From Nocardioides turkmenicus (GTDB lineage: Bacteria > Actinomycetota > Actinomycetes > Propionibacteriales > Nocardioidaceae), in the NCBI RefSeq assembly GCF_011045035.1, contig NZ_JAALAA010000006.1:62001-126000 (forward strand): DNA of 64,000 bases. Reading direction: 5' to 3'. Under the pieces are notes generated by a model. The model did not search any database. It was not told where the DNA came from and saw only the letters and a program-made list of their open reading frames with translations. This document shows positions 1-64,000 of this stretch, in pieces. Both the position numbers and the translations under genes were made by a program. Position 1 is the first letter of the stretch. Each line of letters opens with the position of its first letter.

Positions 1-1
1 G

Positions 2-829
2 ATCCTGCTGAGCCGGCTCTCGGAGAAGGTCACGCCGGAGGAGCGCTGGACGCTGCCCGGTGGCGGGATCGACCACGGCGAGGACCCGCGCGACGCGGTC
101 GTGCGCGAGGTCTACGAGGAGGCCGGGGTGCCGGTCGAGGTCGGTGTCGAGGCGCGGGTCTACTCCGTCCACCAGGCCAAGGCCTGGCGGCTGGGCCGAC
201 GGGTCAACTCCCACGCGATCCGGATCGTCTACGACGGCTGGGTGCCTCACGACGCTCCCGCGCCGCAGACGATGGAGGTCGACGGCTCCACGGCCGAGGC
301 GGCCTGGCTGCCGCTGGCCGCCGTCGTGAGCGGCGAGATCCCGACGTCTCCGCTGGTCACCGAGGCCCTGGAGGTGCACAAGCCGGCGCGGATGCAGCGG
401 CTGGCGGCGTACGCGTTCATCACCCGCACCTCCGACGACGCGATCCTCCTCACCCGGATCTCGCCGCTCGGCTACCACTCCGGCTCGTGGACGCTGCCCG
501 GTGGCGGGATCGACTTCGGCGAGCAGCCGCGCGAGGCGCTGGTGCGCGAGGTGGCCGAGGAGTGCGGTCTCACCTGCGAGGTCGGCGTCCTGCTCGACGT
601 GCACGACGTGAAGATCACCGGCACCGCCCCCAGCGGCCGTCACGAGGAGTTCCACGGCGTCCACCTCATCTTCGCCGCGACCGTGCCCGACGGTGCCGAG
701 CCGCGAGTGGTCGAGGAGGGTGGCACCACCGACGACGTAGGTTGGGTGACCCGTGACGAGCTGGCCGGCCTTCCACTCCTCGACGTGGTCACCGCGGCCC
801 TCGACGCCGAGAAGAAGGCAGCCTCCTAG
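2..829 (+). CDS. Tandem NUDIX hydrolase (5' end outside window)
   Basis: Two NUDIX domains lie in one reading frame that is already open at base 2, so the true start is upstream of the window. The first box (G-x5-E-x7-REVYEEAG) is at about 60-125 and the second (LPGGGIDFGEQ then REVAEECG) at about 490-570. Both keep the REUxEExG metal-binding glutamates, so both domains could hydrolyse nucleoside-diphosphate-linked substrates. The substrate cannot be told from the sequence. The two halves look like an internal duplication. The gene ends 196 bases before a convergent gene. Confidence 0.85.
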   Translation: MLLSRLSEKVTPEERWTLPGGGIDHGEDPRDAVVREVYEEAGVPVEVGVEARVYSVHQAKAWRLGRRVNSHAIRIVYDGWVPHDAPAPQTMEVDGSTAEAAWLPLAAVVSGEIPTSPLVTEALEVHKPARMQRLAAYAFITRTSDDAILLTRISPLGYHSGSWTLPGGGIDFGEQPREALVREVAEECGLTCEVGVLLDVHDVKITGTAPSGRHEEFHGVHLIFAATVPDGAEPRVVEEGGTTDDVGWVTRDELAGLPLLDVVTAALDAEKKAAS

Positions 830-902
830 TCGGGCGGGCTGTGGCACTTCGTGAGTGGGCCCGGTTTCGCGGCGCATCTCCGGGCGGGTTGGTGAGTCCC
901 AG

Positions 903-989
903 GCGAATGACAATTCGTTCGCGGGTGCGGGGTGAATGAAAGTTCGTTCACGTGTCCCAGGTGAGCGAAGATTCGTTCGCCGGGGCTAG
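903..989. repeat. Three 29-base units, each with an imperfect 20-base palindrome
   Basis: The 20-base elements start at 903, 932 and 961, exactly 29 bases apart. Each has the form GyGAAtGA-n-TTCGTTCrC (unit 1 gcgaatgacaattcgttcgc, unit 2 gtgaatgaaagttcgttcac, unit 3 gtgagcgaagattcgttcgc). They fill the 196-base gap between two convergent genes. A fourth, perfectly palindromic copy is at 10474. They could be REP-like elements, bidirectional terminators or protein-binding sites. There is no T tract. Confidence 0.75.
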
Positions 990-1025
990 TAGACCAGCGT
1001 GGTCGCCCTCATCTCGGCATCGCCT

Positions 1026-1985
1026 CTAGCCAAGGTCGGCACGGGTGCCGACACCGTTCTCCTCGGCGGCCGCCAGGATCACCGCCGCCGCGGCGGCGTC
1101 CTGGACGCCGACGCCCACGGAGAAGTAGGTGACGACGTCGGTGGTGCCGCGAGCGAGAGTGGTGGCGCCGGTCAGGAGCGAGCCGAGGTCGGTGATCCGG
1201 TCCGGGGCGACGGAGCCGGACGCGACGGCTTCGACGACGGGGCCGGAGTCGGTCAGCGCGGACGGGCGATAGTCGACCACGACCGTGGAGCGCGCCAGCA
1301 GTGACGGCGGTAGCTCGACGCGGTCGGGGGCGAAGGAGCCGACGCTGGCCACGGTGGTGCCGTCGGCGACCCACGGGTCCTCGATCACGGGCGTGAGCGA
1401 CGACGTGCAGAGGACGACGATGTCGGCGCTGCGTACCGACTGTTCCAGATCGTCCTTCGCGGTCGCGCCGTGCGACTCGGCGATCTCGGCGGCGGCCGTC
1501 CGGTTCCGGCCGAAGATCTGGAGCTCGGCGTCGGGATGCGTCACCGCGAAGGCGTCGAGGTGGGCCCGGGCCTGCGCGCCGGTGCCGACGACGAGAACGG
1601 TCGCGGCGGACGGTGCGAGCTGCTGCATGGCGAGGGTGGTCGCGGCGGAGGTGCGCAGGCCGGTGACGCTGTCGCCGTTGATGATCGCGCGCGGAGCGCC
1701 GGTCTCACTGTCGAGGACCGTGATGACCGAGTGGACGGCGCCCAGGCCACGGCCGGCGTTGGCCGGGTTGACGCTGCCGAACTTGCTCACCGCGGGGGCG
1801 TCGGGAGCGATCCGGGAGGAGTAGCAGAACGAGACCGACGAGTCCTGCCCAGGGACGAGGAGCCGGGGAGGCTGGACGGCCTCCCCGGCTCCCAGTCGGG
1901 TGAACGCCTCGCGCTGGGACTCGAGCGCGAGCTGCGGCGTGAAGATGCTGCGTACGTCGGTGGCGGAGAGGATCCTGACACTCAC
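1026..1985 (-). CDS. Ornithine cyclodeaminase/mu-crystallin family protein
   Basis: A 319-residue protein. The GTG start at 1985 (VRILSAT after the first residues) follows a GGTGGCGGGG stretch, and the frame continues open far upstream only as a shadow of the MFS gene. A Rossmann NAD(P) motif VLVVGTGAQARAH lies near residue 130. The N-terminal half carries the family's FGSVNP and GDSVTGLRT motifs. Family members are NAD-dependent cyclodeaminases, L-alanine or ketimine dehydrogenases/reductases; the substrate here is not determined. It lies 17 bases downstream of the MFS gene on the same strand, so the pair is probably an operon importing and converting an amino acid or imino acid. Confidence 0.85.
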   Translation of the reverse strand: MSVRILSATDVRSIFTPQLALESQREAFTRLGAGEAVQPPRLLVPGQDSSVSFCYSSRIAPDAPAVSKFGSVNPANAGRGLGAVHSVITVLDSETGAPRAIINGDSVTGLRTSAATTLAMQQLAPSAATVLVVGTGAQARAHLDAFAVTHPDAELQIFGRNRTAAAEIAESHGATAKDDLEQSVRSADIVVLCTSSLTPVIEDPWVADGTTVASVGSFAPDRVELPPSLLARSTVVVDYRPSALTDSGPVVEAVASGSVAPDRITDLGSLLTGATTLARGTTDVVTYFSVGVGVQDAAAAAVILAAAEENGVGTRADLG

Positions 1986-2002
1986 CCCGCCACCGTAGAC
2001 CG

Positions 2003-3361
2003 TCAGACGGTGGCCTTCTCCGCGGTCTCCTCGAGCGCGATGTCCTTGGTCTCCTTGCCGATCAGCAGCGAGATCAGGGTGATCACCGCCATCACGGAGA
2101 GGTAGACGCCGACCAGGACGGGCGAGCCGTCGGCCTGCTTCCACAGCGCGACCGCGATGAACGGGGCGACCGCGGCGCCGAGGATCGAGGCGACGTTGTA
2201 GGAGACGCCGGAGCCGGTGTAGCGGACGCTGGTCGGGAACAGCTCGGGCAGGAGCGCGCCCATCGGGCCGAAGGTGAGGCCCATCAGGGAGAAGCCGAGG
2301 ACGAGCCAGAGGAGCACGCCCGGGGTGCCGGCATTGACCAGCGGGACCCAGGCCAGGCCGAAGACGATGATCCCGAGGGTGACCGCGATCAGCAGCCGGC
2401 GGCGGCCGAAACGCTCGGCCAGCGGGCCGGAGACCATCGTGAAGATGCCGAAGAAGACCACGCCGAAGATCAGCATCAGCACGAAGGTGGTGTAGCCGTA
2501 GCCCAGGCCGGGCACGGGGAGGTCCTTGGCAGCGGTGCCGAACGACAGCGAGAACGCGGTCATCAGGTAGAAGAGGACGTACGTCGCCAGCATGAAGAAC
2601 GTGCCGAGGATCAGCTGCTTGCCCTGGTTGCGGACGACCGAGGCCAGCGGGACCTTGCGGACCAGGCCGGCGTCCTGACTCTTGGTGAAGACGTCGCTCT
2701 CGACCAGGCGCAGCCGGACCCAGAGGCCGACGATCACCATGACGGCCGAGAAGAGGAACGGCACCCGCCAGCCCCAGGCCAGGAAGGCGTCGGACGGCTT
2801 GGTCGGGTCGGCGCCCTCCGCGGAGAGCAGCGCCGCGATGGTCAGGAACAGGCCGTTGGAGAGGATGAAGCCCAGCGGCGCGCCGAGCTGCGGGAACGTA
2901 CCGAAGATGGCGCGCTTGCCCTCCGGGGCGTTCTCGGTCGCGACCAGGGCCGCGCCGCTCCACTCGCCGCCGAGCGCGAAGCCCTGGGCCAGGCGCATCA
3001 GCACGAGCAGCGCGGTGGCGACCCAGCCGACGGTCGCGTACGTCGGGAGCACACCGATCAGGAACGTCGCGATGCCCATGGTGAGCAGCGAGATCACCAG
3101 GGTCGTCTTGCGGCCGAGCCGGTCGCCGAGGTGACCGAAGAAGATCGCGCCCACCGGTCGGGCGACCATCGCGGCGCCGAAGACCGCGAAGCTCGCGAGG
3201 AGCGCGGTGGTCGGATCGCCGGCCGGGAAGAAGAGGGCGGGGAAGACGAGGACGGCTGCGGTCGCGTACGCGTAGAAGTCGTAGAACTCGATCGTCGTGC
3301 CGACGAGACTGGCGACGAGCACGCGGGAGCGCGGGTTGGCCGGTGCGGGGGTGGCGGACAT
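2003..3361 (-). CDS. MFS transporter, metabolite:H+ symporter (MHS) type
   Basis: A 452-residue, 12-segment transporter. The start ATG at 3361 (MSATPAPAN) is preceded by a purine-rich AGAGAGA site. TM1 carries EFYDFYAYATAA, loop 2-3 carries GHLGDRLGRK, and RLAQGFALGGEWSGAA follows in TM4, all typical of the ShiA/ProP/KgtP family of proton symporters for organic acids, betaines or amino acids. It is the first gene of a two-gene operon with the cyclodeaminase-like gene, which suggests the substrate is an amino acid derivative. The promoter lies in the 151-base gap to the divergent oxidase gene, which also contains the short palindrome tcatatga near 3412. Confidence 0.85.
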   Translation of the reverse strand: MSATPAPANPRSRVLVASLVGTTIEFYDFYAYATAAVLVFPALFFPAGDPTTALLASFAVFGAAMVARPVGAIFFGHLGDRLGRKTTLVISLLTMGIATFLIGVLPTYATVGWVATALLVLMRLAQGFALGGEWSGAALVATENAPEGKRAIFGTFPQLGAPLGFILSNGLFLTIAALLSAEGADPTKPSDAFLAWGWRVPFLFSAVMVIVGLWVRLRLVESDVFTKSQDAGLVRKVPLASVVRNQGKQLILGTFFMLATYVLFYLMTAFSLSFGTAAKDLPVPGLGYGYTTFVLMLIFGVVFFGIFTMVSGPLAERFGRRRLLIAVTLGIIVFGLAWVPLVNAGTPGVLLWLVLGFSLMGLTFGPMGALLPELFPTSVRYTGSGVSYNVASILGAAVAPFIAVALWKQADGSPVLVGVYLSVMAVITLISLLIGKETKDIALEETAEKATV

Positions 3362-3512
3362 GGTCTCTCTCCGAGGTCTGGAAGTGCCCGCGCTCTCGCG
3401 GGCTGTCCCATCATATGAGAGCCGAGTATCGCTCAATGAGACGGGTTCGGGTTGTGGTCGCCGACGGTGGGCGCTGGCCGGTGGCGGCGCCGGGGTCTGT
3501 GACAATGAGCGG

Positions 3513-6314
3513 GTGAATGCGACTGCCTCGGATCTGGCGAATGAGCTGCGCAACCAGGGGATCAGCCGGGTCGACGACTCGCCGCTGGCCCGGGCGCTCT
3601 ACTCCAGCGACGCGAGCCTCTACCGGGTCGTGCCCTCCGTCGTCGTGCGGCCGCAGTCCCGCGACGAGCTGCTTGCGGTGCACTCCGTGTCGCGCTCGGC
3701 CGGGGCGCCGGTGACGATGCGGGGTGCGGGCACCTCGATTGCGGGCAACGCCGTCGGGGCCGGGATCGTCGTGGACACGCGGGACCTGCGGACCATCTAC
3801 GAGATCGACCCGGAGGCGCGTACGGCGCGGATCGACCCGGGTGTCGTCCATGCCGATCTGCAGCGGGCGGCCGCTCCTCACGGGCTGCGCTTCGGGCCGG
3901 ACCCGTCCACCCACACCCGCTGCACCATCGGCGGGATGATCGGCAACAACGCCTGCGGCAACCGCGCGCTGGGCTACGGGCGCACCGTCGACAACATCGA
4001 GTCGCTCACCGTCCTCTTCGGCAACGGCGAGCAGGCGGTCTACGCCGACGGCGTCTCCTCGGGGGAGACGGCCGAGCGGCTCCAGGCGCTCGTGGGTGCC
4101 AACCTCGGGCATGTGCGGACCGAGTTCGGCCGCTTCGGACGCCAGGTCTCGGGCTACTCGCTCGAGCACCTGCTGCCCGAGAAGGGCGGTCGGGTCGACC
4201 GGTTCCTCGCCGGGTCCGAGGGCACCCTCGCCACCGTCCTGGAGACGACGGTGCGACTCGTCGACGACTCGGCCCAGCGGCTGCTGCTCGTCCTCGGCTA
4301 CCCGACGATGGCGGAGGCGGCCGACGCGGTGCCGTCGTTGCTGTCGGTGGCGCCGGGGCGGCTGATCGCGTGCGAGGGGATGGATGCCCGGATCGCCGAC
4401 CTGGTTCGGGCCAAGGGCCGTCCGGTGCCCGATCTGCCCAAGGGCGCCGGCTGGCTGATGGTCGAGGTCGCTGGTGAGGACGCTCCTGACCTGGTGAAAC
4501 GTATCGCTGCCGAGTCCGGTGCGCTCGATTCGCGGGTGGTCGTCGACCCGATCGAGGCCGCCGCGCTGTGGCGGATCCGCGAGGACGGCGCCGGCCTGGC
4601 CGGGGTCTCGCTGCCGACGCCGGCCCACTCCGGCTGGGAGGACGCCGCGGTCCCGCCGGAGCACCTCGGCGCCTGGCTGCGGGACTTCGAGGGGATCCTC
4701 GCCGACTTCGGTCTGCACGGCTACCCCTACGGCCACTTCGGCGACGGCTGCATCCACTGCCGGATCGACTTCCCCTTCGCGCCGGACTCGCCGGAGTCGG
4801 CGCAGGTGTTCCGCGAGTTCATGACCGCGTGCGCCACCCGGCTGGTCACCTACGGCGGGTCGCTCTCGGGTGAGCACGGCGACGGTCGGGTGCGGTCGGA
4901 GCTGCTGCCGATCATGTACGACAAGACATCGATCGAGCTCTTCGAGCAGGTCAAGGGGATCTGTGACCCGTCCGACCTGCTCAACCCCGGCAACATCGTG
5001 CGGCCGGCGTCGATCACCGACGACCTGCGTCCGGTGCGGCCTCGTGCTCTTCCCCGCACCGGGCTGCGGCTCATCCACGACTCCGGTGACCTGGGTGCGG
5101 CGGTCCACCGCTGCACGGGCGTCGGCAAGTGCGTGGCGCCGAAGACGATCGGAGTGATGTGCCCCTCCTACCTCGCCACCCGCGAGGAGAAGGACGCGAC
5201 CCGCGGGCGCGCGCGAGTGCTGCAGGAGGCGCTGGACGGATCCCTCGTCGACGGGCTCGGCGACCCCGCGGTCAGCGAGGCGCTCGACCTGTGCCTGGCC
5301 TGCAAGGGGTGTGCGTCCGACTGTCCCACGGGCATCGACATGGCGACGTACAAGTCGGAGGCGCTCTACCAGAAGCACGACGTCCTCGGGGAGCGGCGGC
5401 CGCGCTCGCACGCCCTTCTCGGACAGCTGCCGAAGTGGGCCCGGCTCGCGGCGCCGTTCACCAAGATGGCCAACGCCTCGCTGAAGGTCGGCCCGTTGGC
5501 GAGCATCGCCAAGAAGACCGCAGGCATCGACCAGCGGCGCTCGATCCCGGCGTTCGCACCGAAGACGCTGAAGCGGTCGGCGCCGGTCGCCCGGCTCGGC
5601 GGCGAGACCCCCGACGTCTGGATCTGGGCCGACTCCTTCACCGACCACTTCTTCGCGCAGTCCGGCCACGGCGCGATCCGCTGGCTCGAGTCGCAGGGCC
5701 TGACCGTCCGCGTGATCGGCGAGAAGGCGTGTTGCGGGCTCACCTGGATCACCACCGGCCAGCTCGACGACGCGCGCAAGATCATGGAGAAGACCGTCCG
5801 TACGCTGGCGCCCTACGTCTCCTCCGGCATCCCCGTCGTCGGGCTGGAGCCGTCCTGCACGGCGACCCTGCGGTCGGACTCGGTGGAACTCTCGGCGCTG
5901 CCCGAGGCCGAGGTCGTACGCGACGGGATGCTCACCTTCGCCGAGCTGGTGACCCGCCTGGTCAGCGAGGGACGCGTGACGCTGCCCGACCTGGGCGGCG
6001 TCGAGGTCGTCGCGCAACCGCACTGCCACCAGCACGCCGTGCTCGGCTGGACCGCCGACGAGGCGCTGCTGAAGCGAGCCGGTGCGACGGTCACCAAGGT
6101 CTCCGGCTGCTGCGGCCTGGCCGGCAACTTCGGGGTCGAGGAGGGGCACTACGAGGTGTCGGTCGCGGTCGCTGAGACGCATCTGCTTCCGGCTGTCCGG
6201 TCCCACCCCGACTCTGTGATCCTGGCCGACGGGATGTCGTGCCGGGTCCAGCTCGACGACCTCGCCTCGGTGCCGACCATGCATCTCGCCGAGCTGTTCG
6301 CGTCGCGGGTCTGA
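3513..6314 (+). CDS. FAD-binding and Fe-S oxidoreductase, D-lactate dehydrogenase/glycolate oxidase type
   Basis: A 933-residue fusion. Residues about 45-270 form a PCMH-type FAD domain (GNNACGNRALGYGRTVDN). Residues about 280-530 are the FAD-oxidase C-terminal domain (LSGEHGDGRVRSELL). Two 4Fe-4S motifs follow (CTGVGKC...CPSY and CLACKGCASDCPTG), then a CCG/heterodisulfide-reductase-like region (KACCGLTW, GCCGLAGNFG). This order matches quinone-linked D-2-hydroxyacid dehydrogenases that feed electrons from D-lactate or similar acids to the respiratory chain. The GTG at 3513 has a GACAAT hexamer 6 bases upstream, consistent with a leaderless mRNA. The exact substrate is inferred only at family level. 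Confidence 0.88.
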   Translation: MNATASDLANELRNQGISRVDDSPLARALYSSDASLYRVVPSVVVRPQSRDELLAVHSVSRSAGAPVTMRGAGTSIAGNAVGAGIVVDTRDLRTIYEIDPEARTARIDPGVVHADLQRAAAPHGLRFGPDPSTHTRCTIGGMIGNNACGNRALGYGRTVDNIESLTVLFGNGEQAVYADGVSSGETAERLQALVGANLGHVRTEFGRFGRQVSGYSLEHLLPEKGGRVDRFLAGSEGTLATVLETTVRLVDDSAQRLLLVLGYPTMAEAADAVPSLLSVAPGRLIACEGMDARIADLVRAKGRPVPDLPKGAGWLMVEVAGEDAPDLVKRIAAESGALDSRVVVDPIEAAALWRIREDGAGLAGVSLPTPAHSGWEDAAVPPEHLGAWLRDFEGILADFGLHGYPYGHFGDGCIHCRIDFPFAPDSPESAQVFREFMTACATRLVTYGGSLSGEHGDGRVRSELLPIMYDKTSIELFEQVKGICDPSDLLNPGNIVRPASITDDLRPVRPRALPRTGLRLIHDSGDLGAAVHRCTGVGKCVAPKTIGVMCPSYLATREEKDATRGRARVLQEALDGSLVDGLGDPAVSEALDLCLACKGCASDCPTGIDMATYKSEALYQKHDVLGERRPRSHALLGQLPKWARLAAPFTKMANASLKVGPLASIAKKTAGIDQRRSIPAFAPKTLKRSAPVARLGGETPDVWIWADSFTDHFFAQSGHGAIRWLESQGLTVRVIGEKACCGLTWITTGQLDDARKIMEKTVRTLAPYVSSGIPVVGLEPSCTATLRSDSVELSALPEAEVVRDGMLTFAELVTRLVSEGRVTLPDLGGVEVVAQPHCHQHAVLGWTADEALLKRAGATVTKVSGCCGLAGNFGVEEGHYEVSVAVAETHLLPAVRSHPDSVILADGMSCRVQLDDLASVPTMHLAELFASRV

Positions 6315-6315
6315 G

Positions 6316-6388
6316 GTGTAACACGCTGTTCGTTGGACTACTCGCCCTATCGGAGCGACCGGATGGTCCTACGAACGACGTGTTACAC
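6316..6388. repeat. Long imperfect inverted repeat (arms about 22 bases)
   Basis: The left arm begins GTGTAACACG at 6316 and the right arm ends CGTGTTACAC at 6388. The arms also share GTTCGT/ACGAAC and GGA/TCC toward the centre, with about 29 bases between them. It starts 2 bases after the stop codon of the oxidase gene. It could be a terminator, a large operator or a small non-autonomous mobile element. There is no T tract and no direct repeat that I can see. Confidence 0.6.
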
Positions 6389-6432
6389 GTGCGGCGGCGG
6401 TCGGGGATGGGGGTCGTCGACCGGGCCGCGCC

Positions 6433-6438
6433 TAGACT
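6433..6438 (+). promoter_or_regulatory. -10 element of a leaderless promoter
   Basis: TAGACT lies 6 bases before the GTG at 6445. This is the distance expected when transcription begins at the start codon, so it supports the 28-residue ORF as the first gene of the operon. Confidence 0.55.
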
Positions 6439-6444
6439 GAAGCG

Positions 6445-6531
6445 GTGAACCCGCGTTACCGCCGAATGATCATTCCCGGCGCGCTGGTCGCCCTTCTGCT
6501 GGTGGTCGTCATTGCCGGGGTGCTGAATTGA
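6445..6531 (+). CDS. 28-residue single-span membrane peptide
   Basis: The reading frame GTG...TGA encodes NPRYRRMIIPGALVALLLVV followed by VIAGVLN. This is a positively charged N-terminus (three Arg in the first six residues) and one hydrophobic segment of about 19 residues. A TAGACT -10 hexamer lies 6 bases upstream, and the stop overlaps the TTG start of the methyltransferase gene in the sequence TTGA, so translation of the two is probably coupled. The product should sit in the membrane with its N-terminus inside. I do not recognise a named family. It may regulate or anchor a neighbouring protein, or serve mainly as a translated leader. Confidence 0.6.
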   Translation: MNPRYRRMIIPGALVALLLVVVIAGVLN

Positions 6532-7739
6532 GCAGGGAGTCCGAGCCGCTGCTGCGGGCGCTGAACCGGATGCGATCGGTGATCCTCGATCCCGACCAGC
6601 TGGTGAAGGCGGTCGCGTCCGGCAAGCAGCGTGGCACCACCCCGAGGTGGCGCCGCGCAGAGCTTCGCTATGTCGACCTCAAGGCCGGGCGACACCTGCA
6701 GATCACGACGTACGACACGACTCAGGCGTTCACCGCGAACCATCCCGTTGGAGATAGTTCGGCACTGGACGATCTCCTCGACGAACCGTTCGCCAACTGG
6801 AACGTCACGACTGCGACCGAGCAGACCCAGATCCAGGCGAAGACGCCGACGACGGCCCTCGTGTCGACCACCGAGCTGACCGCGCCGGTCGAGGCCGAGC
6901 GCGGCCACGACCAGGCCAAGGAGCGGCTGCTGCCGGAGTCCGACCCGGTCTTCCGGGTGCTCGGGCTCTCCGACAAGGACGGCAAGCTGAAGCCGTCACG
7001 GCAGGCGAAGTACCGCCAGGTCGAGGAGTTCCTGCGCCAGCTCGACGCGGCCCTGGCCGACGCGATGAAGTCCGGGAAGGTCCGCCGGCCGACCGCCGAC
7101 GAGCCGCTGCGGATCATCGACCTGGGTGCCGGCAACGGCTACCTGACCTTCGCCGCCCAGCGCTACCTCACCGAGGTCCGCGAGCTGCCCGTCGTCGTCA
7201 CCGGCGTCGATGTCAAGGAGCAGTCGCGGGAGCACAACTCGAAGATCGCGGCCGAGCTCGGAGTGCACGCCGAGTTCGTGGCCGGGACGATCGAGGGTGT
7301 GCAGCTCGCCGAGAAGCCCGACGTGGTGCTCGCCCTGCACGCCTGCGACACCGCCACCGACGACGCCCTCGCCCGAGCGGTCGAGTGGGAGGCGCCGCTG
7401 GTCCTCGCTGCGCCGTGCTGCCACCACGACATCGCCGCCCAGCTCCGCAAGGCCCCGACCCCGGCGCCCTACTCGATGCTCACCCGCCACGGCATCCTCC
7501 GCGAGCGCTTCGCCGACACGCTGACCGACGCCCTGCGCGCGAGCCTGCTGCGCCTGGCCGGCTACCGCGTCGAGGTGGTGCAGTTCGTGGAGAGCCAGCA
7601 CACCCCGCGCAACACCATGCTCCGCGCGATCCGCACCGGCTCGCCGGTCAAGGGTGGGTCGGTGAAGAAGGAGTACGACGAGCTCGTGGCCGAGTGGGGC
7701 GTACGTCCGAAGCTCGGCGAGCTGCTCTCCGAGCGATGA
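6528..7739 (+). CDS. Class I SAM-dependent methyltransferase (Methyltransf_32-like)
   Basis: A 403-residue protein with an unusual TTG start at 6528 that overlaps the stop of the 28-residue peptide. The SAM-binding motif IIDLGAGNGYLTFA lies near residue 195 and VVLALHACDTATD near 265. It is followed by LAAPCCHHDIA, a pattern seen in the GSTCD/Methyltransf_32 group, some of which act on tRNA or other RNA. The N-terminal 170 residues are a separate, poorly recognised domain (KAGRHLQITTYDTTQ). The substrate is unknown. The gene overlaps the next one by 4 bases (ATGA), so three genes appear translationally coupled. Confidence 0.8.
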   Translation: MSRESEPLLRALNRMRSVILDPDQLVKAVASGKQRGTTPRWRRAELRYVDLKAGRHLQITTYDTTQAFTANHPVGDSSALDDLLDEPFANWNVTTATEQTQIQAKTPTTALVSTTELTAPVEAERGHDQAKERLLPESDPVFRVLGLSDKDGKLKPSRQAKYRQVEEFLRQLDAALADAMKSGKVRRPTADEPLRIIDLGAGNGYLTFAAQRYLTEVRELPVVVTGVDVKEQSREHNSKIAAELGVHAEFVAGTIEGVQLAEKPDVVLALHACDTATDDALARAVEWEAPLVLAAPCCHHDIAAQLRKAPTPAPYSMLTRHGILRERFADTLTDALRASLLRLAGYRVEVVQFVESQHTPRNTMLRAIRTGSPVKGGSVKKEYDELVAEWGVRPKLGELLSER

Positions 7740-8713
7740 AGGCGGTCGTCGCCGCCGCGGGCGCGCTCGGACTGATGCTGATCACGTCCGTCCCCGCGCA
7801 CGCCGCCGGCGACGACGTGCTCTTCGCGTTCTCCGACCCGACGATCAGCGAGGCCAGCGCGCTGACCCCGCTCGGCAAGGGTCTGTACGCCACCACCAAC
7901 GACTCCGGCGACAGCGGCCGCGTCTTCACCGTCGACTCCCGCGGCGACACCGTCGGCGTGACGCACTGGGCCGCCGACCCGGTCGACGTCGAGGGCCTCG
8001 CCCCTGCCGGCGGCAACCACGTCTGGGTCGGCGACATCGGCGACAACAACAGCGTCTGGGACTCGATCCGGATCGCGAAGGTCCGGGTCGGGCGAGGTGA
8101 GCGCACGGTCTCGCCGACGGTCTACGAGCTCGTCTACCCCGACGGTCCGCACAACGCCGAGTCCCTGCTGGCCCACCCCGACGGCCGGGTCTTCGTCGCC
8201 ACGAAGGACTGGGGCGGCGGGCGCCTCTACGCCGTGCCGAGGCGTCTCGACCCCGACCGCCCCAACCGGCTGAAGGAGGTTGCCCCGGTCATCCCGATGG
8301 CCACCGACGGTGCCTTCTTCCCCGACGGCAAGCACGTCGTCGTACGCGGCTACTACTCCGCCACGGTCTACGACTGGCCTTCGATGGACCGAGTGGGCTC
8401 CTTCCGGACCCCGGACCAGGAGCAGGGCGAAGCCATCGGCGTCACCCCGGCCGGCGAGGTCGTCGTGACCAGCGAGGGCATCCGGGCCGAGGTGATCAGG
8501 GTCGACCCGGCGCTGGTGAGCGACGTGCTCGGGGACGAGCCGTCACCGACCGCCGACCCCACCCCCGAAGCCGCCGAGCCGGCCGGTGAGGAGCGTGGAC
8601 CCGAGGACAGCGACGACAGCGACCCGGGGAGCGGCTCCGGTGGCGCAGTCGGCCCGGCCGCGCTGGTGGCGCTCGCGGTCGCTGCGTACTTCGTCTTCCG
8701 CAAGCGCCCCTGA
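7736..8713 (+). CDS. Secreted, C-terminally anchored propeller-like protein
   Basis: A 325-residue protein with a Sec signal peptide (AAGALGLMLITSVPAHA, cleavage near residue 23). The central domain has repeated short strands with DGRVF, GEVVV and FPDGKHVVV patterns, as in six-bladed beta-propellers. It is followed by a Pro/Asp/Glu/Ser-rich linker (about residues 265-300) and a C-terminal hydrophobic segment ending FRKRP. It is probably exported and held in the membrane by its C-terminus; there is no LPxTG motif. The start ATG overlaps the methyltransferase stop. The function is unknown. Confidence 0.75.
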   Translation: MKAVVAAAGALGLMLITSVPAHAAGDDVLFAFSDPTISEASALTPLGKGLYATTNDSGDSGRVFTVDSRGDTVGVTHWAADPVDVEGLAPAGGNHVWVGDIGDNNSVWDSIRIAKVRVGRGERTVSPTVYELVYPDGPHNAESLLAHPDGRVFVATKDWGGGRLYAVPRRLDPDRPNRLKEVAPVIPMATDGAFFPDGKHVVVRGYYSATVYDWPSMDRVGSFRTPDQEQGEAIGVTPAGEVVVTSEGIRAEVIRVDPALVSDVLGDEPSPTADPTPEAAEPAGEERGPEDSDDSDPGSGSGGAVGPAALVALAVAAYFVFRKRP

Positions 8714-8745
8714 CGCCGACCCGGCGTGTTTGTCCCGCTCAAGAA

Positions 8746-8833
8746 CGCCGAGTCGGCGCTTTTGTCTCAACCGCATCGGGACATTTGCGCCGACTCGGGC
8801 ACCGTCCTTGGGGCAGTTGCGCCGAGTCGGCGG
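8746..8833. repeat. Three copies of a CGCCGACTCGGCG-type palindrome
   Basis: CGCCGAGTCGGCG lies at 8746-8758, a partial reversed copy GCGCCGACTCGGGC at 8787-8800, and GCGCCGAGTCGGCG at 8819-8832. They fill the 122-base gap between two convergent genes. TTTTG follows the first copy. They may act as bidirectional terminators. The copies also share flanking words (gtcccg/cgggac). Confidence 0.55.
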
Positions 8834-8835
8834 GG

Positions 8836-9951
8836 TCAGAGACGGTCGATGACCCAGTCGATGCAGGCGGTGAGGGCCTCGATGTCGGCGGCGTCGACGG
8901 AGGGGTACATCGCGATCCGGAGCTGGTTGGCACCGACGCCGCGGTAGGCGTCGAGGTCGACGACACCGTTCTCGGCGAGGATGCGGCGCAGCTCGGCCTT
9001 GTCGATGCCGGCGTCGAGCTCGACGGTGCCGACGACCAGGGAGCGGTGGGCGGGGTCGTCGACGAAGGGCCGGACGTACGGAGCCTTCTCGGCCCACGCG
9101 TAGAGCGCGTCGGAGGAGGCCGTGGTGCGGGCGACCATCGCGTCGAGCCCGCCGGAGGAGTTCATCCAGTCGAGCTGCTCGGCCATCAGGAAGAGCGTGG
9201 CGATCGCCGGGGTGTTGACCGTCTGCGCGCTGCGGGACTGCTTGATCGCCTCGGTCAGCGAGAAGAACGACGGGATGTGCCGGCCGCTCGCCGCGATCTC
9301 CTCGGCCCGCGCGATCGCGGCGGGGGAGAGCAGCGCGAGCCACAGGCCGCCGTCGGAGGCGAACGACTTCTGCGGCGCGAAGTAGTAGACGTCGCTCTGG
9401 GTCACGTCGAGCGGCAGCCCGCCGGCGGCCGAGGTGGCGTCGACGATGGTGAGCTGGTCGGACCCGGCTCCGGCAGGACGCACGACCGGAGCCATCACCC
9501 CCGTCGAGGTCTCGTTGTGTGTCCATGCGTAGACATCGACGTCGGCCTCCTGGGAAGGCACCGCGAGAGCCCCGGGTTCGGCCGAGATCACCGACGGGTC
9601 GGCCAGCCATGGCGCCGCCGTGGCCGCGGAGAGGAACTTCTTGCCGAACGCCCCGAAGACCGCGTGCTGGCTGCGCTCGCGCACCAGCGCGTACGTCGCC
9701 AGGTCGAAGAACGCCACCGAGCCACCGTTGCCCAGGACGACCTCGTAGCCCTCCGGCAGCGAGAACAGCTCGGCGAGGCCGGACTGGACGCGGCGTACGA
9801 GATCCTTCACCGGCTGCTGGCGGTGGGAGGTGCCCATCACCGAGACCCCGGTCGCGGCGAGCGCCTCCAGGCGCCCGGCGGGCACCTTGGACGGCCCGGA
9901 CCCGAAACGTCCGTCGGCGGGCAGGAGGTCGGCGGGGATCTGCAGCGTCAT
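8836..9951 (-). CDS. serC: Phosphoserine aminotransferase
   Basis: A 371-residue fold-type I PLP enzyme that makes 3-phosphoserine from 3-phosphohydroxypyruvate and glutamate in serine synthesis. RFGSGPSKV at the N-terminus, GTSHRQQPVKDLV and GNGGSVAFFD are typical of the actinobacterial SerC group. YYFAPQKSFASDGG holds the PLP-binding lysine near residue 190. The start ATG at 9951 fits the family N-terminus. It is divergent from the GNAT gene with only 43 bases between the starts, so the two promoters must overlap. Confidence 0.92.
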   Translation of the reverse strand: MTLQIPADLLPADGRFGSGPSKVPAGRLEALAATGVSVMGTSHRQQPVKDLVRRVQSGLAELFSLPEGYEVVLGNGGSVAFFDLATYALVRERSQHAVFGAFGKKFLSAATAAPWLADPSVISAEPGALAVPSQEADVDVYAWTHNETSTGVMAPVVRPAGAGSDQLTIVDATSAAGGLPLDVTQSDVYYFAPQKSFASDGGLWLALLSPAAIARAEEIAASGRHIPSFFSLTEAIKQSRSAQTVNTPAIATLFLMAEQLDWMNSSGGLDAMVARTTASSDALYAWAEKAPYVRPFVDDPAHRSLVVGTVELDAGIDKAELRRILAENGVVDLDAYRGVGANQLRIAMYPSVDAADIEALTACIDWVIDRL

Positions 9952-9994
9952 AAACCCATTCTCGCAAGATGCCGGCGTCGGCCAGAATACCGAC

Positions 9995-10468
9995 GTGTCT
10001 GTTGAGATTCGCCGGGTCGCCTACGACCACCCGGACGCGCAGAAGCTGGTCGACCGGGTCCAGGAGTTCTACGTCGAGCGCTACGGCGAACCCGACCTCG
10101 ACCCGACCGTGCCGGAGATGTTCGAGCCGCCCGCAGGCGCCTACTTCCTGGGCTACCTCGACGACGTCCCGGTCGCCTCCGGCGCCTGGCGACGCTCCGG
10201 CGAGCCCGCCCTCGGGACCGCAGTCACCGCCGAGATCAAGCGGATGTACGTCGTCCCCGAGGCCCAGGGCCAGGGACTCGCCAAACAGATGCTCGCCCAC
10301 GTCGAGACCTCGGCCCGCGAGGCCGGCTTCGAAGCCCTGGTCCTCACGACCGGCGGCCTCCAGCACGAGGCCATCGGGCTCTATACGGCCAACGGCTACG
10401 TCGACGTCGAGCCGTTCGGCTACTACAAGGACGAAGACCTCGTGGTCTGCATGGCCAAGAGGCTCTGA
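9995..10468 (+). CDS. GNAT-family N-acetyltransferase
   Basis: A 157-residue protein with the acetyl-CoA-binding motif EIKRMYVVPEAQGQGLAKQM and the C-terminal motif B pattern AIGLYTANGYVDV. The GTG at 9995 (VSVEIRRVAYDH) gives the normal domain length; the earlier in-frame ATG would read through the serC promoter. The acceptor substrate cannot be told. It is divergent from serC. Confidence 0.8.
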   Translation: MSVEIRRVAYDHPDAQKLVDRVQEFYVERYGEPDLDPTVPEMFEPPAGAYFLGYLDDVPVASGAWRRSGEPALGTAVTAEIKRMYVVPEAQGQGLAKQMLAHVETSAREAGFEALVLTTGGLQHEAIGLYTANGYVDVEPFGYYKDEDLVVCMAKRL

Positions 10469-10473
10469 CCTGG

Positions 10474-10493
10474 GCGAACGAAAATTCGTTCGC
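10474..10493. repeat. Perfect palindrome, fourth copy of the 903-989 element
   Basis: GCGAACGAA-AA-TTCGTTCGC has 9-base arms and is a single copy. It sits 6 bases after the GNAT stop and 20 bases before the PhzF start. It is the cleanest version of the element repeated at 903, 932 and 961. Confidence 0.7.
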
Positions 10494-10513
10494 TGAGGTC
10501 CCGGGGAGCGGCG

Positions 10514-11371
10514 ATGATCTCCACCATGACCGAGGTCCTGCACTACGCCGCCTTCACCACCACGCCGACGGGCGGCAACGGAGCCGGCGTCGTCCTCGAT
10601 GCCTCGGCTCTCGACGATGCCCAGTTGGTCGTGATCGCCGCCGAGCTCGGCTACTCGGAGTCAGCGTTCGTCACCCCGGGCCCGAAGCCGGACGACGACC
10701 GGTCGTTCACGCTCCGCTTCTTCAGTCCCAAGGCAGAGGTGGGCTTCTGCGGGCATGCCACCGTGGCCACCGCGGTGGCGCTGGGTGAGCGCCTCGGTGT
10801 GGGCGACTTCGACTTCCACACCGCCGCCGGCGAGGTCCCCGTCACCGTACGCAACGACGACGGCGTCCTGAAGGCCACTCTCACCAGCGTCGAACCGCGC
10901 GTGCACGAGGCTGCACCGGCCGATGTTGCGGAGGCGTTGGCCGCCCTCGGTTGGCGAGACGAGGAGCTCGACGCCGAGCTTCCTCCCAGGATCGCCTTCG
11001 CGGGCGTACGTCACCTGGTGCTGGCGGCGGCCACGCGTGAGCGCTTGGCGGAGCTGGACTACGACTTCGACCGGCTGCTGCGGCTGATGGAGCGGCTCGA
11101 CCTGACGACGGTCCAGCTGGTGTGGCGGGAGACGCCGACGGTGTTCCACGTGCGCGACCCGTTCCCGGTCGGGGGCGTGGTGGAGGATGCGGCGACCGGG
11201 GCGGCTGCCGCGGCCTTCGGTGCGTATGCGCGGGAGCTCGGCCTGGTCGCGGAGGACGCGGAGCTCACGCTCCATCAGGGGCACGACATGGGCCAGCCGT
11301 CGTTGCTGGAGGTCGAGCTGCACGCCGGTGACCCGCGTGTGCGAGTCACCGGCGCGGCGATCAGCCTCTGA
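10514..11371 (+). CDS. PhzF-family isomerase
   Basis: A 285-residue protein of the PhzF/diaminopimelate-epimerase-fold family. GGNGAGVVLDA near the N-terminus, FFSPKAEVGFCGHATVA and EDAATGAAAAAFGAY are the family motifs; the two near-mirror domains are complete. GGGGAG at 10503 sits 5 bases before the ATG at 10514, which is why this start is preferred over the ATG at 10526. PhzF of phenazine synthesis isomerises a dihydro-hydroxyanthranilate, but no other phenazine genes are present here, so the role is probably housekeeping and unknown. Confidence 0.85.
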   Translation: MISTMTEVLHYAAFTTTPTGGNGAGVVLDASALDDAQLVVIAAELGYSESAFVTPGPKPDDDRSFTLRFFSPKAEVGFCGHATVATAVALGERLGVGDFDFHTAAGEVPVTVRNDDGVLKATLTSVEPRVHEAAPADVAEALAALGWRDEELDAELPPRIAFAGVRHLVLAAATRERLAELDYDFDRLLRLMERLDLTTVQLVWRETPTVFHVRDPFPVGGVVEDAATGAAAAAFGAYARELGLVAEDAELTLHQGHDMGQPSLLEVELHAGDPRVRVTGAAISL

Positions 11372-11393
11372 CGGCCTGGCGGCTGCTTCGCGG

Positions 11394-12497
11394 CTACTTC
11401 GCCCAGTCGGGGTTCCAGCCCTCGACCGCGTCGGCGGGCCGAGCGGCGGGGCCGGTGTAGATGGCGGAGGGCCGGATCAGGCGGCCGGTCTTCTTCTGCT
11501 CCAGGATGTGGGCGGACCAGCCGCCGGTGCGGGCGCAGGTGAACATCGAGGTGAACATGTTGGCCGGGATCTCGGCGAAGTCGAGGACGATGGCGGCCCA
11601 GAACTCGACGTTGGTCTCCAGGACCCGGTCGGGGCGGCGAGCGCGAAGCTCCTCCAGAGCCGCCTTCTCCAGCGCTTCGGCGACCTCGTAGCGGGGCGCG
11701 TTCAGCTCGCGGGCGGTGCGGCGCAGCACGCGCGCACGCGGGTCCTCGGCGCGGTAGACGCGGTGGCCGAAGCCCATCAGCCGCTCGCCGGAGTCGAGGA
11801 GCCGCTTCACGTAGGAGGCCGCGTCGCCGGACTTCTCGACGTCCTCGATCATGCCCAGCACGCGTGAGGGCGCGCCGCCGTGCAGCGGGCCGCTCATCGC
11901 GCCGATCGCGCCGGAGAAGGCGGCGGCGACGTCGGCACCGGTGGAGGTGATCACCCGGGCGGTGAAGGTGGAGGCGTTCATGCCGTGCTCGGCGGCCGAG
12001 GACCAGTAGGCGTCGATGGCGTGGGCGTGTGCCGGGTCGGCCTCGCCGCGCCAGCGGATCAGGAACTTCTCGGCGAGGGTGTTGCCCTTGTCGACCTCGC
12101 GCTGCGGCACCACCGGCAGGTGGATCGAGCGCGCCGACTGGCCGGCGTACGAGAGGACCATGACGGCCACGCGGGCGAGGTCGGCGCGGGCCTGCTCGTC
12201 GGTGATGTCGTAGGTCTGTCCGAAACCGAAGGCGGGCGCGAGCATCGGGATGGCGGCCTGGACGTCGACACGCACGTCGCCGGTGTGCACCGGAAGGTTG
12301 TAGGCCTCGGCGGGCGGCAGGCCCGGTCCGTATGAGCCGTCGATCAGCAGACCCCAGACGTTCTCGAAGGGCACCCGCCCGACGATGTCCTCGATGTCGA
12401 CCCCGCGGTAACGGAGGGCCGAACCCTCTTTGTCGGGCTCCGCGATCTGGGTCTCGAAGGCCACGACGCCCTCGAGACCGTGCTGTACCTGGCTCAC
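11394..12497 (-). CDS. Citrate synthase 2 (short, bacterial CitA type)
   Basis: A 367-residue citrate synthase that condenses acetyl-CoA with oxaloacetate. The family's catalytic residues are in SGPLHGGAPSR (His), MGFGHRVYRAEDPRA (His) and the C-terminal region (Asp). Its length and the N-terminus LEGVVAFETQIAEPDKEG match the short second citrate synthase of actinobacteria rather than the longer GltA. It is monocistronic and convergent with the PhzF gene, with 22 bases between the stops. Confidence 0.9.
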   Translation of the reverse strand: MSQVQHGLEGVVAFETQIAEPDKEGSALRYRGVDIEDIVGRVPFENVWGLLIDGSYGPGLPPAEAYNLPVHTGDVRVDVQAAIPMLAPAFGFGQTYDITDEQARADLARVAVMVLSYAGQSARSIHLPVVPQREVDKGNTLAEKFLIRWRGEADPAHAHAIDAYWSSAAEHGMNASTFTARVITSTGADVAAAFSGAIGAMSGPLHGGAPSRVLGMIEDVEKSGDAASYVKRLLDSGERLMGFGHRVYRAEDPRARVLRRTARELNAPRYEVAEALEKAALEELRARRPDRVLETNVEFWAAIVLDFAEIPANMFTSMFTCARTGGWSAHILEQKKTGRLIRPSAIYTGPAARPADAVEGWNPDWAK

Positions 12498-12602
12498 TAC
12501 CTTCTCCGTTCTCTGCTGTCATGGGCATTGTGCCGCATCGTGGCTTCGGCTCGGGCGTGGGGCGCGGGCGTGGTAGTGGGCGCGGCGCTAGGGTCAGCGA
12601 CC

Positions 12603-13106
12603 ATGGACCTGGGGAAGCTCGTCGGTGGCCTCGACGCGAAGGACATCGACAAGGTGATCAAGCTGATCACGGAGAACAAGGACGTGCTGGCGTCGGTCGA
12701 GCGGCTGCCTCAGCTGTTCGACTCCTTCGGCGCAGGGCTCGAGGCCGCAGGCGGCCGCGCCCGTGAGGCAGGCGCCGTGCTGGTCGGCGACGGCGCCGGC
12801 GGCGTCAAGGACGCGCTGGGCGACGTCGCCACCTCGCTGGGCGGCATCTCGGCCGCGATCGCCAAGGGCGTCGACCGGCTCGCCGACGTCGCCGAGGGGC
12901 TCAGCAAGGTGCCGATGGCCGACGGCCCGGCCAAGTCGATCGCGAGCGCCGCGAAGGAGATCGGCGGAGCCGGCTCGGCGCTCGACGATCTCTCCGGCTC
13001 CCTCGAGACGATCGCGGAGCTGCTGGCGAAGGTCGGTTCGGCGCTGGAGCAGCTGGGCGACAAGCTCGACGAGTCCGGCACCCAGGTCAAGGCCTTCATG
13101 GACTGA
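12603..13106 (+). CDS. Ala/Gly-rich helical protein of unknown function
   Basis: A 167-residue protein starting at the ATG at 12603 (MDLGKLVGGLDAKDIDK). TAGGGT lies 8 bases upstream, consistent with a near-leaderless mRNA. The sequence is amphipathic helix throughout (KDALGDVATSLGGISAAIAK, then LETIAELLAKVGSALEQLGD) with heptad-like spacing. It has no Cys and no membrane segment. It resembles coiled-coil bundle proteins, but I do not recognise a family. The only nearby genes are citrate synthase (divergent) and pdxH (downstream, 67 bases away). Confidence 0.65.
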   Translation: MDLGKLVGGLDAKDIDKVIKLITENKDVLASVERLPQLFDSFGAGLEAAGGRAREAGAVLVGDGAGGVKDALGDVATSLGGISAAIAKGVDRLADVAEGLSKVPMADGPAKSIASAAKEIGGAGSALDDLSGSLETIAELLAKVGSALEQLGDKLDESGTQVKAFMD

Positions 13107-13173
13107 CACAGCATGGGCTGACTCAGCATGGGCTGACTCCGGTGGCCGCCCGATCAGGCCGTAGGTTGAGACC

Positions 13174-13821
13174 ATGGATCTCTCAGCTGAGCTGGCGGCC
13201 GCGCGCGAGTCCTACACGCGCAGCGGGCTGACCGAGAGCGACCTCGCGGCAGACCCGTTCGCGATGTTCGAGAGGTGGTACGCCGAGGCTCGTGACGCGG
13301 GCATCGTCGAACCCAACGCGATGGTGGTCTCGACCGTATCGGCCGACGGCGCGCCCTCCTCGCGAACGGTGCTGCTGAAGGGCTTCTCGACCGAGGGCTT
13401 CACCTTCTTCACCAACACCGCGTCCCGCAAGGGCTCCGAGCTCGCGCACAACCCGCGCTGCGCGGTGCTCTTCCCGTGGCACCCGCTCGAGCGCCAGGTA
13501 CGCATCGACGGCGTCGCCCACGAGCTCTCCGCGGCCGACGTCGAGGCCTACTTCTCCCAGCGTCCGCGCGGCTCCCAGCTCGGCGCTCACGCCTCCCACC
13601 AGAGCCGGGTCGTCTCCGGGCGGGAGGAGCTGGAGGCGGCGTACGCGAAGGTCGAGGCGGAGTTCGCGGGCCGGCCGGTCCCGGTGCCGGAGGAGTGGGG
13701 CGGCTACCGGGTCGAGCCGGAGAGCGTGGAGTTCTGGCAGGGTCGGCCGGGGCGGATGCACGACCGGCTCGTCTACCGCCGCGACGGTGGCGCCTGGCGC
13801 ACCGAGAGGCTGGCCCCGTGA
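13174..13821 (+). CDS. pdxH: Pyridoxamine 5'-phosphate oxidase
   Basis: A 215-residue FMN flavoprotein that oxidises pyridoxine/pyridoxamine 5'-phosphate to PLP. SSRTVLLKGFSTEGFTFFTN, the SRKGSEL phosphate contact, PRGSQLGAHASHQS and the C-terminal WQGRPGRMHDR motif are all present, so it is a full-length enzyme. TAGGTT 6 bases before the ATG suggests a leaderless mRNA. It overlaps the GH42 gene by 4 bases (GTGA), an odd pairing of a vitamin enzyme with a sugar hydrolase. Confidence 0.93.
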   Translation: MDLSAELAAARESYTRSGLTESDLAADPFAMFERWYAEARDAGIVEPNAMVVSTVSADGAPSSRTVLLKGFSTEGFTFFTNTASRKGSELAHNPRCAVLFPWHPLERQVRIDGVAHELSAADVEAYFSQRPRGSQLGAHASHQSRVVSGREELEAAYAKVEAEFAGRPVPVPEEWGGYRVEPESVEFWQGRPGRMHDRLVYRRDGGAWRTERLAP

Positions 13822-15821
13822 CCGGGATGGAGCGGGTCACCCAGGCGCTGGGCGGGCGGATCGCCTACGGCGCCGACTACAACCCGGAGCAGTGGCCGGA
13901 GGAGACCTGGGACGAGGACGTACGCCTCATGCAGGAGGCCGGGGTCAACCTGGTCAGCGTGGGGATCTTCTCCTGGGCCCTGCTGGAGCCCGAGCCGGGG
14001 ACGTACGACTTCGGCTGGCTCGACCGGGTGCTCGACAAGCTGCACGCGGGCGGGATCGCCGTGGACCTGGCGACCGCGACCGCGAGCCCGCCGCCGTGGT
14101 TCCTCCAACGTCACCCGGAGGCCACGCTCGTCGACCAGCTCGGCAACCCGCGCGCGTTCGGCGCGCGCCAGGCGTACTGTCCCTCTTCGACCGGCTACCG
14201 CGATGCCGCCACGGCCCTGATCACCGAGCTGGTCAAGCGCTACGACGAGCATCCGGCGGTGGTGATGTGGCATATCAACAACGAGTACGGCTGCCACAAC
14301 GACCACTGCTTCTGCGACGCCAGCGCGGTGGCTTTCCGGCGCTGGCTGGAGGACCGCTACGGCGCGATCGAGAAGCTCAACGAGGCGTGGGCGACGGCGT
14401 TCTGGAGCCAGCACTACACCAGCTGGGAGCAGATCGGACCGCCCCGCCAGGTCTCCTACGGCAACTTCGCCAACCCGGGCCAGCAGCTCGACTGGTGGCG
14501 GTTCTGCTCCGACGAGATCCGCGAGATCTACCGGGTCGAGGCGACGGCGGTGCGGGCCCACTCCGACAAGCCCCTGACCACCAACTTCATGGGCTTCCGC
14601 AAGTCGCTCGACTACCGCAGCTGGGTCGATGTCGGCGACCTCGTCTCCAACGACCACTACCTCATCGCCGAGGACGAGGACCGCACGCAGCAGCTCGCGA
14701 TGACCGCCGACCTGACCCGCTCCTGGGCCCACGGCGAGCCGTGGCTGCTGATGGAGCACTCGACCTCCGCGGTCAACTGGCAGCCGCGCAACATCGCCAA
14801 GACCGCCGGCGAGATGCGCCGCAACTCCTTCCAGCACGTCGCGCGCGGAGCCGACGGGGCGATGTTCTTCCAGTGGCGCGCCTCGCGCGGCGGCGCCGAG
14901 AAGTTCCATTCCGCGATGGTCCCGCACGCCGGCACCGAGAGCCGGCTGTGGCGGGATGCCGTACGCCTCGGCGCCGACCTCGCCGCGATCTCCGAGGTCG
15001 CCGGCACCCGGGTGGCGCAGGCGAGCGTCGCGATCTGCTTCGACTGGGAGTCGTGGTGGGCGGCGACGTTCGACTCGCACCCGTCGGTCGACGTCGACCC
15101 GATGGCGGCCGCGCGGGCCTGGCACCGGGCCTGCTGGGCACGCAACCTCGGCGTCGACATCATCGGGGTCACCGACCCGCTCGACGGATACGACGTGGTG
15201 GTGCTGCCCGTGCAGTACCTGCTCTCCGACGCGACCATCGCCCGCCTCACCGCGTTCGTCGAGGCCGGCGGCACCCTGGTCGCGACCTACTTCTCCGGCA
15301 TCGTCGACGAGCACGACCACATTCGGCTCGGCAGCTACCCGGGCGGTCTCACCGACCTGCTCGGCGTGCGGATCGAGGAGTTCTGCCCGCTCCCCGAGGG
15401 CGACGAGATCCCGCTGACCGCCTACGGGACCGGGACGATCTGGAGCGAGCGCGGCCGTGCCGTCGGGGCCGACGTCGTGGCTGCGTACGCCACCGGTGAC
15501 TGCGCCGGCGACCCGGCCGTCACCCGGCGCCGGGTCGGCAAGGGCACGGCCTGGTACGTCGGCACCGAGCTCACCCCCGACTCCTTCGACACCCTGACCA
15601 ACCAGGTCTTCACCACGACCAAGCCCGTCGTCGGCGGTCTCCCCGAAGGCGTCGAGGCGATCCGTCGCGTCGGTGAGCAGGGGACGTACGTCTTCGTCAT
15701 CAACCACACCCACGAGGCGGTCATCGTCCCCGTCCGCGGCACCGACCTGCTCTCCGGCAACGAGGGCGGGCCGCACCTGGTCCGTGCCGGCCAGGTCGCC
15801 GTCATCCGCGAGGAGGATTGA
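13818..15821 (+). CDS. Glycoside hydrolase family 42 beta-galactosidase
   Basis: A 667-residue GH42 enzyme without a signal peptide, so cytoplasmic. YGADYNPEQWPEETW opens the barrel. The acid/base Glu is in INNEYG (about residue 156), followed by the Cys cluster GCHNDHCFCD that binds zinc in this family. The nucleophile Glu is in LLMEHSTSAVNW (about 313). The trimerisation domain (VDPMAAARAWHRACW onward) and the C-terminal beta domain follow. The GTG start overlaps the pdxH stop; an ATG three codons further in is an alternative. No sugar transporter is adjacent. Confidence 0.9.
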   Translation: MTGMERVTQALGGRIAYGADYNPEQWPEETWDEDVRLMQEAGVNLVSVGIFSWALLEPEPGTYDFGWLDRVLDKLHAGGIAVDLATATASPPPWFLQRHPEATLVDQLGNPRAFGARQAYCPSSTGYRDAATALITELVKRYDEHPAVVMWHINNEYGCHNDHCFCDASAVAFRRWLEDRYGAIEKLNEAWATAFWSQHYTSWEQIGPPRQVSYGNFANPGQQLDWWRFCSDEIREIYRVEATAVRAHSDKPLTTNFMGFRKSLDYRSWVDVGDLVSNDHYLIAEDEDRTQQLAMTADLTRSWAHGEPWLLMEHSTSAVNWQPRNIAKTAGEMRRNSFQHVARGADGAMFFQWRASRGGAEKFHSAMVPHAGTESRLWRDAVRLGADLAAISEVAGTRVAQASVAICFDWESWWAATFDSHPSVDVDPMAAARAWHRACWARNLGVDIIGVTDPLDGYDVVVLPVQYLLSDATIARLTAFVEAGGTLVATYFSGIVDEHDHIRLGSYPGGLTDLLGVRIEEFCPLPEGDEIPLTAYGTGTIWSERGRAVGADVVAAYATGDCAGDPAVTRRRVGKGTAWYVGTELTPDSFDTLTNQVFTTTKPVVGGLPEGVEAIRRVGEQGTYVFVINHTHEAVIVPVRGTDLLSGNEGGPHLVRAGQVAVIREED

Positions 15822-15870
15822 GCCTCTTTCTGCGAACCCGCTGTTCATCCAACGGTGGGATCATCGGAGC

Positions 15871-16104
15871 ATGAACGAGCATGAGCACTGGTGGCACCGG
15901 CTCGCAGACGATGTGAAGCACTGGCTCCGTGCGCATCCGGGTGCGCCGTTGAGCGACATGAAGGTCCTGGACGCGGTGATCGGCGCGGGCGGCGTCCCGG
16001 TCCGACGCGACGACACCGCTCTCGACGGACTTCCGGACGCTCCGCTGCTGAGCGACCGCGACTGGGAGTACATCAAGGAGCAGCACGACGCCGGTCGCGA
16101 CTGA
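15871..16104 (+). CDS. Small acidic hypothetical protein
   Basis: A 77-residue protein (MNEHEHWWHRLADDVKHWL at the N-terminus) with a possible CGGAG ribosome site 4 bases before the ATG. It has an N-terminal amphipathic helix rich in His and Trp and no membrane segment or Cys. I do not recognise a family. It ends at a strong hairpin shared with the convergent protease gene. Confidence 0.6.
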   Translation: MNEHEHWWHRLADDVKHWLRAHPGAPLSDMKVLDAVIGAGGVPVRRDDTALDGLPDAPLLSDRDWEYIKEQHDAGRD

Positions 16105-16118
16105 CCCGCAAAAGCGGA

Positions 16119-16147
16119 GCCGGCCCACACGCAGGGTGTGGGCCGGC
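16119..16147. terminator. Bidirectional hairpin between convergent genes
   Basis: GCCGGCCCACAC at 16119-16130 pairs perfectly with GTGTGGGCCGGC at 16136-16147, giving a 12-bp stem with a 5-base loop. There is no T run, as is usual in high-GC actinobacteria. It separates the 77-residue gene from the protease gene. Confidence 0.75.
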
Positions 16148-16175
16148 CGGATCGCGGTCGCCCGCGAGCAGTGGA

Positions 16176-17885
16176 TCAGCGCGAGACTGCCGCCTCGGCG
16201 TTGACGATGCCGCTGCCGTAGAAGCCGTTCGGGGCCTCGCCACCCTCACAGGTGTGGGTCGAGGTCGCCGTCGTGCCGTTGGGCAGGTGGCGGACGTAGG
16301 TGAAGTCCGCCGGGACCGGGCAGGCCTTGTCGGTGGCCGACTCGAGCAGGATCTTCTCGACCTTGTTGGGCGAGAGCTTCTTGCCGGAGCGGTCTCTGCT
16401 GCCGTACTCGCCGACGATCAGCGCGGCGACACCGGCGGCGTGCGGGGAGGCCATCGAGGTGCCCTGCAGGTACTGGTAGTAGGAGCACTCGCCGCTGGAG
16501 CAGTCCTTGACGGCCCACGGGACCAGGACCTCGCCTGTCGCCGGGTCGATCGCGCCCTCGGCCACGGCCAGGTCGTAGGGGTAGGCGGCCAGGATGTTCG
16601 AGGCGTAGTTGCGCGTCCCGTCCGCGCTGTCGTACGCGTCGCCACCCGGCGCCGCGACGTCGACGAAGCCGTCGCCGTAGCTGGAGTAGTAGGACTTGCG
16701 CTCCGACGGCCCGGTGGCGCTGACCGCGATGACCCCGTCGCCCTCGGTGGGCATCGAGACGCAGGACTCCGGGTCGAGCAGGTCACGGACGTACGCGGCC
16801 TCGCCGGGCTCGCTGGCGTAGTCGGGGCTGCTGGCGTCGGTCTGCGGCTTGGTGTAGTCGATCGCCTGGTTGCCGGCGGCGGCGACCAGGGTCACGCCGC
16901 GCGAGCGGGCGTAGTCGAGGGCACGCTGCATCGCGGTGATGATCGTGACCTGCTCGGCCTGGTCCTCGGGCGAGTCGGCCGGGTGGCTGGTGCAGTTGAA
17001 CAGCCACGGGTCGACGTAGTAGCTCATGTTGACCACGTCGATGCCGTTGCGGCCGGCGTAGGTCAGCGCGTCCACCGAGGGCTGCAGGAAGAAGTAGCCG
17101 GAGTCCTGGCCGACGCGGAGGTTGACGATGTCGGCCTCCGGGGCGACGCCGGTGATGCCGACGCCGTTGACGGGCGAGGCGATCGTCGAGGCGACGTGGG
17201 TGCCGTGGCCGTTCTCGTCGACGTCGGCCGCGTCCTCACAGGAGGCGTCGGGCTCGTCCTCGCACGGACCGTCGACCGGGGCGCCGTTGGCGTCGACCGG
17301 GATGTCGGTGGTGAAGTTGCGGCTCAGGCGGGCGTCGAAGTTGGGCGCGATGTCGGGGTGGGACCCGTCGACGCCGGTGTCCATGATGCCGACGCGGACA
17401 CCCTTGCCGCGCTCGGTCTTGTTGGCCGCCTTGGCGTGGATCTGCTCCATGTCCCACTGCAGGCCGGAGAGCGGCTCCGCGGAGCCCTTCGGCTTCGGGG
17501 CCTTGGGCGCGGTGCCCTTGCCGCTGCGGAACTCGGTCTCGACCTTCGACACCTCCTGCTTGCGGGCCTTGCTCGCCGCATCAGGGGCGGTGGCGCCCAC
17601 GATCCTGTCCTGGGCCGCGCCGACGAGGGCGCCCGAGGCGTTGGCCGCCTCGGCGAAGTCCTCGCCCGCGGTGACCGTCGCGACACCGATGGCACTGTTC
17701 TCCGAGACGATCTCGCCCCCGGCCGCCTTCACGGCGGCGCGGGCGGTGGCGGCCGAGGTTCCCTCGGCATATGCCACGACATAGCGGACCTCCTGGTCGG
17801 AGGTGGCGCTGCCCGAGTTCGCCATGACGAGGGTGCCGGTGACCCCCAGCGCGACCGCGGTCGCACCTGTCAACAACCTACGCAT
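16176..17885 (-). CDS. Secreted subtilisin-like serine protease (S8)
   Basis: A 569-residue protease with a signal peptide (RRLLTGATAVALGVTGTLVM) and an inhibitor-I9-like propeptide (residues about 30-110). The catalytic domain has Asp in GIMDTGVDGSHPD (about 168), His in NGHGTHVAS (about 226) and Ser in GTSMASPHAAG (about 477). Four Cys in the catalytic domain (CEDEPDASC, NCTSHP, ESC) and two near the end suggest disulfides outside the cell. No membrane anchor or sorting signal is seen, so it is probably released. It is monocistronic. Confidence 0.9.
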   Translation of the reverse strand: MRRLLTGATAVALGVTGTLVMANSGSATSDQEVRYVVAYAEGTSAATARAAVKAAGGEIVSENSAIGVATVTAGEDFAEAANASGALVGAAQDRIVGATAPDAASKARKQEVSKVETEFRSGKGTAPKAPKPKGSAEPLSGLQWDMEQIHAKAANKTERGKGVRVGIMDTGVDGSHPDIAPNFDARLSRNFTTDIPVDANGAPVDGPCEDEPDASCEDAADVDENGHGTHVASTIASPVNGVGITGVAPEADIVNLRVGQDSGYFFLQPSVDALTYAGRNGIDVVNMSYYVDPWLFNCTSHPADSPEDQAEQVTIITAMQRALDYARSRGVTLVAAAGNQAIDYTKPQTDASSPDYASEPGEAAYVRDLLDPESCVSMPTEGDGVIAVSATGPSERKSYYSSYGDGFVDVAAPGGDAYDSADGTRNYASNILAAYPYDLAVAEGAIDPATGEVLVPWAVKDCSSGECSYYQYLQGTSMASPHAAGVAALIVGEYGSRDRSGKKLSPNKVEKILLESATDKACPVPADFTYVRHLPNGTTATSTHTCEGGEAPNGFYGSGIVNAEAAVSR

Positions 17886-18027
17886 GCTGTCTCCATTCCG
17901 GATTCGGTGGTCGAGATTGTCGGGACCACCCCTGTCACGGCCCTTGTCGGCCCGACAGTGGGGTCAGCATGCCTCAGACAGCGTCGGCTCGAACAGGGTT
18001 TGGAGCCACGATCCACCAACAAATGAG

Positions 18028-18056
18028 TTGTGAGTGAGTGCTCACTCACTTACCCT
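18028..18056 (+). promoter_or_regulatory. tetR-ABC promoter with a palindromic operator
   Basis: TTGTGA (-35, 18028-18033) and TACCCT (-10, 18051-18056) are 17 bases apart. The perfect palindrome GTGAGTGAG-TG-CTCACTCAC (18030-18049) fills the spacer, the classic layout of a TetR-type autorepressed promoter. Transcription would start at or next to the GTG at 18064. Confidence 0.8.
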
Positions 18057-18063
18057 CGTAGAC

Positions 18064-18696
18064 GTGGACGAACGACGTACGCGGGCGAAGCCGATTCCCG
18101 CAGCCGACCGGCGCGCAGCGATCATCGCGGTGACCGAGACGCTGCTGATCGAGCACGGCACGGCGACGACCACGCGGCTCATCGCGGAGGCGGCGGGCGT
18201 CGCCGAGGGCACGATCTTCCGGCACTTCCGTGACAAGCGGGAGCTCTACCGAGCGGTGGCGGAGAACGTCTTCGACCCCGTCCGGACGGCCGAGTCCATG
18301 GCGGAGGTCGTCGAGGACAAGGCCGACATCGAGGACAAGCTCCGTGCCGTGATCGACCTGCTGGCCGCGGGCTCGCAGCGCGGCGTCCTGGTCATGATGG
18401 CGGTGCGCTCCGCCGTGATGGAGGAGGAGTGCGACCCCGAGGGCGTACGTCATCCGCATGGTCCGCCGAGGTTCGTCATCGAGGCCAACAAGGCCCTCAT
18501 CGACAACCTGACGAGGCTCGTCTTCGAGCCACACGTCGACGACCTGCGGCTGCCGCCGCGCAAGGCCGCGCTGGTGCTGCGCAGCCTCACGATCGGGGCC
18601 TGGCTCCCTGGTCTGAACCGAACGAACCAGCCGTTGAGCAGCGAGGACGTCATCGACGTGCTGCTCGGTGGCATCTTGACCAGAGAGACCCCCTGA
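18064..18696 (+). CDS. TetR-family repressor of the ABC exporter
   Basis: A 210-residue regulator. The HTH (TTTRLIAEAAGVAEGTIFRH then FRDKRELYRAV) is near residues 35-70; the C-terminal ligand domain is variable. The GTG at 18064 is chosen because an earlier in-frame GTG at 18034 lies inside the operator and -10 TACCCT is 7 bases before 18064. The next gene's ATG follows the stop directly, so repressor and exporter share one mRNA. It most likely represses its own promoter and is released by a drug or lipid carried by the exporter. Confidence 0.85.
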   Translation: MDERRTRAKPIPAADRRAAIIAVTETLLIEHGTATTTRLIAEAAGVAEGTIFRHFRDKRELYRAVAENVFDPVRTAESMAEVVEDKADIEDKLRAVIDLLAAGSQRGVLVMMAVRSAVMEEECDPEGVRHPHGPPRFVIEANKALIDNLTRLVFEPHVDDLRLPPRKAALVLRSLTIGAWLPGLNRTNQPLSSEDVIDVLLGGILTRETP

Positions 18697-20445
18697 ATGC
18701 TTCTGCGACTGCTCCGGGACTACCTGCTCCCGTACAAGAGATTCCTGGTCGTCATCGCGATCCTGCAGCTCTTCTCGACCTCGGCCTTAATGCTGCTGCC
18801 CAGTCTCAACGCCGACATCATCGACAAGGGTGTGGCCGAGGGCGACACGGACTACATCGTCAGGATCGGCGCGATCATGCTCGGTGTCGCGCTCGTGCAG
18901 ATCCTCGCCTCGATCGTCAGCGTCTACTTCGCCGCGCGCAGCGCGATGAGCTTCGGCCGCGACCTGCGGGCGGCGATCTTCGCGAAGGTCGGCTCCTTCA
19001 GCGCCCGCGAGGTCGGCCGCTTCGGTGCCCCGTCGCTGATCACCCGCACCACCAACGACGTCCAGCAGGTCCAGATGCTCGCCGTGCTGACCTGCACGCT
19101 CGCGGTGATGGTGCCGATGATGATGATCGGCGGTGTCGTGATGGCCATCCAGGAGGACGCCGGCCTCTCCTGGCTGCTCGCTGTCGTCATCCCGGCGCTG
19201 CTGGTCTCCATGGCCGTGGTCGTCCGCGGCATGGTCCCCAACTTCCGCAAGGTCCAGGAGCGCATCGACGCGGTCAACCGCATCCTGCGCGAGCAGATCA
19301 CCGGCATCCGGGTCATCCGCGCGTTCGTACGCGAGCGGCAGGAGACCGAGCGGTTCGCGAAGGCCAACGACGAGCTCACCGACGTCGCCCTGCGGGCCGG
19401 GCGGTGGATGTCGACGATGTTCCCGCTGATGATGCTGGTCATCAACGTCGCCAGCGTCGCGGTGATCTGGTTCGGCGGCATCCGGGTCGACGACGGGGTG
19501 ATGCAGGTCGGTCCGCTGACCGCCTTCCTGCAGTACCTGATGCAGATCCTGATGTCGATCATGATGGGCACGTTCATGCTCATGCAGGTGCCGCGCGCGG
19601 CCGTCTGCGCCGACCGGATCGCCGAGGTGCTCGACACCGAGACGTCGGTGACGCCCCCGGTGGCCGGCGTCACCGAGATCTCCCGGCGCGGCCACGTCGA
19701 CCTGACCGGAGCCGGCTTCACCTACCCCGGCGCCGACCACCCGGTCCTCCACGACCTGACCTTCGAGGCCCGCCCCGGGCAGACCGTCGCGATCATCGGC
19801 TCCACCGGTGCCGGCAAGACGACCCTGCTGGGGCTCGTCCCACGGCTCTTCGACGCGACCGCCGGTGTCGTGCGCGTCGGTGGGATCGACGTACGCGACC
19901 TCGACCCGGCCACCCTGCGCAGCTCCCTCGGGCTGGTGCCGCAGAAGGCCTTCCTCTTCACCGGCACCGTCCGCTCCAACCTGCTCCACGGCAAGCCGGA
20001 CGCCACCGACGAGGAGCTCTGGCACGCGCTCGAGGTCGCCCAGGCGCGCGACTTCGTCGAGCGGATGGCTCCCGAGGGCGGCACCGGCCTCGACGCCGAG
20101 ATCGACCAGGGTGGCACCAACGTCTCCGGCGGTCAGCGGCAGCGCCTGGCGATCGCCCGAGCGCTCGTGAGGAGGCCGGACATCTATCTCTTCGACGACT
20201 CCTTCTCCGCGCTCGACGTCGCCACCGACGCCCGGCTCCGCGCCGCGCTCGCCCCCGAGACCCACGATGCCACGGTGATCGTGGTCGCCCAGCGCGTCTC
20301 CACCATCCGTGAAGCCGACAAGATCCTCGTGCTCGAGGACGGCGCGATCGTGGGCGAGGGCACCCATGAGGAGCTGCTCACCGGCAACGCCACCTACCAG
20401 GAGATCGTCTCCTCCCAGCTCAGCGCAGAGGAGGCCGCGGCATGA
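18697..20445 (+). CDS. ABC exporter, permease-ATPase half A
   Basis: A 582-residue half-transporter: six membrane segments (residues 1-310), then an ATPase with Walker A GSTGAGKTTLL, signature VSGGQRQRLAIARAL, Walker B IYLFDDSFSALD and H-loop region. In Walker B the catalytic Glu is replaced by Asp/Ser (FDDSFSALD), the pattern of the degenerate site in heterodimeric exporters. It starts directly after tetR and is followed by half B. Likely exports hydrophobic drugs or lipids. Confidence 0.9.
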   Translation: MLLRLLRDYLLPYKRFLVVIAILQLFSTSALMLLPSLNADIIDKGVAEGDTDYIVRIGAIMLGVALVQILASIVSVYFAARSAMSFGRDLRAAIFAKVGSFSAREVGRFGAPSLITRTTNDVQQVQMLAVLTCTLAVMVPMMMIGGVVMAIQEDAGLSWLLAVVIPALLVSMAVVVRGMVPNFRKVQERIDAVNRILREQITGIRVIRAFVRERQETERFAKANDELTDVALRAGRWMSTMFPLMMLVINVASVAVIWFGGIRVDDGVMQVGPLTAFLQYLMQILMSIMMGTFMLMQVPRAAVCADRIAEVLDTETSVTPPVAGVTEISRRGHVDLTGAGFTYPGADHPVLHDLTFEARPGQTVAIIGSTGAGKTTLLGLVPRLFDATAGVVRVGGIDVRDLDPATLRSSLGLVPQKAFLFTGTVRSNLLHGKPDATDEELWHALEVAQARDFVERMAPEGGTGLDAEIDQGGTNVSGGQRQRLAIARALVRRPDIYLFDDSFSALDVATDARLRAALAPETHDATVIVVAQRVSTIREADKILVLEDGAIVGEGTHEELLTGNATYQEIVSSQLSAEEAAA

Positions 20446-20446
20446 G

Positions 20447-20462
20447 CGAGCGCCAGCGAGCG
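20447..20462 (+). repeat. Dispersed 16-mer repeat
   Basis: CGAGCGCCAGCGAGCG, just after the stop of half A, recurs in the opposite orientation at 22601-22616, so the half-B gene is bracketed by an inverted pair. Confidence 0.6.
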
Positions 20463-20521
20463 ACCATAGGCCTCAGGCGGCCGCGTCCGTATTCTTTGCT
20501 CTTTTCGACGGAGGCGGCGGC

Positions 20522-22486
20522 ATGACCGAGACCATGAAGAAGACCGAGCGGATCGTACGTCCCCAGGGCGGCCCCGGTCCGATGGGCGCGGGCGGCGCGG
20601 TGGGGGACAAGGCGATGAACTTCGTCCCCTCGGCCAAGCGGCTGCTGCGACGGATGGCGCCCTACAAGATCCACGCCTTCGCGACTGTCGTCCTCGCTGC
20701 GATCAGCGTGACGCTGATGTCGCTGGGTCCGTGGCTGCTCGGCAAGGCGACCAACATCATCTTCGGCGGCGTCTTCTCCCGGGAGCTGCCGGCCGGGGTG
20801 ACCCAGGAGGAGGCGGTCGAGGGCCTGCGGGCGCAGGGTGACGACAAGCTCGCCGACATGCTCTCCGGGATGGACTACGTCACCCCGGGCCAGGGCGTCG
20901 ACTTCGACGCGCTGCGGAACGCCCTGATGGTGGTGCTCGCCGTCTATCTCGTCGCCTCGCTGCTCGCCTTCGTGCAGGGCTGGATCCTCAACTCGGTCGT
21001 CCAGGGCACCGTGAGGGGCCTGCGCGAGGACGTCGAGAAGAAGGTGCACAGCGTCCCGCTGTCCTACTTCGACAAGCAGCCGCGAGGCGAGCTGCTCAGC
21101 CGCGTCACCAACGACATCGACAACATCAGCCAGACACTGCAGCAGACGTTCAGCCAGGTGCTGACCGCGTTGTTCACGCTGGTCACGGTGCTGTTCATGA
21201 TGTTCTGGATCAGCCCGGTCCTGGCCCTGATCGCGCTGCTCGCGGTGCCGGTCTCGCTGGTGGTGACGGGTGCGGTGATGAAGCGGTCGCAGGGGCAGTT
21301 CGTGGCGCAGTGGCGCAGCACCGGCAAGCTCAACGGCCACATCGAGGAGACCTTCTCGGGCCACGACCTGGTCAAGGTCTTCGGTCGCCAGGAGGAGGTC
21401 GAGAAGACCTTCGCCGAGGAGAACGACAAGCTCTTCGACGCGGCCTTCAAGGCCCAGTTCATCAGCGGGATCCTGATGCCGCTGATGATGTTCGTCGGCA
21501 ACCTGATGTTCGTGGTGGTGTGCGTCGTCGGGTCCCTCCGGGTCGCCAGCGGCACCCTGAGCCTGGGCGAGCTGCAGGCCTTCATCCAGTACTCGCGCCA
21601 GTTCACCCAGCCCATCACCACCCTCGCCTCGATGATGAACCTGCTCCAGTCGGGTGTCGCGTCGGCCGAGCGTGTCTTCGAGCTGCTCGACGCCGAGGAG
21701 CAGTCGTCCGAGGTCGGCACACCCGGGACGGGAGCCGAGGGCGCCGGCGAGGTCCGCTTCGAGCACGTCTCCTTCGCCTACGACAAGGACAAGCCGCTCA
21801 TCGAAGACCTGTCGCTGGTGGCCCGTCCCGGGCAGACCGTCGCGATCGTCGGTCCGACCGGCGCCGGCAAGACCACGCTGGTCAACCTGATCATGCGGTT
21901 CTACGAGCTCGACGCCGGCCGGATCACCCTGGACGGCGTCGACATCTCCTCGATGCCCCGCTCCGACCTGCGCGGTCGCACCGGCATGGTGCTCCAGGAC
22001 ACCTGGCTCTTCGAGGGCACGATCCGCGACAACATCCGCTACGGCCGGCCGTCCGCGACCGACGAGGAGCTTCTCGAGGCGGCCCGGGCGACGTACGTCG
22101 ACAGGTTCGTGCACTCGCTCCCCGACGGCTACGACACGCTGATCACCGACCAGGGCGGCAACCTGTCGGCGGGCGAGCGGCAGCTGGTCACGATCGCCCG
22201 GGCCTTCCTCGCCGAGCCCTCGCTGCTGATCCTCGACGAGGCGACCTCCTCGGTCGACACCCGCACCGAGCTGCTGCTGCAGCACGCCATGGCGGCACTG
22301 CGCTCGGACCGTACGTCCTTCGTGATCGCCCACCGGCTCTCCACGATCCGCGACGCCGACCTGATCCTGGTCATGCGCGACGGCGCCATCGTCGAGCAGG
22401 GCAACCACGCCGAGCTGCTCGAGGCCGGCGGGGCGTACGCCGAGCTCTACCAGTCGCAGTTCAGCCACCCGATCGTGGAGGTCTGA
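20522..22486 (+). CDS. ABC exporter, permease-ATPase half B
   Basis: A 654-residue half-transporter. The ATG at 20522 follows a GGAGGCGGCGG site; upstream bases do not encode a sensible N-terminus. After a polar N-terminal tail of about 50 residues come six membrane segments, with an extended first outer loop (residues about 90-140). The ATPase has GPTGAGKTTLVNL, LSAGERQLVTIARAF and LLILDEATSSVDTRT with the catalytic Glu intact. It therefore supplies the canonical site of a heterodimer with half A, whose site looks degenerate. Confidence 0.9.
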   Translation: MTETMKKTERIVRPQGGPGPMGAGGAVGDKAMNFVPSAKRLLRRMAPYKIHAFATVVLAAISVTLMSLGPWLLGKATNIIFGGVFSRELPAGVTQEEAVEGLRAQGDDKLADMLSGMDYVTPGQGVDFDALRNALMVVLAVYLVASLLAFVQGWILNSVVQGTVRGLREDVEKKVHSVPLSYFDKQPRGELLSRVTNDIDNISQTLQQTFSQVLTALFTLVTVLFMMFWISPVLALIALLAVPVSLVVTGAVMKRSQGQFVAQWRSTGKLNGHIEETFSGHDLVKVFGRQEEVEKTFAEENDKLFDAAFKAQFISGILMPLMMFVGNLMFVVVCVVGSLRVASGTLSLGELQAFIQYSRQFTQPITTLASMMNLLQSGVASAERVFELLDAEEQSSEVGTPGTGAEGAGEVRFEHVSFAYDKDKPLIEDLSLVARPGQTVAIVGPTGAGKTTLVNLIMRFYELDAGRITLDGVDISSMPRSDLRGRTGMVLQDTWLFEGTIRDNIRYGRPSATDEELLEAARATYVDRFVHSLPDGYDTLITDQGGNLSAGERQLVTIARAFLAEPSLLILDEATSSVDTRTELLLQHAMAALRSDRTSFVIAHRLSTIRDADLILVMRDGAIVEQGNHAELLEAGGAYAELYQSQFSHPIVEV

Positions 22487-22490
22487 GGTA

Positions 22491-22518
22491 GCGGTGTGCG
22501 AGCTTGCGAGCACGCCGC
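22491..22518 (+). terminator. Hairpin after the ABC operon
   Basis: GCGGTGTGC (22491) and GCACGCCGC (ending 22518) can pair with one G-T wobble around a GAGCTTGCGA loop, 4 bases after the stop codon. Confidence 0.5.
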
Positions 22519-22546
22519 TAACCCGAAGAGGTCGGGCGACGGGCGG

Positions 22547-22599
22547 GTCGAGACCAACACAGTCCTAGGGAGTGCCGAGGGGACTGTGTTGGTTTCGAC
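22547..22599. terminator. 19-bp stem hairpin
   Basis: GTCGAGACCAACACAGTCC (22547-22565) pairs with GGACTGTGTTGGTTTCGAC (22581-22599) with one mismatch; the loop is 15 bases. It insulates the ABC operon from the efflux leader. It is followed directly by the 22601 repeat, so the whole block may be a mobile palindromic element used as a terminator. Confidence 0.65.
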
Positions 22600-22600
22600 A

Positions 22601-22616
22601 CGCTCGCTGGCGCTCG
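22601..22616 (-). repeat. Dispersed 16-mer repeat, inverted copy
   Basis: CGCTCGCTGGCGCTCG is the reverse complement of 20447-20462. Confidence 0.6.
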
Positions 22617-22632
22617 CGGCTCAACCAGCGGC

Positions 22633-22674
22633 AATTAAAACCCTTTGAACCCGGATCGCCTCGACGCCTACCGT
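22633..22674 (+). promoter_or_regulatory. Promoter of the efflux leader, WhiB7-like
   Basis: TTGAAC (-35, 22645-22650) and TACCGT (-10, 22669-22674) are 18 bases apart. AATTAAAA at 22633-22640 is a strikingly AT-rich block 4 bases upstream of the -35. WhiB7/WblC-activated promoters are known to need an AT-rich block just upstream of the -35. Assignment to WhiB7 is inference; no whiB gene is in the window. Confidence 0.55.
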
Positions 22675-22707
22675 TGAGGCACACGGGAAAGGAGGTGATC
22701 CGATCAG

Positions 22708-22746
22708 ATGAAGAACGATTGGATGCGTGAGGTGGCTGCTCGCTAG
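22708..22746 (+). CDS. 12-residue leader peptide (uORF) of the efflux operon
   Basis: ATG...TAG encodes MKNDWMREVAAR. It is preceded by GAAAGGAGGTGATCC at 22687-22701, a perfect 15-base complement of the usual 3' end of bacterial 16S rRNA. The start is 6 bases beyond it. Its last codons and stop lie inside an RNA stem (22734-22751). This is the layout of a regulatory leader peptide whose translation, or drug-stalled ribosome, decides which downstream RNA structure forms. Confidence 0.7.
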   Translation: MKNDWMREVAAR

Positions 22747-22867
22747 CAGCCCTCCAACGATGGATGGGGAGCTGGCAATCCAACGGCAGCCACCCGACCC
22801 GCAGGCGTACCGGACTCATCCACCGGGTCGGCCACCAGGCCCGCCTGCGGGTCGCCCCGTTTTCGGG
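22731..22867 (+). promoter_or_regulatory. Candidate transcription attenuator with competing stems
   Basis: Stem A: 22734-22740 with 22745-22751. Stem B: 22731-22739 with 22786-22794 (GGTGGCTGC/GCAGCCACC). Stem C: 22794-22801 with 22824-22831. Stem D: 22795-22807 with 22842-22854 (13 perfect pairs), with GTTTT 5-9 bases later. A excludes B, and C excludes D. D has the form of a terminator. Stems A and B both use the end of the leader-peptide frame, so a ribosome there would change the fold. Confidence 0.6.
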
Positions 22868-22892
22868 CGCGTGACTGGGCGAACCCAGGACA

Positions 22893-22909
22893 AGTTGCGT
22901 TTAGCAACT
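22893..22909 (+). promoter_or_regulatory. Candidate MarR operator
   Basis: AGTTGC-gttta-GCAACT is an inverted repeat with the TTGC/GCAA core common at MarR-family sites. It lies just upstream of the efflux gene, whose operon encodes a MarR protein. It is downstream of the leader promoter, so it would act as a road-block or serve a second promoter. Confidence 0.5.
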
Positions 22910-22963
22910 AAACGGAGGTACATTGGTTGCCGATATTCAACCAGTTCCTCGTGAGGTCCACAC

Positions 22964-24583
22964 TTGTCAGAGTCCCAGCAGCCTTCGCAGGCCATCGCGG
23001 CGCCGGAGATGACCCACCGCCAGATCATGGAGGTCCTCTCGGGCCTGCTGATGGCGCTCTTCGTCGCCATGCTGTCCAGCACGTCGGTCGCCAACGCCCT
23101 GCCGCGGATCGTCACCGACCTCGACGGCACCCAGGGTGGCTACACCTGGATCGTCGTCTCGAGCATGCTGGCGATGACCGCGACCACGCCGATCTGGGGA
23201 AAGCTCGCCGACCTCTACAACAAGAAGGTCCTGGTCCAGGTCGCGCTCGGCCTGTTCATCATCGGCTCGGCGATCTGTGGTCTGGCGCCGTCGATGCCGG
23301 TCATCATCACCGGCCGCGTCATCGCCGGCCTCGGCATGGGCGGCATCGTCGCGCTGATCCAGGTGATCATCGCGATGATCGTCTCCCCGCGTGAACGCGG
23401 CCGCTACTCCGGCTACATCGGCGCCGTCTTCGCGCTGGCCACGGTCATCGGCCCGCTCGTGGGCGGCGTGATCGTCGACTCCCCGGTGGGTTGGCCCGGC
23501 GTCTTCTACGTCGGCGTCCCGTTCGCCGTGGTCGCCTTCATCCTGCTGCAGAAGACCCTGCATCTCCCGCACGTACGCCGCGAGGTCAGCATCGACTACC
23601 TCGGTGCGTTCCTGCTGGTCGCCGGTGTCTCGATGCTGCTCATCTGGGTCACTCTGGGCGGCGAGTCCTTCCAGTGGACCTCGCTGATGTCGTACGTCCT
23701 GGTGGCAGGCAGCCTCGTCGTGCTCGCCGTCGCGATCCTGGTCGAGGGCAGGTTCGCCAAGGAGCCGATCATCCCGCTGCGGCTCTTCCGCGACCGCACC
23801 ATGGTGCTCTCCACGCTCGCCTCGTTCTTCGTCGGTGCCGGCATGTTCGGCGCGACGGTCTACCTGCAGCAGTACTTCCAGACCGCCCGTGGGATGACGC
23901 CGACCCACGCCGGCCTGATGTCGATCTGCATGGTGCTCGGGCTCTCCGTCGCCGGCATGGTCACCGGACGCCTGATCAGCTCGACCGGGCGCTGGAAGCG
24001 CTACCTGCTCTTCGGCGGTGTCATGCTGCCGATCGGGCTCTACCTGCTCAGCACGATCGACGAGCACACCAACCTCGCCCTGGTCGGTGCCTTCATGGCC
24101 GTCGTCGGCCTCGGCGTCGGTGCCACCAACCAGAACCTCGTGCTCGCGGTGCAGAACAACCTCGACAACAAGGACATGGGCGCCGGCTCCTCGGTCGTCG
24201 CCTTCTTCCGGTCGATGGGCGGCTCGATGGGCATCGCCGCGCTCGGCGCCGTGCTCTCCCACCGGGTCGAGGACGTCATCACCGACGGCATCCCCGACCT
24301 GGTGGCCAACGGACAGGTCACGCGCGACGAGCTGCAGAGCCTGCAGAGCGGTGGGCTCGCCGACCCGGCGAGCATGCCTGCACCGATGCAGGCCCTCTAC
24401 GAGCACGCCTTCGCCGTGGCGACCGCCGACCTCTTCCTGGTGGCCATCCCGTGCGCCCTGCTCGCGCTGGTCGCTATCGTGGGCATCAAGGAGGTCCCGC
24501 TCAAGACGACCGTCGACGATCTCCCCGAGGAGAAGGCCCCCGCTGAGGCCGAGATCGAGGCCGAGGGAGCCCTGCGGACATGA
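22964..24583 (+). CDS. MFS drug efflux transporter, DHA2 (EmrB/QacA) type
   Basis: A 539-residue, 14-segment drug:H+ antiporter. LSSTSVANALPRIVTDL (TM1), WGKLADLYNKK (motif A) and VIGPLVGGVIVD (motif C of exporters) identify the family. The TTG at 22964 has GTGAGG 7 bases upstream; an ATG at 23009 (MTHRQIMEV) is an alternative. It is co-transcribed with marR, with a 4-base overlap (ATGA). The long structured leader with its own leader peptide suggests induction by ribosome-targeting drugs, which would also be the likely substrates. Confidence 0.88.
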   Translation: MSESQQPSQAIAAPEMTHRQIMEVLSGLLMALFVAMLSSTSVANALPRIVTDLDGTQGGYTWIVVSSMLAMTATTPIWGKLADLYNKKVLVQVALGLFIIGSAICGLAPSMPVIITGRVIAGLGMGGIVALIQVIIAMIVSPRERGRYSGYIGAVFALATVIGPLVGGVIVDSPVGWPGVFYVGVPFAVVAFILLQKTLHLPHVRREVSIDYLGAFLLVAGVSMLLIWVTLGGESFQWTSLMSYVLVAGSLVVLAVAILVEGRFAKEPIIPLRLFRDRTMVLSTLASFFVGAGMFGATVYLQQYFQTARGMTPTHAGLMSICMVLGLSVAGMVTGRLISSTGRWKRYLLFGGVMLPIGLYLLSTIDEHTNLALVGAFMAVVGLGVGATNQNLVLAVQNNLDNKDMGAGSSVVAFFRSMGGSMGIAALGAVLSHRVEDVITDGIPDLVANGQVTRDELQSLQSGGLADPASMPAPMQALYEHAFAVATADLFLVAIPCALLALVAIVGIKEVPLKTTVDDLPEEKAPAEAEIEAEGALRT

Positions 24584-25065
24584 CAGCTGACGAGCCCGTC
24601 GCGGACGACTCGATCGACGACACCAGGGTGGAGTCGCTGATCCGGCTGGAGGCCGAGGTCGGCGTGCTCATGCGGCGAGCGAAGCGGGCCATGCGCGACC
24701 GCGGCCGGATGGTCCACCCCGACCTGCCGCCGGGCGGCTACATGCTGCTGACCTGGGTCGCCGAGCACGGTCCGCTGCGTGCCTCCGCCCTGGTCGACGC
24801 ACTCGGCATCGACAAGGGTGCCGTCAGTCGGATGGTGCAGACGATCGTCGACCTCGGCCTGCTCGAGCGTCACCCTGATCCCGAGGACGGCCGGGCCAGC
24901 TTGGTCTCGGTGACCGCCGAGGCGCGCGAACGGCTCGACCGTGTCGCGCGGGAGCGCCGCGTACGTTTCAACGACCGGCTGGCCGACTGGAGTCCCGGCG
25001 ACATCGACCGGCTCAGCGCTATGCTTTCCAGATACAACGAAGCCCTCGAACGCCAGGGCTCCTAG
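24580..25065 (+). CDS. MarR-family regulator
   Basis: A 161-residue winged-HTH protein. The recognition region ASALVDALGIDKGAVSRMVQ lies near residues 70-90, and DPEDGRASLVSVT is the wing. The N-terminal helix is long and acidic. Its start overlaps the efflux stop (ATGA), so it is probably an autoregulated repressor of the efflux operon acting at the inverted repeat at 22893-22909. Confidence 0.85.
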   Translation: MTADEPVADDSIDDTRVESLIRLEAEVGVLMRRAKRAMRDRGRMVHPDLPPGGYMLLTWVAEHGPLRASALVDALGIDKGAVSRMVQTIVDLGLLERHPDPEDGRASLVSVTAEARERLDRVARERRVRFNDRLADWSPGDIDRLSAMLSRYNEALERQGS

Positions 25066-25115
25066 GGGATCGCGCCGTGATGATCTCTCCTGCAGGTCGA
25101 CGTCGTCCGAGACAC

Positions 25116-25137
25116 ACCCTGCTGGGTTCGGTTTTTT
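25116..25137 (+). terminator. Weak hairpin with T7 tract
   Basis: ACCC-tgct-GGGT is followed 3 bases later by GGTTTTTTT. The stem is only 4 bp, but a run of seven T is rare in this DNA. Confidence 0.35.
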
Positions 25138-25154
25138 TGACTGATTCAAGGATG

Positions 25155-25160
25155 TAGGAT
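25155..25160 (+). promoter_or_regulatory. -10 element of a leaderless promoter (ideR)
   Basis: TAGGAT ends 6 bases before the GTG at 25167, so the mRNA probably begins at the start codon; no Shine-Dalgarno sequence is present. Confidence 0.55.
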
Positions 25161-25166
25161 TAGCCC

Positions 25167-25853
25167 GTGAGCGATCTCATCGATACCACCGAGATGTACC
25201 TTCGCACCATCTATGAGCTGGTCGAAGAGGGAATCGTTCCGCTGCGCGCCCGCATCGCCGAGCGCCTGCACCAGTCGGGTCCCACGGTCTCGCAGACCGT
25301 GGCCCGGATGGAGCGCGACGGTCTGCTGACGGTCGAGGGCGACCGCCACCTGCAGCTCACCGACGAGGGCCTGCGGCTGGCCACCCGGGTGATGCGCAAG
25401 CACCGGCTGGCCGAGCGCCTGCTCACCGACGTCATCGGTCTCGACTGGGAGCTCGTCCACGAGGAGGCGTGCCGCTGGGAGCACGTCATGTCGGAGACCG
25501 TGGAGAAGCGCCTGCTCGACCTTCTCGGCGACCCGACCGAGTCGCCCTACGGCAACCCGATCCCCGGCCTCGACGAGCTCGGCGGCAAGCCCGCGGACGA
25601 GGACTTCATGGCCGGCGTGCAGTCGCTGACCGCTGCCGCGGGCTCCGAGCGCGCCACCGTCCTGGTGCGCCGCATCTCCGAGGAGATGCAGAAGGACGAG
25701 TCGCTGATGAGCGCCCTGCGCCGGGTCGGCGCGACCCCGGACCAGACCGTCGCCATCAAGGCGACCCCCGACGGGGTGCTGCTCGGCTCGGGTGGCGAGA
25801 CCGCAGAGATCATCCCCGAGGCCGCGGACCACATCTTCGTGAAGGCTCTCTAA
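25167..25853 (+). CDS. DtxR/IdeR-family iron-dependent repressor
   Basis: A 228-residue three-domain metalloregulator. The winged HTH (RIAERLHQSGPTVSQTVARM) is at residues 28-47. The metal-binding dimer domain has KHRLAERLL, WELVHEEA and ACRWEHVMSE (Cys-x2-Glu-His of the DtxR regulatory site). The C-terminal SH3-like domain (VLVRRISEE to the end) is present, as in IdeR and DtxR, not in short MntR. It should repress iron-uptake genes when Fe(II) is bound. No full iron box is seen upstream. It is probably monocistronic. Confidence 0.88.
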   Translation: MSDLIDTTEMYLRTIYELVEEGIVPLRARIAERLHQSGPTVSQTVARMERDGLLTVEGDRHLQLTDEGLRLATRVMRKHRLAERLLTDVIGLDWELVHEEACRWEHVMSETVEKRLLDLLGDPTESPYGNPIPGLDELGGKPADEDFMAGVQSLTAAAGSERATVLVRRISEEMQKDESLMSALRRVGATPDQTVAIKATPDGVLLGSGGETAEIIPEAADHIFVKAL

Positions 25854-25981
25854 AAACTGGCACACTCCTCTGGACCGATTAGGTCCTGAATGCTTAGGTT
25901 TGACGTGCGGGGCCTGCTGGAGAGAGATCTTCAGCGGTTGTCATGTCGAGACTTGCGGGGGTCTCCGGAGGGGAGAGCTCT

Positions 25982-26251
25982 ATGGAGGTCGTTCATCTGC
26001 CCGCTCGCGGTCGCGAGCTGGATGAGACGTTCCGCCCAGTCGCCGTCCACCACACCGACACCGGCCTGACACGTCACCTCGAGCGTGGCGAGGAGATCGT
26101 CCTCACCGACCTCGGCGGTGAGTTCCACAGCGCGAAGGTGCTGCTGATCGACGAAGGCCCGGTCTACCACTTCTTCATCGGAGCCAGACTCTCGGTCGAC
26201 GAGGCCGCCGGCCGGATGGCAGGCCTGCCGATGCAGTCACGCTCTGCCTGA
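25982..26251 (+). CDS. Small hypothetical protein
   Basis: An 89-residue protein. The ATG at 25982 (MEVVHLPARGRELDETFRP) is chosen because GGAGGGGAG lies just upstream. The sequence shows alternating beta strands (GEEIVLTDLGGEFHSAKVLL, then YHFFIGARLS) and a C-terminal helix, compatible with a small beta-barrel. No Cys, no membrane segment. It overlaps the convergent sirtuin gene by 15 bases. Family not recognised. Confidence 0.65.
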   Translation: MEVVHLPARGRELDETFRPVAVHHTDTGLTRHLERGEEIVLTDLGGEFHSAKVLLIDEGPVYHFFIGARLSVDEAAGRMAGLPMQSRSA

Positions 26252-27133
26252 TCCTCCGATTCTGCTCTGTGCCACGTCGGTGAGGAACTCGCTGGTCCCC
26301 ACCTCCAGCTTGTACGTAGCCTCCCCGTCACCCCTGGTGGCACCACGGTTGACGATGACGACCGGGGTCCCGGCCTTCGCCGCCCGGCGCACGAACCGAT
26401 AGCCACTCATCACCGCCAGACTCGAGCCCGCGACGAGCAGCACGCCGCCCTTCCCCTCGTGCTGCTCGCCGCGGGTGTCGGCGAGGGCGTCGACCGCCTC
26501 CATGCACCGGGCGACCCGCTCCTTCGGCACGTTCTCCCCGAAGAAGACGACGTCGGGCTTGAGGATGCCGCCGCAGACCTCGCAGTCGGGGACGACGAAG
26601 TCCTGCGTCTCCTCGAGGGCGACGTCGCCGTCGGGCCGGGACTCCACGTCCGCGTGCGCCTCGGCCCAGCCCGCGTTGAGCGCCTCCATCCGCTCTTGGA
26701 GGGCGCGGCGCGGGCTGAGCGTGCGACAGGACAGGCAGATGACGTCCGCCACCCGGCCGTGGAGCGGCACGATTCGGCCGCTCCTGGCCAGCTCCGGCGC
26801 CGCCTGCTCGTGGAGCCCGTCGACGTTCTGGGTGATCAGCAGCTCGGGGTCGATCGCGGCCAGCGCGCGATGGCCGGCGTTCGGCACGGCGCTGCCCATC
26901 CGCCGCCAGCCGAGGTGGCTGCGCGCCCAGTAGCGCTGCCGCTCCCGCGGGCCCGAGACGAACTGCTGGTAGGTCATCGGCTGCCGCGCCGGGCTGCCCG
27001 GGCTGCGGTAGTCGGGGATCCCGGAGTCGGTCGAGACGCCGGCGCCGGTCAGCACCACGAGGCGCCGGTCCTGGAGGAGGGCCAGGGCGGCTGCGTACGA
27101 ATCGGTGCTGCTCGCCTCCGCGGCGAGGGTCAC
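26237..27133 (-). CDS. Sir2-family NAD-dependent protein deacylase
   Basis: A 298-residue sirtuin. GAGVSTDSGIPDYRS binds NAD, TQNVDGLHEQA is the second NAD motif, and PLHGR holds the catalytic His. A zinc site is formed by CLSC and CEVCGG. VFFGENVP and VAGSSLAVMSGYRF complete the fold. It removes acyl groups from lysines using NAD. The GTG start overlaps the stop of the DUF2277 gene by 4 bases, so the two are co-translated. Confidence 0.9.
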   Translation of the reverse strand: MTLAAEASSTDSYAAALALLQDRRLVVLTGAGVSTDSGIPDYRSPGSPARQPMTYQQFVSGPRERQRYWARSHLGWRRMGSAVPNAGHRALAAIDPELLITQNVDGLHEQAAPELARSGRIVPLHGRVADVICLSCRTLSPRRALQERMEALNAGWAEAHADVESRPDGDVALEETQDFVVPDCEVCGGILKPDVVFFGENVPKERVARCMEAVDALADTRGEQHEGKGGVLLVAGSSLAVMSGYRFVRRAAKAGTPVVIVNRGATRGDGEATYKLEVGTSEFLTDVAQSRIGGSGRA

Positions 27134-27399
27134 GAGGCGTACCTCGCCTCGGCGCGAGCCTTGCGCTTCGCCGCCTCGACCTCGCGGTTCTTCTTGGGGG
27201 CGTTGGTGACCAGCTCGTCGAGGAGATGCTGCGTGACGTGGGCGATCTCGGCGACGGCGCGGTCGAAGGCCTCCTGGTTGGCGGCAGAAGGCTTCGTGGT
27301 GCCGCTCACCTTGCGTACGAACTGCAGCGCGGCAGCGGTGACCTCGTCGTTGGTGGCAGGCGGCTCGAAGTTGTGGAGCGGGCGGATGTTGCGGCACAT
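27130..27399 (-). CDS. DUF2277 family protein
   Basis: An 89-residue protein beginning MCRNIRPLHNFEPPAT, the family signature, followed by AALQFVRKVSG and a helical tail rich in Lys/Arg. The function is unknown. It is the first gene of a two-gene unit with the sirtuin. The next gene upstream, the response regulator, ends 31 bases before it on the same strand. Confidence 0.85.
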   Translation of the reverse strand: MCRNIRPLHNFEPPATNDEVTAAALQFVRKVSGTTKPSAANQEAFDRAVAEIAHVTQHLLDELVTNAPKKNREVEAAKRKARAEARYAS

Positions 27400-27430
27400 G
27401 CCATCAACGGTACTCGGATCGCCGCGATGT

Positions 27431-28264
27431 TCACCGGGATCGGCCGGGTGTGCGCGACGGGGCCTGTCCTCGCGGCAGCGGGGGCACCGGGCCGCCGTTG
27501 GAACCGCCGTTGGAACCGCCGTTGGGGCCGCCGTTGGAGCCGCCGTTGGAGCCGGCCCCCTTGGTCGTGCCCCTGGCCTGCCGGGCGTCGTCGCCCGGGG
27601 GTGCCGGGCGGGGCACGACGCCGTCCTCGAGCAGCTGGCTCGCCATCAGCGCCGCCTGGGTGCGGTGGCTGACGCCGAGCTTGGCGAGGAGTCCGGTGAT
27701 GTGGTTCTTGACGGTCTTCTCCGCCAGCACCAGCCGGTCGGCGATCTGCCGGTTGGAGATGCCCTCGGCGAGCAGGACCAGGATCCGCCGCTGCTGCGGG
27801 GTCAGCTCGGCGACGACCTCGTGCATCCGGCGGCGCTCCTCGACGTTGTGGACCACCTTGGCGGCCGCCTCGGGGTCGAAGAGGGTGTGGCCGCTGGCGA
27901 CCAGGCGTACACCGGAGACCAGGCTCGACGCCTCGATCTGCTTGAGCACATAGCCGGCCGCACCGGCCATGATCGCCTGGCTCATCACCTCGTCCTCGGC
28001 GTCGGTGGCCAGGATCATGCAGCGGATGTCGCTCTTCATCGCCAGCGCCTCGCGGCACAGCGCGACCCCGGAGGAGTCGGGGAGGTGAGCGTCGAGGATG
28101 AGTACGTCAGGGCGGAGCGTCGCGATCAGCGGGCGTGCCTCGGCGGCGGTGCGGGCCTCGCCGACGATCTCGATGTCGGACTCCCGCTGCAGCACCGTGC
28201 GCACACCGACACGCACGACGTCGTGACCGTCGGCCAGCAGAACGCTGATCACCGCGTCACCCAC
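27431..28264 (-). CDS. LuxR/NarL-type response regulator with a Gly-Asn repeat tail
   Basis: A 277-residue protein. The receiver has the phosphorylation Asp in DVLILDAHLPD (about residue 58), a Thr/Lys pair (LATD, YVLKQ) and the LuxR HTH (LTPQQRRILVLLAEGISNRQ, then KTVKNHITGLLAKLGV) at about 155-210. The second acidic residue of the usual DDH motif is Gly (ADGH), so Mg2+ binding may be weak. The C-terminal 65 residues are disordered and contain five GSNG/GPNG units from a 12-base minisatellite. No histidine kinase is adjacent. Confidence 0.85.
   Translation of the reverse strand: MGDAVISVLLADGHDVVRVGVRTVLQRESDIEIVGEARTAAEARPLIATLRPDVLILDAHLPDSSGVALCREALAMKSDIRCMILATDAEDEVMSQAIMAGAAGYVLKQIEASSLVSGVRLVASGHTLFDPEAAAKVVHNVEERRRMHEVVAELTPQQRRILVLLAEGISNRQIADRLVLAEKTVKNHITGLLAKLGVSHRTQAALMASQLLEDGVVPRPAPPGDDARQARGTTKGAGSNGGSNGGPNGGSNGGSNGGPVPPLPRGQAPSRTPGRSR
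27494..27553. repeat. 12-base minisatellite, five units, in the response-regulator gene
   Basis: GCCGTTGGAACC-type units repeat five times (27494, 27506, 27518, 27530, 27542). On the coding strand they give the Ser/Pro-Asn-Gly-Gly tail of the regulator. Units differ at one or two bases. Confidence 0.85.
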
Positions 28265-28400
28265 AGGCTCGTCTCACTCATCTCGTCGTCGGGGATGGTG
28301 CCGAAAGAAACCGCTCAAGCGTATCCCTATTGATGCAACATTTGATCACTCAGATACCCGTGCCGTCTCGGATTTCGTCGCTTCTGGAAAGGTATCGGCC

Positions 28401-29576
28401 ATGACGACTTCTCGCGATCTCGACATCGTCCTGTTCGGTGCGACCGGGTTCACCGGCGGTCTGGTCGCCGAGTATCTCGCCGAGAACGCCCCCGACGGGC
28501 TGCGCTGGGCGCTCGCCGGCCGCTCGATGTCGCGCCTCGAGACCGTTCGGGACGGACTCGGGTCCGCGGACGTCGAGCTCATCCAGGCCGATGTGAACGA
28601 CTCCGCCTCATTGGCGACGTTGGCAGCCCGTGCGCGGGTCGTGATCACCACGGTCGGGCCCTACCTCGAGTTCGGCGAGCCCCTGGTCAAGGCCTGCGCG
28701 GAGGCCGGCACCGACTACGTCGACCTCACCGGAGAGCCAGAGTTCGTCGACCGGATGTTCGTGATGTATGACGCCACGGCCCGCGCCAACGGCGCCCGGA
28801 TCGTGCACGCCTGCGGGTTCGACTCGATCCCGCACGACCTCGGCGCCTACTACACGGTGCGCGAGCTCGCCGCCGGCGGCGAGATCACCGAGCCGCTGAC
28901 GATGAGAGGCGTCGTACGCACCAACGCCACCTTCTCCGGCGGCACCTTCCACTCGGCGCTGGGACAGATGTCGCGGCCCCGTGAGATGGCGGCCGCGTCG
29001 CGCGAGCGCCGGGCGCTCGAGGTGCGGCCGGAGGGACGTACGTCTCGATCGGCGAAGCCACGCGTGGGCCGCGACAGCGAGCTCGGCTACTGGCTGCTGC
29101 CGCTGCCGACCATCGACCCGACGATCGTCGCCCGCTCCGGGCGGGCACTGGAGGCGTACGGTCCGGCGTTCACCTACTCTCACTTCGCCGGCACCAAGAC
29201 GCTGAGGTACGCCGTCGGCGGTGCGATCGGCGTCGGTGGCCTCGCCGCCGCGATGCAGGTGCCACCGCTGCGGGCCAAGCTCGGCGAGCGGGTCAAGCAG
29301 GGCACCGGGCCTTCCGAGGCACGTCGCGAGAAGTCCTGGTTCACCGTGGACTTCGTCGCCGAGACCGACGGCCGGAAGATCCGCACCAAGGTGTCCGGCG
29401 GCGACCCCGGCTACACGGAGACGGCCAAGATGCTCGCCGAGTCGGCGCTGTGCCTCGCCTTCGACACGCTCCCCGAGACCTCCGGGTCGGTCACCACCGC
29501 GGTCGCCATGGGCGACGCGCTGCTCGATCGCCTGCAGGCTGCAGGTATCCGGTTCGAGGTGGTCGACGGCTCGTAG
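28401..29576 (+). CDS. Saccharopine dehydrogenase-like NAD(P)-binding reductase
   Basis: A 391-residue protein with the Rossmann motif VLFGATGFTGGLVAEYL at residues 10-26 and the family motifs VGPYLEFGEPLVKAC, YVDLTGEPEF and HACGFDSIPHDLG. This is the group that includes the mycobacterial trans-acting enoyl reductase, which reduces polyketide-bound double bonds in cell-envelope lipid synthesis. No polyketide synthase is nearby, so the role is uncertain. GAAAGG is a plausible ribosome site. It is divergent from the response regulator with 136 bases between. Confidence 0.8.
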   Translation: MTTSRDLDIVLFGATGFTGGLVAEYLAENAPDGLRWALAGRSMSRLETVRDGLGSADVELIQADVNDSASLATLAARARVVITTVGPYLEFGEPLVKACAEAGTDYVDLTGEPEFVDRMFVMYDATARANGARIVHACGFDSIPHDLGAYYTVRELAAGGEITEPLTMRGVVRTNATFSGGTFHSALGQMSRPREMAAASRERRALEVRPEGRTSRSAKPRVGRDSELGYWLLPLPTIDPTIVARSGRALEAYGPAFTYSHFAGTKTLRYAVGGAIGVGGLAAAMQVPPLRAKLGERVKQGTGPSEARREKSWFTVDFVAETDGRKIRTKVSGGDPGYTETAKMLAESALCLAFDTLPETSGSVTTAVAMGDALLDRLQAAGIRFEVVDGS

Positions 29577-29606
29577 GGCGCGGGGCTATAGGGATATGTG
29601 TGGAAC

Positions 29607-29682
29607 TGGTGCCCCAGGCAAGAGTCGAACTTGCGACCTTTCGCTTAGGAGGCGGCTGCTCTATCCACTGAGCTACTGGGGC
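29607..29682 (-). tRNA. tRNA-Arg (CCU anticodon)
   Basis: Read on the minus strand: acceptor GCCCCAG/CTGGGGC, D-arm GCTC-AGTGGATA-GAGC, anticodon loop CTCCTAA (anticodon CCT), T-arm GCAAG-TTCGACT-CTTGC, discriminator A and an encoded CCA (29607-29609). The anticodon stem GCCGC/GCGAA pairs at only three positions, with C-A and G-A oppositions at the top. Confidence 0.93.
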
Positions 29683-29768
29683 ATTCGCAGATATCTTGCC
29701 ATGGTGGCGGGTAATACTACGGTTTGGGGTTCGATGCGGTCAGGGGCCAAACTTGGGGCCCTCGCGTA

Positions 29769-29792
29769 GGTTGAGTCACCGTCGACTCAACC
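29769..29792 (+). promoter_or_regulatory. Inverted repeat at the LCP-gene promoter
   Basis: GGTTGAGTC-accgtc-GACTCAACC has perfect 9-base arms. TAGGTT at 29767 could be the -10, so a regulator bound here would block initiation of the LCP gene. Confidence 0.5.
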
Positions 29793-29831
29793 CGAATCCC
29801 CCCGATGACAAGCGACGAGTGACGGTGATCT

Positions 29832-31967
29832 ATGCCTGACCCCTCCCTGCCTCCCCGACGTGGGGGTGCGGATTCTGGCTCGGGCGTGTCCGGATTCGAA
29901 TGGATGTACGGCGGCGACGAGGCTGCGGACAACGAGTCCGGGGGGACTCGTTCCGGTCGTGGAGCCCGGGCCGCCGACGTACCGACCGACCAGCCGTCGG
30001 TCGAGCCTGGCGGTGGCCGGCGGGCAGCGCGTCCGCAGTCGGAGTTCGTGTCGCCGCCGCCTCCGGGGCCGGGATCCTCGGGTGGCGGTCGTCGGGCCGC
30101 GCGTCCGGTCCGGCCGGAGCAGGCTCCGGTCGAGCCCTCCGTCGCCGAACAGCCACGCATCGAGCCGTTGCGCGTCGAACCGGTGCGGCGGGAGCCGACC
30201 CGGGCCGAGCGCTATCAGGCGATGGGCCGGGGAAGCGCGGGTGCGACGCCGACCCCTGCCCCGCCGGCTCCGCAGGAGTGGAGCGACCCGGAGGCGACCG
30301 CCGTCGCCCCACCGATGCGCGAGACCGCGCGTCCGGCGCGCCAGGTGCCTCCGCCGCCTGCCCCCGCCCCTTCCGTCGAGGAGACCGCGGTCGCACCCGC
30401 GCAGGAGTGGTATCGCCAGGATCCCCAGCCGGCCCCGCCCGCACCCAAGGCTCCCGACCAGCAGTTCGCCCCGCCGGCCGCTCGCGAGTTCGACTGGAAC
30501 GCCCCCGCACCCACCGACCGGCCTCGGGGACGCACGACCTCACGCGACGAGCTGCACGAGGCGCGGCACGAGGCCTACCCCGCCTCGGGGCGTCGGAGCG
30601 CTGCGTACGCGTCCGGGTATGACGACGACGAGTCCTATGACGACTACCGGGGCGGCTACGACGAGCCGTACGCCCCGTATCCCGACGAGCGCGAGGACCG
30701 CGACAAGCCGCGGATCAGTGTGTGGCAGGTGCTCAGCTCGACGCTGCTCGTGCTGGCGTTGATCGTCGGGCTGTTCGTCGTCTACACCTACCGCGATCTG
30801 CGGTCGAACATCAACACCGTCAGCCTCGGTGAAGAGGCCGCCGATCTCGGTCCGAAGGAGCCGATCAACATCCTCGTGATGGGCTCGGACAGCCGCGACT
30901 GCAAGGGGTGTGGCGTCGACGGTGAGAGCGGCGGTGGCTCGGACACCAACATCCTGCTGCACCTGTCCGCCAACCGGAAGTTCGCCTACGGTGTCTCGAT
31001 CCCGCGCGACACGATGGTGAACCGGCCCTCCTGCAAGACCGAGGACGGGGAGACGGCGCCTGCTGAGTACGTCCGGTGGAATGCCGCATACGCGACCGCA
31101 GGTCCGACCTGCACCATCACCCAACTCGAGTCAGTCGCCAGCGAGATGTGCGGTGAGAAGTGCGACATCACCGTCAACCATCTCGTGGTGGTCGACTTCG
31201 CCAGCTTCAAGGGCATGGTCGATGCCATCGACGGAGTCGACGTCTGTATTCCTGAAGAGGTCGATGACAAGTACACCGGCGCTCACTTCGATGCTGGCAA
31301 GCAGACGCTGACGGGCAAACAGGCCCTCAACTATGTCCGCCTGCGACACGGGCTGGGTGATGGTGGCGATCTCGACCGGTCGAAGCGCCAGCAGGCGTTC
31401 ATCGGGTCCATGGCGGCCAAGCTGCTTTCCGGCGACACCTTGTCGAGCCCCACAAAGGTGCTCAGCTTCCTCAACGCTGCGACCAAGGGCCTGACCATGG
31501 ACGAGGGTCTGAAGGACAACCTCGACACGATGGCGAAGATCGGCTCTGGGTTCCAGAGCATCGGGATGGAGAACATCAAGTTCCTCACCATCCCGACAGT
31601 CCCCGACCCCGAGAATCCGGAAGCCACCGTCGTCCTCGACGAGGAGAAGGCCAAGAACGTCTTCAAGGCCATCGCCAACGACAAGCCGCTGACCAAGAAG
31701 ATCGCGGCCGGGGCCCTGGACGCCGGTGAGGCGTCCGGCAAGAAGAGCAAGAGCTCGGGCGGCAAGGCGCCGGAGGGCGACGCGACGGACGCGACCGATG
31801 GCGAGACCGCGGAGACGACGCCGACCGAAGAGGCCGAGTCCGGCGAGTCGTCGGACAACGCGTCCGGCACGGCGTCGGACGGTGCCAGCAGCGGTGCCAC
31901 CGAGGAAGAGCTCGCCCAGATCGCCGAAGAGGCGAAGGCAGCACGCGAGCGCGCCGGACTGTGCTGA
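29832..31967 (+). CDS. LytR-CpsA-Psr (LCP) family cell-wall ligase
   Basis: A 711-residue membrane protein. Residues 1-290 are a Pro/Arg/Ala-rich disordered cytoplasmic tail, followed by one TM (VWQVLSSTLLVLALIVGLFV, about 297-316). The outer LCP domain contains PINILVMGSDSRD, SIPRDTMV and YVRLRHGLGDGGDLDRSKRQ with the conserved Arg/Asp residues for polyprenyl-phosphate binding. The C-terminal 80 residues are acidic (Glu/Ser/Asp). LCP enzymes move glycopolymers from lipid carriers to peptidoglycan, as in arabinogalactan or teichoic acid attachment. The stop overlaps the next start (TGATG). Confidence 0.9.
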   Translation: MPDPSLPPRRGGADSGSGVSGFEWMYGGDEAADNESGGTRSGRGARAADVPTDQPSVEPGGGRRAARPQSEFVSPPPPGPGSSGGGRRAARPVRPEQAPVEPSVAEQPRIEPLRVEPVRREPTRAERYQAMGRGSAGATPTPAPPAPQEWSDPEATAVAPPMRETARPARQVPPPPAPAPSVEETAVAPAQEWYRQDPQPAPPAPKAPDQQFAPPAAREFDWNAPAPTDRPRGRTTSRDELHEARHEAYPASGRRSAAYASGYDDDESYDDYRGGYDEPYAPYPDEREDRDKPRISVWQVLSSTLLVLALIVGLFVVYTYRDLRSNINTVSLGEEAADLGPKEPINILVMGSDSRDCKGCGVDGESGGGSDTNILLHLSANRKFAYGVSIPRDTMVNRPSCKTEDGETAPAEYVRWNAAYATAGPTCTITQLESVASEMCGEKCDITVNHLVVVDFASFKGMVDAIDGVDVCIPEEVDDKYTGAHFDAGKQTLTGKQALNYVRLRHGLGDGGDLDRSKRQQAFIGSMAAKLLSGDTLSSPTKVLSFLNAATKGLTMDEGLKDNLDTMAKIGSGFQSIGMENIKFLTIPTVPDPENPEATVVLDEEKAKNVFKAIANDKPLTKKIAAGALDAGEASGKKSKSSGGKAPEGDATDATDGETAETTPTEEAESGESSDNASGTASDGASSGATEEELAQIAEEAKAARERAGLC

Positions 31968-32146
31968 TGTCGGACACCGACGAGCCCAAGGAGCCGGAGT
32001 GGAAGCGCAAGCAGCGGCTGGCGCGGATCTTCGGTGACGAGCTTCCCGAGACGACCCAGGACGAGCAGGAGCAGTCTGCCGAGTCGGGGGAGTCGGCGTC
32101 GGACCGCTGGCTGAAATCGCAGGTGCCGCCTCACCACGGTGGGTGA
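31967..32146 (+). CDS. Small acidic protein coupled to the LCP gene
   Basis: A 59-residue soluble protein (MSDTDEPKEPEWKRKQRLAR) with a basic WKRKQRLARIFGDE helix, a Glu/Ser-rich middle and RWLKSQVPPH at the end. The ATG shares its first base with the LCP stop, implying coupled translation. Similar short ORFs with the pattern KRxxRLxxIFGD...W occur beside actinobacterial cell-wall genes; I do not know a function. Confidence 0.65.
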   Translation: MSDTDEPKEPEWKRKQRLARIFGDELPETTQDEQEQSAESGESASDRWLKSQVPPHHGG

Positions 32147-32169
32147 GACGGCACCTGGGCGCGAACGGG

Positions 32170-32520
32170 TCAGCGGGCGCTGAGGCTGTCGCGGATCTGC
32201 TTGAGGATGTCGACCTCGGTCTCGCCCGGGTCGGGGTCCGGGAAGAAGCGCTCCTTGGCGTGGGTGTAGGGCTTCACGATCAGGAAGTAGACGACCGCGG
32301 CCATGATGAGGAAGGCGATCACCGCGGTCAGCCACGCGCCGACGCTGACGCCACCCGGCTCATAGTTCGAGAAGTCCGGCGTGCCGCCGAGCTTGCCGAG
32401 CAGGTCCATGATGACGTCGACCGTCGCGGTCACAACGGTGGCGAACGCGCCGCCCATGATGAAGGCGACCGCGAGTTTGATCAGGTCGCCCTGGAGCAGG
32501 AACTTCTTGAAACCGTCCAT
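32170..32520 (-). CDS. mscL: Large-conductance mechanosensitive channel
   Basis: A 116-residue MscL. The N-terminal helix MDGFKKFLLQGDLIKLAVAF leads into TM1 (IMGGAFATVVTATVDVIM). The periplasmic loop holds GGVSVGAW, TM2 is AVIAFLIMAAVVYFLIV, and the C-terminal helical bundle ends EVDILKQIRDSLSAR. It opens under membrane tension to release solutes after osmotic downshock. An upstream in-frame ATG at 32700 is a shadow; the family start is the ATG at 32520, with AGGAGAAAG before it. Confidence 0.93.
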   Translation of the reverse strand: MDGFKKFLLQGDLIKLAVAFIMGGAFATVVTATVDVIMDLLGKLGGTPDFSNYEPGGVSVGAWLTAVIAFLIMAAVVYFLIVKPYTHAKERFFPDPDPGETEVDILKQIRDSLSAR

Positions 32521-32587
32521 GTCTTGCTTTCTCCTGTTGCGCATTGTGTGAGGTGAAGGAGACCCCGGATATGGCGTGCGCAGGGCG

Positions 32588-33247
32588 TCAGTACGCGAAG
32601 GTGAGATAGCCACCCACCCCTGCAGATGTGACGTCCTCGACGCTGTTCGCGGCGACTCCGACGATGACCAGACGCCCCGCCGAAGTGTTCGTGACGCCAA
32701 ACCCTTCGGTCTTTCCTTGTGTCACAGCATCATCGCCGTTCGCCTCGGCGGCCTGCGGGAGGCCGAGGATCAGCGTGTCGGTGGTGACCCGGGCGGTCTC
32801 GGCGGTGGCAGGGTCGGTGGCGTAGAGGTCGACCGTGTCGCCGACGTGGAGCAGGCCGGCCATCTCGGCATCGGGGAGCCGGACCGGCACCGCCACCAGA
32901 TCGGGGTGTCCCTCGGTGAGCTCCGGACCCACCAGACGTACGTCGGTGACCGGCTCGCCCCGCCGCAGCGGAGCCGCGAGGCGCTCCCCGAGCGGCGCCT
33001 CGGCGAGGTCGGCGGGCACGCTGTCGGGGTCGGTCTCGATGTCGGTCAGGTCGGCAGCGGTGAGGACCGTGCCGACCGGCAGATCTCGGGAGGCGACCGC
33101 CATCGTCGAGGTGTCGGGTGGGTCCGGCCGGGTGGCCGAGAACCCGATCGCGACCGCCGAGGCGGTCAGCAGGAACGCCAGCAGGCGCCGATGAGCGAGG
33201 ACCCCGCGGCGTACACGGCGGGTGAAGGACGTGATTCGAGTGAACAT
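32588..33247 (-). CDS. SAF-domain protein, CpaB/RcpC-like
   Basis: A 219-residue protein with one N-terminal TM (RLLAFLLTASAVAIGFSAT) and a SAF domain (VASRDLPVGTVLTAADL, then AAPLRRGEPVTDVRL) followed by an RcpC-like segment (VGDTVDLYATD). Related proteins assemble Flp pili, but no other tad genes are nearby. In actinobacteria a single SAF protein is common next to mscL, so this is probably a surface protein of unknown role. The lone 5' gene of the mscL pair; 67 bases separate them. Confidence 0.75.
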   Translation of the reverse strand: MFTRITSFTRRVRRGVLAHRRLLAFLLTASAVAIGFSATRPDPPDTSTMAVASRDLPVGTVLTAADLTDIETDPDSVPADLAEAPLGERLAAPLRRGEPVTDVRLVGPELTEGHPDLVAVPVRLPDAEMAGLLHVGDTVDLYATDPATAETARVTTDTLILGLPQAAEANGDDAVTQGKTEGFGVTNTSAGRLVIVGVAANSVEDVTSAGVGGYLTFAY

Positions 33248-33286
33248 GCGGGCACGCTAAGACGCGCCCGAGATTCCTGCATCTCG

Positions 33287-33329
33287 CTATCCACAGCCGG
33301 GCTGAGGATGTGGATGATCCTGTGGATAA
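33287..33329. other. Cluster of three DnaA-box-like 9-mers
   Basis: CTATCCACA at 33287, TGTGGATGA at 33309 and the perfect DnaA consensus TGTGGATAA at 33321 lie within 43 bases in the gap upstream of the SAF gene. None of the usual oriC genes (dnaA, dnaN) is near. Confidence 0.4.
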
Positions 33330-33347
33330 CCGACGTGGCGGGCGGAA

Positions 33348-33614
33348 TCAGTCCGAGGAGCCGGAGGCCGCCGGGGCCGGCGAGGAGGTGCTCGAGGACG
33401 AGGTGGTCGAGGACGTGGAGGACGTCGACGACGAGCCGGAGCGGGAGTCGGTGCGGTAGAAACCGGAGCCCTTGAAGACGACGCCGGCCGCGCTGAAGAC
33501 CTTGCGCAGCTTGCCGCCGCACTCGGGGCACTCGGTCAGCGAGGCGTCGCTGAAGCTCTGGAACTGATCGAAGGCGTGGCCGCACTCGGTGCAGGCGTAC
33601 TGATAGGTGGGCAC
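33348..33614 (-). CDS. FmdB-family zinc-ribbon protein
   Basis: An 88-residue protein: MPTYQYACTECGHAFDQFQ, then CPECGGKLRKVFSAAGV, giving a CxxC...CxxC zinc ribbon in the first 50 residues. The rest is a low-complexity Ser/Thr/Pro tail. Orthologues sit at the same place in mycobacteria (between the mscL region and the cyclo-ligase). They are thought to be regulatory or chaperone-like; the function here is not settled. Confidence 0.85.
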   Translation of the reverse strand: MPTYQYACTECGHAFDQFQSFSDASLTECPECGGKLRKVFSAAGVVFKGSGFYRTDSRSGSSSTSSTSSTTSSSSTSSPAPAASGSSD

Positions 33615-33673
33615 GTTTCTCCTAGAACAGAATCTGGCACTCGACGGGTGCGACTGCCAATATTAGCGAACGC

Positions 33674-34291
33674 CTAGGAGAAGCGCCGCATTCCCTCCGC
33701 GCTCGCGGCCGCCGCCACGGCCCGGTCGTGCGGCTCCACCGGCACCGGGACCCCGATCTCCCACGGATAGAGAAGTGCGCAGGTAAAGGTTCCCGCAGGC
33801 ACTCGGGAGAGGGTGCGGTCGTACGAGCCGCCGCCCCGGCCCATCCGATGCCCCTGCGCGTCGACGGCCAGGCCCGGGACGAGAACGACGTCGGCGCCGG
33901 CGATCGCGGAGACCCCCAACCGCTCGCCGCCCGGCTCCAGCAGCCCGCGAGCCGCCCGGACCAGCTCTCCGTCATAGACGGCCCAGTCCAGGTCGTTGTC
34001 CGGCAGCAGGCACGGAAGCAGGATGCGTTTCCCGGCCGCGTCCAGCTCGTCGATAAGAGGTCCGGTGCCCGGTTCGCTGCCGATCGAGACGTAGAGCGCA
34101 ACCGTTGCGGCGCTGCGCACGTCTGGAATAGCAGTGACCACTTGTGACAGCGAGCGAGCCAGCGAGCCGAGCCGGGGGAGCCCGATACGCCCCCGGGTAG
34201 TCAACAACTGGTCGCGTAAGGCAGTCTTGCGCCCCACGAAGTCAGCGGGGGCTGGACCATCAGAACCCGGAGGGGTGTGTGAACGCGACAC
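33674..34291 (-). CDS. 5-formyltetrahydrofolate cyclo-ligase
   Basis: A 205-residue ATP-dependent enzyme that returns 5-formyl-THF to the folate pool as methenyl-THF. The motifs KTALRDQLL (N-terminus), VALYVSIGSEPGT, VLVPGLAVDAQGHRMGRGGG and the nucleotide-binding GGGSYDRTL are present. It is divergent from the uridylyltransferase gene with only 23 bases between start codons, the same arrangement as Rv0992c/Rv0993 in M. tuberculosis. Confidence 0.9.
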   Translation of the reverse strand: MSRSHTPPGSDGPAPADFVGRKTALRDQLLTTRGRIGLPRLGSLARSLSQVVTAIPDVRSAATVALYVSIGSEPGTGPLIDELDAAGKRILLPCLLPDNDLDWAVYDGELVRAARGLLEPGGERLGVSAIAGADVVLVPGLAVDAQGHRMGRGGGSYDRTLSRVPAGTFTCALLYPWEIGVPVPVEPHDRAVAAAASAEGMRRFS

Positions 34292-34314
34292 AACGACAGC
34301 CTAGGCTTTCCTCT

Positions 34315-35691
34315 ATGGGTAGCCCAGGTTTGGCCAAGGCGATGGCGAAGATGCGCGACGCCGGCGTGGATGACGTCGCCGTGCAGACGTTCGCACATTA
34401 CTACCGCCAGCTCGAGCACGGTGAGACCGGGATGATCCCGGAGGACACGATCGAGCCGGTGGACATCCCGTCGATCCACGACGCCGAGGTCAGCGACGAC
34501 GAGGCGCACGCCGCCATCTCGACCACCGCGGTGATCAAGCTCAACGGCGGTCTCGGCACCTCGATGGGCATGGACCGTGCGAAGTCGCTGCTGTGCGTGC
34601 GCAAGGGGCTGAGCTTCCTCGACGTGATCGCCCGCCAGATCCTGCACATGCGCAAGACCTACGACGTACGTCTCCCGCTGCTGCTGATGAACTCCTTCCG
34701 CACCTCCGAGGACAGCCTGGCCGCGCTCGAGCGCTACCAGGACCTGCCGGTGGAGGGTCTGCCGCTGGAGTTCCTGCAGAACCGCGAGCCGCGCCTGCTC
34801 GCCGACGACCTGACCCCGGTCGAGTGGCCCAAGGACCCCGAGCTCGAGTGGTGCCCGCCCGGCCACGGCGACATCTACACCGCCCTGCTCGACACCGGCC
34901 TCCTCGACCTGCTCATCGAGCAGGGCTACGAGCGCGTCTTCGTCTCCAACTCCGACAACCTCGGCGCCGTCCCCGACGAGAAGGTCGCCGGCTGGTTCGC
35001 GAAGAGCGGAGCGCCCTTCGCCATCGAGGCCGTACGCCGCACCCCGAGCGACCGCAAGGGCGGCCACTTCGCGCGCCGCAAGTCCGACGGCCGCCTCATC
35101 CTCCGTGAGACCGCGCAGACGCGTGACGAGGACAAGGTGGCGCTGCAGGACCTCAGCCGCCACAAGTACTGCTCGACCAACAACATCTGGTTCGACCTCA
35201 AGGCGCTCAAGAAGGTCCTCACCGAGCGCGACGGCATTCTCGGCCTGCCGCTGATCCGCAACGAGAAGACCGTCGACCCCTCGGACCCGAAGACCCCGAA
35301 GGTCATCCAGATCGAGACCGCCATGGGCGCCGCGATCGAGGTCTTCGAGGGGTCGCAGCTGATCGAGGTCGGCCGTGACCGGTTCGTGCCGGTCAAGACG
35401 ACCAACGACCTGCTCGTGCTCCGCTCCGACGTCTACGACATCGGCGAGGACTTCGTGCTCGACCAGGTCGCCGAGGTGGTGCCGTTCATCGACCTGGACA
35501 GCGACTACTACAAGTACGTCGCCAACTTCGACGAGCGCTTCCCCGAGGGTGCCCCGTCGTTGCGCAAGGCGTCGTCCCTCACCGTCAACGGCGACTGGAC
35601 CTTCGGCAAGGGCGTCCAGGTCATCGGCGCGGTCGAGCTCGACGGCGCCAGTGCCGAACGCGTCGCGCCCGCCACGGTCCTCTCCGACTAG
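34315..35691 (+). CDS. UTP-glucose-1-phosphate uridylyltransferase, UGP (eukaryotic-like) type
   Basis: A 458-residue pyrophosphorylase making UDP-glucose. The nucleotide motif KLNGGLGTSMGMDRAKSLL is that of the UDPGP family (UGP2-like), not the shorter bacterial GalU. NSDNLGA and GGHFARRKSDG follow, and the C-terminal beta-helix is complete. TAGGCT lies 7 bases before the ATG at 34315, so the mRNA is probably leaderless. The galU position in this locus is conserved, but many relatives have the GalU type here. Confidence 0.88.
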   Translation: MGSPGLAKAMAKMRDAGVDDVAVQTFAHYYRQLEHGETGMIPEDTIEPVDIPSIHDAEVSDDEAHAAISTTAVIKLNGGLGTSMGMDRAKSLLCVRKGLSFLDVIARQILHMRKTYDVRLPLLLMNSFRTSEDSLAALERYQDLPVEGLPLEFLQNREPRLLADDLTPVEWPKDPELEWCPPGHGDIYTALLDTGLLDLLIEQGYERVFVSNSDNLGAVPDEKVAGWFAKSGAPFAIEAVRRTPSDRKGGHFARRKSDGRLILRETAQTRDEDKVALQDLSRHKYCSTNNIWFDLKALKKVLTERDGILGLPLIRNEKTVDPSDPKTPKVIQIETAMGAAIEVFEGSQLIEVGRDRFVPVKTTNDLLVLRSDVYDIGEDFVLDQVAEVVPFIDLDSDYYKYVANFDERFPEGAPSLRKASSLTVNGDWTFGKGVQVIGAVELDGASAERVAPATVLSD

Positions 35692-35701
35692 TGTTGGCGG
35701 G

Positions 35702-36910
35702 GTGACCCCCGCCGAATACCGCGAGCGAATCCTGGCCGACCTCGAGCCGATGCCGGCCTACCCGCAGCCTCTGATGGACTGCCTGGGGCTGGCGGCGGCC
35801 GAGGACATCCATGCCGAGGTCGCGCTGCCGGGCTTCGACAACTCCTCGATGGACGGCTACGCAGTCCGCTACGCCGACGTCGCGACCGCCTCGGCGGAGG
35901 CGCCGGTGCGGTTGCCGGTGCTCGGCGAGATCGGCGCCGGACAGGCTTCGCTGCTGGCGCTCCCGCCGGGTGCGGCGGCGAAGATCATGACGGGTGCGCC
36001 GCTGCCCACGGGTGCCGACACGGTCGTGCCGTACGAGTGGACCGACCGCGGCGTCGCCGAGGTCGAGATCCGGCAGACGCCCGACGAGGCCCAGCACGTC
36101 CGCTACGCCGGCGAGGACGTCGCCAAGGGCGACCTGCTCATCCCTGCCGGCACCGTGCTCGGTCCACGCCACCTCGGTCTGATCGCCTCCGTCGGCCGCG
36201 CGCAGGTGGCGGTCCGGCCGCGGCCGCGGGTCGTGGTGCTCTCGACCGGCACCGAGCTGCGCGAGCCGGGGGAGACCCTGGGTCACGACTCGATCTACGA
36301 CGGCAACTCCTTCCTCCTGGCCGCCGCCGCCCGCAAAGCCGGCGCGATCGCCTACCGCGTCGGGATCGTGCCCGACGAGCCGCGGGCGTTCATGACCGCG
36401 CTCTCCGACCAGCTCGTACGCGCCGACCTGGTGGTCACCTCCGGCGGCGTCTCGATGGGCGACTACGACGTGGTCAAGGAGGCGTTGACCCCGGAGGGCG
36501 TCTGGTTCGGCCCCGTGAGCATGCAGCCGGGCAAGCCCCAGGGATTCGGCCGCATCGGTGAGGAGCGGGTGCCGGTCCTGTGCCTCCCCGGCAACCCGGT
36601 CTCCTCGTTCGTCTCGTTCGAGCTCTTCGTGCTGCCGGCGCTGCGCCGGCTGATGGGCATGACCCCCGAGGCCCGCCCCGTACGCCGTGCCGCCCTGACC
36701 CACGCCGTGCGCTCCCCGAAGGGCAAGGAGCAGTATCTTCGCGGGTGGTACGACGGCTCGCGTGCGGGCGTCTCGCCCATCGGCGGCCCGGGCTCCCACC
36801 TGATCGGCGACCTGGCCGGCGCGAACTGCCTGATCGTGGTCCCGCCGGAGACGACCGCGCTGGACAAGGGCGCCGAGGTGGACGTGATCGAGCTGGACGT
36901 GGAGTTCTGA
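35702..36910 (+). CDS. MoeA/gephyrin-like protein, probable Glp
   Basis: A 402-residue molybdopterin molybdotransferase family protein: the MoeA N-terminal domain (DNSSMDGYAVRYADV), KIMTGAPLPTGADTVVPYE, the MogA-like domain (VVVLSTGTEL, TSGGVSMGDYD) and PGNPVSSFVSFE. By position (galU - moeA - rimJ - membrane protein) it matches Glp of Corynebacterium, a gephyrin-like partner of FtsZ. It may still insert molybdate, since moaC and mog follow. The GTG at 35702 fits; TAGTGT 7 bases upstream suggests a leaderless mRNA. Which role dominates cannot be told from sequence. Confidence 0.85.
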   Translation: MTPAEYRERILADLEPMPAYPQPLMDCLGLAAAEDIHAEVALPGFDNSSMDGYAVRYADVATASAEAPVRLPVLGEIGAGQASLLALPPGAAAKIMTGAPLPTGADTVVPYEWTDRGVAEVEIRQTPDEAQHVRYAGEDVAKGDLLIPAGTVLGPRHLGLIASVGRAQVAVRPRPRVVVLSTGTELREPGETLGHDSIYDGNSFLLAAAARKAGAIAYRVGIVPDEPRAFMTALSDQLVRADLVVTSGGVSMGDYDVVKEALTPEGVWFGPVSMQPGKPQGFGRIGEERVPVLCLPGNPVSSFVSFELFVLPALRRLMGMTPEARPVRRAALTHAVRSPKGKEQYLRGWYDGSRAGVSPIGGPGSHLIGDLAGANCLIVVPPETTALDKGAEVDVIELDVEF

Positions 36911-37380
36911 TGGCTGACAGGTTGACCCACGTCGACGAGACCGGGGCGGCCCGGATGGTCGACGTCTCCGAGAAGGCGGTCACGGCCCGCACCGCGACCG
37001 CGTCCGGGCGGGTTCTGGTCTCGCCCGAGGTGATCGAGCTGCTTCGCGGGGAGGGCGTACCCAAGGGTGACGCGCTCGCCGTCGCCCGCATCGCCGGGAT
37101 CATGGGCGCCAAGAAGACCCCCGATCTGATCCCGCTGTGCCACCCGCTGGCGGTCTCTGGCGTCAAGGTCGAGCTAAACGTCTCCGACGAGTCGGTGGAC
37201 ATCACCGCGACCGTCAAGACCACCGATCGCACCGGCGTCGAGATGGAGGCGCTGACCGCCGTCGCCGTCGCCGGTCTGACCGTGGTCGACATGATCAAGG
37301 CCGTCGACAAGAGGGCGGTCATCACCGATATCCAGGTCGAGACGAAGACCGGCGGAAAGTCGGGGGACTTCACCCGATGA
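36910..37380 (+). CDS. moaC: Cyclic pyranopterin monophosphate synthase
   Basis: A 156-residue MoaC acting with MoaA in the first step of molybdenum-cofactor synthesis. THVDETGAARMVDVSEK, GKKTPDLIPLCHPL-like AKKTPDLIPLCHPLAVSG and the EMEALTAVAVAGLTVVDMIK helix hold the catalytic Lys and metal-site residues. The ATG shares a base with the upstream stop (TGATG) and its own stop overlaps the mog start, so the three genes are translated together. Confidence 0.93.
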   Translation: MADRLTHVDETGAARMVDVSEKAVTARTATASGRVLVSPEVIELLRGEGVPKGDALAVARIAGIMGAKKTPDLIPLCHPLAVSGVKVELNVSDESVDITATVKTTDRTGVEMEALTAVAVAGLTVVDMIKAVDKRAVITDIQVETKTGGKSGDFTR

Positions 37381-37853
37381 GCCTGAAAGCGACCGTCGTC
37401 GTCGCCTCCAACCGCGCCTCGGCCGGTGTTTACGAGGACACCACCGGACCCCTCCTGGTCGCCTTCCTGGAAGAGCTCGGTTTCGTGGTCGGCCCGCCCG
37501 AGGTCGTACGCGACGGCGACCCGGTCGGCGAGGCGATCGCCCGCGCGGCGAAGGCCGGTGCGCGGGTCGTCCTCACCACCGGAGGCACCGGGCTGACCCC
37601 CACCGACCGCACCCCCGAGGTCACCCGTCCGCTGCTCGACCGCGAGATCCCCGGCATCGCCGAGGGCATCCGGGCGGCCGGAGTGGCCAAGGGGATCCCG
37701 ACGGCGCTACTGTCCCGCGGTCTGGCCGGTCAGATCGGAGCGTGCGTGGTGGTGAACCTTCCCGGGTCCCGGGGCGGTGTGAAGGATGCGATCGACGTGC
37801 TGCGTCCGGTGCTGCCCCACGCGGTGGAGCAGTCGGTCGGCAGTGATCACTGA
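37377..37853 (+). CDS. MogA/MoaB-family molybdopterin adenylyltransferase
   Basis: A 158-residue protein with VVVASNRASAGVYEDTTGP, VLTTGGTGLTPTDRTPEVT and NLPGSRGGVKDAIDVL motifs. It activates molybdopterin with ATP before metal insertion by MoeA. It overlaps moaC by 4 bases (ATGA). MogA and MoaB are close paralogues, so no symbol is given. Confidence 0.9.
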   Translation: MSLKATVVVASNRASAGVYEDTTGPLLVAFLEELGFVVGPPEVVRDGDPVGEAIARAAKAGARVVLTTGGTGLTPTDRTPEVTRPLLDREIPGIAEGIRAAGVAKGIPTALLSRGLAGQIGACVVVNLPGSRGGVKDAIDVLRPVLPHAVEQSVGSDH

Positions 37854-37865
37854 GTGGAACCATTC

Positions 37866-38465
37866 ATGAGTGATCCCGGCTGGCCTGCTGTGCTGTCCCA
37901 CGGCGCGGTGACCGTACGCCCGCTCGACCGCACCGACGCCAAGGCCTGGACCGAGGCTCGCCGCCGGTCGGCGGCCTGGCTGCACCAGTGGGACGCGACC
38001 GTGCCGCCGGGATCGAGCGCCCGACCCACGACGTTCGCCAGCCTCGTACGTCGTCTTCGCCGTCAGGCCAAGCGCGGGACGACCTATCCCTTCGCGATCG
38101 ATGTCGACGGTGTCTTCGCAGGTCAGGTCACGGTCAACAACATCGTGCGGGGCTCGGCGCAGTTCGCCTCGATCGGCTACTGGATCGACCAGCGCTTCGC
38201 CGGCCGCGGCGTGATGCCGCTGGCGGTGGCGCTGGTCATCGACCACTGTTTCACCACCGCGCGGCTGCACCGGATCGAGATCTGCATCCGTCCGGAGAAC
38301 TCCAACTCGCTCCGCGTCGTGGAGAAGCTGGGCATCAACGAGATCGGATATGCGCCCCGATTTCTGCATATCGACGGTGCCTGGCGAGATCACCGCATCT
38401 TCGCGATAACGGTTGAAGAATGTCACCAAGGAATGCTGGCCAGACTCGGTTTGTCACCTGAATGA
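37866..38465 (+). CDS. RimJ/RimL-type GNAT acetyltransferase
   Basis: A 199-residue GNAT protein of the ribosomal-protein acetyltransferase type (TVRPLDRTDAKAWTEARRRS, SIGYWIDQRFAGRGVMPLAV, RIEICIRPENSNSLRVVEKL). Its position matches rimJ/Rv0995 in the galU-glp locus. The ATG at 37866 is used; a GTG at 37854, directly after the mog stop, is an equal alternative. The substrate is unproven. Confidence 0.82.
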   Translation: MSDPGWPAVLSHGAVTVRPLDRTDAKAWTEARRRSAAWLHQWDATVPPGSSARPTTFASLVRRLRRQAKRGTTYPFAIDVDGVFAGQVTVNNIVRGSAQFASIGYWIDQRFAGRGVMPLAVALVIDHCFTTARLHRIEICIRPENSNSLRVVEKLGINEIGYAPRFLHIDGAWRDHRIFAITVEECHQGMLARLGLSPE

Positions 38466-38566
38466 GGCATTGACTTCGGCGTGTCCTGCTGAAATCACAC
38501 AAGTCACACGCGACACACCACTGCACGTCCGCCTACGGGCTGGTAATGGCTCCTACGCTTCTTGAC

Positions 38567-39373
38567 GTGGACCCGAGCGCACTCATCTTCGTCGCCCTCG
38601 CCGTGGCGTGGGCGGTGTACTTGGTGCCCAAAGCGCTCGAACACACCGCGACGGCCGAGGACGGGACCAAGAGCCGGGCCAGCGTCGCCATCTCCAAGTC
38701 CCGTCGGATCCTCGCACGGCGCGAGGCCACCGGCAAGGACTCCACCGACCTGGTGACCGAGAAGTCGTCGAGGAAGCCGGAGGCCGCAGAGAAGCCCGCT
38801 CCGCGCCCCGTCCCGATGGCCGTACGCCGCCGCGCGGCTCGCGCCGCGGCCAAGCGCCGTTCGATCGTCCTGGGCGTGCTCGTCTTCGGCCTGGCCGTGG
38901 TCGGCGCGCTCGCTGGCTTCGGGGTCTTCGGCCCGGTGTGGATCGCGATCCCGGCCGGGCTGGTCGTCGCCTGGCTGGTGACCTGCCGACTTAGCGTGCG
39001 CCACCAGCGAGAGGTCTGGGCCCGGATCCCGTTCCCGGAGGAAATCCCCGAGCCCGAGCCGGTCGCCCCGCCCCGGGTCACCTTCGACATCGACCACGAC
39101 ACCGGCGACCTGGTGGCCGTGGTCGAGCACGACGACACCGGCGAGCAGCTCCCCGAGGGTGCCTGGAAGCCGGTGGAGACCCCGCTGCCGACGTACGTCT
39201 CCAAGGAGGCCGCGCCGCGCCGCACGGTGCGCACCATCGACCTCGACGCCACCGGCGTGTGGAGCTCGGGCCGCAACGCCGCCGACTCCGAGCTCGTCCG
39301 CCAGGCCGAGGAGGCCGAGCGCGCCGCGGCGGCAGCCGCCGAAGAGGCGCGCGGCCGCGCCACGGGCTCCTGA
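38567..39373 (+). CDS. Multi-span membrane protein, probable GlpR/SepX homologue
   Basis: A 268-residue protein: TM1 (SALIFVALAVAWAVYLVPKA, residues 4-23), a basic linker to about 100, two more TMs (about 105-145, VLGVLVFGLAVVGALAGFGV then VWIAIPAGLVVAWLV), and an acidic C-terminal region ending in an Ala/Glu-rich coiled coil. GTG at 38567 is chosen because TACGCT lies 7 bases upstream. By order after rimJ it corresponds to the membrane receptor of Glp (GlpR) in Corynebacterium and SepX in Streptomyces, proteins of the division machinery. Homology is inferred from position and layout. Confidence 0.7.
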   Translation: MDPSALIFVALAVAWAVYLVPKALEHTATAEDGTKSRASVAISKSRRILARREATGKDSTDLVTEKSSRKPEAAEKPAPRPVPMAVRRRAARAAAKRRSIVLGVLVFGLAVVGALAGFGVFGPVWIAIPAGLVVAWLVTCRLSVRHQREVWARIPFPEEIPEPEPVAPPRVTFDIDHDTGDLVAVVEHDDTGEQLPEGAWKPVETPLPTYVSKEAAPRRTVRTIDLDATGVWSSGRNAADSELVRQAEEAERAAAAAAEEARGRATGS

Positions 39374-39427
39374 ATGCCTACTGATTGGGTAACACCCGCG
39401 ACGAGGTGCTAACGTTTCTCATCGCTT

Positions 39428-39503
39428 GGGGCTGTGGCGCAGTTGGTAGCGCGTCTCGTTCGCAATGAGAAGGCCAGGGGTTCGAATCCCCTCAGCTCCA
39501 CCA
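39428..39503 (+). tRNA. tRNA-Ala (CGC anticodon)
   Basis: Acceptor GGGGCTG/CAGCTCC, D-arm GCGC-AGTTGGTA-GCGC, anticodon loop TTCGCAA (anticodon CGC) on stem TCTCG/TGAGA, T-arm AGGGG-TTCGAAT-CCCCT and an encoded CCA at 39501-39503. Accessory genes begin directly after it, so its 3' end may be an attachment site. Confidence 0.93.
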
Positions 39504-39520
39504 AAGAAGTAGCAGGTCAG

Positions 39521-39568
39521 AGCGGGCATCTGTCATCCAAAACCAAAGAGGATGAACAGATGCCCGCT
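39521..39568. repeat. 18-19 bp inverted repeat 18 bases after tRNA-Ala
   Basis: AGCGGGCATCTGTCATCC (39521-39538) pairs with GGATGAACAGATGCCCGCT (39550-39568) with a one-base bulge and an 11-base loop. It may be the tRNA terminator or the end of a lost mobile element. The 346 bases from 39504 to 39849 hold no gene that I can support; nothing else was recognised there. Confidence 0.65.
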
Positions 39569-39849
39569 CGGCATTTCTCCGTGATAACTCGGAACTCCCG
39601 CGGCGCTTGAGGCACCATGTGCGAGGCGACGTCTACCACTTGACCTTGTGTGACATGTGCAGGAGCCATCTCTAGACGCCCTGAGCTGCTGAGCGTGCCG
39701 CTTCCTGCGACGGAGGTGGGGCGCTCGCGTTGCTTGTGCGACCGGTCCGTCGCGTGCCGTCGCGGTCGCTGCGATGTGCGCCACAGCACTTTCGTGGCCG
39801 CGGTGCCAGAATCGTCGAGCCGTCCCCTCGTCATGGAAAGCAGGTGACA

Positions 39850-40209
39850 GTGGATCTTGGTCTATCCGGCCGGATCGCGGTCGTGCCGGGGCGACCTCGG
39901 GACTCGGAGCAGCGGTGGTGCGAGAGCTTTCAGCCAAAGGCGTTGACGTCGCCATCGGAGGACGACGAGCCGAAATCGCCACTGCACAGGCACAGGCGCT
40001 TCCTTCCACCGTGGGATCGGCGTGGACATCACCACCGCCGACGGCCAACGTGCGCTGGTGGACGCGGCGACCAGCCGCTTCGGCCCGGTCGGACGCTTCG
40101 GCACACCCGAGGAGTTCGCGGCTGCTGTCACCTTCCTTGCCAGCATCCAGGCGTCCCACATCACGGGCGAACAGATCCGCTGCGACGGCGGCCTCGTCAG
40201 GTCCACTGA
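39850..40209 (+). pseudogene. Decayed short-chain dehydrogenase
   Basis: The GTG at 39850 begins a fragment VDLGLSGRIAVV. One base is then missing near 39888, after which another frame gives GATSGLGAAVVRELSAKGVD and VAIGGRRAEIATAQAQA. A further shift near 40010 leads to VDITTADGQRALVDAATSRF. The frame then jumps from FGPV directly to GRFGTPEEFAAAVTFLA and HITGEQIRCDGGLV, so roughly 100 residues including NNAG and the catalytic YxxxK are deleted. The gene cannot work. Confidence 0.75.
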
Positions 40210-40255
40210 CCCGTGCGGGTCTGTGACCAAATCGGAGACCCGTTTGCGGCAGAGG

Positions 40256-40585
40256 TCAACCGATGAGGAGCCAGAGCAGATGGACCGAGAGCGCCGCGGT
40301 AGCGGTGCTCAAGGAAACCACCCTGCGAAAGGGCGGGTGTGATCGCTCCGAGTGCATACCTCGTACATGCTTGTCGTACCGCGTGGCGGTCGAGCACGCG
40401 ATGGCGACTGCGACCGTGAGATACGCGACTGCAGAGACGATACCTACCGGGCCGACGTGGGGCGCAGCCTTCAAGCAGATGGTGGCAACTACCAGGTAAC
40501 CCAGGACGGTTCGTGACCAGGCCAGGCTGGTGCGTTCCGGTTGAAGGCCTGGGTCTCGCAGCGGGGGGCTGTTCGTGTGCCTCAC
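40256..40585 (-). CDS. DUF202 membrane protein (second of a pair)
   Basis: A 109-residue protein with the DUF202 signature RDPGLQPERTSLAWSRTVLG and three hydrophobic segments (about 28-45, 52-70, 88-107). The GTG at 40585 overlaps the stop of the first DUF202 gene (GTGA). The function is unknown; the family is small inner-membrane proteins that often occur in pairs. It is last in the sulfatase-FGE operon and convergent with the SDR relic. Confidence 0.75.
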   Translation of the reverse strand: MRHTNSPPLRDPGLQPERTSLAWSRTVLGYLVVATICLKAAPHVGPVGIVSAVAYLTVAVAIACSTATRYDKHVRGMHSERSHPPFRRVVSLSTATAALSVHLLWLLIG

Positions 40586-40956
40586 AGCGTGAGCACCAAG
40601 ACACTGCTGGCTCCTGCGAGCACGACGAGCGCGAGCATGGGTACGAGCGGCGACAGGGGGAGCGGACGGTCGCTCCTCAGGGCGCGCTCCACTGCCAACC
40701 AGCGCACCGCGGCCCCGGCGCTGACAGCAGTCCCTGCCAACAGAAGGAGTACGACCACGGGTTGCCGGACACCGGACGGCCACTGCTCGACCATCAAGGT
40801 GTCGGTTGCGACCGCCGCCGCGACGACCGCAAGTGCGGTGCGGATCCAGGCCAGGAAGGTGCGTTCGTTGGCCAGGGTGAATCGGGGGTCCGGTTCGATG
40901 TGACCTCCGAGCAGGAGGCTGCGGACATCGCGGCGGCGGTTGTTCCTCGATCTCAT
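40582..40956 (-). CDS. DUF202 (YidH-like) membrane protein (first of a pair)
   Basis: A 124-residue protein with DPRFTLANERTFLAWIRTAL, the YidH/DUF202 signature, and three TM segments. Its ATG at 40956 overlaps the FGE stop (ATGA), and its stop overlaps the second DUF202 start. Co-translation with the sulfatase-activating enzyme suggests a role in the same process, perhaps membrane support for export; that is inference. Confidence 0.8.
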   Translation of the reverse strand: MRSRNNRRRDVRSLLLGGHIEPDPRFTLANERTFLAWIRTALAVVAAAVATDTLMVEQWPSGVRQPVVVLLLLAGTAVSAGAAVRWLAVERALRSDRPLPLSPLVPMLALVVLAGASSVLVLTL

Positions 40957-41900
40957 TCCGATCGTTCGTCTTTCGCGCAGCGGAACCCGATGTTCCCGCT
41001 GCAGGAGCTCGGGTCGTTGTTGGTGCGAGCTGCGACGCGGTAGCGGTTGCAGTAGGACTCATGGCAGAGGTAGGAACCCCCGCGCATCACCCGCAGCTCA
41101 CCCTGCATGGGCCCCTGGGGGTTGTGCGTCCCCGATGGCGCGTGCTCGGTCGTCCACCAGTCGGCGCACCACTCCCACACGTTGCCGGCTACGCAATACA
41201 GGCCGAAGCCGTTGGGTTCGAAGGTATCCACAGGTGCAGTTGCCCGATACCCGTCCTCGACCGTGTTGCTGGCCGGGAACTTGCCTTGCCAGATGTTGCA
41301 GCGGTGGCGTCCTTCGGGAGTGAGCTCGTCACCCCAGGCGTACCGCGCACGCTCCAGCCCGCCGCGCGCGGCATACTCCCACTCAGCCTCGGTCGGTAGA
41401 CGTAGCCCGGCCCAGGAGCAGTAGGCCAGTGCGTCGTCGTGGTCGACGTGGACGACCGGGTGGTCCATCCGGTCGTCCACGTCGCTGCCCGGCCCTTCCG
41501 GTGCGTTCCATACGGCGCCGTCGACCCGACACCACCACGGCACCGCTTCTGGGCGCTGTGCCCCTCGCCGAAGATGGGATGGGAGGAACGAGGCGAAGAC
41601 GTAGGACCAGCCATAGCGCTCGGCGCCCGTGCGATATCCGGTGTCGCTCACGAAAGTGGCGAACTCGGAGTTGGTCACGGCGTGCCGGCTGATCCAGAAC
41701 GGCGCCAGCGTCACCTGCCGCACGGGACCTTCGCCATCGCCCCGGTTGGCATCGACGTCCTCGGAGCCCATCTGGAAGGTCCCGCCGTCGAGGAGCACGA
41801 GCCCTTCTTCCATGGGCCCCGTGCGACGTCCAACCGGCGCCGCGGAAGCGAGCGGGGCAGGCCGGTCCTTGCCGGAGGGGGCGCAGCACGAGGAGCTCAT
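40953..41900 (-). CDS. Formylglycine-generating enzyme (sulfatase-modifying factor)
   Basis: A 315-residue FGE. The copper-binding active-site cysteines are C279 and C284 in YLCHESYCNRYRVAARTNN, spaced five apart as in the Streptomyces enzyme. GGTFQMGSED, AVTNSEFATFV, LRLPTEAEWEYAARGG and GNVWEWCADWW are the family motifs. It oxidises the Cys of a CxPxR motif in sulfatases to formylglycine before they fold. GGAGG lies 7 bases before the ATG at 41900. The sulfatase gene ends 16 bases upstream, and its CSPTR motif is the obvious substrate; so is the second sulfatase at 57 kb. Confidence 0.93.
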   Translation of the reverse strand: MSSSCCAPSGKDRPAPLASAAPVGRRTGPMEEGLVLLDGGTFQMGSEDVDANRGDGEGPVRQVTLAPFWISRHAVTNSEFATFVSDTGYRTGAERYGWSYVFASFLPSHLRRGAQRPEAVPWWCRVDGAVWNAPEGPGSDVDDRMDHPVVHVDHDDALAYCSWAGLRLPTEAEWEYAARGGLERARYAWGDELTPEGRHRCNIWQGKFPASNTVEDGYRATAPVDTFEPNGFGLYCVAGNVWEWCADWWTTEHAPSGTHNPQGPMQGELRVMRGGSYLCHESYCNRYRVAARTNNDPSSCSGNIGFRCAKDERSE

Positions 41901-41916
41901 GGTCGTCCTCCGGTTC

Positions 41917-44280
41917 TCACTGGGAGATGAAGACGCGTTGGCGGCGCTGCGCCTCGGTGTCGGCATCGTCGGGTGCGGCCGGGCCGTCGAGGTCGATCCG
42001 CACCGTGTGCACGGTGCCTGTGAAGGCGTTGTAGACCGCGGCGTACTCGTCGCTGACCGGGGTGCCCAGGTCGACCCCGATGTCCAGCGTCTCGTCGAAG
42101 GAGAAGTAGTAGGGGATCGTCCGATCCACCCGGCCCTGGGCGACCTTGGCCCCGTCGACCACCAGGATCACGTCGCCGCCGAGGCCATGTCCGTCGCCGT
42201 CGTAGTGGAACTCCATCCGGATCTGGTGACGTCCGGGGGACAGCGCCTCCTGGGCCCTGACCGTGAAATGGGTCAGGTCGAAGTAGCTGTAGTCGTAGCG
42301 AACGCTGCCGTCGACGCAGTACAGCGACCAGCCTCCGAACCGGCCGCCCTGGGCCACGACGACTCCGGCGGCACCGGTCGCGGGCACCTCGACGTCAGCG
42401 GTGATGCTGTGGGAACGGTTCTTGACGTTGGGCGTGGTCTCCTCGGTGAACCGCCGCATGCCACCACGGTAGGTCACCGACCGGCGGTTGCCGAGCAGGT
42501 CGACGCGCCCGGCCAGCTTGGGGTTCTCCCGCTCCGTCACCCTGGGGTCGAGCGGGAACACCTGGTGCTTCGCGGCCTCGATGAGGAACAGCTCCTGCAG
42601 CTCGCGCAGCCGCTCCGGGTGCTCTGCGGCCAGGTCATGGGCCTGAGAGAAGTCGGTGTCGACGTGGTAGAGCTCCCAGACGTCGTCGCTGAACCGCCGT
42701 CCTCCCTCCGGGACCATCTCCCACGGGGTCCCGTGGCGGGTCACCGCCATCCAGCCCTCGTGGTAGATCCCACGGTTGCCGCACATCTCGAAGTACTGCG
42801 TACGCCGCCGCCCGGTCGCGTCGGCAGCGTCGAAGGTGTAGCGCATGCTCGTGCCCTCGACCGGCTGCTGCGCGACGCCCGCGACCGAGGTCGGCTGCGG
42901 GACGCCGGCACAGTCGAGGACCGTGGGCAGGATGTCGATGACGTGGTGGAACTGGTCCCGGATGCCGCCGCGGTCGGCGATGCCCTCCGGCCAGTGCACG
43001 ATCAGGCCGTCCCGGGTCCCACCGAAGTGGGAGGCGACCTGCTTGGTCCACTGGAACGGGGTGTTGAGCGCCAGCGCCCATCCGACGGGCGCGATCGGAT
43101 AGGTCTCCGGGCCGCCGATCAGGTCCAGGTCCGCGATCATCTCCTCGGGGTCGTCCACGAGGCCGTGGCCGAGCCGGTGCTCGACCGTGGTGCCGTCGAC
43201 GCCACCCTCACCCGATGCGCCGTTGTCGCCGAGCAGGTAGACGAACAGCGTGTTGTCCAGCTCGCCGAGCTCCTCGAGTGCGGCGACGAACCGTCCGACC
43301 TGCTGGTCGGCGTGCTCGGTGAACCCGGCGAAGGTCTCCATGAACCGCGCCGACAGCGCACGCTGTGTGTCGGAGAGCTCGTCCCAGTGGGGCACGCCGT
43401 CGGCCCAGCGTGCCAGTTCGGCGTCGGCCGGTGCCACGCCGAGCCGCTTCTGCTCGGCCAGCGTGCGCGCGCGCTGCTCGTCCCAGCCGTGGTCGAACTG
43501 ACCCTGGTACTTCTCGCGCCACTCCTGTGCTACGTGCAGCGGCGCGTGCGAGGCGCCGAGAGCAAGGTAGGTGAAGAACGGCCGGTCCGGGGTCAGGGTG
43601 CGCTGGGTCCGTACCCACTCGATCGCCCGGTCGGCGAGGTCCTCGGAGAGGTGGTATCCGTCCTCGGGTCGCCGGTCCGGCTCGACCGGCGTCGTGCCTT
43701 GGTACAGCAGCGGGTACCAGTGGTTCATCTCCGCCCCCATGAACCCGTAGAAGGTGTCGAACCCCTCGCCGGTCGGCCACCGGTCGAACGGGCCCACCGG
43801 GCTGATCTCGCGCGGCGGGGTCTGGTGCCACTTGCCGAAGGCAGCGGTGCTGTAGCCGTTGCCCTGCAGGATCTGGGCGATCGTCGCCGCGGACTGGGGT
43901 CGGAACCCGTTGTAGCCCGGGGCCGACGTGGCCATCTCGGTGGTGCCGCCCATCCCGACGGAATGGTGGTTCCGGCCGGTCATCAGAGCCTGGCGGGTCG
44001 GCGAGCACAGCGCCGTCACGTGGAAGCGGGAGTAGCGCAGGCCGCCGTCAGCCAGGTTCTCCGCTGTCGGCATCGTGCACGGGCCGCCGAACGCGCTGGA
44101 GGTTCCGTAGCCCAAGTCGTCCATGACGACGATCACGACGTTCGGAGCCGCCGGCGGGGGCGCGGTCGGGTGCACCGGTTCGAAGGCGGCGGTCTGATCC
44201 TCGATACCAAGCGCTGTGGCGACGACCTGTGCCTGGTCGGGCTCGGGCAGTACGTGCCGGTCGGCGTGGAAGAACGTCAC
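41917..44280 (-). CDS. Formylglycine-dependent arylsulfatase
   Basis: A 787-residue sulfatase with no signal peptide, so probably cytoplasmic. The metal/FGly region has VVIVVMDDLGYG (Asp pair), then CSPTRQALMTGRNHH with Cys92 as the FGly residue, and KWHQTP and GDNGASGEGG complete the active site. The C-terminal 200 residues form an extra beta domain. Length and motifs fit the AtsA group, not the roughly 500-residue choline sulfatase. The GTG at 44280 has GAGGAG 9 bases upstream. It is the first gene of the operon with FGE and the DUF202 pair. The substrate sulfate ester is unknown. Confidence 0.9.
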   Translation of the reverse strand: MTFFHADRHVLPEPDQAQVVATALGIEDQTAAFEPVHPTAPPPAAPNVVIVVMDDLGYGTSSAFGGPCTMPTAENLADGGLRYSRFHVTALCSPTRQALMTGRNHHSVGMGGTTEMATSAPGYNGFRPQSAATIAQILQGNGYSTAAFGKWHQTPPREISPVGPFDRWPTGEGFDTFYGFMGAEMNHWYPLLYQGTTPVEPDRRPEDGYHLSEDLADRAIEWVRTQRTLTPDRPFFTYLALGASHAPLHVAQEWREKYQGQFDHGWDEQRARTLAEQKRLGVAPADAELARWADGVPHWDELSDTQRALSARFMETFAGFTEHADQQVGRFVAALEELGELDNTLFVYLLGDNGASGEGGVDGTTVEHRLGHGLVDDPEEMIADLDLIGGPETYPIAPVGWALALNTPFQWTKQVASHFGGTRDGLIVHWPEGIADRGGIRDQFHHVIDILPTVLDCAGVPQPTSVAGVAQQPVEGTSMRYTFDAADATGRRRTQYFEMCGNRGIYHEGWMAVTRHGTPWEMVPEGGRRFSDDVWELYHVDTDFSQAHDLAAEHPERLRELQELFLIEAAKHQVFPLDPRVTERENPKLAGRVDLLGNRRSVTYRGGMRRFTEETTPNVKNRSHSITADVEVPATGAAGVVVAQGGRFGGWSLYCVDGSVRYDYSYFDLTHFTVRAQEALSPGRHQIRMEFHYDGDGHGLGGDVILVVDGAKVAQGRVDRTIPYYFSFDETLDIGVDLGTPVSDEYAAVYNAFTGTVHTVRIDLDGPAAPDDADTEAQRRQRVFISQ

Positions 44281-44387
44281 TATGGAATCTCCTCGAAGGC
44301 TGGGCGGGCCGAGTTGTGCCGGTCCGCTCGACTCATCGAGTCTCGGTCCAGGACGCTCTCGGCAGCAACGGCGAGTGGGCTAGTTCA

Positions 44388-44405
44388 GCGATAGCCGCTT
44401 GCTAT
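44388..44405. promoter_or_regulatory. Candidate LysR box upstream of the sulfatase operon
   Basis: ATAGC-cgctt-GCTAT at 44391-44405 is a perfect T-N11-A palindrome. It includes the 9-mer GCGATAGCC (44388-44396), which recurs at 45441-45449 in the other intergenic region flanking lysR. Confidence 0.5.
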
Positions 44406-44451
44406 GCCTTAGGGCACAGAGTGGAGAGAGGGCGAGGCGCCGGCTCGGTCG

Positions 44452-45357
44452 CTAGGTCTCGGCGGAGCAGGCTTTGACGCAGAAGTCGACGAAGCCCAAG
44501 GCCAGGTCGCTGGCCCTGCGCTTGCGCCAGATCACGTGTACTGACCGGCGAAGTGGCGGGTCGAGCGGTTGTACTCGCGCTCCCTTGACAGCGGCATCGT
44601 CGGCCATCGCCTGCGGCAGTACGGCGGCGCCTGCTCCTGCCAGGACCAGGGGTGCGACTGCTGCGAGGTGAGCCGTCTCGACGGCTACGTCCGTCGAGAG
44701 CCCCGCGGCCAGGAGTGGTTCGGCGACGATGCCCCGGAGCACGGTGCCGTCGGGCGTACACACCAGGCCCCGCTCCGAGAGATCGCCGATCGTGATGGAT
44801 TCCTTGTCGGCGCGGCCGACCGTCGGAGCCGATGTGGAATCCGGCGGGCATACGGCCATCATCTCGAGGTCGGCCAGCCACCGGCTTTCCAGAGTTCCGC
44901 CAGGAGGGGTCCCGTCGACGAGACCGAGCTCCGCGCCGCCCATTCGCACCGTTTCCAGCACGTCACCGTGCCATACCGGGTCGGCCACGGTGACCTGGAC
45001 GCGGGGATGCAGATCACGAAATTCGCCGATCAACCGTGCCAGTGGTTCGACGGCCCACAAGGTGTTCGTGATGATGGACAGGCGACCGAAACCGGCCTGG
45101 GACACGGCGCGCACCGCGCCACGCGCCACCTCAAACGATCGCAGGGACCGTCTGGCCGGCTCGAGCAGCGCCTCGCCAGCCGGAGTGAGTCGCACGCCCC
45201 GGCCGTGTCGATCGAAGAGCCGGGTGTCGAGATCTCGCTCGAGCCAGCCGATGGCGTTGGACAGCGACGGCTGCGCGATGGACAGTGCTTGGGCCGCCCG
45301 GGTGAAGCTTCCCAACTCGGCTACCGTCACGAAATACTCGAGGTGGCGCCTGTCCAT
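44452..45357 (-). CDS. LysR-family regulator
   Basis: A 301-residue protein. The winged HTH (YFVTVAELGSFTRAAQALSI, then QPSLSNAIGWLERDLDTRLF) is at residues 9-50, followed by the two-lobed effector domain (LWAVEPLARLIGEFRDLHP, VAPLVLAGAGAAVLPQAMA). The ATG at 45357 (MDRRHLEYFVTV) is the usual family start. It lies between the sulfatase operon (same strand) and a divergent BCCT gene, and a shared 9-mer in both flanking gaps suggests it controls both. Confidence 0.88.
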   Translation of the reverse strand: MDRRHLEYFVTVAELGSFTRAAQALSIAQPSLSNAIGWLERDLDTRLFDRHGRGVRLTPAGEALLEPARRSLRSFEVARGAVRAVSQAGFGRLSIITNTLWAVEPLARLIGEFRDLHPRVQVTVADPVWHGDVLETVRMGGAELGLVDGTPPGGTLESRWLADLEMMAVCPPDSTSAPTVGRADKESITIGDLSERGLVCTPDGTVLRGIVAEPLLAAGLSTDVAVETAHLAAVAPLVLAGAGAAVLPQAMADDAAVKGARVQPLDPPLRRSVHVIWRKRRASDLALGFVDFCVKACSAET

Positions 45358-45435
45358 GCGTGGAGCATAGTGCTTCGACGCGACGGGCGGTCCGAGCGTG
45401 ATGGTGACGGAGCGGGTCCTCATGGCCGGCGCCTA

Positions 45436-45450
45436 TGGCTGCGATAGCCA
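45436..45450. promoter_or_regulatory. Candidate LysR box between lysR and the BCCT gene
   Basis: TGGCT-gcgat-AGCCA is a 15-base inverted repeat containing GCGATAGCC, the word shared with the sulfatase upstream site. Confidence 0.5.
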
Positions 45451-45572
45451 ATCGAGGGGTTCGCCTGGGCGGATTCGTTGAGATCCTGTTCAAACCGAAG
45501 CGCACAGGCATCGTAACTAGCCAGATCTACGGAATGGCAACCGCGGGGCCGCTAAACCTGAGGGGTCGAGCT

Positions 45573-47513
45573 GTGAACGAGAAGCAAACTTCCATCCAGT
45601 CGCGTGACGAGGATGAAGGAAGACGTACCCGTCGCAGAGTCGGAGAGTCGTTGGGGAAGCTCGATCCGATGCGCCCGAAGTATCCCCATGACCGGCATCC
45701 AGTCCTGGTCCCGGGCATCTCCATCGATGAGCAACGGCGCCGCTACAGCGTCGACAAGCTCGTCTTCGCGATCGCCGGAGGGCTCACGGTCGCCTTCGTG
45801 ATCTGGGGCGTCGTGGCACCGGACAGTGTGGCCTCGGTCGCCCAGACCGCCTTCGACTGGTCCACTCGGAACGTCAGTTGGCTCTTCAACTCCGTTGCCG
45901 TCGTGGTGCTCGTCTCCCTGCTGGTACTGGCCTTCTCGCCCTACGGCAAGATTCCGCTCGGCAAGGACGGCGAGGAAGTGGAGTTCAGCACCTTCGCCTG
46001 GGTGGCGATGCTCTTCGCCGCAGGTATCGGGATCGGCGTCATCTTCTTCGGCCCGTCCGAGCCGCTGACCTACTTCACCGACCCACCGCCGCTCACCAAC
46101 GAGGCGGGGTCGGTCGAAGCGATGCACCGGGCGATGGCGCAGACGTACTTCCACTGGGGGTTCCATGCCTGGGCGATGTACGCGCTCGTCGGTGGCGCCG
46201 TCGCGTACTCCGCCTACCGCCGCGGCCGAAGCCTGCTGATGTCCTCGATCTTCCGTGATCTCTTCGGGGAGCGGCTCACCGAGGGCTTCGCCGGCAAGCT
46301 GATCGACATCCTCGCCATCGTCGCCACCCTCTTCGGCACCGCCGCAGCGCTCGGAATCGCAGCGATGCAGATCGGGACCGGCGTCAGCATCGTCACCGGG
46401 GCCGGTCAGCTGACGAACATCATGGTGGTCGGCATCCTGCTGCTGCTCACCGTGGCGTTCGTGATCTCGGCCGTCTCCGGTGTCGCCCGAGGCATCCGCT
46501 ACCTCTCGAGCATCAACATCGTGCTGACCATTGGCGTCGTCGGGCTGATCTTGGCCGTGGGGCCGACCCTGTTCCTGCTGAACTTCCTGCCATCGGCGCA
46601 GCTGGAGTACCTGGGCTCGCTCTTCGACCTGATGGGCCGCTCGCTGTCCTGGGGTGAGGAGACCCAGGAGTTCCAGTCGACCTGGACCGTGTACTACTGG
46701 GCGTGGTGGATCTCCTGGTCGCCGTTCGTCGGCATCTTCATCGCCCGCATCTCCCGGGGACGGACCATCCGACAGTTCCTTCTCGGCACGATCCTCATCC
46801 CCGCCACGCTGCTCTTCGTCGCCTTCGGTGTGATGGGCGGAACTGCGATGTCGATGTCCCAGGACGGCTCGCTCGCCGGCGACCTGACTCCGCCGCAGGT
46901 CTTCTTCGCGATGATCGACAACCTGCCGTACCTGGAGTGGCTGCCTTACCTGATCATCGTGGTGCTGGCCATCTTCTTCATCACCTCCGCTGACTCCGCG
47001 TCGGTGGTGATGGGGATGCTGTCGACCCGGGGACACCTGGAGCCGAGCCGCTGGGTGGTCGTCTTCTGGGGACTGGTGATGGCCGGCATCGCTGTGGTGA
47101 TGCTGCTGCTTGGAGACGCGACCGCCCTGGCAGGACTGCAGCAGCTGGTGATCGTCACCGCGGTGCCGTTCGCCCTGGTGATGCTCCTGATCATCGTGGC
47201 CTGGGCCCGCGACCTCACCACCGACCCGTACACCCTGCGGCACCGCTACGCCGACGCCGCGATCCGCAACGCCGTGCTCCAGGGTGTGGAGAGGTACGGC
47301 GACAACTTCGCCATCCAAGTGGTGGAGGCGAGCTGTCCCGAAGAGGGTGCCGGTGCGGAGGTCGACTCCACCGACGAGCGGTACACCGACTGGTACCAGC
47401 GCACCGACGAAGAGGGTCATCCGGTCGAGTACGACTTCGACTCGGGGAAGTGGGCCGACGGCTTCGACCCGGAGACTGGGGAGATGCCGGCCGTCCGCCC
47501 CGACGGTCCCTGA
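45573..47513 (+). CDS. BCCT-family transporter 1 (betaine/carnitine/choline type)
   Basis: A 646-residue, 12-segment secondary transporter. WTVYYWAWWISWSPFVGIFI and ARISRGRTIRQF are the BCCT signature, and AAGIGIGVIFFGPSEPL lies in TM3. The C-terminal tail of about 90 residues is acidic and cytoplasmic. The GTG at 45573 follows GAGGGG by 7 bases; an earlier in-frame ATG at 45435 lies in the regulatory region. It imports quaternary amines such as glycine betaine, carnitine or related compounds. It is divergent from lysR. Confidence 0.88.
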   Translation: MNEKQTSIQSRDEDEGRRTRRRVGESLGKLDPMRPKYPHDRHPVLVPGISIDEQRRRYSVDKLVFAIAGGLTVAFVIWGVVAPDSVASVAQTAFDWSTRNVSWLFNSVAVVVLVSLLVLAFSPYGKIPLGKDGEEVEFSTFAWVAMLFAAGIGIGVIFFGPSEPLTYFTDPPPLTNEAGSVEAMHRAMAQTYFHWGFHAWAMYALVGGAVAYSAYRRGRSLLMSSIFRDLFGERLTEGFAGKLIDILAIVATLFGTAAALGIAAMQIGTGVSIVTGAGQLTNIMVVGILLLLTVAFVISAVSGVARGIRYLSSINIVLTIGVVGLILAVGPTLFLLNFLPSAQLEYLGSLFDLMGRSLSWGEETQEFQSTWTVYYWAWWISWSPFVGIFIARISRGRTIRQFLLGTILIPATLLFVAFGVMGGTAMSMSQDGSLAGDLTPPQVFFAMIDNLPYLEWLPYLIIVVLAIFFITSADSASVVMGMLSTRGHLEPSRWVVVFWGLVMAGIAVVMLLLGDATALAGLQQLVIVTAVPFALVMLLIIVAWARDLTTDPYTLRHRYADAAIRNAVLQGVERYGDNFAIQVVEASCPEEGAGAEVDSTDERYTDWYQRTDEEGHPVEYDFDSGKWADGFDPETGEMPAVRPDGP

Positions 47514-47617
47514 AGAGGTCCCAGAGCGCAACCGAGTGCCCGCTGGATTTGGGTCGAGCTCACCCGGCTCGTGACGGTGCGCCGTCGCGGACCGACCTGC
47601 GGTCCGGCTTCCGCACC

Positions 47618-48253
47618 TCACTGATGTGTCCACGCGGGTTGGGCGACGTTGCCCACGCGCGTGTGCTGCCCCAGCAGCGCCACCTGCCGGAACTGCCAGA
47701 GGATCGCTCCGGTCGGCGCGTGGATCACCATGTCGTGACGCAGTGGCATCTGGAGCAGAGGGCTGCCGTCGGCGGCCGTTCGCCATCGCGGCACGGCGTC
47801 GTCGAGAAGCCGGTGCAACGGCACTGGGTGCAGGGAGTGAACCTCGACCGGATCACGGCGGGGCCGCCTGGGACGGTCGAGCACGACAACCACCGGGGTG
47901 ATGACGAAACCGGAGCCGGTGACGAAGTCGTCGAGAACGCCCGCGACCTCGGCACTGCTCGCTTGCAGACCGGCTTCTTCGTGAAGCTCGCGGAGTGCGG
48001 CCTCGACGGCGGTCTCGCCCTCCTCCACCCGGCCGCCGGGAAGCGCCCATTGACCGGCGTTCCGGCCGCCGAACGCGCGCTTGATGACCAGGACGCACGG
48101 TTCGCCGCGGTGCTCGAAGACGGTCAGCGCAACACCGGCGCGGCGTCGTACGCCGGATGTCGGTGGCGCGACGCGTGAGAACGCGGCGAGGTTGGCCCGC
48201 ATCGTGGCGGCGACAGCAGGGATCTCCTCGGAGAGCGGTCGAGCGGCCGTCAT
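47618..48253 (-). CDS. NUDIX hydrolase
   Basis: A 211-residue protein with the full NUDIX box (GGRVEEGETAVEAALRELHE then EAGL) near residues 80-103 and RRAGVALTVFEHRGEPCVLV before it. Layout and N-terminus resemble the CoA-pyrophosphatase group, which would suit the CoA-ester cluster, but the UPF0035 signature is not clear. The start overlaps the stop of the dual-HTH regulator (ATGA). Confidence 0.82.
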   Translation of the reverse strand: MTAARPLSEEIPAVAATMRANLAAFSRVAPPTSGVRRRAGVALTVFEHRGEPCVLVIKRAFGGRNAGQWALPGGRVEEGETAVEAALRELHEEAGLQASSAEVAGVLDDFVTGSGFVITPVVVVLDRPRRPRRDPVEVHSLHPVPLHRLLDDAVPRWRTAADGSPLLQMPLRHDMVIHAPTGAILWQFRQVALLGQHTRVGNVAQPAWTHQ

Positions 48254-49104
48254 GCCACGCGCCCGTCGGAGTCGACGAGCAGCTCGCGGTGCATGAAGTC
48301 GAGCAGGATCGCGCGCATGCGCTGCGGTGTCACGCCGGGCATGCCGGTCATCACCTGGATGCCGAGCCCGTCGGTGAGGGATGTGAAGCGCAAGGCGACC
48401 TCCTCGGCGTCGACGTCGCGGAAGACGCCTTGACGCTCGCCCCGTCGGATGATGCGGATCACCGTCTCCCGCCACCGTGCGTAGAAGTCGTTGTGGATCG
48501 GTCGCAGCTCAGGCCTGAGCGCGCTCTCGCACCAGAACTGCAGCCAGACCGACCACTCGTTGGCGATCGAGCCACCCGCGGGAACCTGGTTGTCGATCAG
48601 CCGCTCGAGCCGCTCGCGCGCGTCGTCGACGTCGCGGAGTGCGGCGTACTGGCGTTTGAACGTCTGCTCCACGCAGTAGCGCATCGCGGCCTCGAGGATC
48701 TCCTGCTTGCCCGGGAAGTAGTAGTGGACCGCGCCCGAGCTGGTGCCGCATGCGGCTGCGATGTCGGAGACGCGCACGGCGTGGTAGCCCTTCTCTGCGA
48801 TCAGCCGCCAAGCCTCCTCGAGGAAACGGCGTCGGCGTTCGTCGTCGCTGACGTCGTCGAACCGCTCCGCCGTGACGGGCTTCCGGTCCTGAGGTCCTTG
48901 GCCGTGCCCGTGGAGGAGCCAGTCGACCGACACGTCGCCGGCGCTGGCCATGCGCCCCAGCTCGTCCGTGCTGAAGCGGCGGACCCCGTTGAGCGACTTG
49001 GACAGCTTGGTGGGGTCGAGGCCGATGACCTGCGCGGCCTCGCGCTGTGTCGGCGCGATCCTGGAGACGACCTGTCTGATGCGGTCGTTTAGCTCAACTT
49101 CCAT
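48250..49104 (-). CDS. Regulator fusing an XRE-like HTH to a TetR protein
   Basis: A 284-residue protein. Residues 1-65 are an XRE-type HTH (PTQREAAQVIGLDPTKLSKS, LNGVRRFSTDELGRMA). A linker follows, then a complete TetR protein from about 85: HTH (YHAVRVSDIAAACGTSSGAV, HYYFPGKQEILEAAM) and a BetI-like C-terminal domain (SVWLQFWCESALRPELR). Single proteins with both HTH classes are uncommon. TAGATT 6 bases before the ATG suggests a leaderless mRNA. It sits between BCCT genes and overlaps a NUDIX gene. It probably represses itself and the BCCT2-acyl-CoA operon. Confidence 0.85.
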   Translation of the reverse strand: MEVELNDRIRQVVSRIAPTQREAAQVIGLDPTKLSKSLNGVRRFSTDELGRMASAGDVSVDWLLHGHGQGPQDRKPVTAERFDDVSDDERRRRFLEEAWRLIAEKGYHAVRVSDIAAACGTSSGAVHYYFPGKQEILEAAMRYCVEQTFKRQYAALRDVDDARERLERLIDNQVPAGGSIANEWSVWLQFWCESALRPELRPIHNDFYARWRETVIRIIRRGERQGVFRDVDAEEVALRFTSLTDGLGIQVMTGMPGVTPQRMRAILLDFMHRELLVDSDGRVA

Positions 49105-49110
49105 GGCGAG

Positions 49111-49139
49111 AATCTATCGCGCAATTGCGAATTGCGCAA
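49111..49139 (-). promoter_or_regulatory. Promoter of the dual-HTH regulator with an operator
   Basis: On the minus strand -35 TTGCGC (49139-49134) and -10 TAGATT (49116-49111) are 17 bases apart. The perfect palindrome GCGCAATT-GCG-AATTGCGC (49119-49137) spans the spacer. Further TTGC words occur at 49149-49157. Binding here would shut off the regulator's own gene and perhaps the divergent BCCT2 gene. Confidence 0.7.
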
Positions 49140-49359
49140 CTAGAGCAACTTGCGACTGGCTTAAGTCGGGAACCGATTCGATGGCGTCAAGTGACCGCGT
49201 GCTCCCTAGGCGTGAGGCTTTTCCGTGGGCCTGTTGACCTTTCGATGAGACCGTGGTCACAATGAACCGCAACAGCATGACTGGTGGATCAGTCAGATGT
49301 TGCGAACGGGCCGAGTTGGTCACCACGAGCCGCGTCAGTCGGCACACCTCGAGGGATTG

Positions 49360-51051
49360 ATGATGTTACGGAGCACCCGAAGCAAGGCAAGGGACAACGA
49401 TCCGGCCACAGACCATGATCCTGACGCCGGGCGCACGGGCGTCGACATGGCCGTCTTCATCCCGGCGGGCGGGCTCGCGCTGGGGTTTGTGCTCTGGGGC
49501 GCGCTGAAGCCGGCGAGTCTGGCGAGTGTCGCCGCTGGCTCGATGGAGCTCATCAGCGCAAACTTCGGGTGGTTCTTCATCCTGGCGACCAACGGGTTCC
49601 TGGTCTTCGCCATCTACCTCGCGATGAGCAGGTTCGGCAGCATCCGGCTCGGTCGCGACGGGGAGCGCCCCGAGTTCCGCACCGTCTCCTGGATCTCGAT
49701 GATGTTCGCCGCCGGTATCGGCATCGGCCTGATCTTCTACGGCGTCGCCGAGCCGATGAGCCACCTGATGTCACCGCCACCGGGCACCGCAGAGGCCGGC
49801 ACCGAGCAAGCCGCTCGCGTGGCGATGAACCAGACCTTCCTCCACTGGGGTCTGCACGGCTGGGCGATCTACGCGGTGGCCGGACTCGGCATGGCGTACT
49901 TCGGCTTCCGCAAGGGTCAGGGCAACCTCATCAGCTCCGCGTGCCGACCGGTGATCGGCAGCCGTTGCGACGGCCCCCTCGGGAAGCTGATCGATGGCAT
50001 GGCTGTCTTCGCAACGCTCTTCGGTGTGGTGCCGTCGCTGGGCCTGGGGGCGGTTCAGATCAACAGCGCCATGACCTCGCTGTGGGGCATCGAGAGCTCC
50101 ACCAGCATCGCGCTGGTCATTGTGTTCGCGATGGCGGCCGCGATGGTCCTCTCCGCCGTGACCGGGGTGAAGCGTGGCGTCCAGTTCCTCGCCAACGTGG
50201 CGATGGTGACCTCGGTGATTCTCGCGGTCTTCGTGCTCGTCGCCGGCCCAACCCGACACATCGCCGACAGCATGGTCGAGTCCTTCGGTGGCTACGTCAC
50301 CCAGATCGTGCCGATGAGCATCCGCACCGGAACCTTCTCGCAGGGCGAGTTCGTCAACGGCTGGACGGTCGCGTACTGGGTCTGGTGGATCGCGTGGGCC
50401 CCCTTCGTCGGCGCCTTCATCGCTCGCATCTCCCGCGGCCGCACCATCAAGGAGTTCGTCTGGGGTGTCCTGCTCATGCCGTCCGGTGTCAGCTTCGTGT
50501 GGTTCGTGATCTTCGGCGGCAGCGCTATGCACGCCCAGGTCACCGGCCAGGCCGACATCGCGGCGCGAGTGGCCGAGAGTCAGGCGAACGCCCTGTTCGC
50601 GCTGCTCGACCAGTATCCGGCAGCGAAGCTCGTGACCTTCGTGGTGATGTTCCTGGTCGCCCTCTTCTTCGTCTCCGGCATGGACGCCGCGGCGGTCGTG
50701 ATGGGCATCCTCTCTTCACGGGGAGCGCTCACGCCTCCTCGCTGGGTCGTCGTGTTCTGGGGTGTCGCCACGGGTGGCGCTGCCGCAGTGCTGCTGGTCG
50801 CGGGAGGGCTGGACGCCATGCAGCAGGCGATGCTGGTGATGGCTGCGCCGTTCACCCTGGTCATGATCGTGCTGTGCGTCGGCGTCATGAGGGCGCTCCG
50901 CGAGGAGGTCCCGGCCGGCGGGGCCGAGGCAGCGCCGCCTGCCGCGCGTCACAGGGACGACGCCGGCGTCGCTCCGGTCGTGACCGACCGTGACACCGTG
51001 CCGCACGAGCAGGCGTCGACGGCGGCCCTCGAGCCGGAGGTCGCGCGATGA
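49360..51051 (+). CDS. BCCT-family transporter 2
   Basis: A 563-residue, 12-segment transporter with WTVAYWVWWIAWAPFVGAFI, ARISRGRTIKEF and AAGIGIGLIFYGVAEPM. It shares the BCCT core with transporter 1 but differs clearly, so it is not a recent duplicate. GAGGG lies before the ATG at 49360 (a second ATG follows at once). The stop overlaps the SDR start (ATGA). As first gene of a catabolic operon it should import the compound that the CoA ligase activates. Confidence 0.88.
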   Translation: MMLRSTRSKARDNDPATDHDPDAGRTGVDMAVFIPAGGLALGFVLWGALKPASLASVAAGSMELISANFGWFFILATNGFLVFAIYLAMSRFGSIRLGRDGERPEFRTVSWISMMFAAGIGIGLIFYGVAEPMSHLMSPPPGTAEAGTEQAARVAMNQTFLHWGLHGWAIYAVAGLGMAYFGFRKGQGNLISSACRPVIGSRCDGPLGKLIDGMAVFATLFGVVPSLGLGAVQINSAMTSLWGIESSTSIALVIVFAMAAAMVLSAVTGVKRGVQFLANVAMVTSVILAVFVLVAGPTRHIADSMVESFGGYVTQIVPMSIRTGTFSQGEFVNGWTVAYWVWWIAWAPFVGAFIARISRGRTIKEFVWGVLLMPSGVSFVWFVIFGGSAMHAQVTGQADIAARVAESQANALFALLDQYPAAKLVTFVVMFLVALFFVSGMDAAAVVMGILSSRGALTPPRWVVVFWGVATGGAAAVLLVAGGLDAMQQAMLVMAAPFTLVMIVLCVGVMRALREEVPAGGAEAAPPAARHRDDAGVAPVVTDRDTVPHEQASTAALEPEVAR

Positions 51052-51866
51052 GCTCGGTGCTGCGACCGGACGCGCTCGCGGGGCAGGTCGTGCTGGTCAC
51101 CGGTGGAGGCACCGGGATCGGTCGGGCCGCGGCCGTGGCGGCGGCCGCCGCCGGAGCCGATGTCGCCGTCTGCGGCCGCCGGCCCGAGCCGCTCGACGAG
51201 GTCGCCAAGCTGGTCGCCGACCTCGGCCGGCAGTGTGTGACCCACAGCTGCGACCTGCGCGAACCGGACCAGGTCGCCGGCATGGTCGACCGAGCTCTCG
51301 AGCACTTCGGTCGGATCGACGTGCTCGTCAACAACGCCGGCGGGCAGTTCATGGCACCGGCGGAGGATCTCAGCGTCAACGGCTGGCGCGCGGTACACCG
51401 GCTCGCGGTCGAGTCGGTCTGGAGCGTCACCCGTGAGGTGGCCAACCGGGCCATGATCCCGCAACGCTCCGGACTGGTGGTCTTCATGGCTTTCTCGCCC
51501 CGCCGCGGGATCCCGGGCATGGTGCACGCCACCGCGGCCCGGGCCGCGGTGGAGAACCTTGCCAGCGGCCTCGCCCTGGAATGGAGCCGGTTCGGCATCC
51601 GCTCTCTGGCGGTCGCCCCCGGGACGATCCTCACCGAGGGTCTTCGCGAGCAGTATGACGAGGACGCGATCGCCGGCTGGACCAGCGCCGTGCCGCTCGG
51701 ACGGCTCGGGACGCCCGAGGAGGTCGGTGACCTCATCGCGTTCCTCGCGACGCCCGCTGCGTCGTACATCACCGGCACCACCGTCATCGTCGACGGCGGC
51801 GTCGACGCATGGGGCACCGGAATGCCGGCGCCCGCACCCGAACCCCGTGAGAAAGGCCAATCGTGA
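51048..51866 (+). CDS. SDR oxidoreductase, PECR (enoyl-CoA reductase)-like
   Basis: A 272-residue SDR with VTGGGTGIGRAAAV (NADP motif), NNAGGQF and a C-terminal ITGTTVIVDGG. At the active site the usual YxxxK is replaced by AxxxR (VHATAARAAVENLASGLALE), as in the peroxisomal trans-2-enoyl-CoA reductase group (SGAARAGV). It may therefore reduce an enoyl- or dienoyl-CoA. It is translationally coupled to BCCT2 and the ligase (ATGA and GTGA overlaps). Confidence 0.8.
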   Translation: MSSVLRPDALAGQVVLVTGGGTGIGRAAAVAAAAAGADVAVCGRRPEPLDEVAKLVADLGRQCVTHSCDLREPDQVAGMVDRALEHFGRIDVLVNNAGGQFMAPAEDLSVNGWRAVHRLAVESVWSVTREVANRAMIPQRSGLVVFMAFSPRRGIPGMVHATAARAAVENLASGLALEWSRFGIRSLAVAPGTILTEGLREQYDEDAIAGWTSAVPLGRLGTPEEVGDLIAFLATPAASYITGTTVIVDGGVDAWGTGMPAPAPEPREKGQS

Positions 51867-53767
51867 CCACCCTGCTGACTACGCCGATCATCCCCGAGGT
51901 CGCCGACCTCGGTGCACTGTTCACGCCGCGCACCGTCGCGGTGGTGGGTGCGAGCGACGACACCCGCAAGTACGGCAACTGGATCTCGGTCCAAGCGCTC
52001 GAGGGCAAGCAGCCCGTGCACCTGGTCAACCCGAACCGGCCGACGGTGCTCGGCCGTCCGACCGTGCCGAGCGTCACCGCGGTGGGCGAGCCGGTGGACC
52101 TCGTCGTCGTCGCGGTGCCCGCTGCCGGATTCGAAGCGGCCGTCGACGACGCTCTCGCGGGCGGCGCCAGAGCGATCGTCGGGATCAGTGCGGGGCTGGG
52201 CGAGGCGGGAGCGGACGGCAGACGCCTGCAGGAGCGGGTCGTGGCGAAGGTCCGCGACGCGGGCGCCCGCCTGCTCGGCCCGAACTGTCTCGGCGTGCTG
52301 GACCACACCTCCGGTCTGCGGCTCGCTTCCAACGACTTCCCGGTCGGTGACATCGGCGTGATCTCGCAGAGCGGCAACATGGCCCTCGAGCTCGCGACCT
52401 GGCTCGTCGACCACGACCTGGGCGTCTCCCGGTTCGCCAGCCTCGGCAACCAGGCCGATCTGACGGCAGCCGACCTGATCGAGGCGTACGCCGTGCACGA
52501 CGGAACAGCGGCGATCGCGCTGTACTGTGAGGATTTCCAGGACGGCCGTCGGCTGGTGTCCGCGGCGTCCCGGGCTGCCGCAGCAGGCAAGCCGGTCGTT
52601 CTGCTCACCGTTGGAGGCACAGACGCCTCGGTGCGCAACGCCCGCTCGCACACCGGAGCGATGGTGTCGTCCGGCATCGTCGTGGGCGCGGCGTGCCGGG
52701 CCGCCGGGATGGAGCAGGTCAGCTCCCCGGCGGAGATGGCCCACTTGCTCCAGGCGCTCGTGCGCACCCGGCTCCCCTCGGGCCGTCGTGTTGCCGTGCT
52801 CGCCGACGGTGGCGGCCACGCCTCCGTCGCCAGCGACCGCGCGGCCTCGGAATGGCTGGAGGCCGTGGAATTCTCTGCCTCGCTCCAGGACCGGATCGCG
52901 GCCGAACTTCCCCCGACGGCGGGTGTCAGCAACCCGATCGACGTCGCCGGCGGTGGCGAGCAAGACATCCACTGCTTCGCCCGTGTCCTCGAGCACCTCC
53001 AGACGACCGACGAGGTCGGCGCCACACTGATGAGCGGCTACTTCGGCGGGTACGGCGGCTACGGTGACGCGCTCGCCGAGGCCGAGGTCGAGACGGCTGA
53101 GGAGATGGCCGAGGTCGTGGCCAGGCACAGTGGCAGCCTCGTCGTGCAGACCATGAACCATCGGTCTGCGGCGGCGGACCGGCTGCGCACGGCCGGCATC
53201 CCGGTGTACCGCGGCATCGACGAGGCGTCCTGGGTGCTGGGCCGGCTCGCGGCCCGGGGCGCCCGGGGAGCCGACGGCGTACCGGCGCTGCCGGATCCGG
53301 AGGCGCCGCTCGCCGACACCGGATACTTCGTGGCGCGGCATCTGCTCGAGGAGGGCGGCGTGCCGTTCCCCGGTGCCGTCGAGGTCTGCGACGAGGCCGA
53401 GTTGCGTGCCGCCGGCGCGAAGCTCGCCTTTCCTGTGGTCCTCAAGGCGCTCGGGGACGAACACAAGTCCGACCGTGGTGGCGTGGTCCTCGGCATCCCG
53501 GATGAGGAGGCGCTGGTCGCGGCGTATCGCGACATCGTCGACCTGCTTGCGCCGCCGAGCTGCTCGGTCGAGGAGATGGCCGACCTCTCCGGCGTGGTCG
53601 AGCTCCTCGTCGGCGTACGGCGGGATCCCCGCTTCGGCCCCGTCGTCCTCGTAGGGCTCGGCGGCGTGTACGCCGAGGTGCTCCGTGACGTGGCCTGCGC
53701 GCTCGGCCCGGTGACCCGCGACCAGGCGAAGGAGCTGCTGCTCTCGCTGCGGGCTCCGCACTCCTGA
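51863..53767 (+). CDS. NDP-forming acyl-CoA synthetase, C-terminus lost by frameshift
   Basis: A 634-residue product. The CoA-binding domain (FTPRTVAVVGASDDTRKYGN), the ligase domain (GPNCLGVLD, SQSGNMALELATW) with the phosphorylated His in RSHTGAM, and the start of the ATP-grasp domain (FPVVLKALGDEHKSDRGGVV) are intact. Such enzymes make acyl-CoA from an acid and CoA with ADP formation. The frame stops early at 53767; the missing end (58 residues with IECNPVAA) is in another frame directly after. The junction is near 53755. It could be a true lesion or a sequencing indel. GTG start overlaps the SDR stop. Confidence 0.85.
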   Translation: MTTLLTTPIIPEVADLGALFTPRTVAVVGASDDTRKYGNWISVQALEGKQPVHLVNPNRPTVLGRPTVPSVTAVGEPVDLVVVAVPAAGFEAAVDDALAGGARAIVGISAGLGEAGADGRRLQERVVAKVRDAGARLLGPNCLGVLDHTSGLRLASNDFPVGDIGVISQSGNMALELATWLVDHDLGVSRFASLGNQADLTAADLIEAYAVHDGTAAIALYCEDFQDGRRLVSAASRAAAAGKPVVLLTVGGTDASVRNARSHTGAMVSSGIVVGAACRAAGMEQVSSPAEMAHLLQALVRTRLPSGRRVAVLADGGGHASVASDRAASEWLEAVEFSASLQDRIAAELPPTAGVSNPIDVAGGGEQDIHCFARVLEHLQTTDEVGATLMSGYFGGYGGYGDALAEAEVETAEEMAEVVARHSGSLVVQTMNHRSAAADRLRTAGIPVYRGIDEASWVLGRLAARGARGADGVPALPDPEAPLADTGYFVARHLLEEGGVPFPGAVEVCDEAELRAAGAKLAFPVVLKALGDEHKSDRGGVVLGIPDEEALVAAYRDIVDLLAPPSCSVEEMADLSGVVELLVGVRRDPRFGPVVLVGLGGVYAEVLRDVACALGPVTRDQAKELLLSLRAPHS

Positions 53768-53940
53768 CGGGAGCGAGGGGCCGTACGCCCGTCGACCTCG
53801 AGGCGGCGGCCAATGTGGTCGCTCGCCTGAGCGCGGTCGCTGCGGCACACCCGGAGATCGCAGAGATCGAGTGCAACCCCGTTGCCGCCGGTCCGCGGGC
53901 GGCCCTGGCTCTCGACGCCCGGGTGGTGCTCACGGACTGA
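53758..53940 (+). pseudogene. Out-of-frame C-terminus of the acyl-CoA synthetase
   Basis: An open frame without a start codon gives ALLTGARGRTPVDLEAAANV, then AHPEIAEIECNPVAA and ALDARVVLTD. This is the usual end of the ATP-grasp domain (IxExxxNPL-like). Joining it to 51863-53755 by one inserted base gives about 692 residues, the normal family length. Confidence 0.8.
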
Positions 53941-53999
53941 GCGGCACTTTCTTCCCGAACCGACAACCAGCACGACACACCAGACAGAAAGCGATTCCC

Positions 54000-55169
54000 A
54001 TGGACTTCCGGATGACTCCCCGCCAGATCGACCTCAAGCACCAGGCGCGTGCCTGGACCGAGGCGATGTACGCCTTCGAGCTCGACTGCGAGATGAACAA
54101 CGGGCTGAGCCTCGAGCAGCACGCCAAGGTGAAGCAGCTGATCATCGACCACGGTCTCGCCGCCATCAACATGCCGACCGAGTACGGCGGCGCCGGCTAC
54201 TCCGTGCTTGAGCAGGCGATCATCTCCGAGGAGGTCGGCAAGCTCACCGGCGCGCTGTGGGACACCATGTGGCGGCCCGCCAACGCGCTGAAGGCCGCCA
54301 CCGAGGCGCAGCGCGAGGAGTACCTGTTCCCCGAGATCCGGGGCGAGCGGCGGGACGCGGTCGCCGTGACGGAGCCGAACGCAGGCTCCGACCCGCAGAA
54401 CATCTCGACCACCGCGGTCAAGGACGGCGACTCGTACGTCATCAACGGCGAGAAGTGGTTCGTGACCGTGGGCGACGCCGCCGACTTCATCCTCACCCTG
54501 TGCTCGGTCGACGGTGCGCCGACGATGTTCATCATCGACAAGGACCTGCCGGGTGTGGAGGTGCAGCGGGTTCCGCGTTACACCCACACGTTCGTCTACG
54601 AGCACCCCGAGTTCGTCTTCAACGACGTCCGTGTCGGCGCCGACAAGATCCTCGGCGAGGTCGGCCAGGGGTATGAGCTGACCCGCGACTGGTTCGTCGA
54701 GGAGCGGATCATGATCGCGGCTCGCACCATCGGCGCTGCTGACCGTGCGACCCGGCTCGCCACCGACTGGGCGAAGGAGCGCGAGCAGTTCGGTGCCTCG
54801 ATCCTGAGCTACCAGCTGATCCAGGACATGCTCGCCCGCAACACCGTCGACATCCTCACCAACCGGGCACTCGTCTACCAGTTCGCCTGGGAGGCCGATC
54901 AGGGCATGGACCGCAAGGCGCTCAACGCCAAGGCTGCGGTGATCAAGCTCGGGGCGTCCGAGGCCTCCAACCGGTGTGTCGACAACGCGCTCCAGATCTT
55001 CGGGGGGCGTGGTTACATGCGGGAGAACCCGGTGGAGCGTCTCTGGCGTGAGCTGCGGGTCGACCGGATCTGGGAGGGCACCACCGAGGTCCAGAAGCTG
55101 ATCGTCGGTAACGAGCTCAACAAGCGCGGCTCGGCCGGTCTGCTCGACTACGCCGGTGCCTCAGTCTGA
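54000..55169 (+). CDS. Acyl-CoA dehydrogenase
   Basis: A 389-residue FAD flavoprotein with the family blocks MPTEYGGAGYSVLEQAI, AVTEPNAGSDPQNISTTAVK (FAD/substrate) and QIFGGRGYMRENPVERLWRE. The catalytic base is the Glu of RIWEGTTEVQK. It introduces the alpha-beta double bond in an acyl-CoA. Relatives include crotonobetainyl-CoA reductase (CaiA), which fits the BCCT context. The ATG at 54000 gives the normal length; it starts 60 bases after the ligase frame ends. Confidence 0.9.
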   Translation: MDFRMTPRQIDLKHQARAWTEAMYAFELDCEMNNGLSLEQHAKVKQLIIDHGLAAINMPTEYGGAGYSVLEQAIISEEVGKLTGALWDTMWRPANALKAATEAQREEYLFPEIRGERRDAVAVTEPNAGSDPQNISTTAVKDGDSYVINGEKWFVTVGDAADFILTLCSVDGAPTMFIIDKDLPGVEVQRVPRYTHTFVYEHPEFVFNDVRVGADKILGEVGQGYELTRDWFVEERIMIAARTIGAADRATRLATDWAKEREQFGASILSYQLIQDMLARNTVDILTNRALVYQFAWEADQGMDRKALNAKAAVIKLGASEASNRCVDNALQIFGGRGYMRENPVERLWRELRVDRIWEGTTEVQKLIVGNELNKRGSAGLLDYAGASV

Positions 55170-55912
55170 TGGCTGAAACCCGGGATCAGCTGGTCCGGTT
55201 GCACGACCACGGTGACGTCGTGGTCGTGCAGCTCGACCGGCCGGCCAAGCTCAACGCGCTGTCGACGGCGGTCGAGCAGCAGCTGCTCGACGCCGTCGCC
55301 TCCGCGCGGGTCGCCTCAGCGCGCGCGGTGGTGTTCGCTGGCAGCGAGCGCGCGTTCTCGGCGGGCGCCGACACCAGCGAACTGCCGCAGATGACACCGG
55401 ACCGGATCGCGGCCTACTACCGCGGGAGCGGCTCGGTCTACGAGGCCGTCGCCCGTCTGCCACAGCCGACGGTCGCGGCGATCGCGGGCTACTGTCTCGG
55501 CGGCGGGTTCGAACTCGCGCTCGCCTGCGACCTCAGGATCGCCGCAGAGGGGGCGACGTTCGGACTGCCTGAGGTCGCGCTGGGCATCCTGCCGTCGTCA
55601 GGGGGTATCACCCGGTTGGTGCGAGCAGTCGGGGCGGCAACCACCCGCGATCTGGTGCTGTGCGGTGACCGGTTCGACGCCGCCGAGGCACACCGGCTCG
55701 GGCTGGTCCGCGACGTCGTCGCCCCCGGTGAGGTCGACGCCAGGGCGCTCGACCTCGCCAAGCAGCTGTCGGCTCTGCCCCCGCTGGCGGTCGCCTGGAC
55801 CAAGGCCGCGATCGACGCAGCCGCTGAGTCCTCGACGGCCACGTCGCTGCTCGTCGAGCAGCTCGCCTACGCGGCGCTCAACCAGGCCGCACACAAGAAG
55901 GATGAGGCGTGA
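55169..55912 (+). CDS. Enoyl-CoA hydratase/isomerase
   Basis: A 247-residue crotonase-fold protein. FSAGADTSEL and AIAGYCLGGGFELALACDLR form the oxyanion hole, and FGLPEVALGILPSSGG holds the second catalytic Glu. It should hydrate the enoyl-CoA made by the dehydrogenase. ATG overlaps the dehydrogenase stop (TGATG); the stop overlaps the next start (GTGA). Confidence 0.9.
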   Translation: MAETRDQLVRLHDHGDVVVVQLDRPAKLNALSTAVEQQLLDAVASARVASARAVVFAGSERAFSAGADTSELPQMTPDRIAAYYRGSGSVYEAVARLPQPTVAAIAGYCLGGGFELALACDLRIAAEGATFGLPEVALGILPSSGGITRLVRAVGAATTRDLVLCGDRFDAAEAHRLGLVRDVVAPGEVDARALDLAKQLSALPPLAVAWTKAAIDAAAESSTATSLLVEQLAYAALNQAAHKKDEA

Positions 55913-56772
55913 GCTCGATCGACCGGGTCGGCGTGCTCGGGTGTGGACTCATGGGTGCCGGCATCGCCGAGGTGTGTGCCCGTGCCGGTCGTGACGTCGT
56001 CGTCGTGGAGACCAACCGCCCCGCTGCTGATGCCGGCCGGCTGCGGGTGGTGCGCTCTCTCGGCCGCGCGGTCGACGCGGGCAAGCTCAGCGACGACGAT
56101 CGGGCGGCGGCGATCGAGCGGCTGACCTTCACCGCTGACCGGGACGCGTTCCACGACCGGCAACTGGTCGTCGAGGCGGTGCCGGAGGTGCTGGCGCTCA
56201 AGATCGAGGCGTTCGAGGCGATCGACAAGATCGTCACCGGGGCCGACGCGATCCTGGCGTCCAACACGTCGTCGATCCCGATCATGCGGCTCGCCTGGGC
56301 TACGTCGCGTGCGGAGCAGGTGCTCGGGCTCCATTTCTTCAATCCTGTGCCGGTCCTGCGTCTCGTCGAGGTCGTGCGTTCTCTGCTCACCGGTGAGCCG
56401 GCGGCGCTGCGGATCGAGGAGTTCGCGCGGAACGTTCTCGGCAAGGAGGTCGTGCGCTCCCAGGACCGTGCCGGGTTCGTGGTGAACGCGTTGCTGATCC
56501 CGTACCTGCTGTCGGCGATCAGGATGCTGGAGTCTGGCTTCGCGAGCGCCGCGGACATCGACAACGGCATGGTCGAGGGCTGCGCACACCCGCTCGGACC
56601 GTTGCGGCTCACCGATCTGATCGGTCTGGACACGACGGTGAGGGTCGCCGAGTCGCTCCATGAGGAGTTCAAGGAGCCGCTCTATGCGCCACCGCCGCTT
56701 CTGCTGAGGATGGTCGAGGCCGGACTGCTGGGCCGCAAGGCCGGCCGCAGATTCTACGAGTACGTGCGATGA
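55909..56772 (+). CDS. 3-hydroxyacyl-CoA dehydrogenase
   Basis: A 287-residue protein: NAD motif VGVLGCGLMGAGIAEVCARA, ASNTSSIPIMRLA, the catalytic His in LGLHFFNPVPVL and the C-terminal dimer domain (GFVVNALLIPYLLSAIRMLE, GPLRLTDLIGLDT). Layout is that of 3-hydroxybutyryl-CoA dehydrogenase. In this operon it would oxidise the 3-hydroxyacyl-CoA, and in a carnitine-type route it would make 3-dehydrocarnitinyl-CoA. No thiolase follows. Confidence 0.9.
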   Translation: MSSIDRVGVLGCGLMGAGIAEVCARAGRDVVVVETNRPAADAGRLRVVRSLGRAVDAGKLSDDDRAAAIERLTFTADRDAFHDRQLVVEAVPEVLALKIEAFEAIDKIVTGADAILASNTSSIPIMRLAWATSRAEQVLGLHFFNPVPVLRLVEVVRSLLTGEPAALRIEEFARNVLGKEVVRSQDRAGFVVNALLIPYLLSAIRMLESGFASAADIDNGMVEGCAHPLGPLRLTDLIGLDTTVRVAESLHEEFKEPLYAPPPLLLRMVEAGLLGRKAGRRFYEYVR

Positions 56773-56945
56773 CCGGAGCGGCGGTCCCCGCATCGACACG
56801 CTGGGGTGGCCGGTTGCTGTCCAACTGGTCAACAAAGCTCTGAACATCTGCGGGGAAATGCCCCGGAGGGCTACATTCTGTCTTGCTCGCCGGCTCGGGA
56901 TCGGAGAAGCGTTTTCTAGCTGTCCGATCTTTGCCAGGAGTCTCG

Positions 56946-58546
56946 TTGAACCACCCCTGCCATCGTGTAGTGCCCAAAATTGGCCGGGCGATCAAGTCTG
57001 GGAGTGGCCTCGGCGGCGTACGGCGGAGGCGGGCGTCTATCGCGACGGCGGCAATCCTGTCGTCGGTGGCGGTGTTCTGCGGTCCGGCGACCGTGGCGGT
57101 GGCGGTTGCGCTTCCGGGACGCTTGGAGTCGGGGCGGCCGAACGTGCTGATGATCAACGTCGACGACTTGGCGGCGACCGACATCAGGTACATGCCGAAC
57201 GTGCAGAGGCTGCTGGTGCAGCAGGGGACGACGTTCACCGATGCGGTGGCTCCGACGCCGCTGTGCGTGCCGGCGCGGGCGAGCCTGCTGACCGGGAAGT
57301 ACGCCCACAACCACAAGAACTGGTCGATCTCGGGCACCAACGGCGGCTACAAGGGCTTCACGGGGCGGCGGAACACGCTCCCGGTGTGGATGGACAGGGC
57401 CGGCTACCGCACGATGTTTCTCGGGAAGTACCTCAACAACTACGGCCGGGGAGCGGAGCGCTACTCCAGCGGCGAGCCGGGATGGGATGACTGGCAGGCG
57501 ACGATCGACCCGTCGACGTATAACCTTTTGAGCCCGAAGTTCAACAGCAACGGCACGATCCAGAGCCCCGGTATCTACAGCTCGGTCGTGCTGAAGAACC
57601 GGTCGATCAAGATGATCAAGAGGGCCGGGACCAACGTGGGCGGCAAGAAGCCGTGGTTCCTGTGGGTCAACTACGTGGCGCCCCACGCGGGCGGCCCGGT
57701 GGAGGCCAGCGACCCGAAGAGGCGCTACCCCGACCAGCCGTCGCTGTGGCTGGGAACACGCGACCGATGCCCGCCGACAAGGGACGCTTCAGCGGCCTCG
57801 AGCTCCCCAGGACCCCCGACATGTTCTACGCCGGGCCCGGCCAGGTCACCGCCGGGAAGCCCTACACCGCAGCCCAGAAGCGAGTGATGCGCTACGTCTA
57901 CCAGCAGCGCATCGAGGCCGCCCAGTCGGTCGACCGCGCGGTCGCCGGCACGATCGCTCATCTGAAGAGCAGCGGGCAGTACCGGCGTACGGTCATCATC
58001 TTCTCCGGCGACAACGGCTACACCACCGGGCACCACAACCGCCAGGGCAAGCTGTGGGAGACGTCGCAGTCCATGCGGATCCCGCTGGTGATGGTCGGCC
58101 CGGGAGTCCCGAAGAACATCAAGGTCGGTTCCGCGGTCGGCAACCCGGACATCGCGACCACGGTCGCCGCTCTCGGGCGGGCGACGCCGGGGCGGGCGCA
58201 GGACGGGGTCGACATCACCAGGGTGCTCGTGTCGAGCGTGAAGGCCGGCAAGACGCTCTACCGGCCGATCCCGGTCGCCGCCTGGCCGACTCTGGGCGGG
58301 ACGACCAGCAAGTACCGCGGGATCCGCTACGGGCGCTACACCTACATCACCGTGACCGCGACCGGTGTGCCCGTCCTCTACGACCGCGCCGTCGATCCGT
58401 ACGAGACACGCAACCTCGCCGGCGACCGGAGGTACGCCAAGGTCGTGGCCCAGCTGAAGGTGATCGAGGCGAAGTATCGCTCCTGCTCGGGCAGCACCTG
58501 CCCGAAGACGTACGCAGGCACCCTGGCCACGCCGAGTCCCGGCTGA
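56946..58546 (+). pseudogene. Secreted FGly sulfatase interrupted by a frameshift
   Basis: A TTG at 56946 preceded by CAGGAG opens a frame with a signal peptide (RRRRASIATAAILSSVAVFC), PNVLMINVDDLAATD and Cys107 in TPLCVPARASLLTGKYAHN, a CxPxR formylglycine motif. The frame is correct to about 57737 (RYPDQP), then one base is missing and the next frame continues VAVAGNTRPMPADKGRFSGL, FSGDNGYTTGHHNRQGKLWE to 58546. As written, the first frame stops at 57887. It would be another FGE client. Confidence 0.8.
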
Positions 58547-58572
58547 CCGGAGGGCCGTTTGTGAGGCATGCC

Positions 58573-58610
58573 TTGACTCAAGGTGGATGACTCAGTAACC
58601 ATTGAGTCAA
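58573..58610 (+). promoter_or_regulatory. Candidate ArsR-type operator
   Basis: TTGACTCAA (58573-58581) and TTGAGTCAA (58602-58610) are a perfect inverted repeat 29 bases centre to centre, with a third TGACTCA at 58588. They surround the start of the ArsR-phosphatase gene. Confidence 0.55.
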
Positions 58611-59308
58611 TGGACATTGAGCAACATGCCGACCTGGAGCGAAGGGCCAAGGTGCATGCGGCGCTCGGAGATCCGGTGCGACTTCGGATCGTTGACATCC
58701 TCCATACGAACGACGCTTCCCCCACGGAGATCGCCGGGGTGCTGGCGGTCCCGTCGAACCTGTTCGCCCACCACGTCCACGTGCTGGTGAGCGCAGGCGT
58801 CGTCTCTCGTCACCACTCCGAGGGCGACCGGAGACGTACGTATCTCCGCCTCGAGCAGGACATGCTCGACAGCCTGGGCACCGGTCTTCGCCGTCCCGCT
58901 CCCAAGCGTGTCCTGTTCGTGTGCACCGGCAACACCGCGCGCTCGCACCTGGCTGCGGCGCTGTGGCGCCAGGTCAGTACGATCCCGGCCGATTCGGCCG
59001 GTACCCATCCCGCCGACCGCATCAACCCAGGAACGATCGACGTCGCGACCCGCCGCGAGCTGGACCTACCCATCGTCGAGCCGCAGCGGATCGAGGACGT
59101 ACTGGATCCCGACGACCTCGTGGTCACCGTGTGTGACCGCGCGCACGAGACGCCGAAGGTCCCCGGTGAGCTGCACTGGTCGATCCCCGACCCGGTGGGC
59201 AAGGGGCCCGAGGCCTTCGACACCGCATACGCCGAGCTCGAGCGCCGCATCCAGGCGCTCGCATCCCGCTTTGAGCCCGATCAGTCATCCCTGACGCGCA
59301 AGGAGTAG
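58610..59308 (+). CDS. ArsR-type HTH fused to a low-molecular-weight phosphatase/arsenate reductase domain
   Basis: A 232-residue fusion. Residues 1-90 are an ArsR winged HTH (KVHAALGDPVRLRIVDIL, LFAHHVHVLVSAGVVSRHHS). From about 98 comes an LMW-PTP/ArsC domain with the P-loop FVCTGNTARSH: Cys105-x5-Arg111, and a DP-D motif (DPDDLVVTVCD) for the general acid. The ATG at 58610 is used; an earlier in-frame GTG at 58583 lies inside the operator. It is probably an arsenate reductase that carries its own sensor, or a phosphatase-regulated repressor. A BASS transporter is close by on the other strand. Confidence 0.85.
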   Translation: MDIEQHADLERRAKVHAALGDPVRLRIVDILHTNDASPTEIAGVLAVPSNLFAHHVHVLVSAGVVSRHHSEGDRRRTYLRLEQDMLDSLGTGLRRPAPKRVLFVCTGNTARSHLAAALWRQVSTIPADSAGTHPADRINPGTIDVATRRELDLPIVEPQRIEDVLDPDDLVVTVCDRAHETPKVPGELHWSIPDPVGKGPEAFDTAYAELERRIQALASRFEPDQSSLTRKE

Positions 59309-59312
59309 ACCT

Positions 59313-59615
59313 ATGGACACCGACACCACCGTCGACCAGCAGTCGGCGTCGAGCAGCACCACCGCTCGCACCGCCGAGGAGTTCAGCGGCCACGACAGCG
59401 CCGCGATCGAACAGATCCTGCGCGACTCGCTCGACGCCCGAGCGAAGAGCCCGAACGCGACCACCGACGCGCCATCGCTCGCCGAGCAGTTCGCCGGCAT
59501 CGTCTACTTCTCCGAGATGGCCGCCGACACGCAGCGCGACCGGCGGTCGAGCAATCACCGCACCACGCGCGGTCGCCGCCCCTCGACCCGCCCGTGGCGG
59601 ATCACTGGGGCGTGA
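59313..59615 (+). CDS. Hypothetical protein after the ArsR fusion
   Basis: A 100-residue protein (MDTDTTVDQQSASSSTTART) with AAGGAG 9 bases before the ATG. It has a Ser/Thr-rich N-terminus, a helix IEQILRDSLDARAKSP and a basic tail (RRSSNHRTTRGRR). No family is recognised. The last 14 bases overlap the end of the convergent BASS gene, so the true product could be shorter. Confidence 0.55.
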   Translation: MDTDTTVDQQSASSSTTARTAEEFSGHDSAAIEQILRDSLDARAKSPNATTDAPSLAEQFAGIVYFSEMAADTQRDRRSSNHRTTRGRRPSTRPWRITGA

Positions 59616-60567
59616 GGTCGGCTTCGCGGCTCGCAGCATCCTCGACGGGACGCCGCGACCAGTAGCTCGCGAGGACCGACCCGGATACGTTGTGCCAGAC
59701 CGAGAAGATTGCGGCTGGCAGCGCCGCGGCGGGGGAGAAGTGGACGGTCGCGAGGGCGGCCGCGAGGCCGGAGTTCTGCATGCCGACCTCGATGCTGATC
59801 GCACGGCGGCTGGACACCGGCATGCCGCAGAGGCGACCGACCGCGTACCCGAGAGCAAGACCGGCGACGTTGTGCAGCACCACCGCGAGGACGACCAGGA
59901 GCCCCACGGAGAGCAGCGTGGAGGAGCTCCCGGCGACGACGGCCAGCACGACACCGGTGATGCCGGCGACCGAGATCAGCGGGAGCACGTCGATCACGCG
60001 CTCGATGAGACGTGGTAGCAGCAGCCTGAGCACCAGGCCGAGGAGCACCGGCACGAGCACGATCTCCACGATCGAGACGAACAGGTCACTGGCGGAGACC
60101 GGCAGGTCCTCGCCGATCAGGAGAAGGACCAGCAACGGCGTCATCACGGGCGCGAGCAGCGTCGACACCGAGGTCATCGCCACCGACAGCGCGGTGTCGC
60201 CGCGGGCGAGGAACACCATGACGTTGGAGGCGGTGCCGCCGGGCGCGCAGCCCACCAGGATCATGCCTGCGGTGAGCACGGCGGAGAGGCCGAGCAGGTG
60301 CGCGATGCTCCAGCCGAGGAGCGGCATCAGGGTGTACTGCGCGGCGACGCCCAGCAGCAGGGCCCACGGACGTCGAGCGATGATCGCGAAGTCGCTGGGC
60401 TGCAACGTCATGCCCATCCCGAGCATGATGATCTGGAGGAGCAGGGGGACCTGGGCAGCCCAGCCGTCGAAAGTGCTGGGCGTGGCCAGTGCGATGGCGC
60501 CGGCGACGAGGACGATCAGGGCGAACCAGCGGCCCACGAATGCGCTGATCTGTCGGACTGTGTTCAT
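59602..60567 (-). CDS. Bile acid:sodium symporter (BASS) family transporter
   Basis: A 321-residue, about ten-segment transporter. GMGMTLQPSDF, LVGCAPGGTASNVMVFLARG (sodium site) and SIEVGMQNSGLAAALA (crossover motif) are the family motifs. Substrates across the family include bile acids, pantothenate, keto acids, and arsenite in the related ACR3 branch. The neighbouring ArsR-phosphatase gene makes an oxyanion role tempting, but the ACR3 signature is absent. GGAAGG precedes the ATG at 60567. Confidence 0.85.
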   Translation of the reverse strand: MNTVRQISAFVGRWFALIVLVAGAIALATPSTFDGWAAQVPLLLQIIMLGMGMTLQPSDFAIIARRPWALLLGVAAQYTLMPLLGWSIAHLLGLSAVLTAGMILVGCAPGGTASNVMVFLARGDTALSVAMTSVSTLLAPVMTPLLVLLLIGEDLPVSASDLFVSIVEIVLVPVLLGLVLRLLLPRLIERVIDVLPLISVAGITGVVLAVVAGSSSTLLSVGLLVVLAVVLHNVAGLALGYAVGRLCGMPVSSRRAISIEVGMQNSGLAAALATVHFSPAAALPAAIFSVWHNVSGSVLASYWSRRPVEDAASREADLTPQ

Positions 60568-60610
60568 GCTCTGCCTTCCGAGACGAGGGGCACGGGTCGA
60601 ACCGATGACC

Positions 60611-60650
60611 CGCCCGCCGCGAGATCCTCGCAGGAGGCGCGCGGCGGGCG
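60611..60650 (-). terminator. Hairpin after sodN
   Basis: CGCCCGCCGCG (60611-60621) and CGCGGCGGGCG (60640-60650) are a perfect 11-bp inverted repeat with an 18-base loop, placed between the sodN stop and the BASS start. Confidence 0.6.
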
Positions 60651-60741
60651 AGGGTGGGGGATGGTCAGGAGAGCCAGTCCAGCTCTCCGTCGACGTACTG
60701 GTCGTACGTCTATGCCCCTGAGTCGTCGAGCATGGAGAAGC

Positions 60742-61137
60742 TCAGGCCTTCTTGGTCGCCCAGAAGATCTCGGCGATCTCGTCGATCTTGGCGAGGAGCT
60801 TGTCGGCGGTCTCGAGGTCGAGGGTGCCCTTGGTGCCGGAGGCACCGGCGAGCTTGGTGGCCTCGTTGACGAGGGTGTGGAGCTGGGGGTAGGCCTCGAA
60901 GTGCGGAGGCTTGAAGTAGTCGGTCCACAGCACCCACAGGTGGTGCTTGACCAGCTCGGAGCGCTGCTCCTTGATGATGATGGCGCGGGTGCGGAAGTCG
61001 GGGTCGTCGCTGTCCAGGGCCTTCTGGATGACCGCCTTGACGGACTCGGCCTCGATGCGGGCCTGGGCGGGGTCGTAGACGCCGCAGGGCAGGTCGCAGT
61101 GGGCCGAGACCTCGATGGTGGGAGCGAACAGACGCAT
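60742..61137 (-). CDS. sodN: Nickel superoxide dismutase
   Basis: A 131-residue precursor. The leader MRLFAPTIEVSA must be cleaved so that His13 becomes the N-terminus of the nickel hook HCDLPCGVYDP (His13, Cys14, Cys18). The rest is the four-helix bundle (IIIKEQRSELVKHHLWVLWT, DYFKPPHFEAYPQLH). It removes superoxide in the cytoplasm. The maturation protease gene sodX, usually next to sodN, is not seen in the window. GAGAGG lies 8 bases before the ATG. A flavin reductase gene lies 49 bases upstream on the same strand. Confidence 0.93.
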   Translation of the reverse strand: MRLFAPTIEVSAHCDLPCGVYDPAQARIEAESVKAVIQKALDSDDPDFRTRAIIIKEQRSELVKHHLWVLWTDYFKPPHFEAYPQLHTLVNEATKLAGASGTKGTLDLETADKLLAKIDEIAEIFWATKKA

Positions 61138-61186
61138 GGTGGTTCCTCTCGATGATGTGGTGGAGAAAGACCGTCGATGTCGGCGG

Positions 61187-61717
61187 TCAGGAAGCCTTCT
61201 CGGGCAGGATCCCGTCGAGCGGGACGGTGCTGACGGAGGGGCCGAGCGACCAGTAGTGCCGGTCGTGGTGGAGGAGCGGCTCGGCGTTCTCGCCGAGGGT
61301 GACCTCGTCGACCTCGATCAGCACCAGCCAGGCCTCGCCGGCGGGGACGACGCGGACGACGCGGCCGTAGAAGGTCGCCGCGGCGTCGTCCAGGATCGGC
61401 GGCTCGCCGAGCGGGAGCCTCCAGCCCTGGGTCAGCGTGAATCGTGGCGCCGTGCGGTCGGCGAAGGCCGCGGCCACGTGTGCCTGGGAGTCGGTCAGCA
61501 CGTGCACCGCGAGTCGGTCGCTCTCGGTGAATGCCGGGCCGGACCGGCTGGACCGGGAGACCGAGAACGACAGCATCGGCGGGTTCGCGCTCACCGAGGC
61601 CACGCTCGAGACGGTCGCCCCGACGGGTCCTGTCTCGGTCGAGGTGGCGACGATGGCCACGCCGGTGGGGTATCGACGGAAGCCGGCCTTGAACTGGTCG
61701 GTGAGTGTGTCGCTCAC
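61187..61717 (-). CDS. Flavin reductase-like FMN-binding protein
   Basis: A 176-residue protein of the flavin reductase family: FKAGFRRYPTGVAIVATST, VGATVSSVASVSANPPMLSF (FMN-binding) and VHVLTDSQAHVAAAFADR. It should reduce FMN with NAD(P)H for a partner monooxygenase, or act as an FMN protein on its own. GGAGGGGGG precedes the GTG at 61717. With sodN it forms a two-gene unit; a free flavin reductase makes superoxide, which sodN would remove. Confidence 0.85.
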   Translation of the reverse strand: MSDTLTDQFKAGFRRYPTGVAIVATSTETGPVGATVSSVASVSANPPMLSFSVSRSSRSGPAFTESDRLAVHVLTDSQAHVAAAFADRTAPRFTLTQGWRLPLGEPPILDDAAATFYGRVVRVVPAGEAWLVLIEVDEVTLGENAEPLLHHDRHYWSLGPSVSTVPLDGILPEKAS

Positions 61718-61847
61718 ACCCCCCTCCTCTCTCTTTCGCAGCGACGCTAAAACATCAAGTCCGGTTGAGGTCCAGTCATCCACGGTGTGATCGCGGACTC
61801 ATCTGCCTGGCGTCGCCTGAGATCATGTCAGGTGTCGCGGGTGCTAC

Positions 61848-61877
61848 TTGTTAGACTTGCTAAGCACTCGTTATACA
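61848..61877 (+). promoter_or_regulatory. Promoter of the TerC gene
   Basis: TTGTTA (61848-61853) and TATACA (61872-61877) are 18 bases apart, one of the most consensus-like promoters in the window. It leaves a leader of about 120 bases, in which I did not find a yybP-ykoY (Mn2+) riboswitch. Confidence 0.5.
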
Positions 61878-62007
61878 ACTCGGGTTGGTGTGTCGCCGTA
61901 CGCCGATGCCGACCGCCGTTGCGGTCCGCTACGACTTCGAAGCTGGGGCCTCGGTCGCCTAACCTTCCCAAAGAACCGCTCTGCCTCACGACCTAAGGAG
62001 TCCCTTC

Positions 62008-63018
62008 GTGGACGTCTCCCCGCTCATCTGGTGGTTGACCATCGGCATCGCCAGTGCCGTGCTGCTCTTCGACGTACTCGTCATCGGCCGTCGTCCCCAC
62101 GAGCCCTCGCGTCGAGAGCTGATCGTCGCCCTGAGCGTCTACATCGGCCTGGCCGTGCTCTTCGGCATCGGCGTCTTCGTGTTCTCCGGCCCGAAGTACG
62201 GCACCGAGTTCTTCGCGGGCTGGCTGACCGAATACTCACTCTCGGTCGACAACCTGTTCATCTTCATCATCATCATGTCGAAGTTCGCGGTGCCGAGGCA
62301 GTATCAGCAGAAGGCGCTGCTGATCGGCATCATCCTGGCGCTGATCTTCCGCGGCATCTTCATCGCAGTCGGTGCGGCCGCGATCGAGAACTTCAGCTGG
62401 GTCTTCTACCTGTTCGGTGCGTTCCTGATCTACACCGCGGTCAAGCTGGCCATGGAGGGCGGCGAGGACGAGGACGAGTACGAGGAGCCTGCCGTGGTGA
62501 AGTACCTCGAGCGGCACATCCCGCTGACCTCGCAGTGGAGCAGCGCGAAGATGTTCATCCGTGAGAACGGCAAGCGGGTCGCGACCCCGATGTTCGTGGT
62601 CATCTGTGCTCTCGGTACGACCGACCTGCTGTTCGCGCTCGACTCGATCCCGGCGATCTACGGTCTGACCAACGAGGCCTACCTGGTCCTGACCGCCAAC
62701 ATCTTCGCCCTGATGGGTCTGCGTCAGCTCTACTTCCTCATCGGCGGCCTGCTCGAGCGGCTGGTCTACCTGTCCTACGGTCTGGCGATCCTGCTCGGCT
62801 TCATCGGCCTCAAGCTCGTCTTCCACGCGCTCCACGAGAACGAGCTGCCCTTCATCAACGGTGGCCACCACGTCGAGTGGGCCCCGGAGATCCCGATCGC
62901 GGTCTCGCTCAGCGTCATCGTCGGCATCCTGGCGATCACCACGATCCTCAGCCTGCTGAAGTCGCGCAGCATGACCGAGAAGGAGCGCGACGACGCCACC
63001 GGCCCGCGCAGCATGTAG
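62008..63018 (+). CDS. TerC-family integral membrane protein
   Basis: A 336-residue protein with nine predicted segments. EYSLSVDNLFIFIIIMSKFA and LFALDSIPAIYGLTNEAYLV carry the conserved Asp residues of the TerC/Alx family. Members export Mn2+ or protect exported metalloproteins, and were first found in tellurite resistance. An acidic loop (GGEDEDEYEEP) lies near residue 155. The GTG at 62008 follows TAAGGAG by 8 bases. Confidence 0.9.
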   Translation: MDVSPLIWWLTIGIASAVLLFDVLVIGRRPHEPSRRELIVALSVYIGLAVLFGIGVFVFSGPKYGTEFFAGWLTEYSLSVDNLFIFIIIMSKFAVPRQYQQKALLIGIILALIFRGIFIAVGAAAIENFSWVFYLFGAFLIYTAVKLAMEGGEDEDEYEEPAVVKYLERHIPLTSQWSSAKMFIRENGKRVATPMFVVICALGTTDLLFALDSIPAIYGLTNEAYLVLTANIFALMGLRQLYFLIGGLLERLVYLSYGLAILLGFIGLKLVFHALHENELPFINGGHHVEWAPEIPIAVSLSVIVGILAITTILSLLKSRSMTEKERDDATGPRSM

Positions 63019-63034
63019 GCCCTACGCTGAGGTC

Positions 63035-64000
63035 ATGACGTCAGTCCCTGCCCCAGGTCCCCGTTGGCTCGGAGACCTGGGGCAGGTCGCGTTGGCGGGG
63101 TTGCTCGCCCTGGTGCTGCTGCCGGTCGGCTGGACGTCGGTGGTCGATGGTGAGGTGGCCAGGGGCTGGGAGATCGCCCTCGTGGCCGCACTGCTGGCTC
63201 TGCACGGCGCCGTGGCCACCGCCCGTCGCTGGCCGCTGGCCTCGTACGTCGTGGGCGCGCTGTCCGAGCTGGTGCTGGTCGCAGGCCCGGATCTGAGCGG
63301 GCCCACCGCGGAGGCGGCCGGGAGCGACTACGGGCCGGTGCTGCTGCCGAGCAGCCTGTGCTTCTTCGTGCTGCTCTACGCGGTGAGCGCCCGGGACCGG
63401 AGGCCGTGGCCGGGGGTGGCGCTCGGCATCGCGCTGGTGGGGTGCCTGGTCACCGTCGTACGTCTGTCGAAGTTCGAGGGCACCGGGCTGGAGGGGTGGA
63501 CGTGGTGGCTGATGGTGGCCACCGCGACGCTCGGTGCCACGGTGGCCGCCTGGGCGCTCGGCAGGTTCCGGGCGACCCGGGCCGCCTGGATCGACCAGCT
63601 CGCCGACCGGGCCGCAGCCGAGGAGCGCCAGCGCATCGCCCGGGAGATGCACGACGTTGTCGCGCACTCGCTGGCGGTCGTGGTCAGTCACGCCGAGGCC
63701 GGCCGGATGGTCGTCGCGCAGCAGCCGGATCGGGCCTCCGGGATCCTCGACACCATCGCGACCACCGGCCGGGAGGCGCTGGCGGAGATGCGCGGGCTGC
63801 TCGGCGTACTCGGCGGCGAGTCATCTCGACAAGCTCGATACATCGCCTCGACCGAGCCGCAGCCGGGGTTGGCCGATGTGGACGATCTCGTCGAGCGGAT
63901 GCGCGAGGCCGGTCTGACGATCCGCCTCGAGGCGGACGAGCTCGGCCAGGTCGCGCCGGCCGTCGGCCTGACCGCCTATCGCGTCGTCCAGGAGGCACTC
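63035..64000 (+). CDS. Sensor histidine kinase, NarL-partner type (runs off the window)
   Basis: The frame from the ATG at 63035 is open to the last base. Four or five TM segments (residues about 18-165) precede the dimerisation helix ERQRIAREMHDVVAHSLAVV with the phosphorylated His, then ILDTIATTGREALAEMRGLL. The ATPase domain is only entered (GLTAYRVVQEAL). TACGCT 6 bases before the ATG suggests a leaderless mRNA. A short segment near 63826-63842 (SRQARYI) comes from a TCGACAAGCTCGA word that looks like repeat DNA. Confidence 0.85.
   Translation, partial: MTSVPAPGPRWLGDLGQVALAGLLALVLLPVGWTSVVDGEVARGWEIALVAALLALHGAVATARRWPLASYVVGALSELVLVAGPDLSGPTAEAAGSDYGPVLLPSSLCFFVLLYAVSARDRRPWPGVALGIALVGCLVTVVRLSKFEGTGLEGWTWWLMVATATLGATVAAWALGRFRATRAAWIDQLADRAAAEERQRIAREMHDVVAHSLAVVVSHAEAGRMVVAQQPDRASGILDTIATTGREALAEMRGLLGVLGGESSRQARYIASTEPQPGLADVDDLVERMREAGLTIRLEADELGQVAPAVGLTAYRVVQEAL

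Follow-up and report, generated by a model that had tools for sequence, protein, structure and literature searches.

The locus considered here raises the question of whether a compact group of regulatory elements, lying ahead of a drug efflux gene of Nocardioides turkmenicus, serves that gene or forms a unit of its own. In the preliminary description of the window, which is the whole stretch of 64,000 nucleotides that was analysed, these elements were put together as what looks like a complete antibiotic-responsive attenuation system, acting as leader of the efflux gene and not known to its author as a described class. The individual elements that it listed are present, namely an AT-rich block before a -35/-10 pair, a super-strong ribosome site, a 12-codon open reading frame (ORF), stems over the end of that ORF (below, P3 and P4), a 13-bp terminator-like stem, here seen to be without a canonical U-run, and a MarR-type inverted repeat followed by a DHA2 gene with marR. 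Their positions, together with that of the RNA, are as follows.

22633 to 22640, forward strand: AT-rich block AATTAAAA, immediately before the -35-like hexamer of the RNA gene
22645 to 22674, forward strand: promoter-like TTGAAC-18-TACCGT of the RNA gene, from sequence and comparison
22681 to 22860, forward strand: Ms_IGR-5 RNA (Rfam RF02471), from a covariance-model match
22686 to 22701, forward strand: SD1, GGAAAGGAGGTGATCC, complementary to the 16 bases at the 3' terminus of 16S rRNA
22708 to 22746, forward strand: 12-codon ORF MKNDWMREVAAR, from ATG to TAG
22729 to 22734, forward strand: SD2, GAGGTG, inside the ORF at codons 8-9, three sense codons ahead of the stop
22894 to 22908, forward strand: operator-like GTTG-N7-CAAC of the pump gene, an inverted repeat GTTGC-GTTTA-GCAAC
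22895 to 22924, forward strand: promoter-like TTGCGT-18-TACATT ahead of the pump gene, sharing bases with the operator-like repeat
22964 to 24583, forward strand: DHA2-family MFS efflux gene, outside the RNA gene, starting with TTG at 22964
24580 to 25065, forward strand: MarR-family regulator, with weak NCBIfam matches to MarR-type models, under their cut-offs

The supposed leader turns out to be a member of a known family. The covariance model RF02471 (Ms_IGR-5, "Actinobacteria sRNA") matches 22681-22860 with 96.2 bits, well over the gathering cut-off of 45 (E 2.8e-20), and the copy in the window covers the model in full (1-184 of 184). The minimum-energy fold of this copy has a z of -5.8, with none of 200 shuffles equally good. 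At E 1e-3 the model finds a match in 117 of 118 genomes of the genus Nocardioides. For the class the figure is 249 of 394 (247 above cut-off) and for the phylum 70 of 396 (35 above cut-off), and nearly all matched genomes carry one copy. None of 14 named control genomes has a match; a plasmid search gave none, and a phage search gave one short match only (48 bases, 81% identity, E 4e-3). Passages of two genome papers (PMC8079986, PMC8780764) count the RNA as an sRNA unit, not as a cis-regulatory unit, in S. avermitilis, support it as an sRNA by RNA-seq in S. lividans, and report a short separate transcript in both species. Rfam likewise types the family as an sRNA gene. The part of the search output for RF02471 that was available mentions no ORF; among the excerpts returned by a literature search there was no study of how Ms_IGR-5 works, nor was an ORF, a pseudoknot or a ribosome-gated reading of this RNA met in them. 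The family is thus already known, and what was found here is the ORF, the match of its ribosome site, the pseudoknot and the helices.

The comparisons below draw on several sets of homologues. Among the 70 matches in the phylum, 49 were read (30 as loci, the window included, and 19 fetched), the other 21 being weak matches; of the class and genus matches a part was read as loci. The ORF counts cover 107 homologues with the window included, 86 from the class and 21 from other classes. Alignment A2 is made of 69 class members, the other 17 of the 86 being 15 close relatives (L051 among them) and the longer L059 and L069, and A3 has the 21 members of other classes, aligned apart. An enlarged alignment has 158 rows and 157 distinct sequences, as it includes L147, a second copy of L072, which was dropped from the pump and promoter counts. 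The promoter count uses 174 of 195 homologues, with 21 non-class members set aside, and 107 of the 174 belong to the genus of the window. The custom motif finder depends on the presence of GAGGTG and succeeded at every locus.

Upstream of the RNA, the hexamers TTGAAC (22645-22650) and TACCGT (22669-22674) are separated by 18 bases. A pattern of the form TTGNNN-16..19-TANNNT stands right ahead of the first base of the RNA in 164 of the 174 class homologues, against 0.6% of shuffles. It is preceded by an A-rich block at about -43 to -40, with positions -43 to -41 being 87-98% A/T against a mean background of 28% at -100 to -61 in the same homologues. A generic sigma-70 scan of 22480-23000 reported no consensus promoter and no U-run terminator, and only CCCCGTTTT stands 3' of the terminator-like stem; the labels of promoter and terminator therefore rest on comparison. 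Downstream, the neighbours vary in kind and in direction. A custom gene caller placed a convergent gene next to the RNA in 53 of 107 loci and a co-directional one in 46, and called no gene in the other eight; outside the family of the window (83 loci) the corresponding numbers are 48, 27 and eight. Judged by eye from 19 translations, rather than by family search, these genes include pyridoxamine-phosphate-oxidase-like, citrate synthase, nitrobindin-like, RNase-Z-like, arginine-deiminase-like and several histidine-kinase-like proteins, as well as a response regulator. Neither the pump nor its MarR was found in the stretches around the 29 homologues from other genomes that were read first (L009-L024, L026-L038), of which L019 has almost no downstream sequence, and the pump was seen at none of the 83 loci outside the family, in stretches of 1.5-2 kb.

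The pump gene, for its part, appears to carry its own control region. Its best NCBIfam models are OtrB, Tcr3 and EmrB, every score being under cut-off, and the TTG and TACATT of its promoter-like sequence are conserved in six of six aligned Nocardioides. A same-strand pump lies downstream of the RNA in 76 of 107 genus loci, at distances, measured from where the RNA begins, of 241 to 1285 bases, and is missing from the stretch examined in the other 31; loci L123-L151 reach just 1.5 kb past the RNA, so that a pump farther away would escape this count. The repeat GTTG-N6-9-CAAC occurs between RNA and pump in all 76 of these loci (N7 in 74), against 0.9% of shuffles, and in just one of the 31 loci where no pump was seen. 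In the genome of Nocardioides MAG-46 about 2.5 kb separate RNA and pump on one contig, and the repeat and operator region stays beside the pump, while in L076, from another genus of the same family, the pump match starts 945 bases past the RNA, with a similar repeat ahead of it. Because the operator-like repeat accompanies the pump in this way, the gene is most likely driven by a MarR-type promoter of its own. An operator-like inverted repeat upstream and an adjacent marR are, as read from the sequence, what a MarR-regulated DHA2 block consists of, and they recall SCO4121-SCO4122 of Streptomyces coelicolor, a MarR-controlled DHA2 pump with pump and marR in one block and an operator-like repeat upstream; this likeness is one of description and concerns the pump gene. 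Some read-through from the RNA into the pump may occur, since the pump follows on the same strand in the 76 genus loci. The promoter-like sequence of the RNA, its diverse or convergent neighbours and the pump's own operator-like repeat nevertheless make Ms_IGR-5 very probably a gene of its own and not a pump leader; the proposal of an efflux-gene leader is not supported on these same points, the same RNA preceding unrelated or convergent genes in other families.

Near its 5' end the RNA has a very strong ribosome site. SD1 forms 15 Watson-Crick pairs and one G-U pair with the 16S tail; the genome's own 16S gene ends in GGATCACCTCCTTTCT (read in locus L117), and the mature end is here taken to be ...UUUCU. 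A 14-mer of SD1, AAAGGAGGTGATCC, has two sites in the 5.3 Mb assembly, one here and one in the antisense of the 16S rRNA 3' end. What follows it is a reading frame kept by position rather than by letters: among the 107 homologues the start is ATG in 47, TTG in 39 and GTG in 11 (97 in total), CTG, ATT or ATC in nine, and absent in L097. ATG, TTG or GTG stands at one place in 85 of the 86 class members, with ATT in L051, and at the same place in all 158 rows of the enlarged alignment, which is without L051. The stops are TAG in 94, TGA in nine and TAA in four. GAGGTG is found in all 107 homologues, and the stop comes exactly three codons on in 105 of them (the exceptions are L060 and L069). In a ribosome whose A site holds the stop codon, GAGGUG is followed at six bases by the last sense codon. 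Such a spacing is typical of ribosome sites, and GAGGTG may be a second anti-SD site. The GGUG within helix P3 is invariant in 158 rows, and its partners vary (column 186, for example, has T in 26 rows and C in 132), which fits such a second role.

Conservation of start and stop, together with a passage of PMC4974804 in which Ms_IGR-5 homologues carry ribosomal reads in Ribo-seq of M. abscessus and M. smegmatis, indicates that the ORF is very probably translated. The peptide itself does not appear to be what is conserved, because the residues of codons 5-7 and 10-11 vary in step with the bases to which those codons pair. Codon 7 may read R, C, S, E, Y, G or P, and codons 2-4 are widely variable; ORF length and a C-terminal E-V-[AT] do recur. 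By comparison of the homologues, the peptide is conserved no further than pairing requires, and position, start and stop are conserved instead. The preliminary description had made conserved stems and a conserved peptide in relatives a test of its reading; of these, the stems covary (P1, P3 and K), and the peptide is not kept beyond its pairing.

The helices that involve the ORF, and the hairpin that follows it, were placed as below.

22682 to 22685 with 22726 to 22729, forward strand: helix P1, four pairs, from paired changes
22721 to 22725 with 22817 to 22821, forward strand: pseudoknot K, from paired changes and tree
22731 to 22739 (ORF end) with 22786 to 22794, GCAGCCACC, forward strand: helix P3, from paired changes and folds
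22742 to 22776 (22742-22747 with 22771-22776), forward strand: local hairpin P4 over the stop codon, from the minimum-energy fold
22795 to 22854 (22795-22807/22842-22854), forward strand: terminator-like stem-loop P5, 13 pairs, from fold and double changes

Taken together in A2, P1, P3, P4, P5 and four pairs of K have 95.5% of cells paired against 88.5% in shuffles (none of 500 equal), and slid versions of the same helices have 31-41%. Within A2, P1 shows changes on both sides in three of its four pairs; P3 has 98.9% of cells paired and double changes in four of nine pairs; P5 has double changes in 10 of the 12 pairs counted; and P4 is the weakest helix, with 81% of cells paired. P3 is also present in the minimum-energy and consensus folds. 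These two energy-based folds contain P3, P5 and, for the window, P4; P1 is missing from both, the 5' end and SD1 being paired differently there, P2 included, and K, being a pseudoknot, cannot show up in either.

Pseudoknot K joins the last two bases of codon 5 and the whole of codon 6 to the loop of the terminator-like hairpin (columns 41-45 with columns 217-221). Of 158 rows, 118 combine GGAC with GUCC and 38 combine GGAU with AUCC; the remaining two have a G-U pair (L066) and an alignment shift (L194). In a tree from which these columns were masked, each of the five branches with a change at column 44 also has one at column 218, which changes on one further branch. The pair 45:217 forms in 140 of 156 sequences, where shuffles give 109, and is unpaired in 15 of 68 sequences of A2; a sixth pair, 40:222, has weak support within the class (52 of 155 against 43 shuffled). 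The 21 members of other classes, whose loop words were chosen by hand at the aligned place in A3, all have at least four of the six pairs, and 13 have six of six; L036 (CGAC:GUCG) and L038 (CGAU:GUCG) show a change on both sides at the G-C pair of K. On a more heavily masked tree, the branches on which the 5' column changes and which are shared by its partner number 6/6 for 44:218 and 7/17 for 45:217 of K; 3/5 for 3:48 of P1, with 1/1 and 4/9 for others; and 3/4 for 58:180 of P3, with 2/4 and 3/10 for others and 0/12 for 55:183, all on trees built on about 200 bases, for which p-values are rough. The paired changes thus support, at the level of the alignments, P1, P3 and K, each with one strand in the ORF.

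Two further helices were considered and not adopted. P2, which pairs SD1 with codons 5-6 in the minimum-energy and consensus folds, has double changes in one of four pairs of A2, where seven of 500 shuffles reach its score. Its pair 18:44 beats shuffles on 157 sequences (146 against 132, 0/1000), yet shuffles ignore kinship, and on the tree 0/5 or 1/6 branches are shared (p 0.21). The first helix of the Rfam model (14-19 with 55-60), which joins SD1 to the end of the ORF, has 92.3% of cells paired, equal to shuffles, and double changes in none of six pairs; P1 and K do show such changes.

These observations bear differently on the explanations that can be offered. The one raised at the outset is an attenuator of the DHA2 gene, in which a drug would stall ribosomes on the short ORF, and transcription could then continue beyond the stem and into the pump. 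The pump does have the ORF, the helices and the terminator-like stem upstream of it on the same strand, and it follows the RNA in most genus loci. Against this, the RNA is found at many loci without the pump, both inside and outside the genus, and often ahead of a convergent gene; the pump keeps its operator-like repeat and, in MAG-46, stands apart from the RNA with its operator region. Moreover, no antiterminator competing with P5 was seen among the supported helices, neither arm of P5 being taken up by P1, P3 or K, and K and P3 being compatible with the terminator-like stem. What is supported of the complete attenuation system is the short ORF, the strong ribosome site and the helices built on the ORF; a competing antiterminator among those helices and a dependent downstream gene are not supported, and this explanation is highly improbable. 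The opposite view, of a classical non-coding sRNA that acts by base pairing and in which the reading frame is incidental, agrees with the listing in Rfam and with passages of three genome papers (PMC8079986, PMC8780764, PMC4974804). It sits poorly with a start that stays at one place in nearly all class members while its letters change, even to the ATT of L051, with the interchange of TAG, TGA and TAA, and with the Ribo-seq coverage reported in a passage of PMC4974804, and is accordingly quite unlikely.

If the RNA were a small mRNA that acts through its 12-residue peptide, this would explain the recurring length and the C-terminal E-V-[AT]; however, the E-V is set at the DNA level, as GAG GTG in 107 of 107, and the codons engaged in pairing follow their partners while codons 2-4 vary, so that an active peptide is very unlikely. 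A ribosome decoy, in which the full match to the 16S tail would hold the 30S subunit, the level of the RNA would tune free ribosomes and the ORF would be an exit for them, draws on the rarity of the SD1 14-mer, found otherwise only as 16S antisense in the assembly, and on the promoter-like sequence with its A-tract. It leaves unexplained the helices between ORF and terminator loop that are kept by paired changes, and is on the whole unlikely. The best explanation, to which we would give about an even chance, is a free-standing, ribosome-gated RNA whose fold is set by the position of the ribosome and which acts in trans.

According to this ribosome-gated model, the very strong SD1 would load ribosomes on a 12-codon frame whose bases are predicted to form the helices of the RNA, and ribosome and fold should exclude each other because the helices use the ORF's own bases. 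P1 and K would be opened or blocked by a ribosome during initiation, and P3 and P4 by one that has reached the stop codon, where GAGGUG lies six bases before the P-site codon. The RNA might then report ribosome loading in trans, either through pairing segments that are exposed or hidden or through a change in its stability. Gating combined with action in trans is a proposal that could fall either way. A broader version, tentative and rather doubtful, would make Ms_IGR-5 a stand-alone attenuator without a gene, serving as a pan-actinobacterial sensor of ribosome supply. SD1 would pair with the whole single-stranded 16S tail, GAGGUG would park the ribosome at the stop codon, one half of the pseudoknotted fold would be unlocked during initiation and the other during termination, and ribosome loading, or its block by an antibiotic, would become a trans-acting RNA signal.

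Comparison with known systems places the RNA between established classes. Ribosome-mediated attenuators, of the trp, erm and whiB7 type, share with it a short ORF, a strong ribosome site and helices made of ORF bases upstream of a terminator-like stem. A leader ORF that overlaps the helices is present here, its translation being read from conservation and from the passage of PMC4974804, but a downstream gene dependent on read-through is not, given the 53 convergent neighbours and the pump's own repeat; Ms_IGR-5 needs no regulated gene behind it, a competing antiterminator was not found among the supported helices, and the peptide is unconserved. The attenuator-derived sRNA rnTrpL of Sinorhizobium, which acts in trans and comes from the trp leader, is similar in its short length, in its tiny ORF, in its terminator and in its possible action away from its site; it has a parental operon, whereas none was seen for Ms_IGR-5. 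Dual-function sRNAs such as SgrS/SgrT and RNAIII are also small RNAs that carry an ORF. They differ from Ms_IGR-5, in which the bases of the ORF are predicted to make helices and the peptide sequence is not kept, no conservation of the peptide beyond the constraints of the RNA having been found.

Passages of the genome papers (PMC8079986, PMC8780764, PMC4974804) list Ms_IGR-5 as an sRNA without a stated role. The structure model offers concrete points at which its proposed gating can be tested, namely K, P1, P3, the start codon and SD2. To our knowledge, no attenuator-like device that needs no gene behind it has been described earlier, and Ms_IGR-5 would be the first if it is indeed translated, pseudoknotted and opened and closed by ribosomes. 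It would then also be a widely kept translation sensor in a phylum that makes many of the antibiotics in use.

Within the Ms_IGR-5 RNA, a well-kept run lies before the 3' strand of P3 in A2, the alignment of 69 class sequences:

about 22775-22782 (A2 columns 167-175): run resembling GCGAAUCC, 5' of the P3 3' strand

The enlarged alignment has an A at column 170 in 99% of its 158 rows, although this column belongs to no helix; the run may be a contact or target site. The conserved frame of the RNA begins with CTG, ATT or ATC at nine homologous loci (L099, L100, L102, L105, L106, L108, L109, L114 and L051), nearly all of them from other classes, with L051 from within the class of the window; these members carry the same very strong ribosome site in front of the frame. 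Such starts may be likened to that of infC, a gene with a rare start codon.

In the class-wide search, the RNA match was absent from 11 of the 12 genomes listed for genus g2 of the window's family, while the remaining listed members of the family do have it; the RNA may have been lost in g2. The genus search returned a second, weaker match in two genomes:

G700:C157:10631-10923: overlaps the first match of G700
G789:C58:35279-35355: covers model positions 110-178 only

One genome in the class search, G466, likewise has two matches.

The surroundings of the RNA gene include the following features:

22535-22630: palindromic stretch, a dispersed repeat, in the gap that separates the RNA gene from the ABC gene
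25167-25853: DtxR-type iron regulator, near the RNA
27431-28264, minus strand: putative response-regulator-like ORF, read from the sequence by eye

The repeat has 73 matches across the window's own genome, itself included. Similar-looking repeats also occur 3' of the RNA at L122 (Nocardioides MAG-46). The response-regulator-like ORF has a Gly-Ser-Asn-rich repeat within its C-terminal part. A DtxR-type regulator also lies near the RNA at L069, L077, L079, L083 and L086, and its presence in several loci may be a sign of an old shared neighbourhood.
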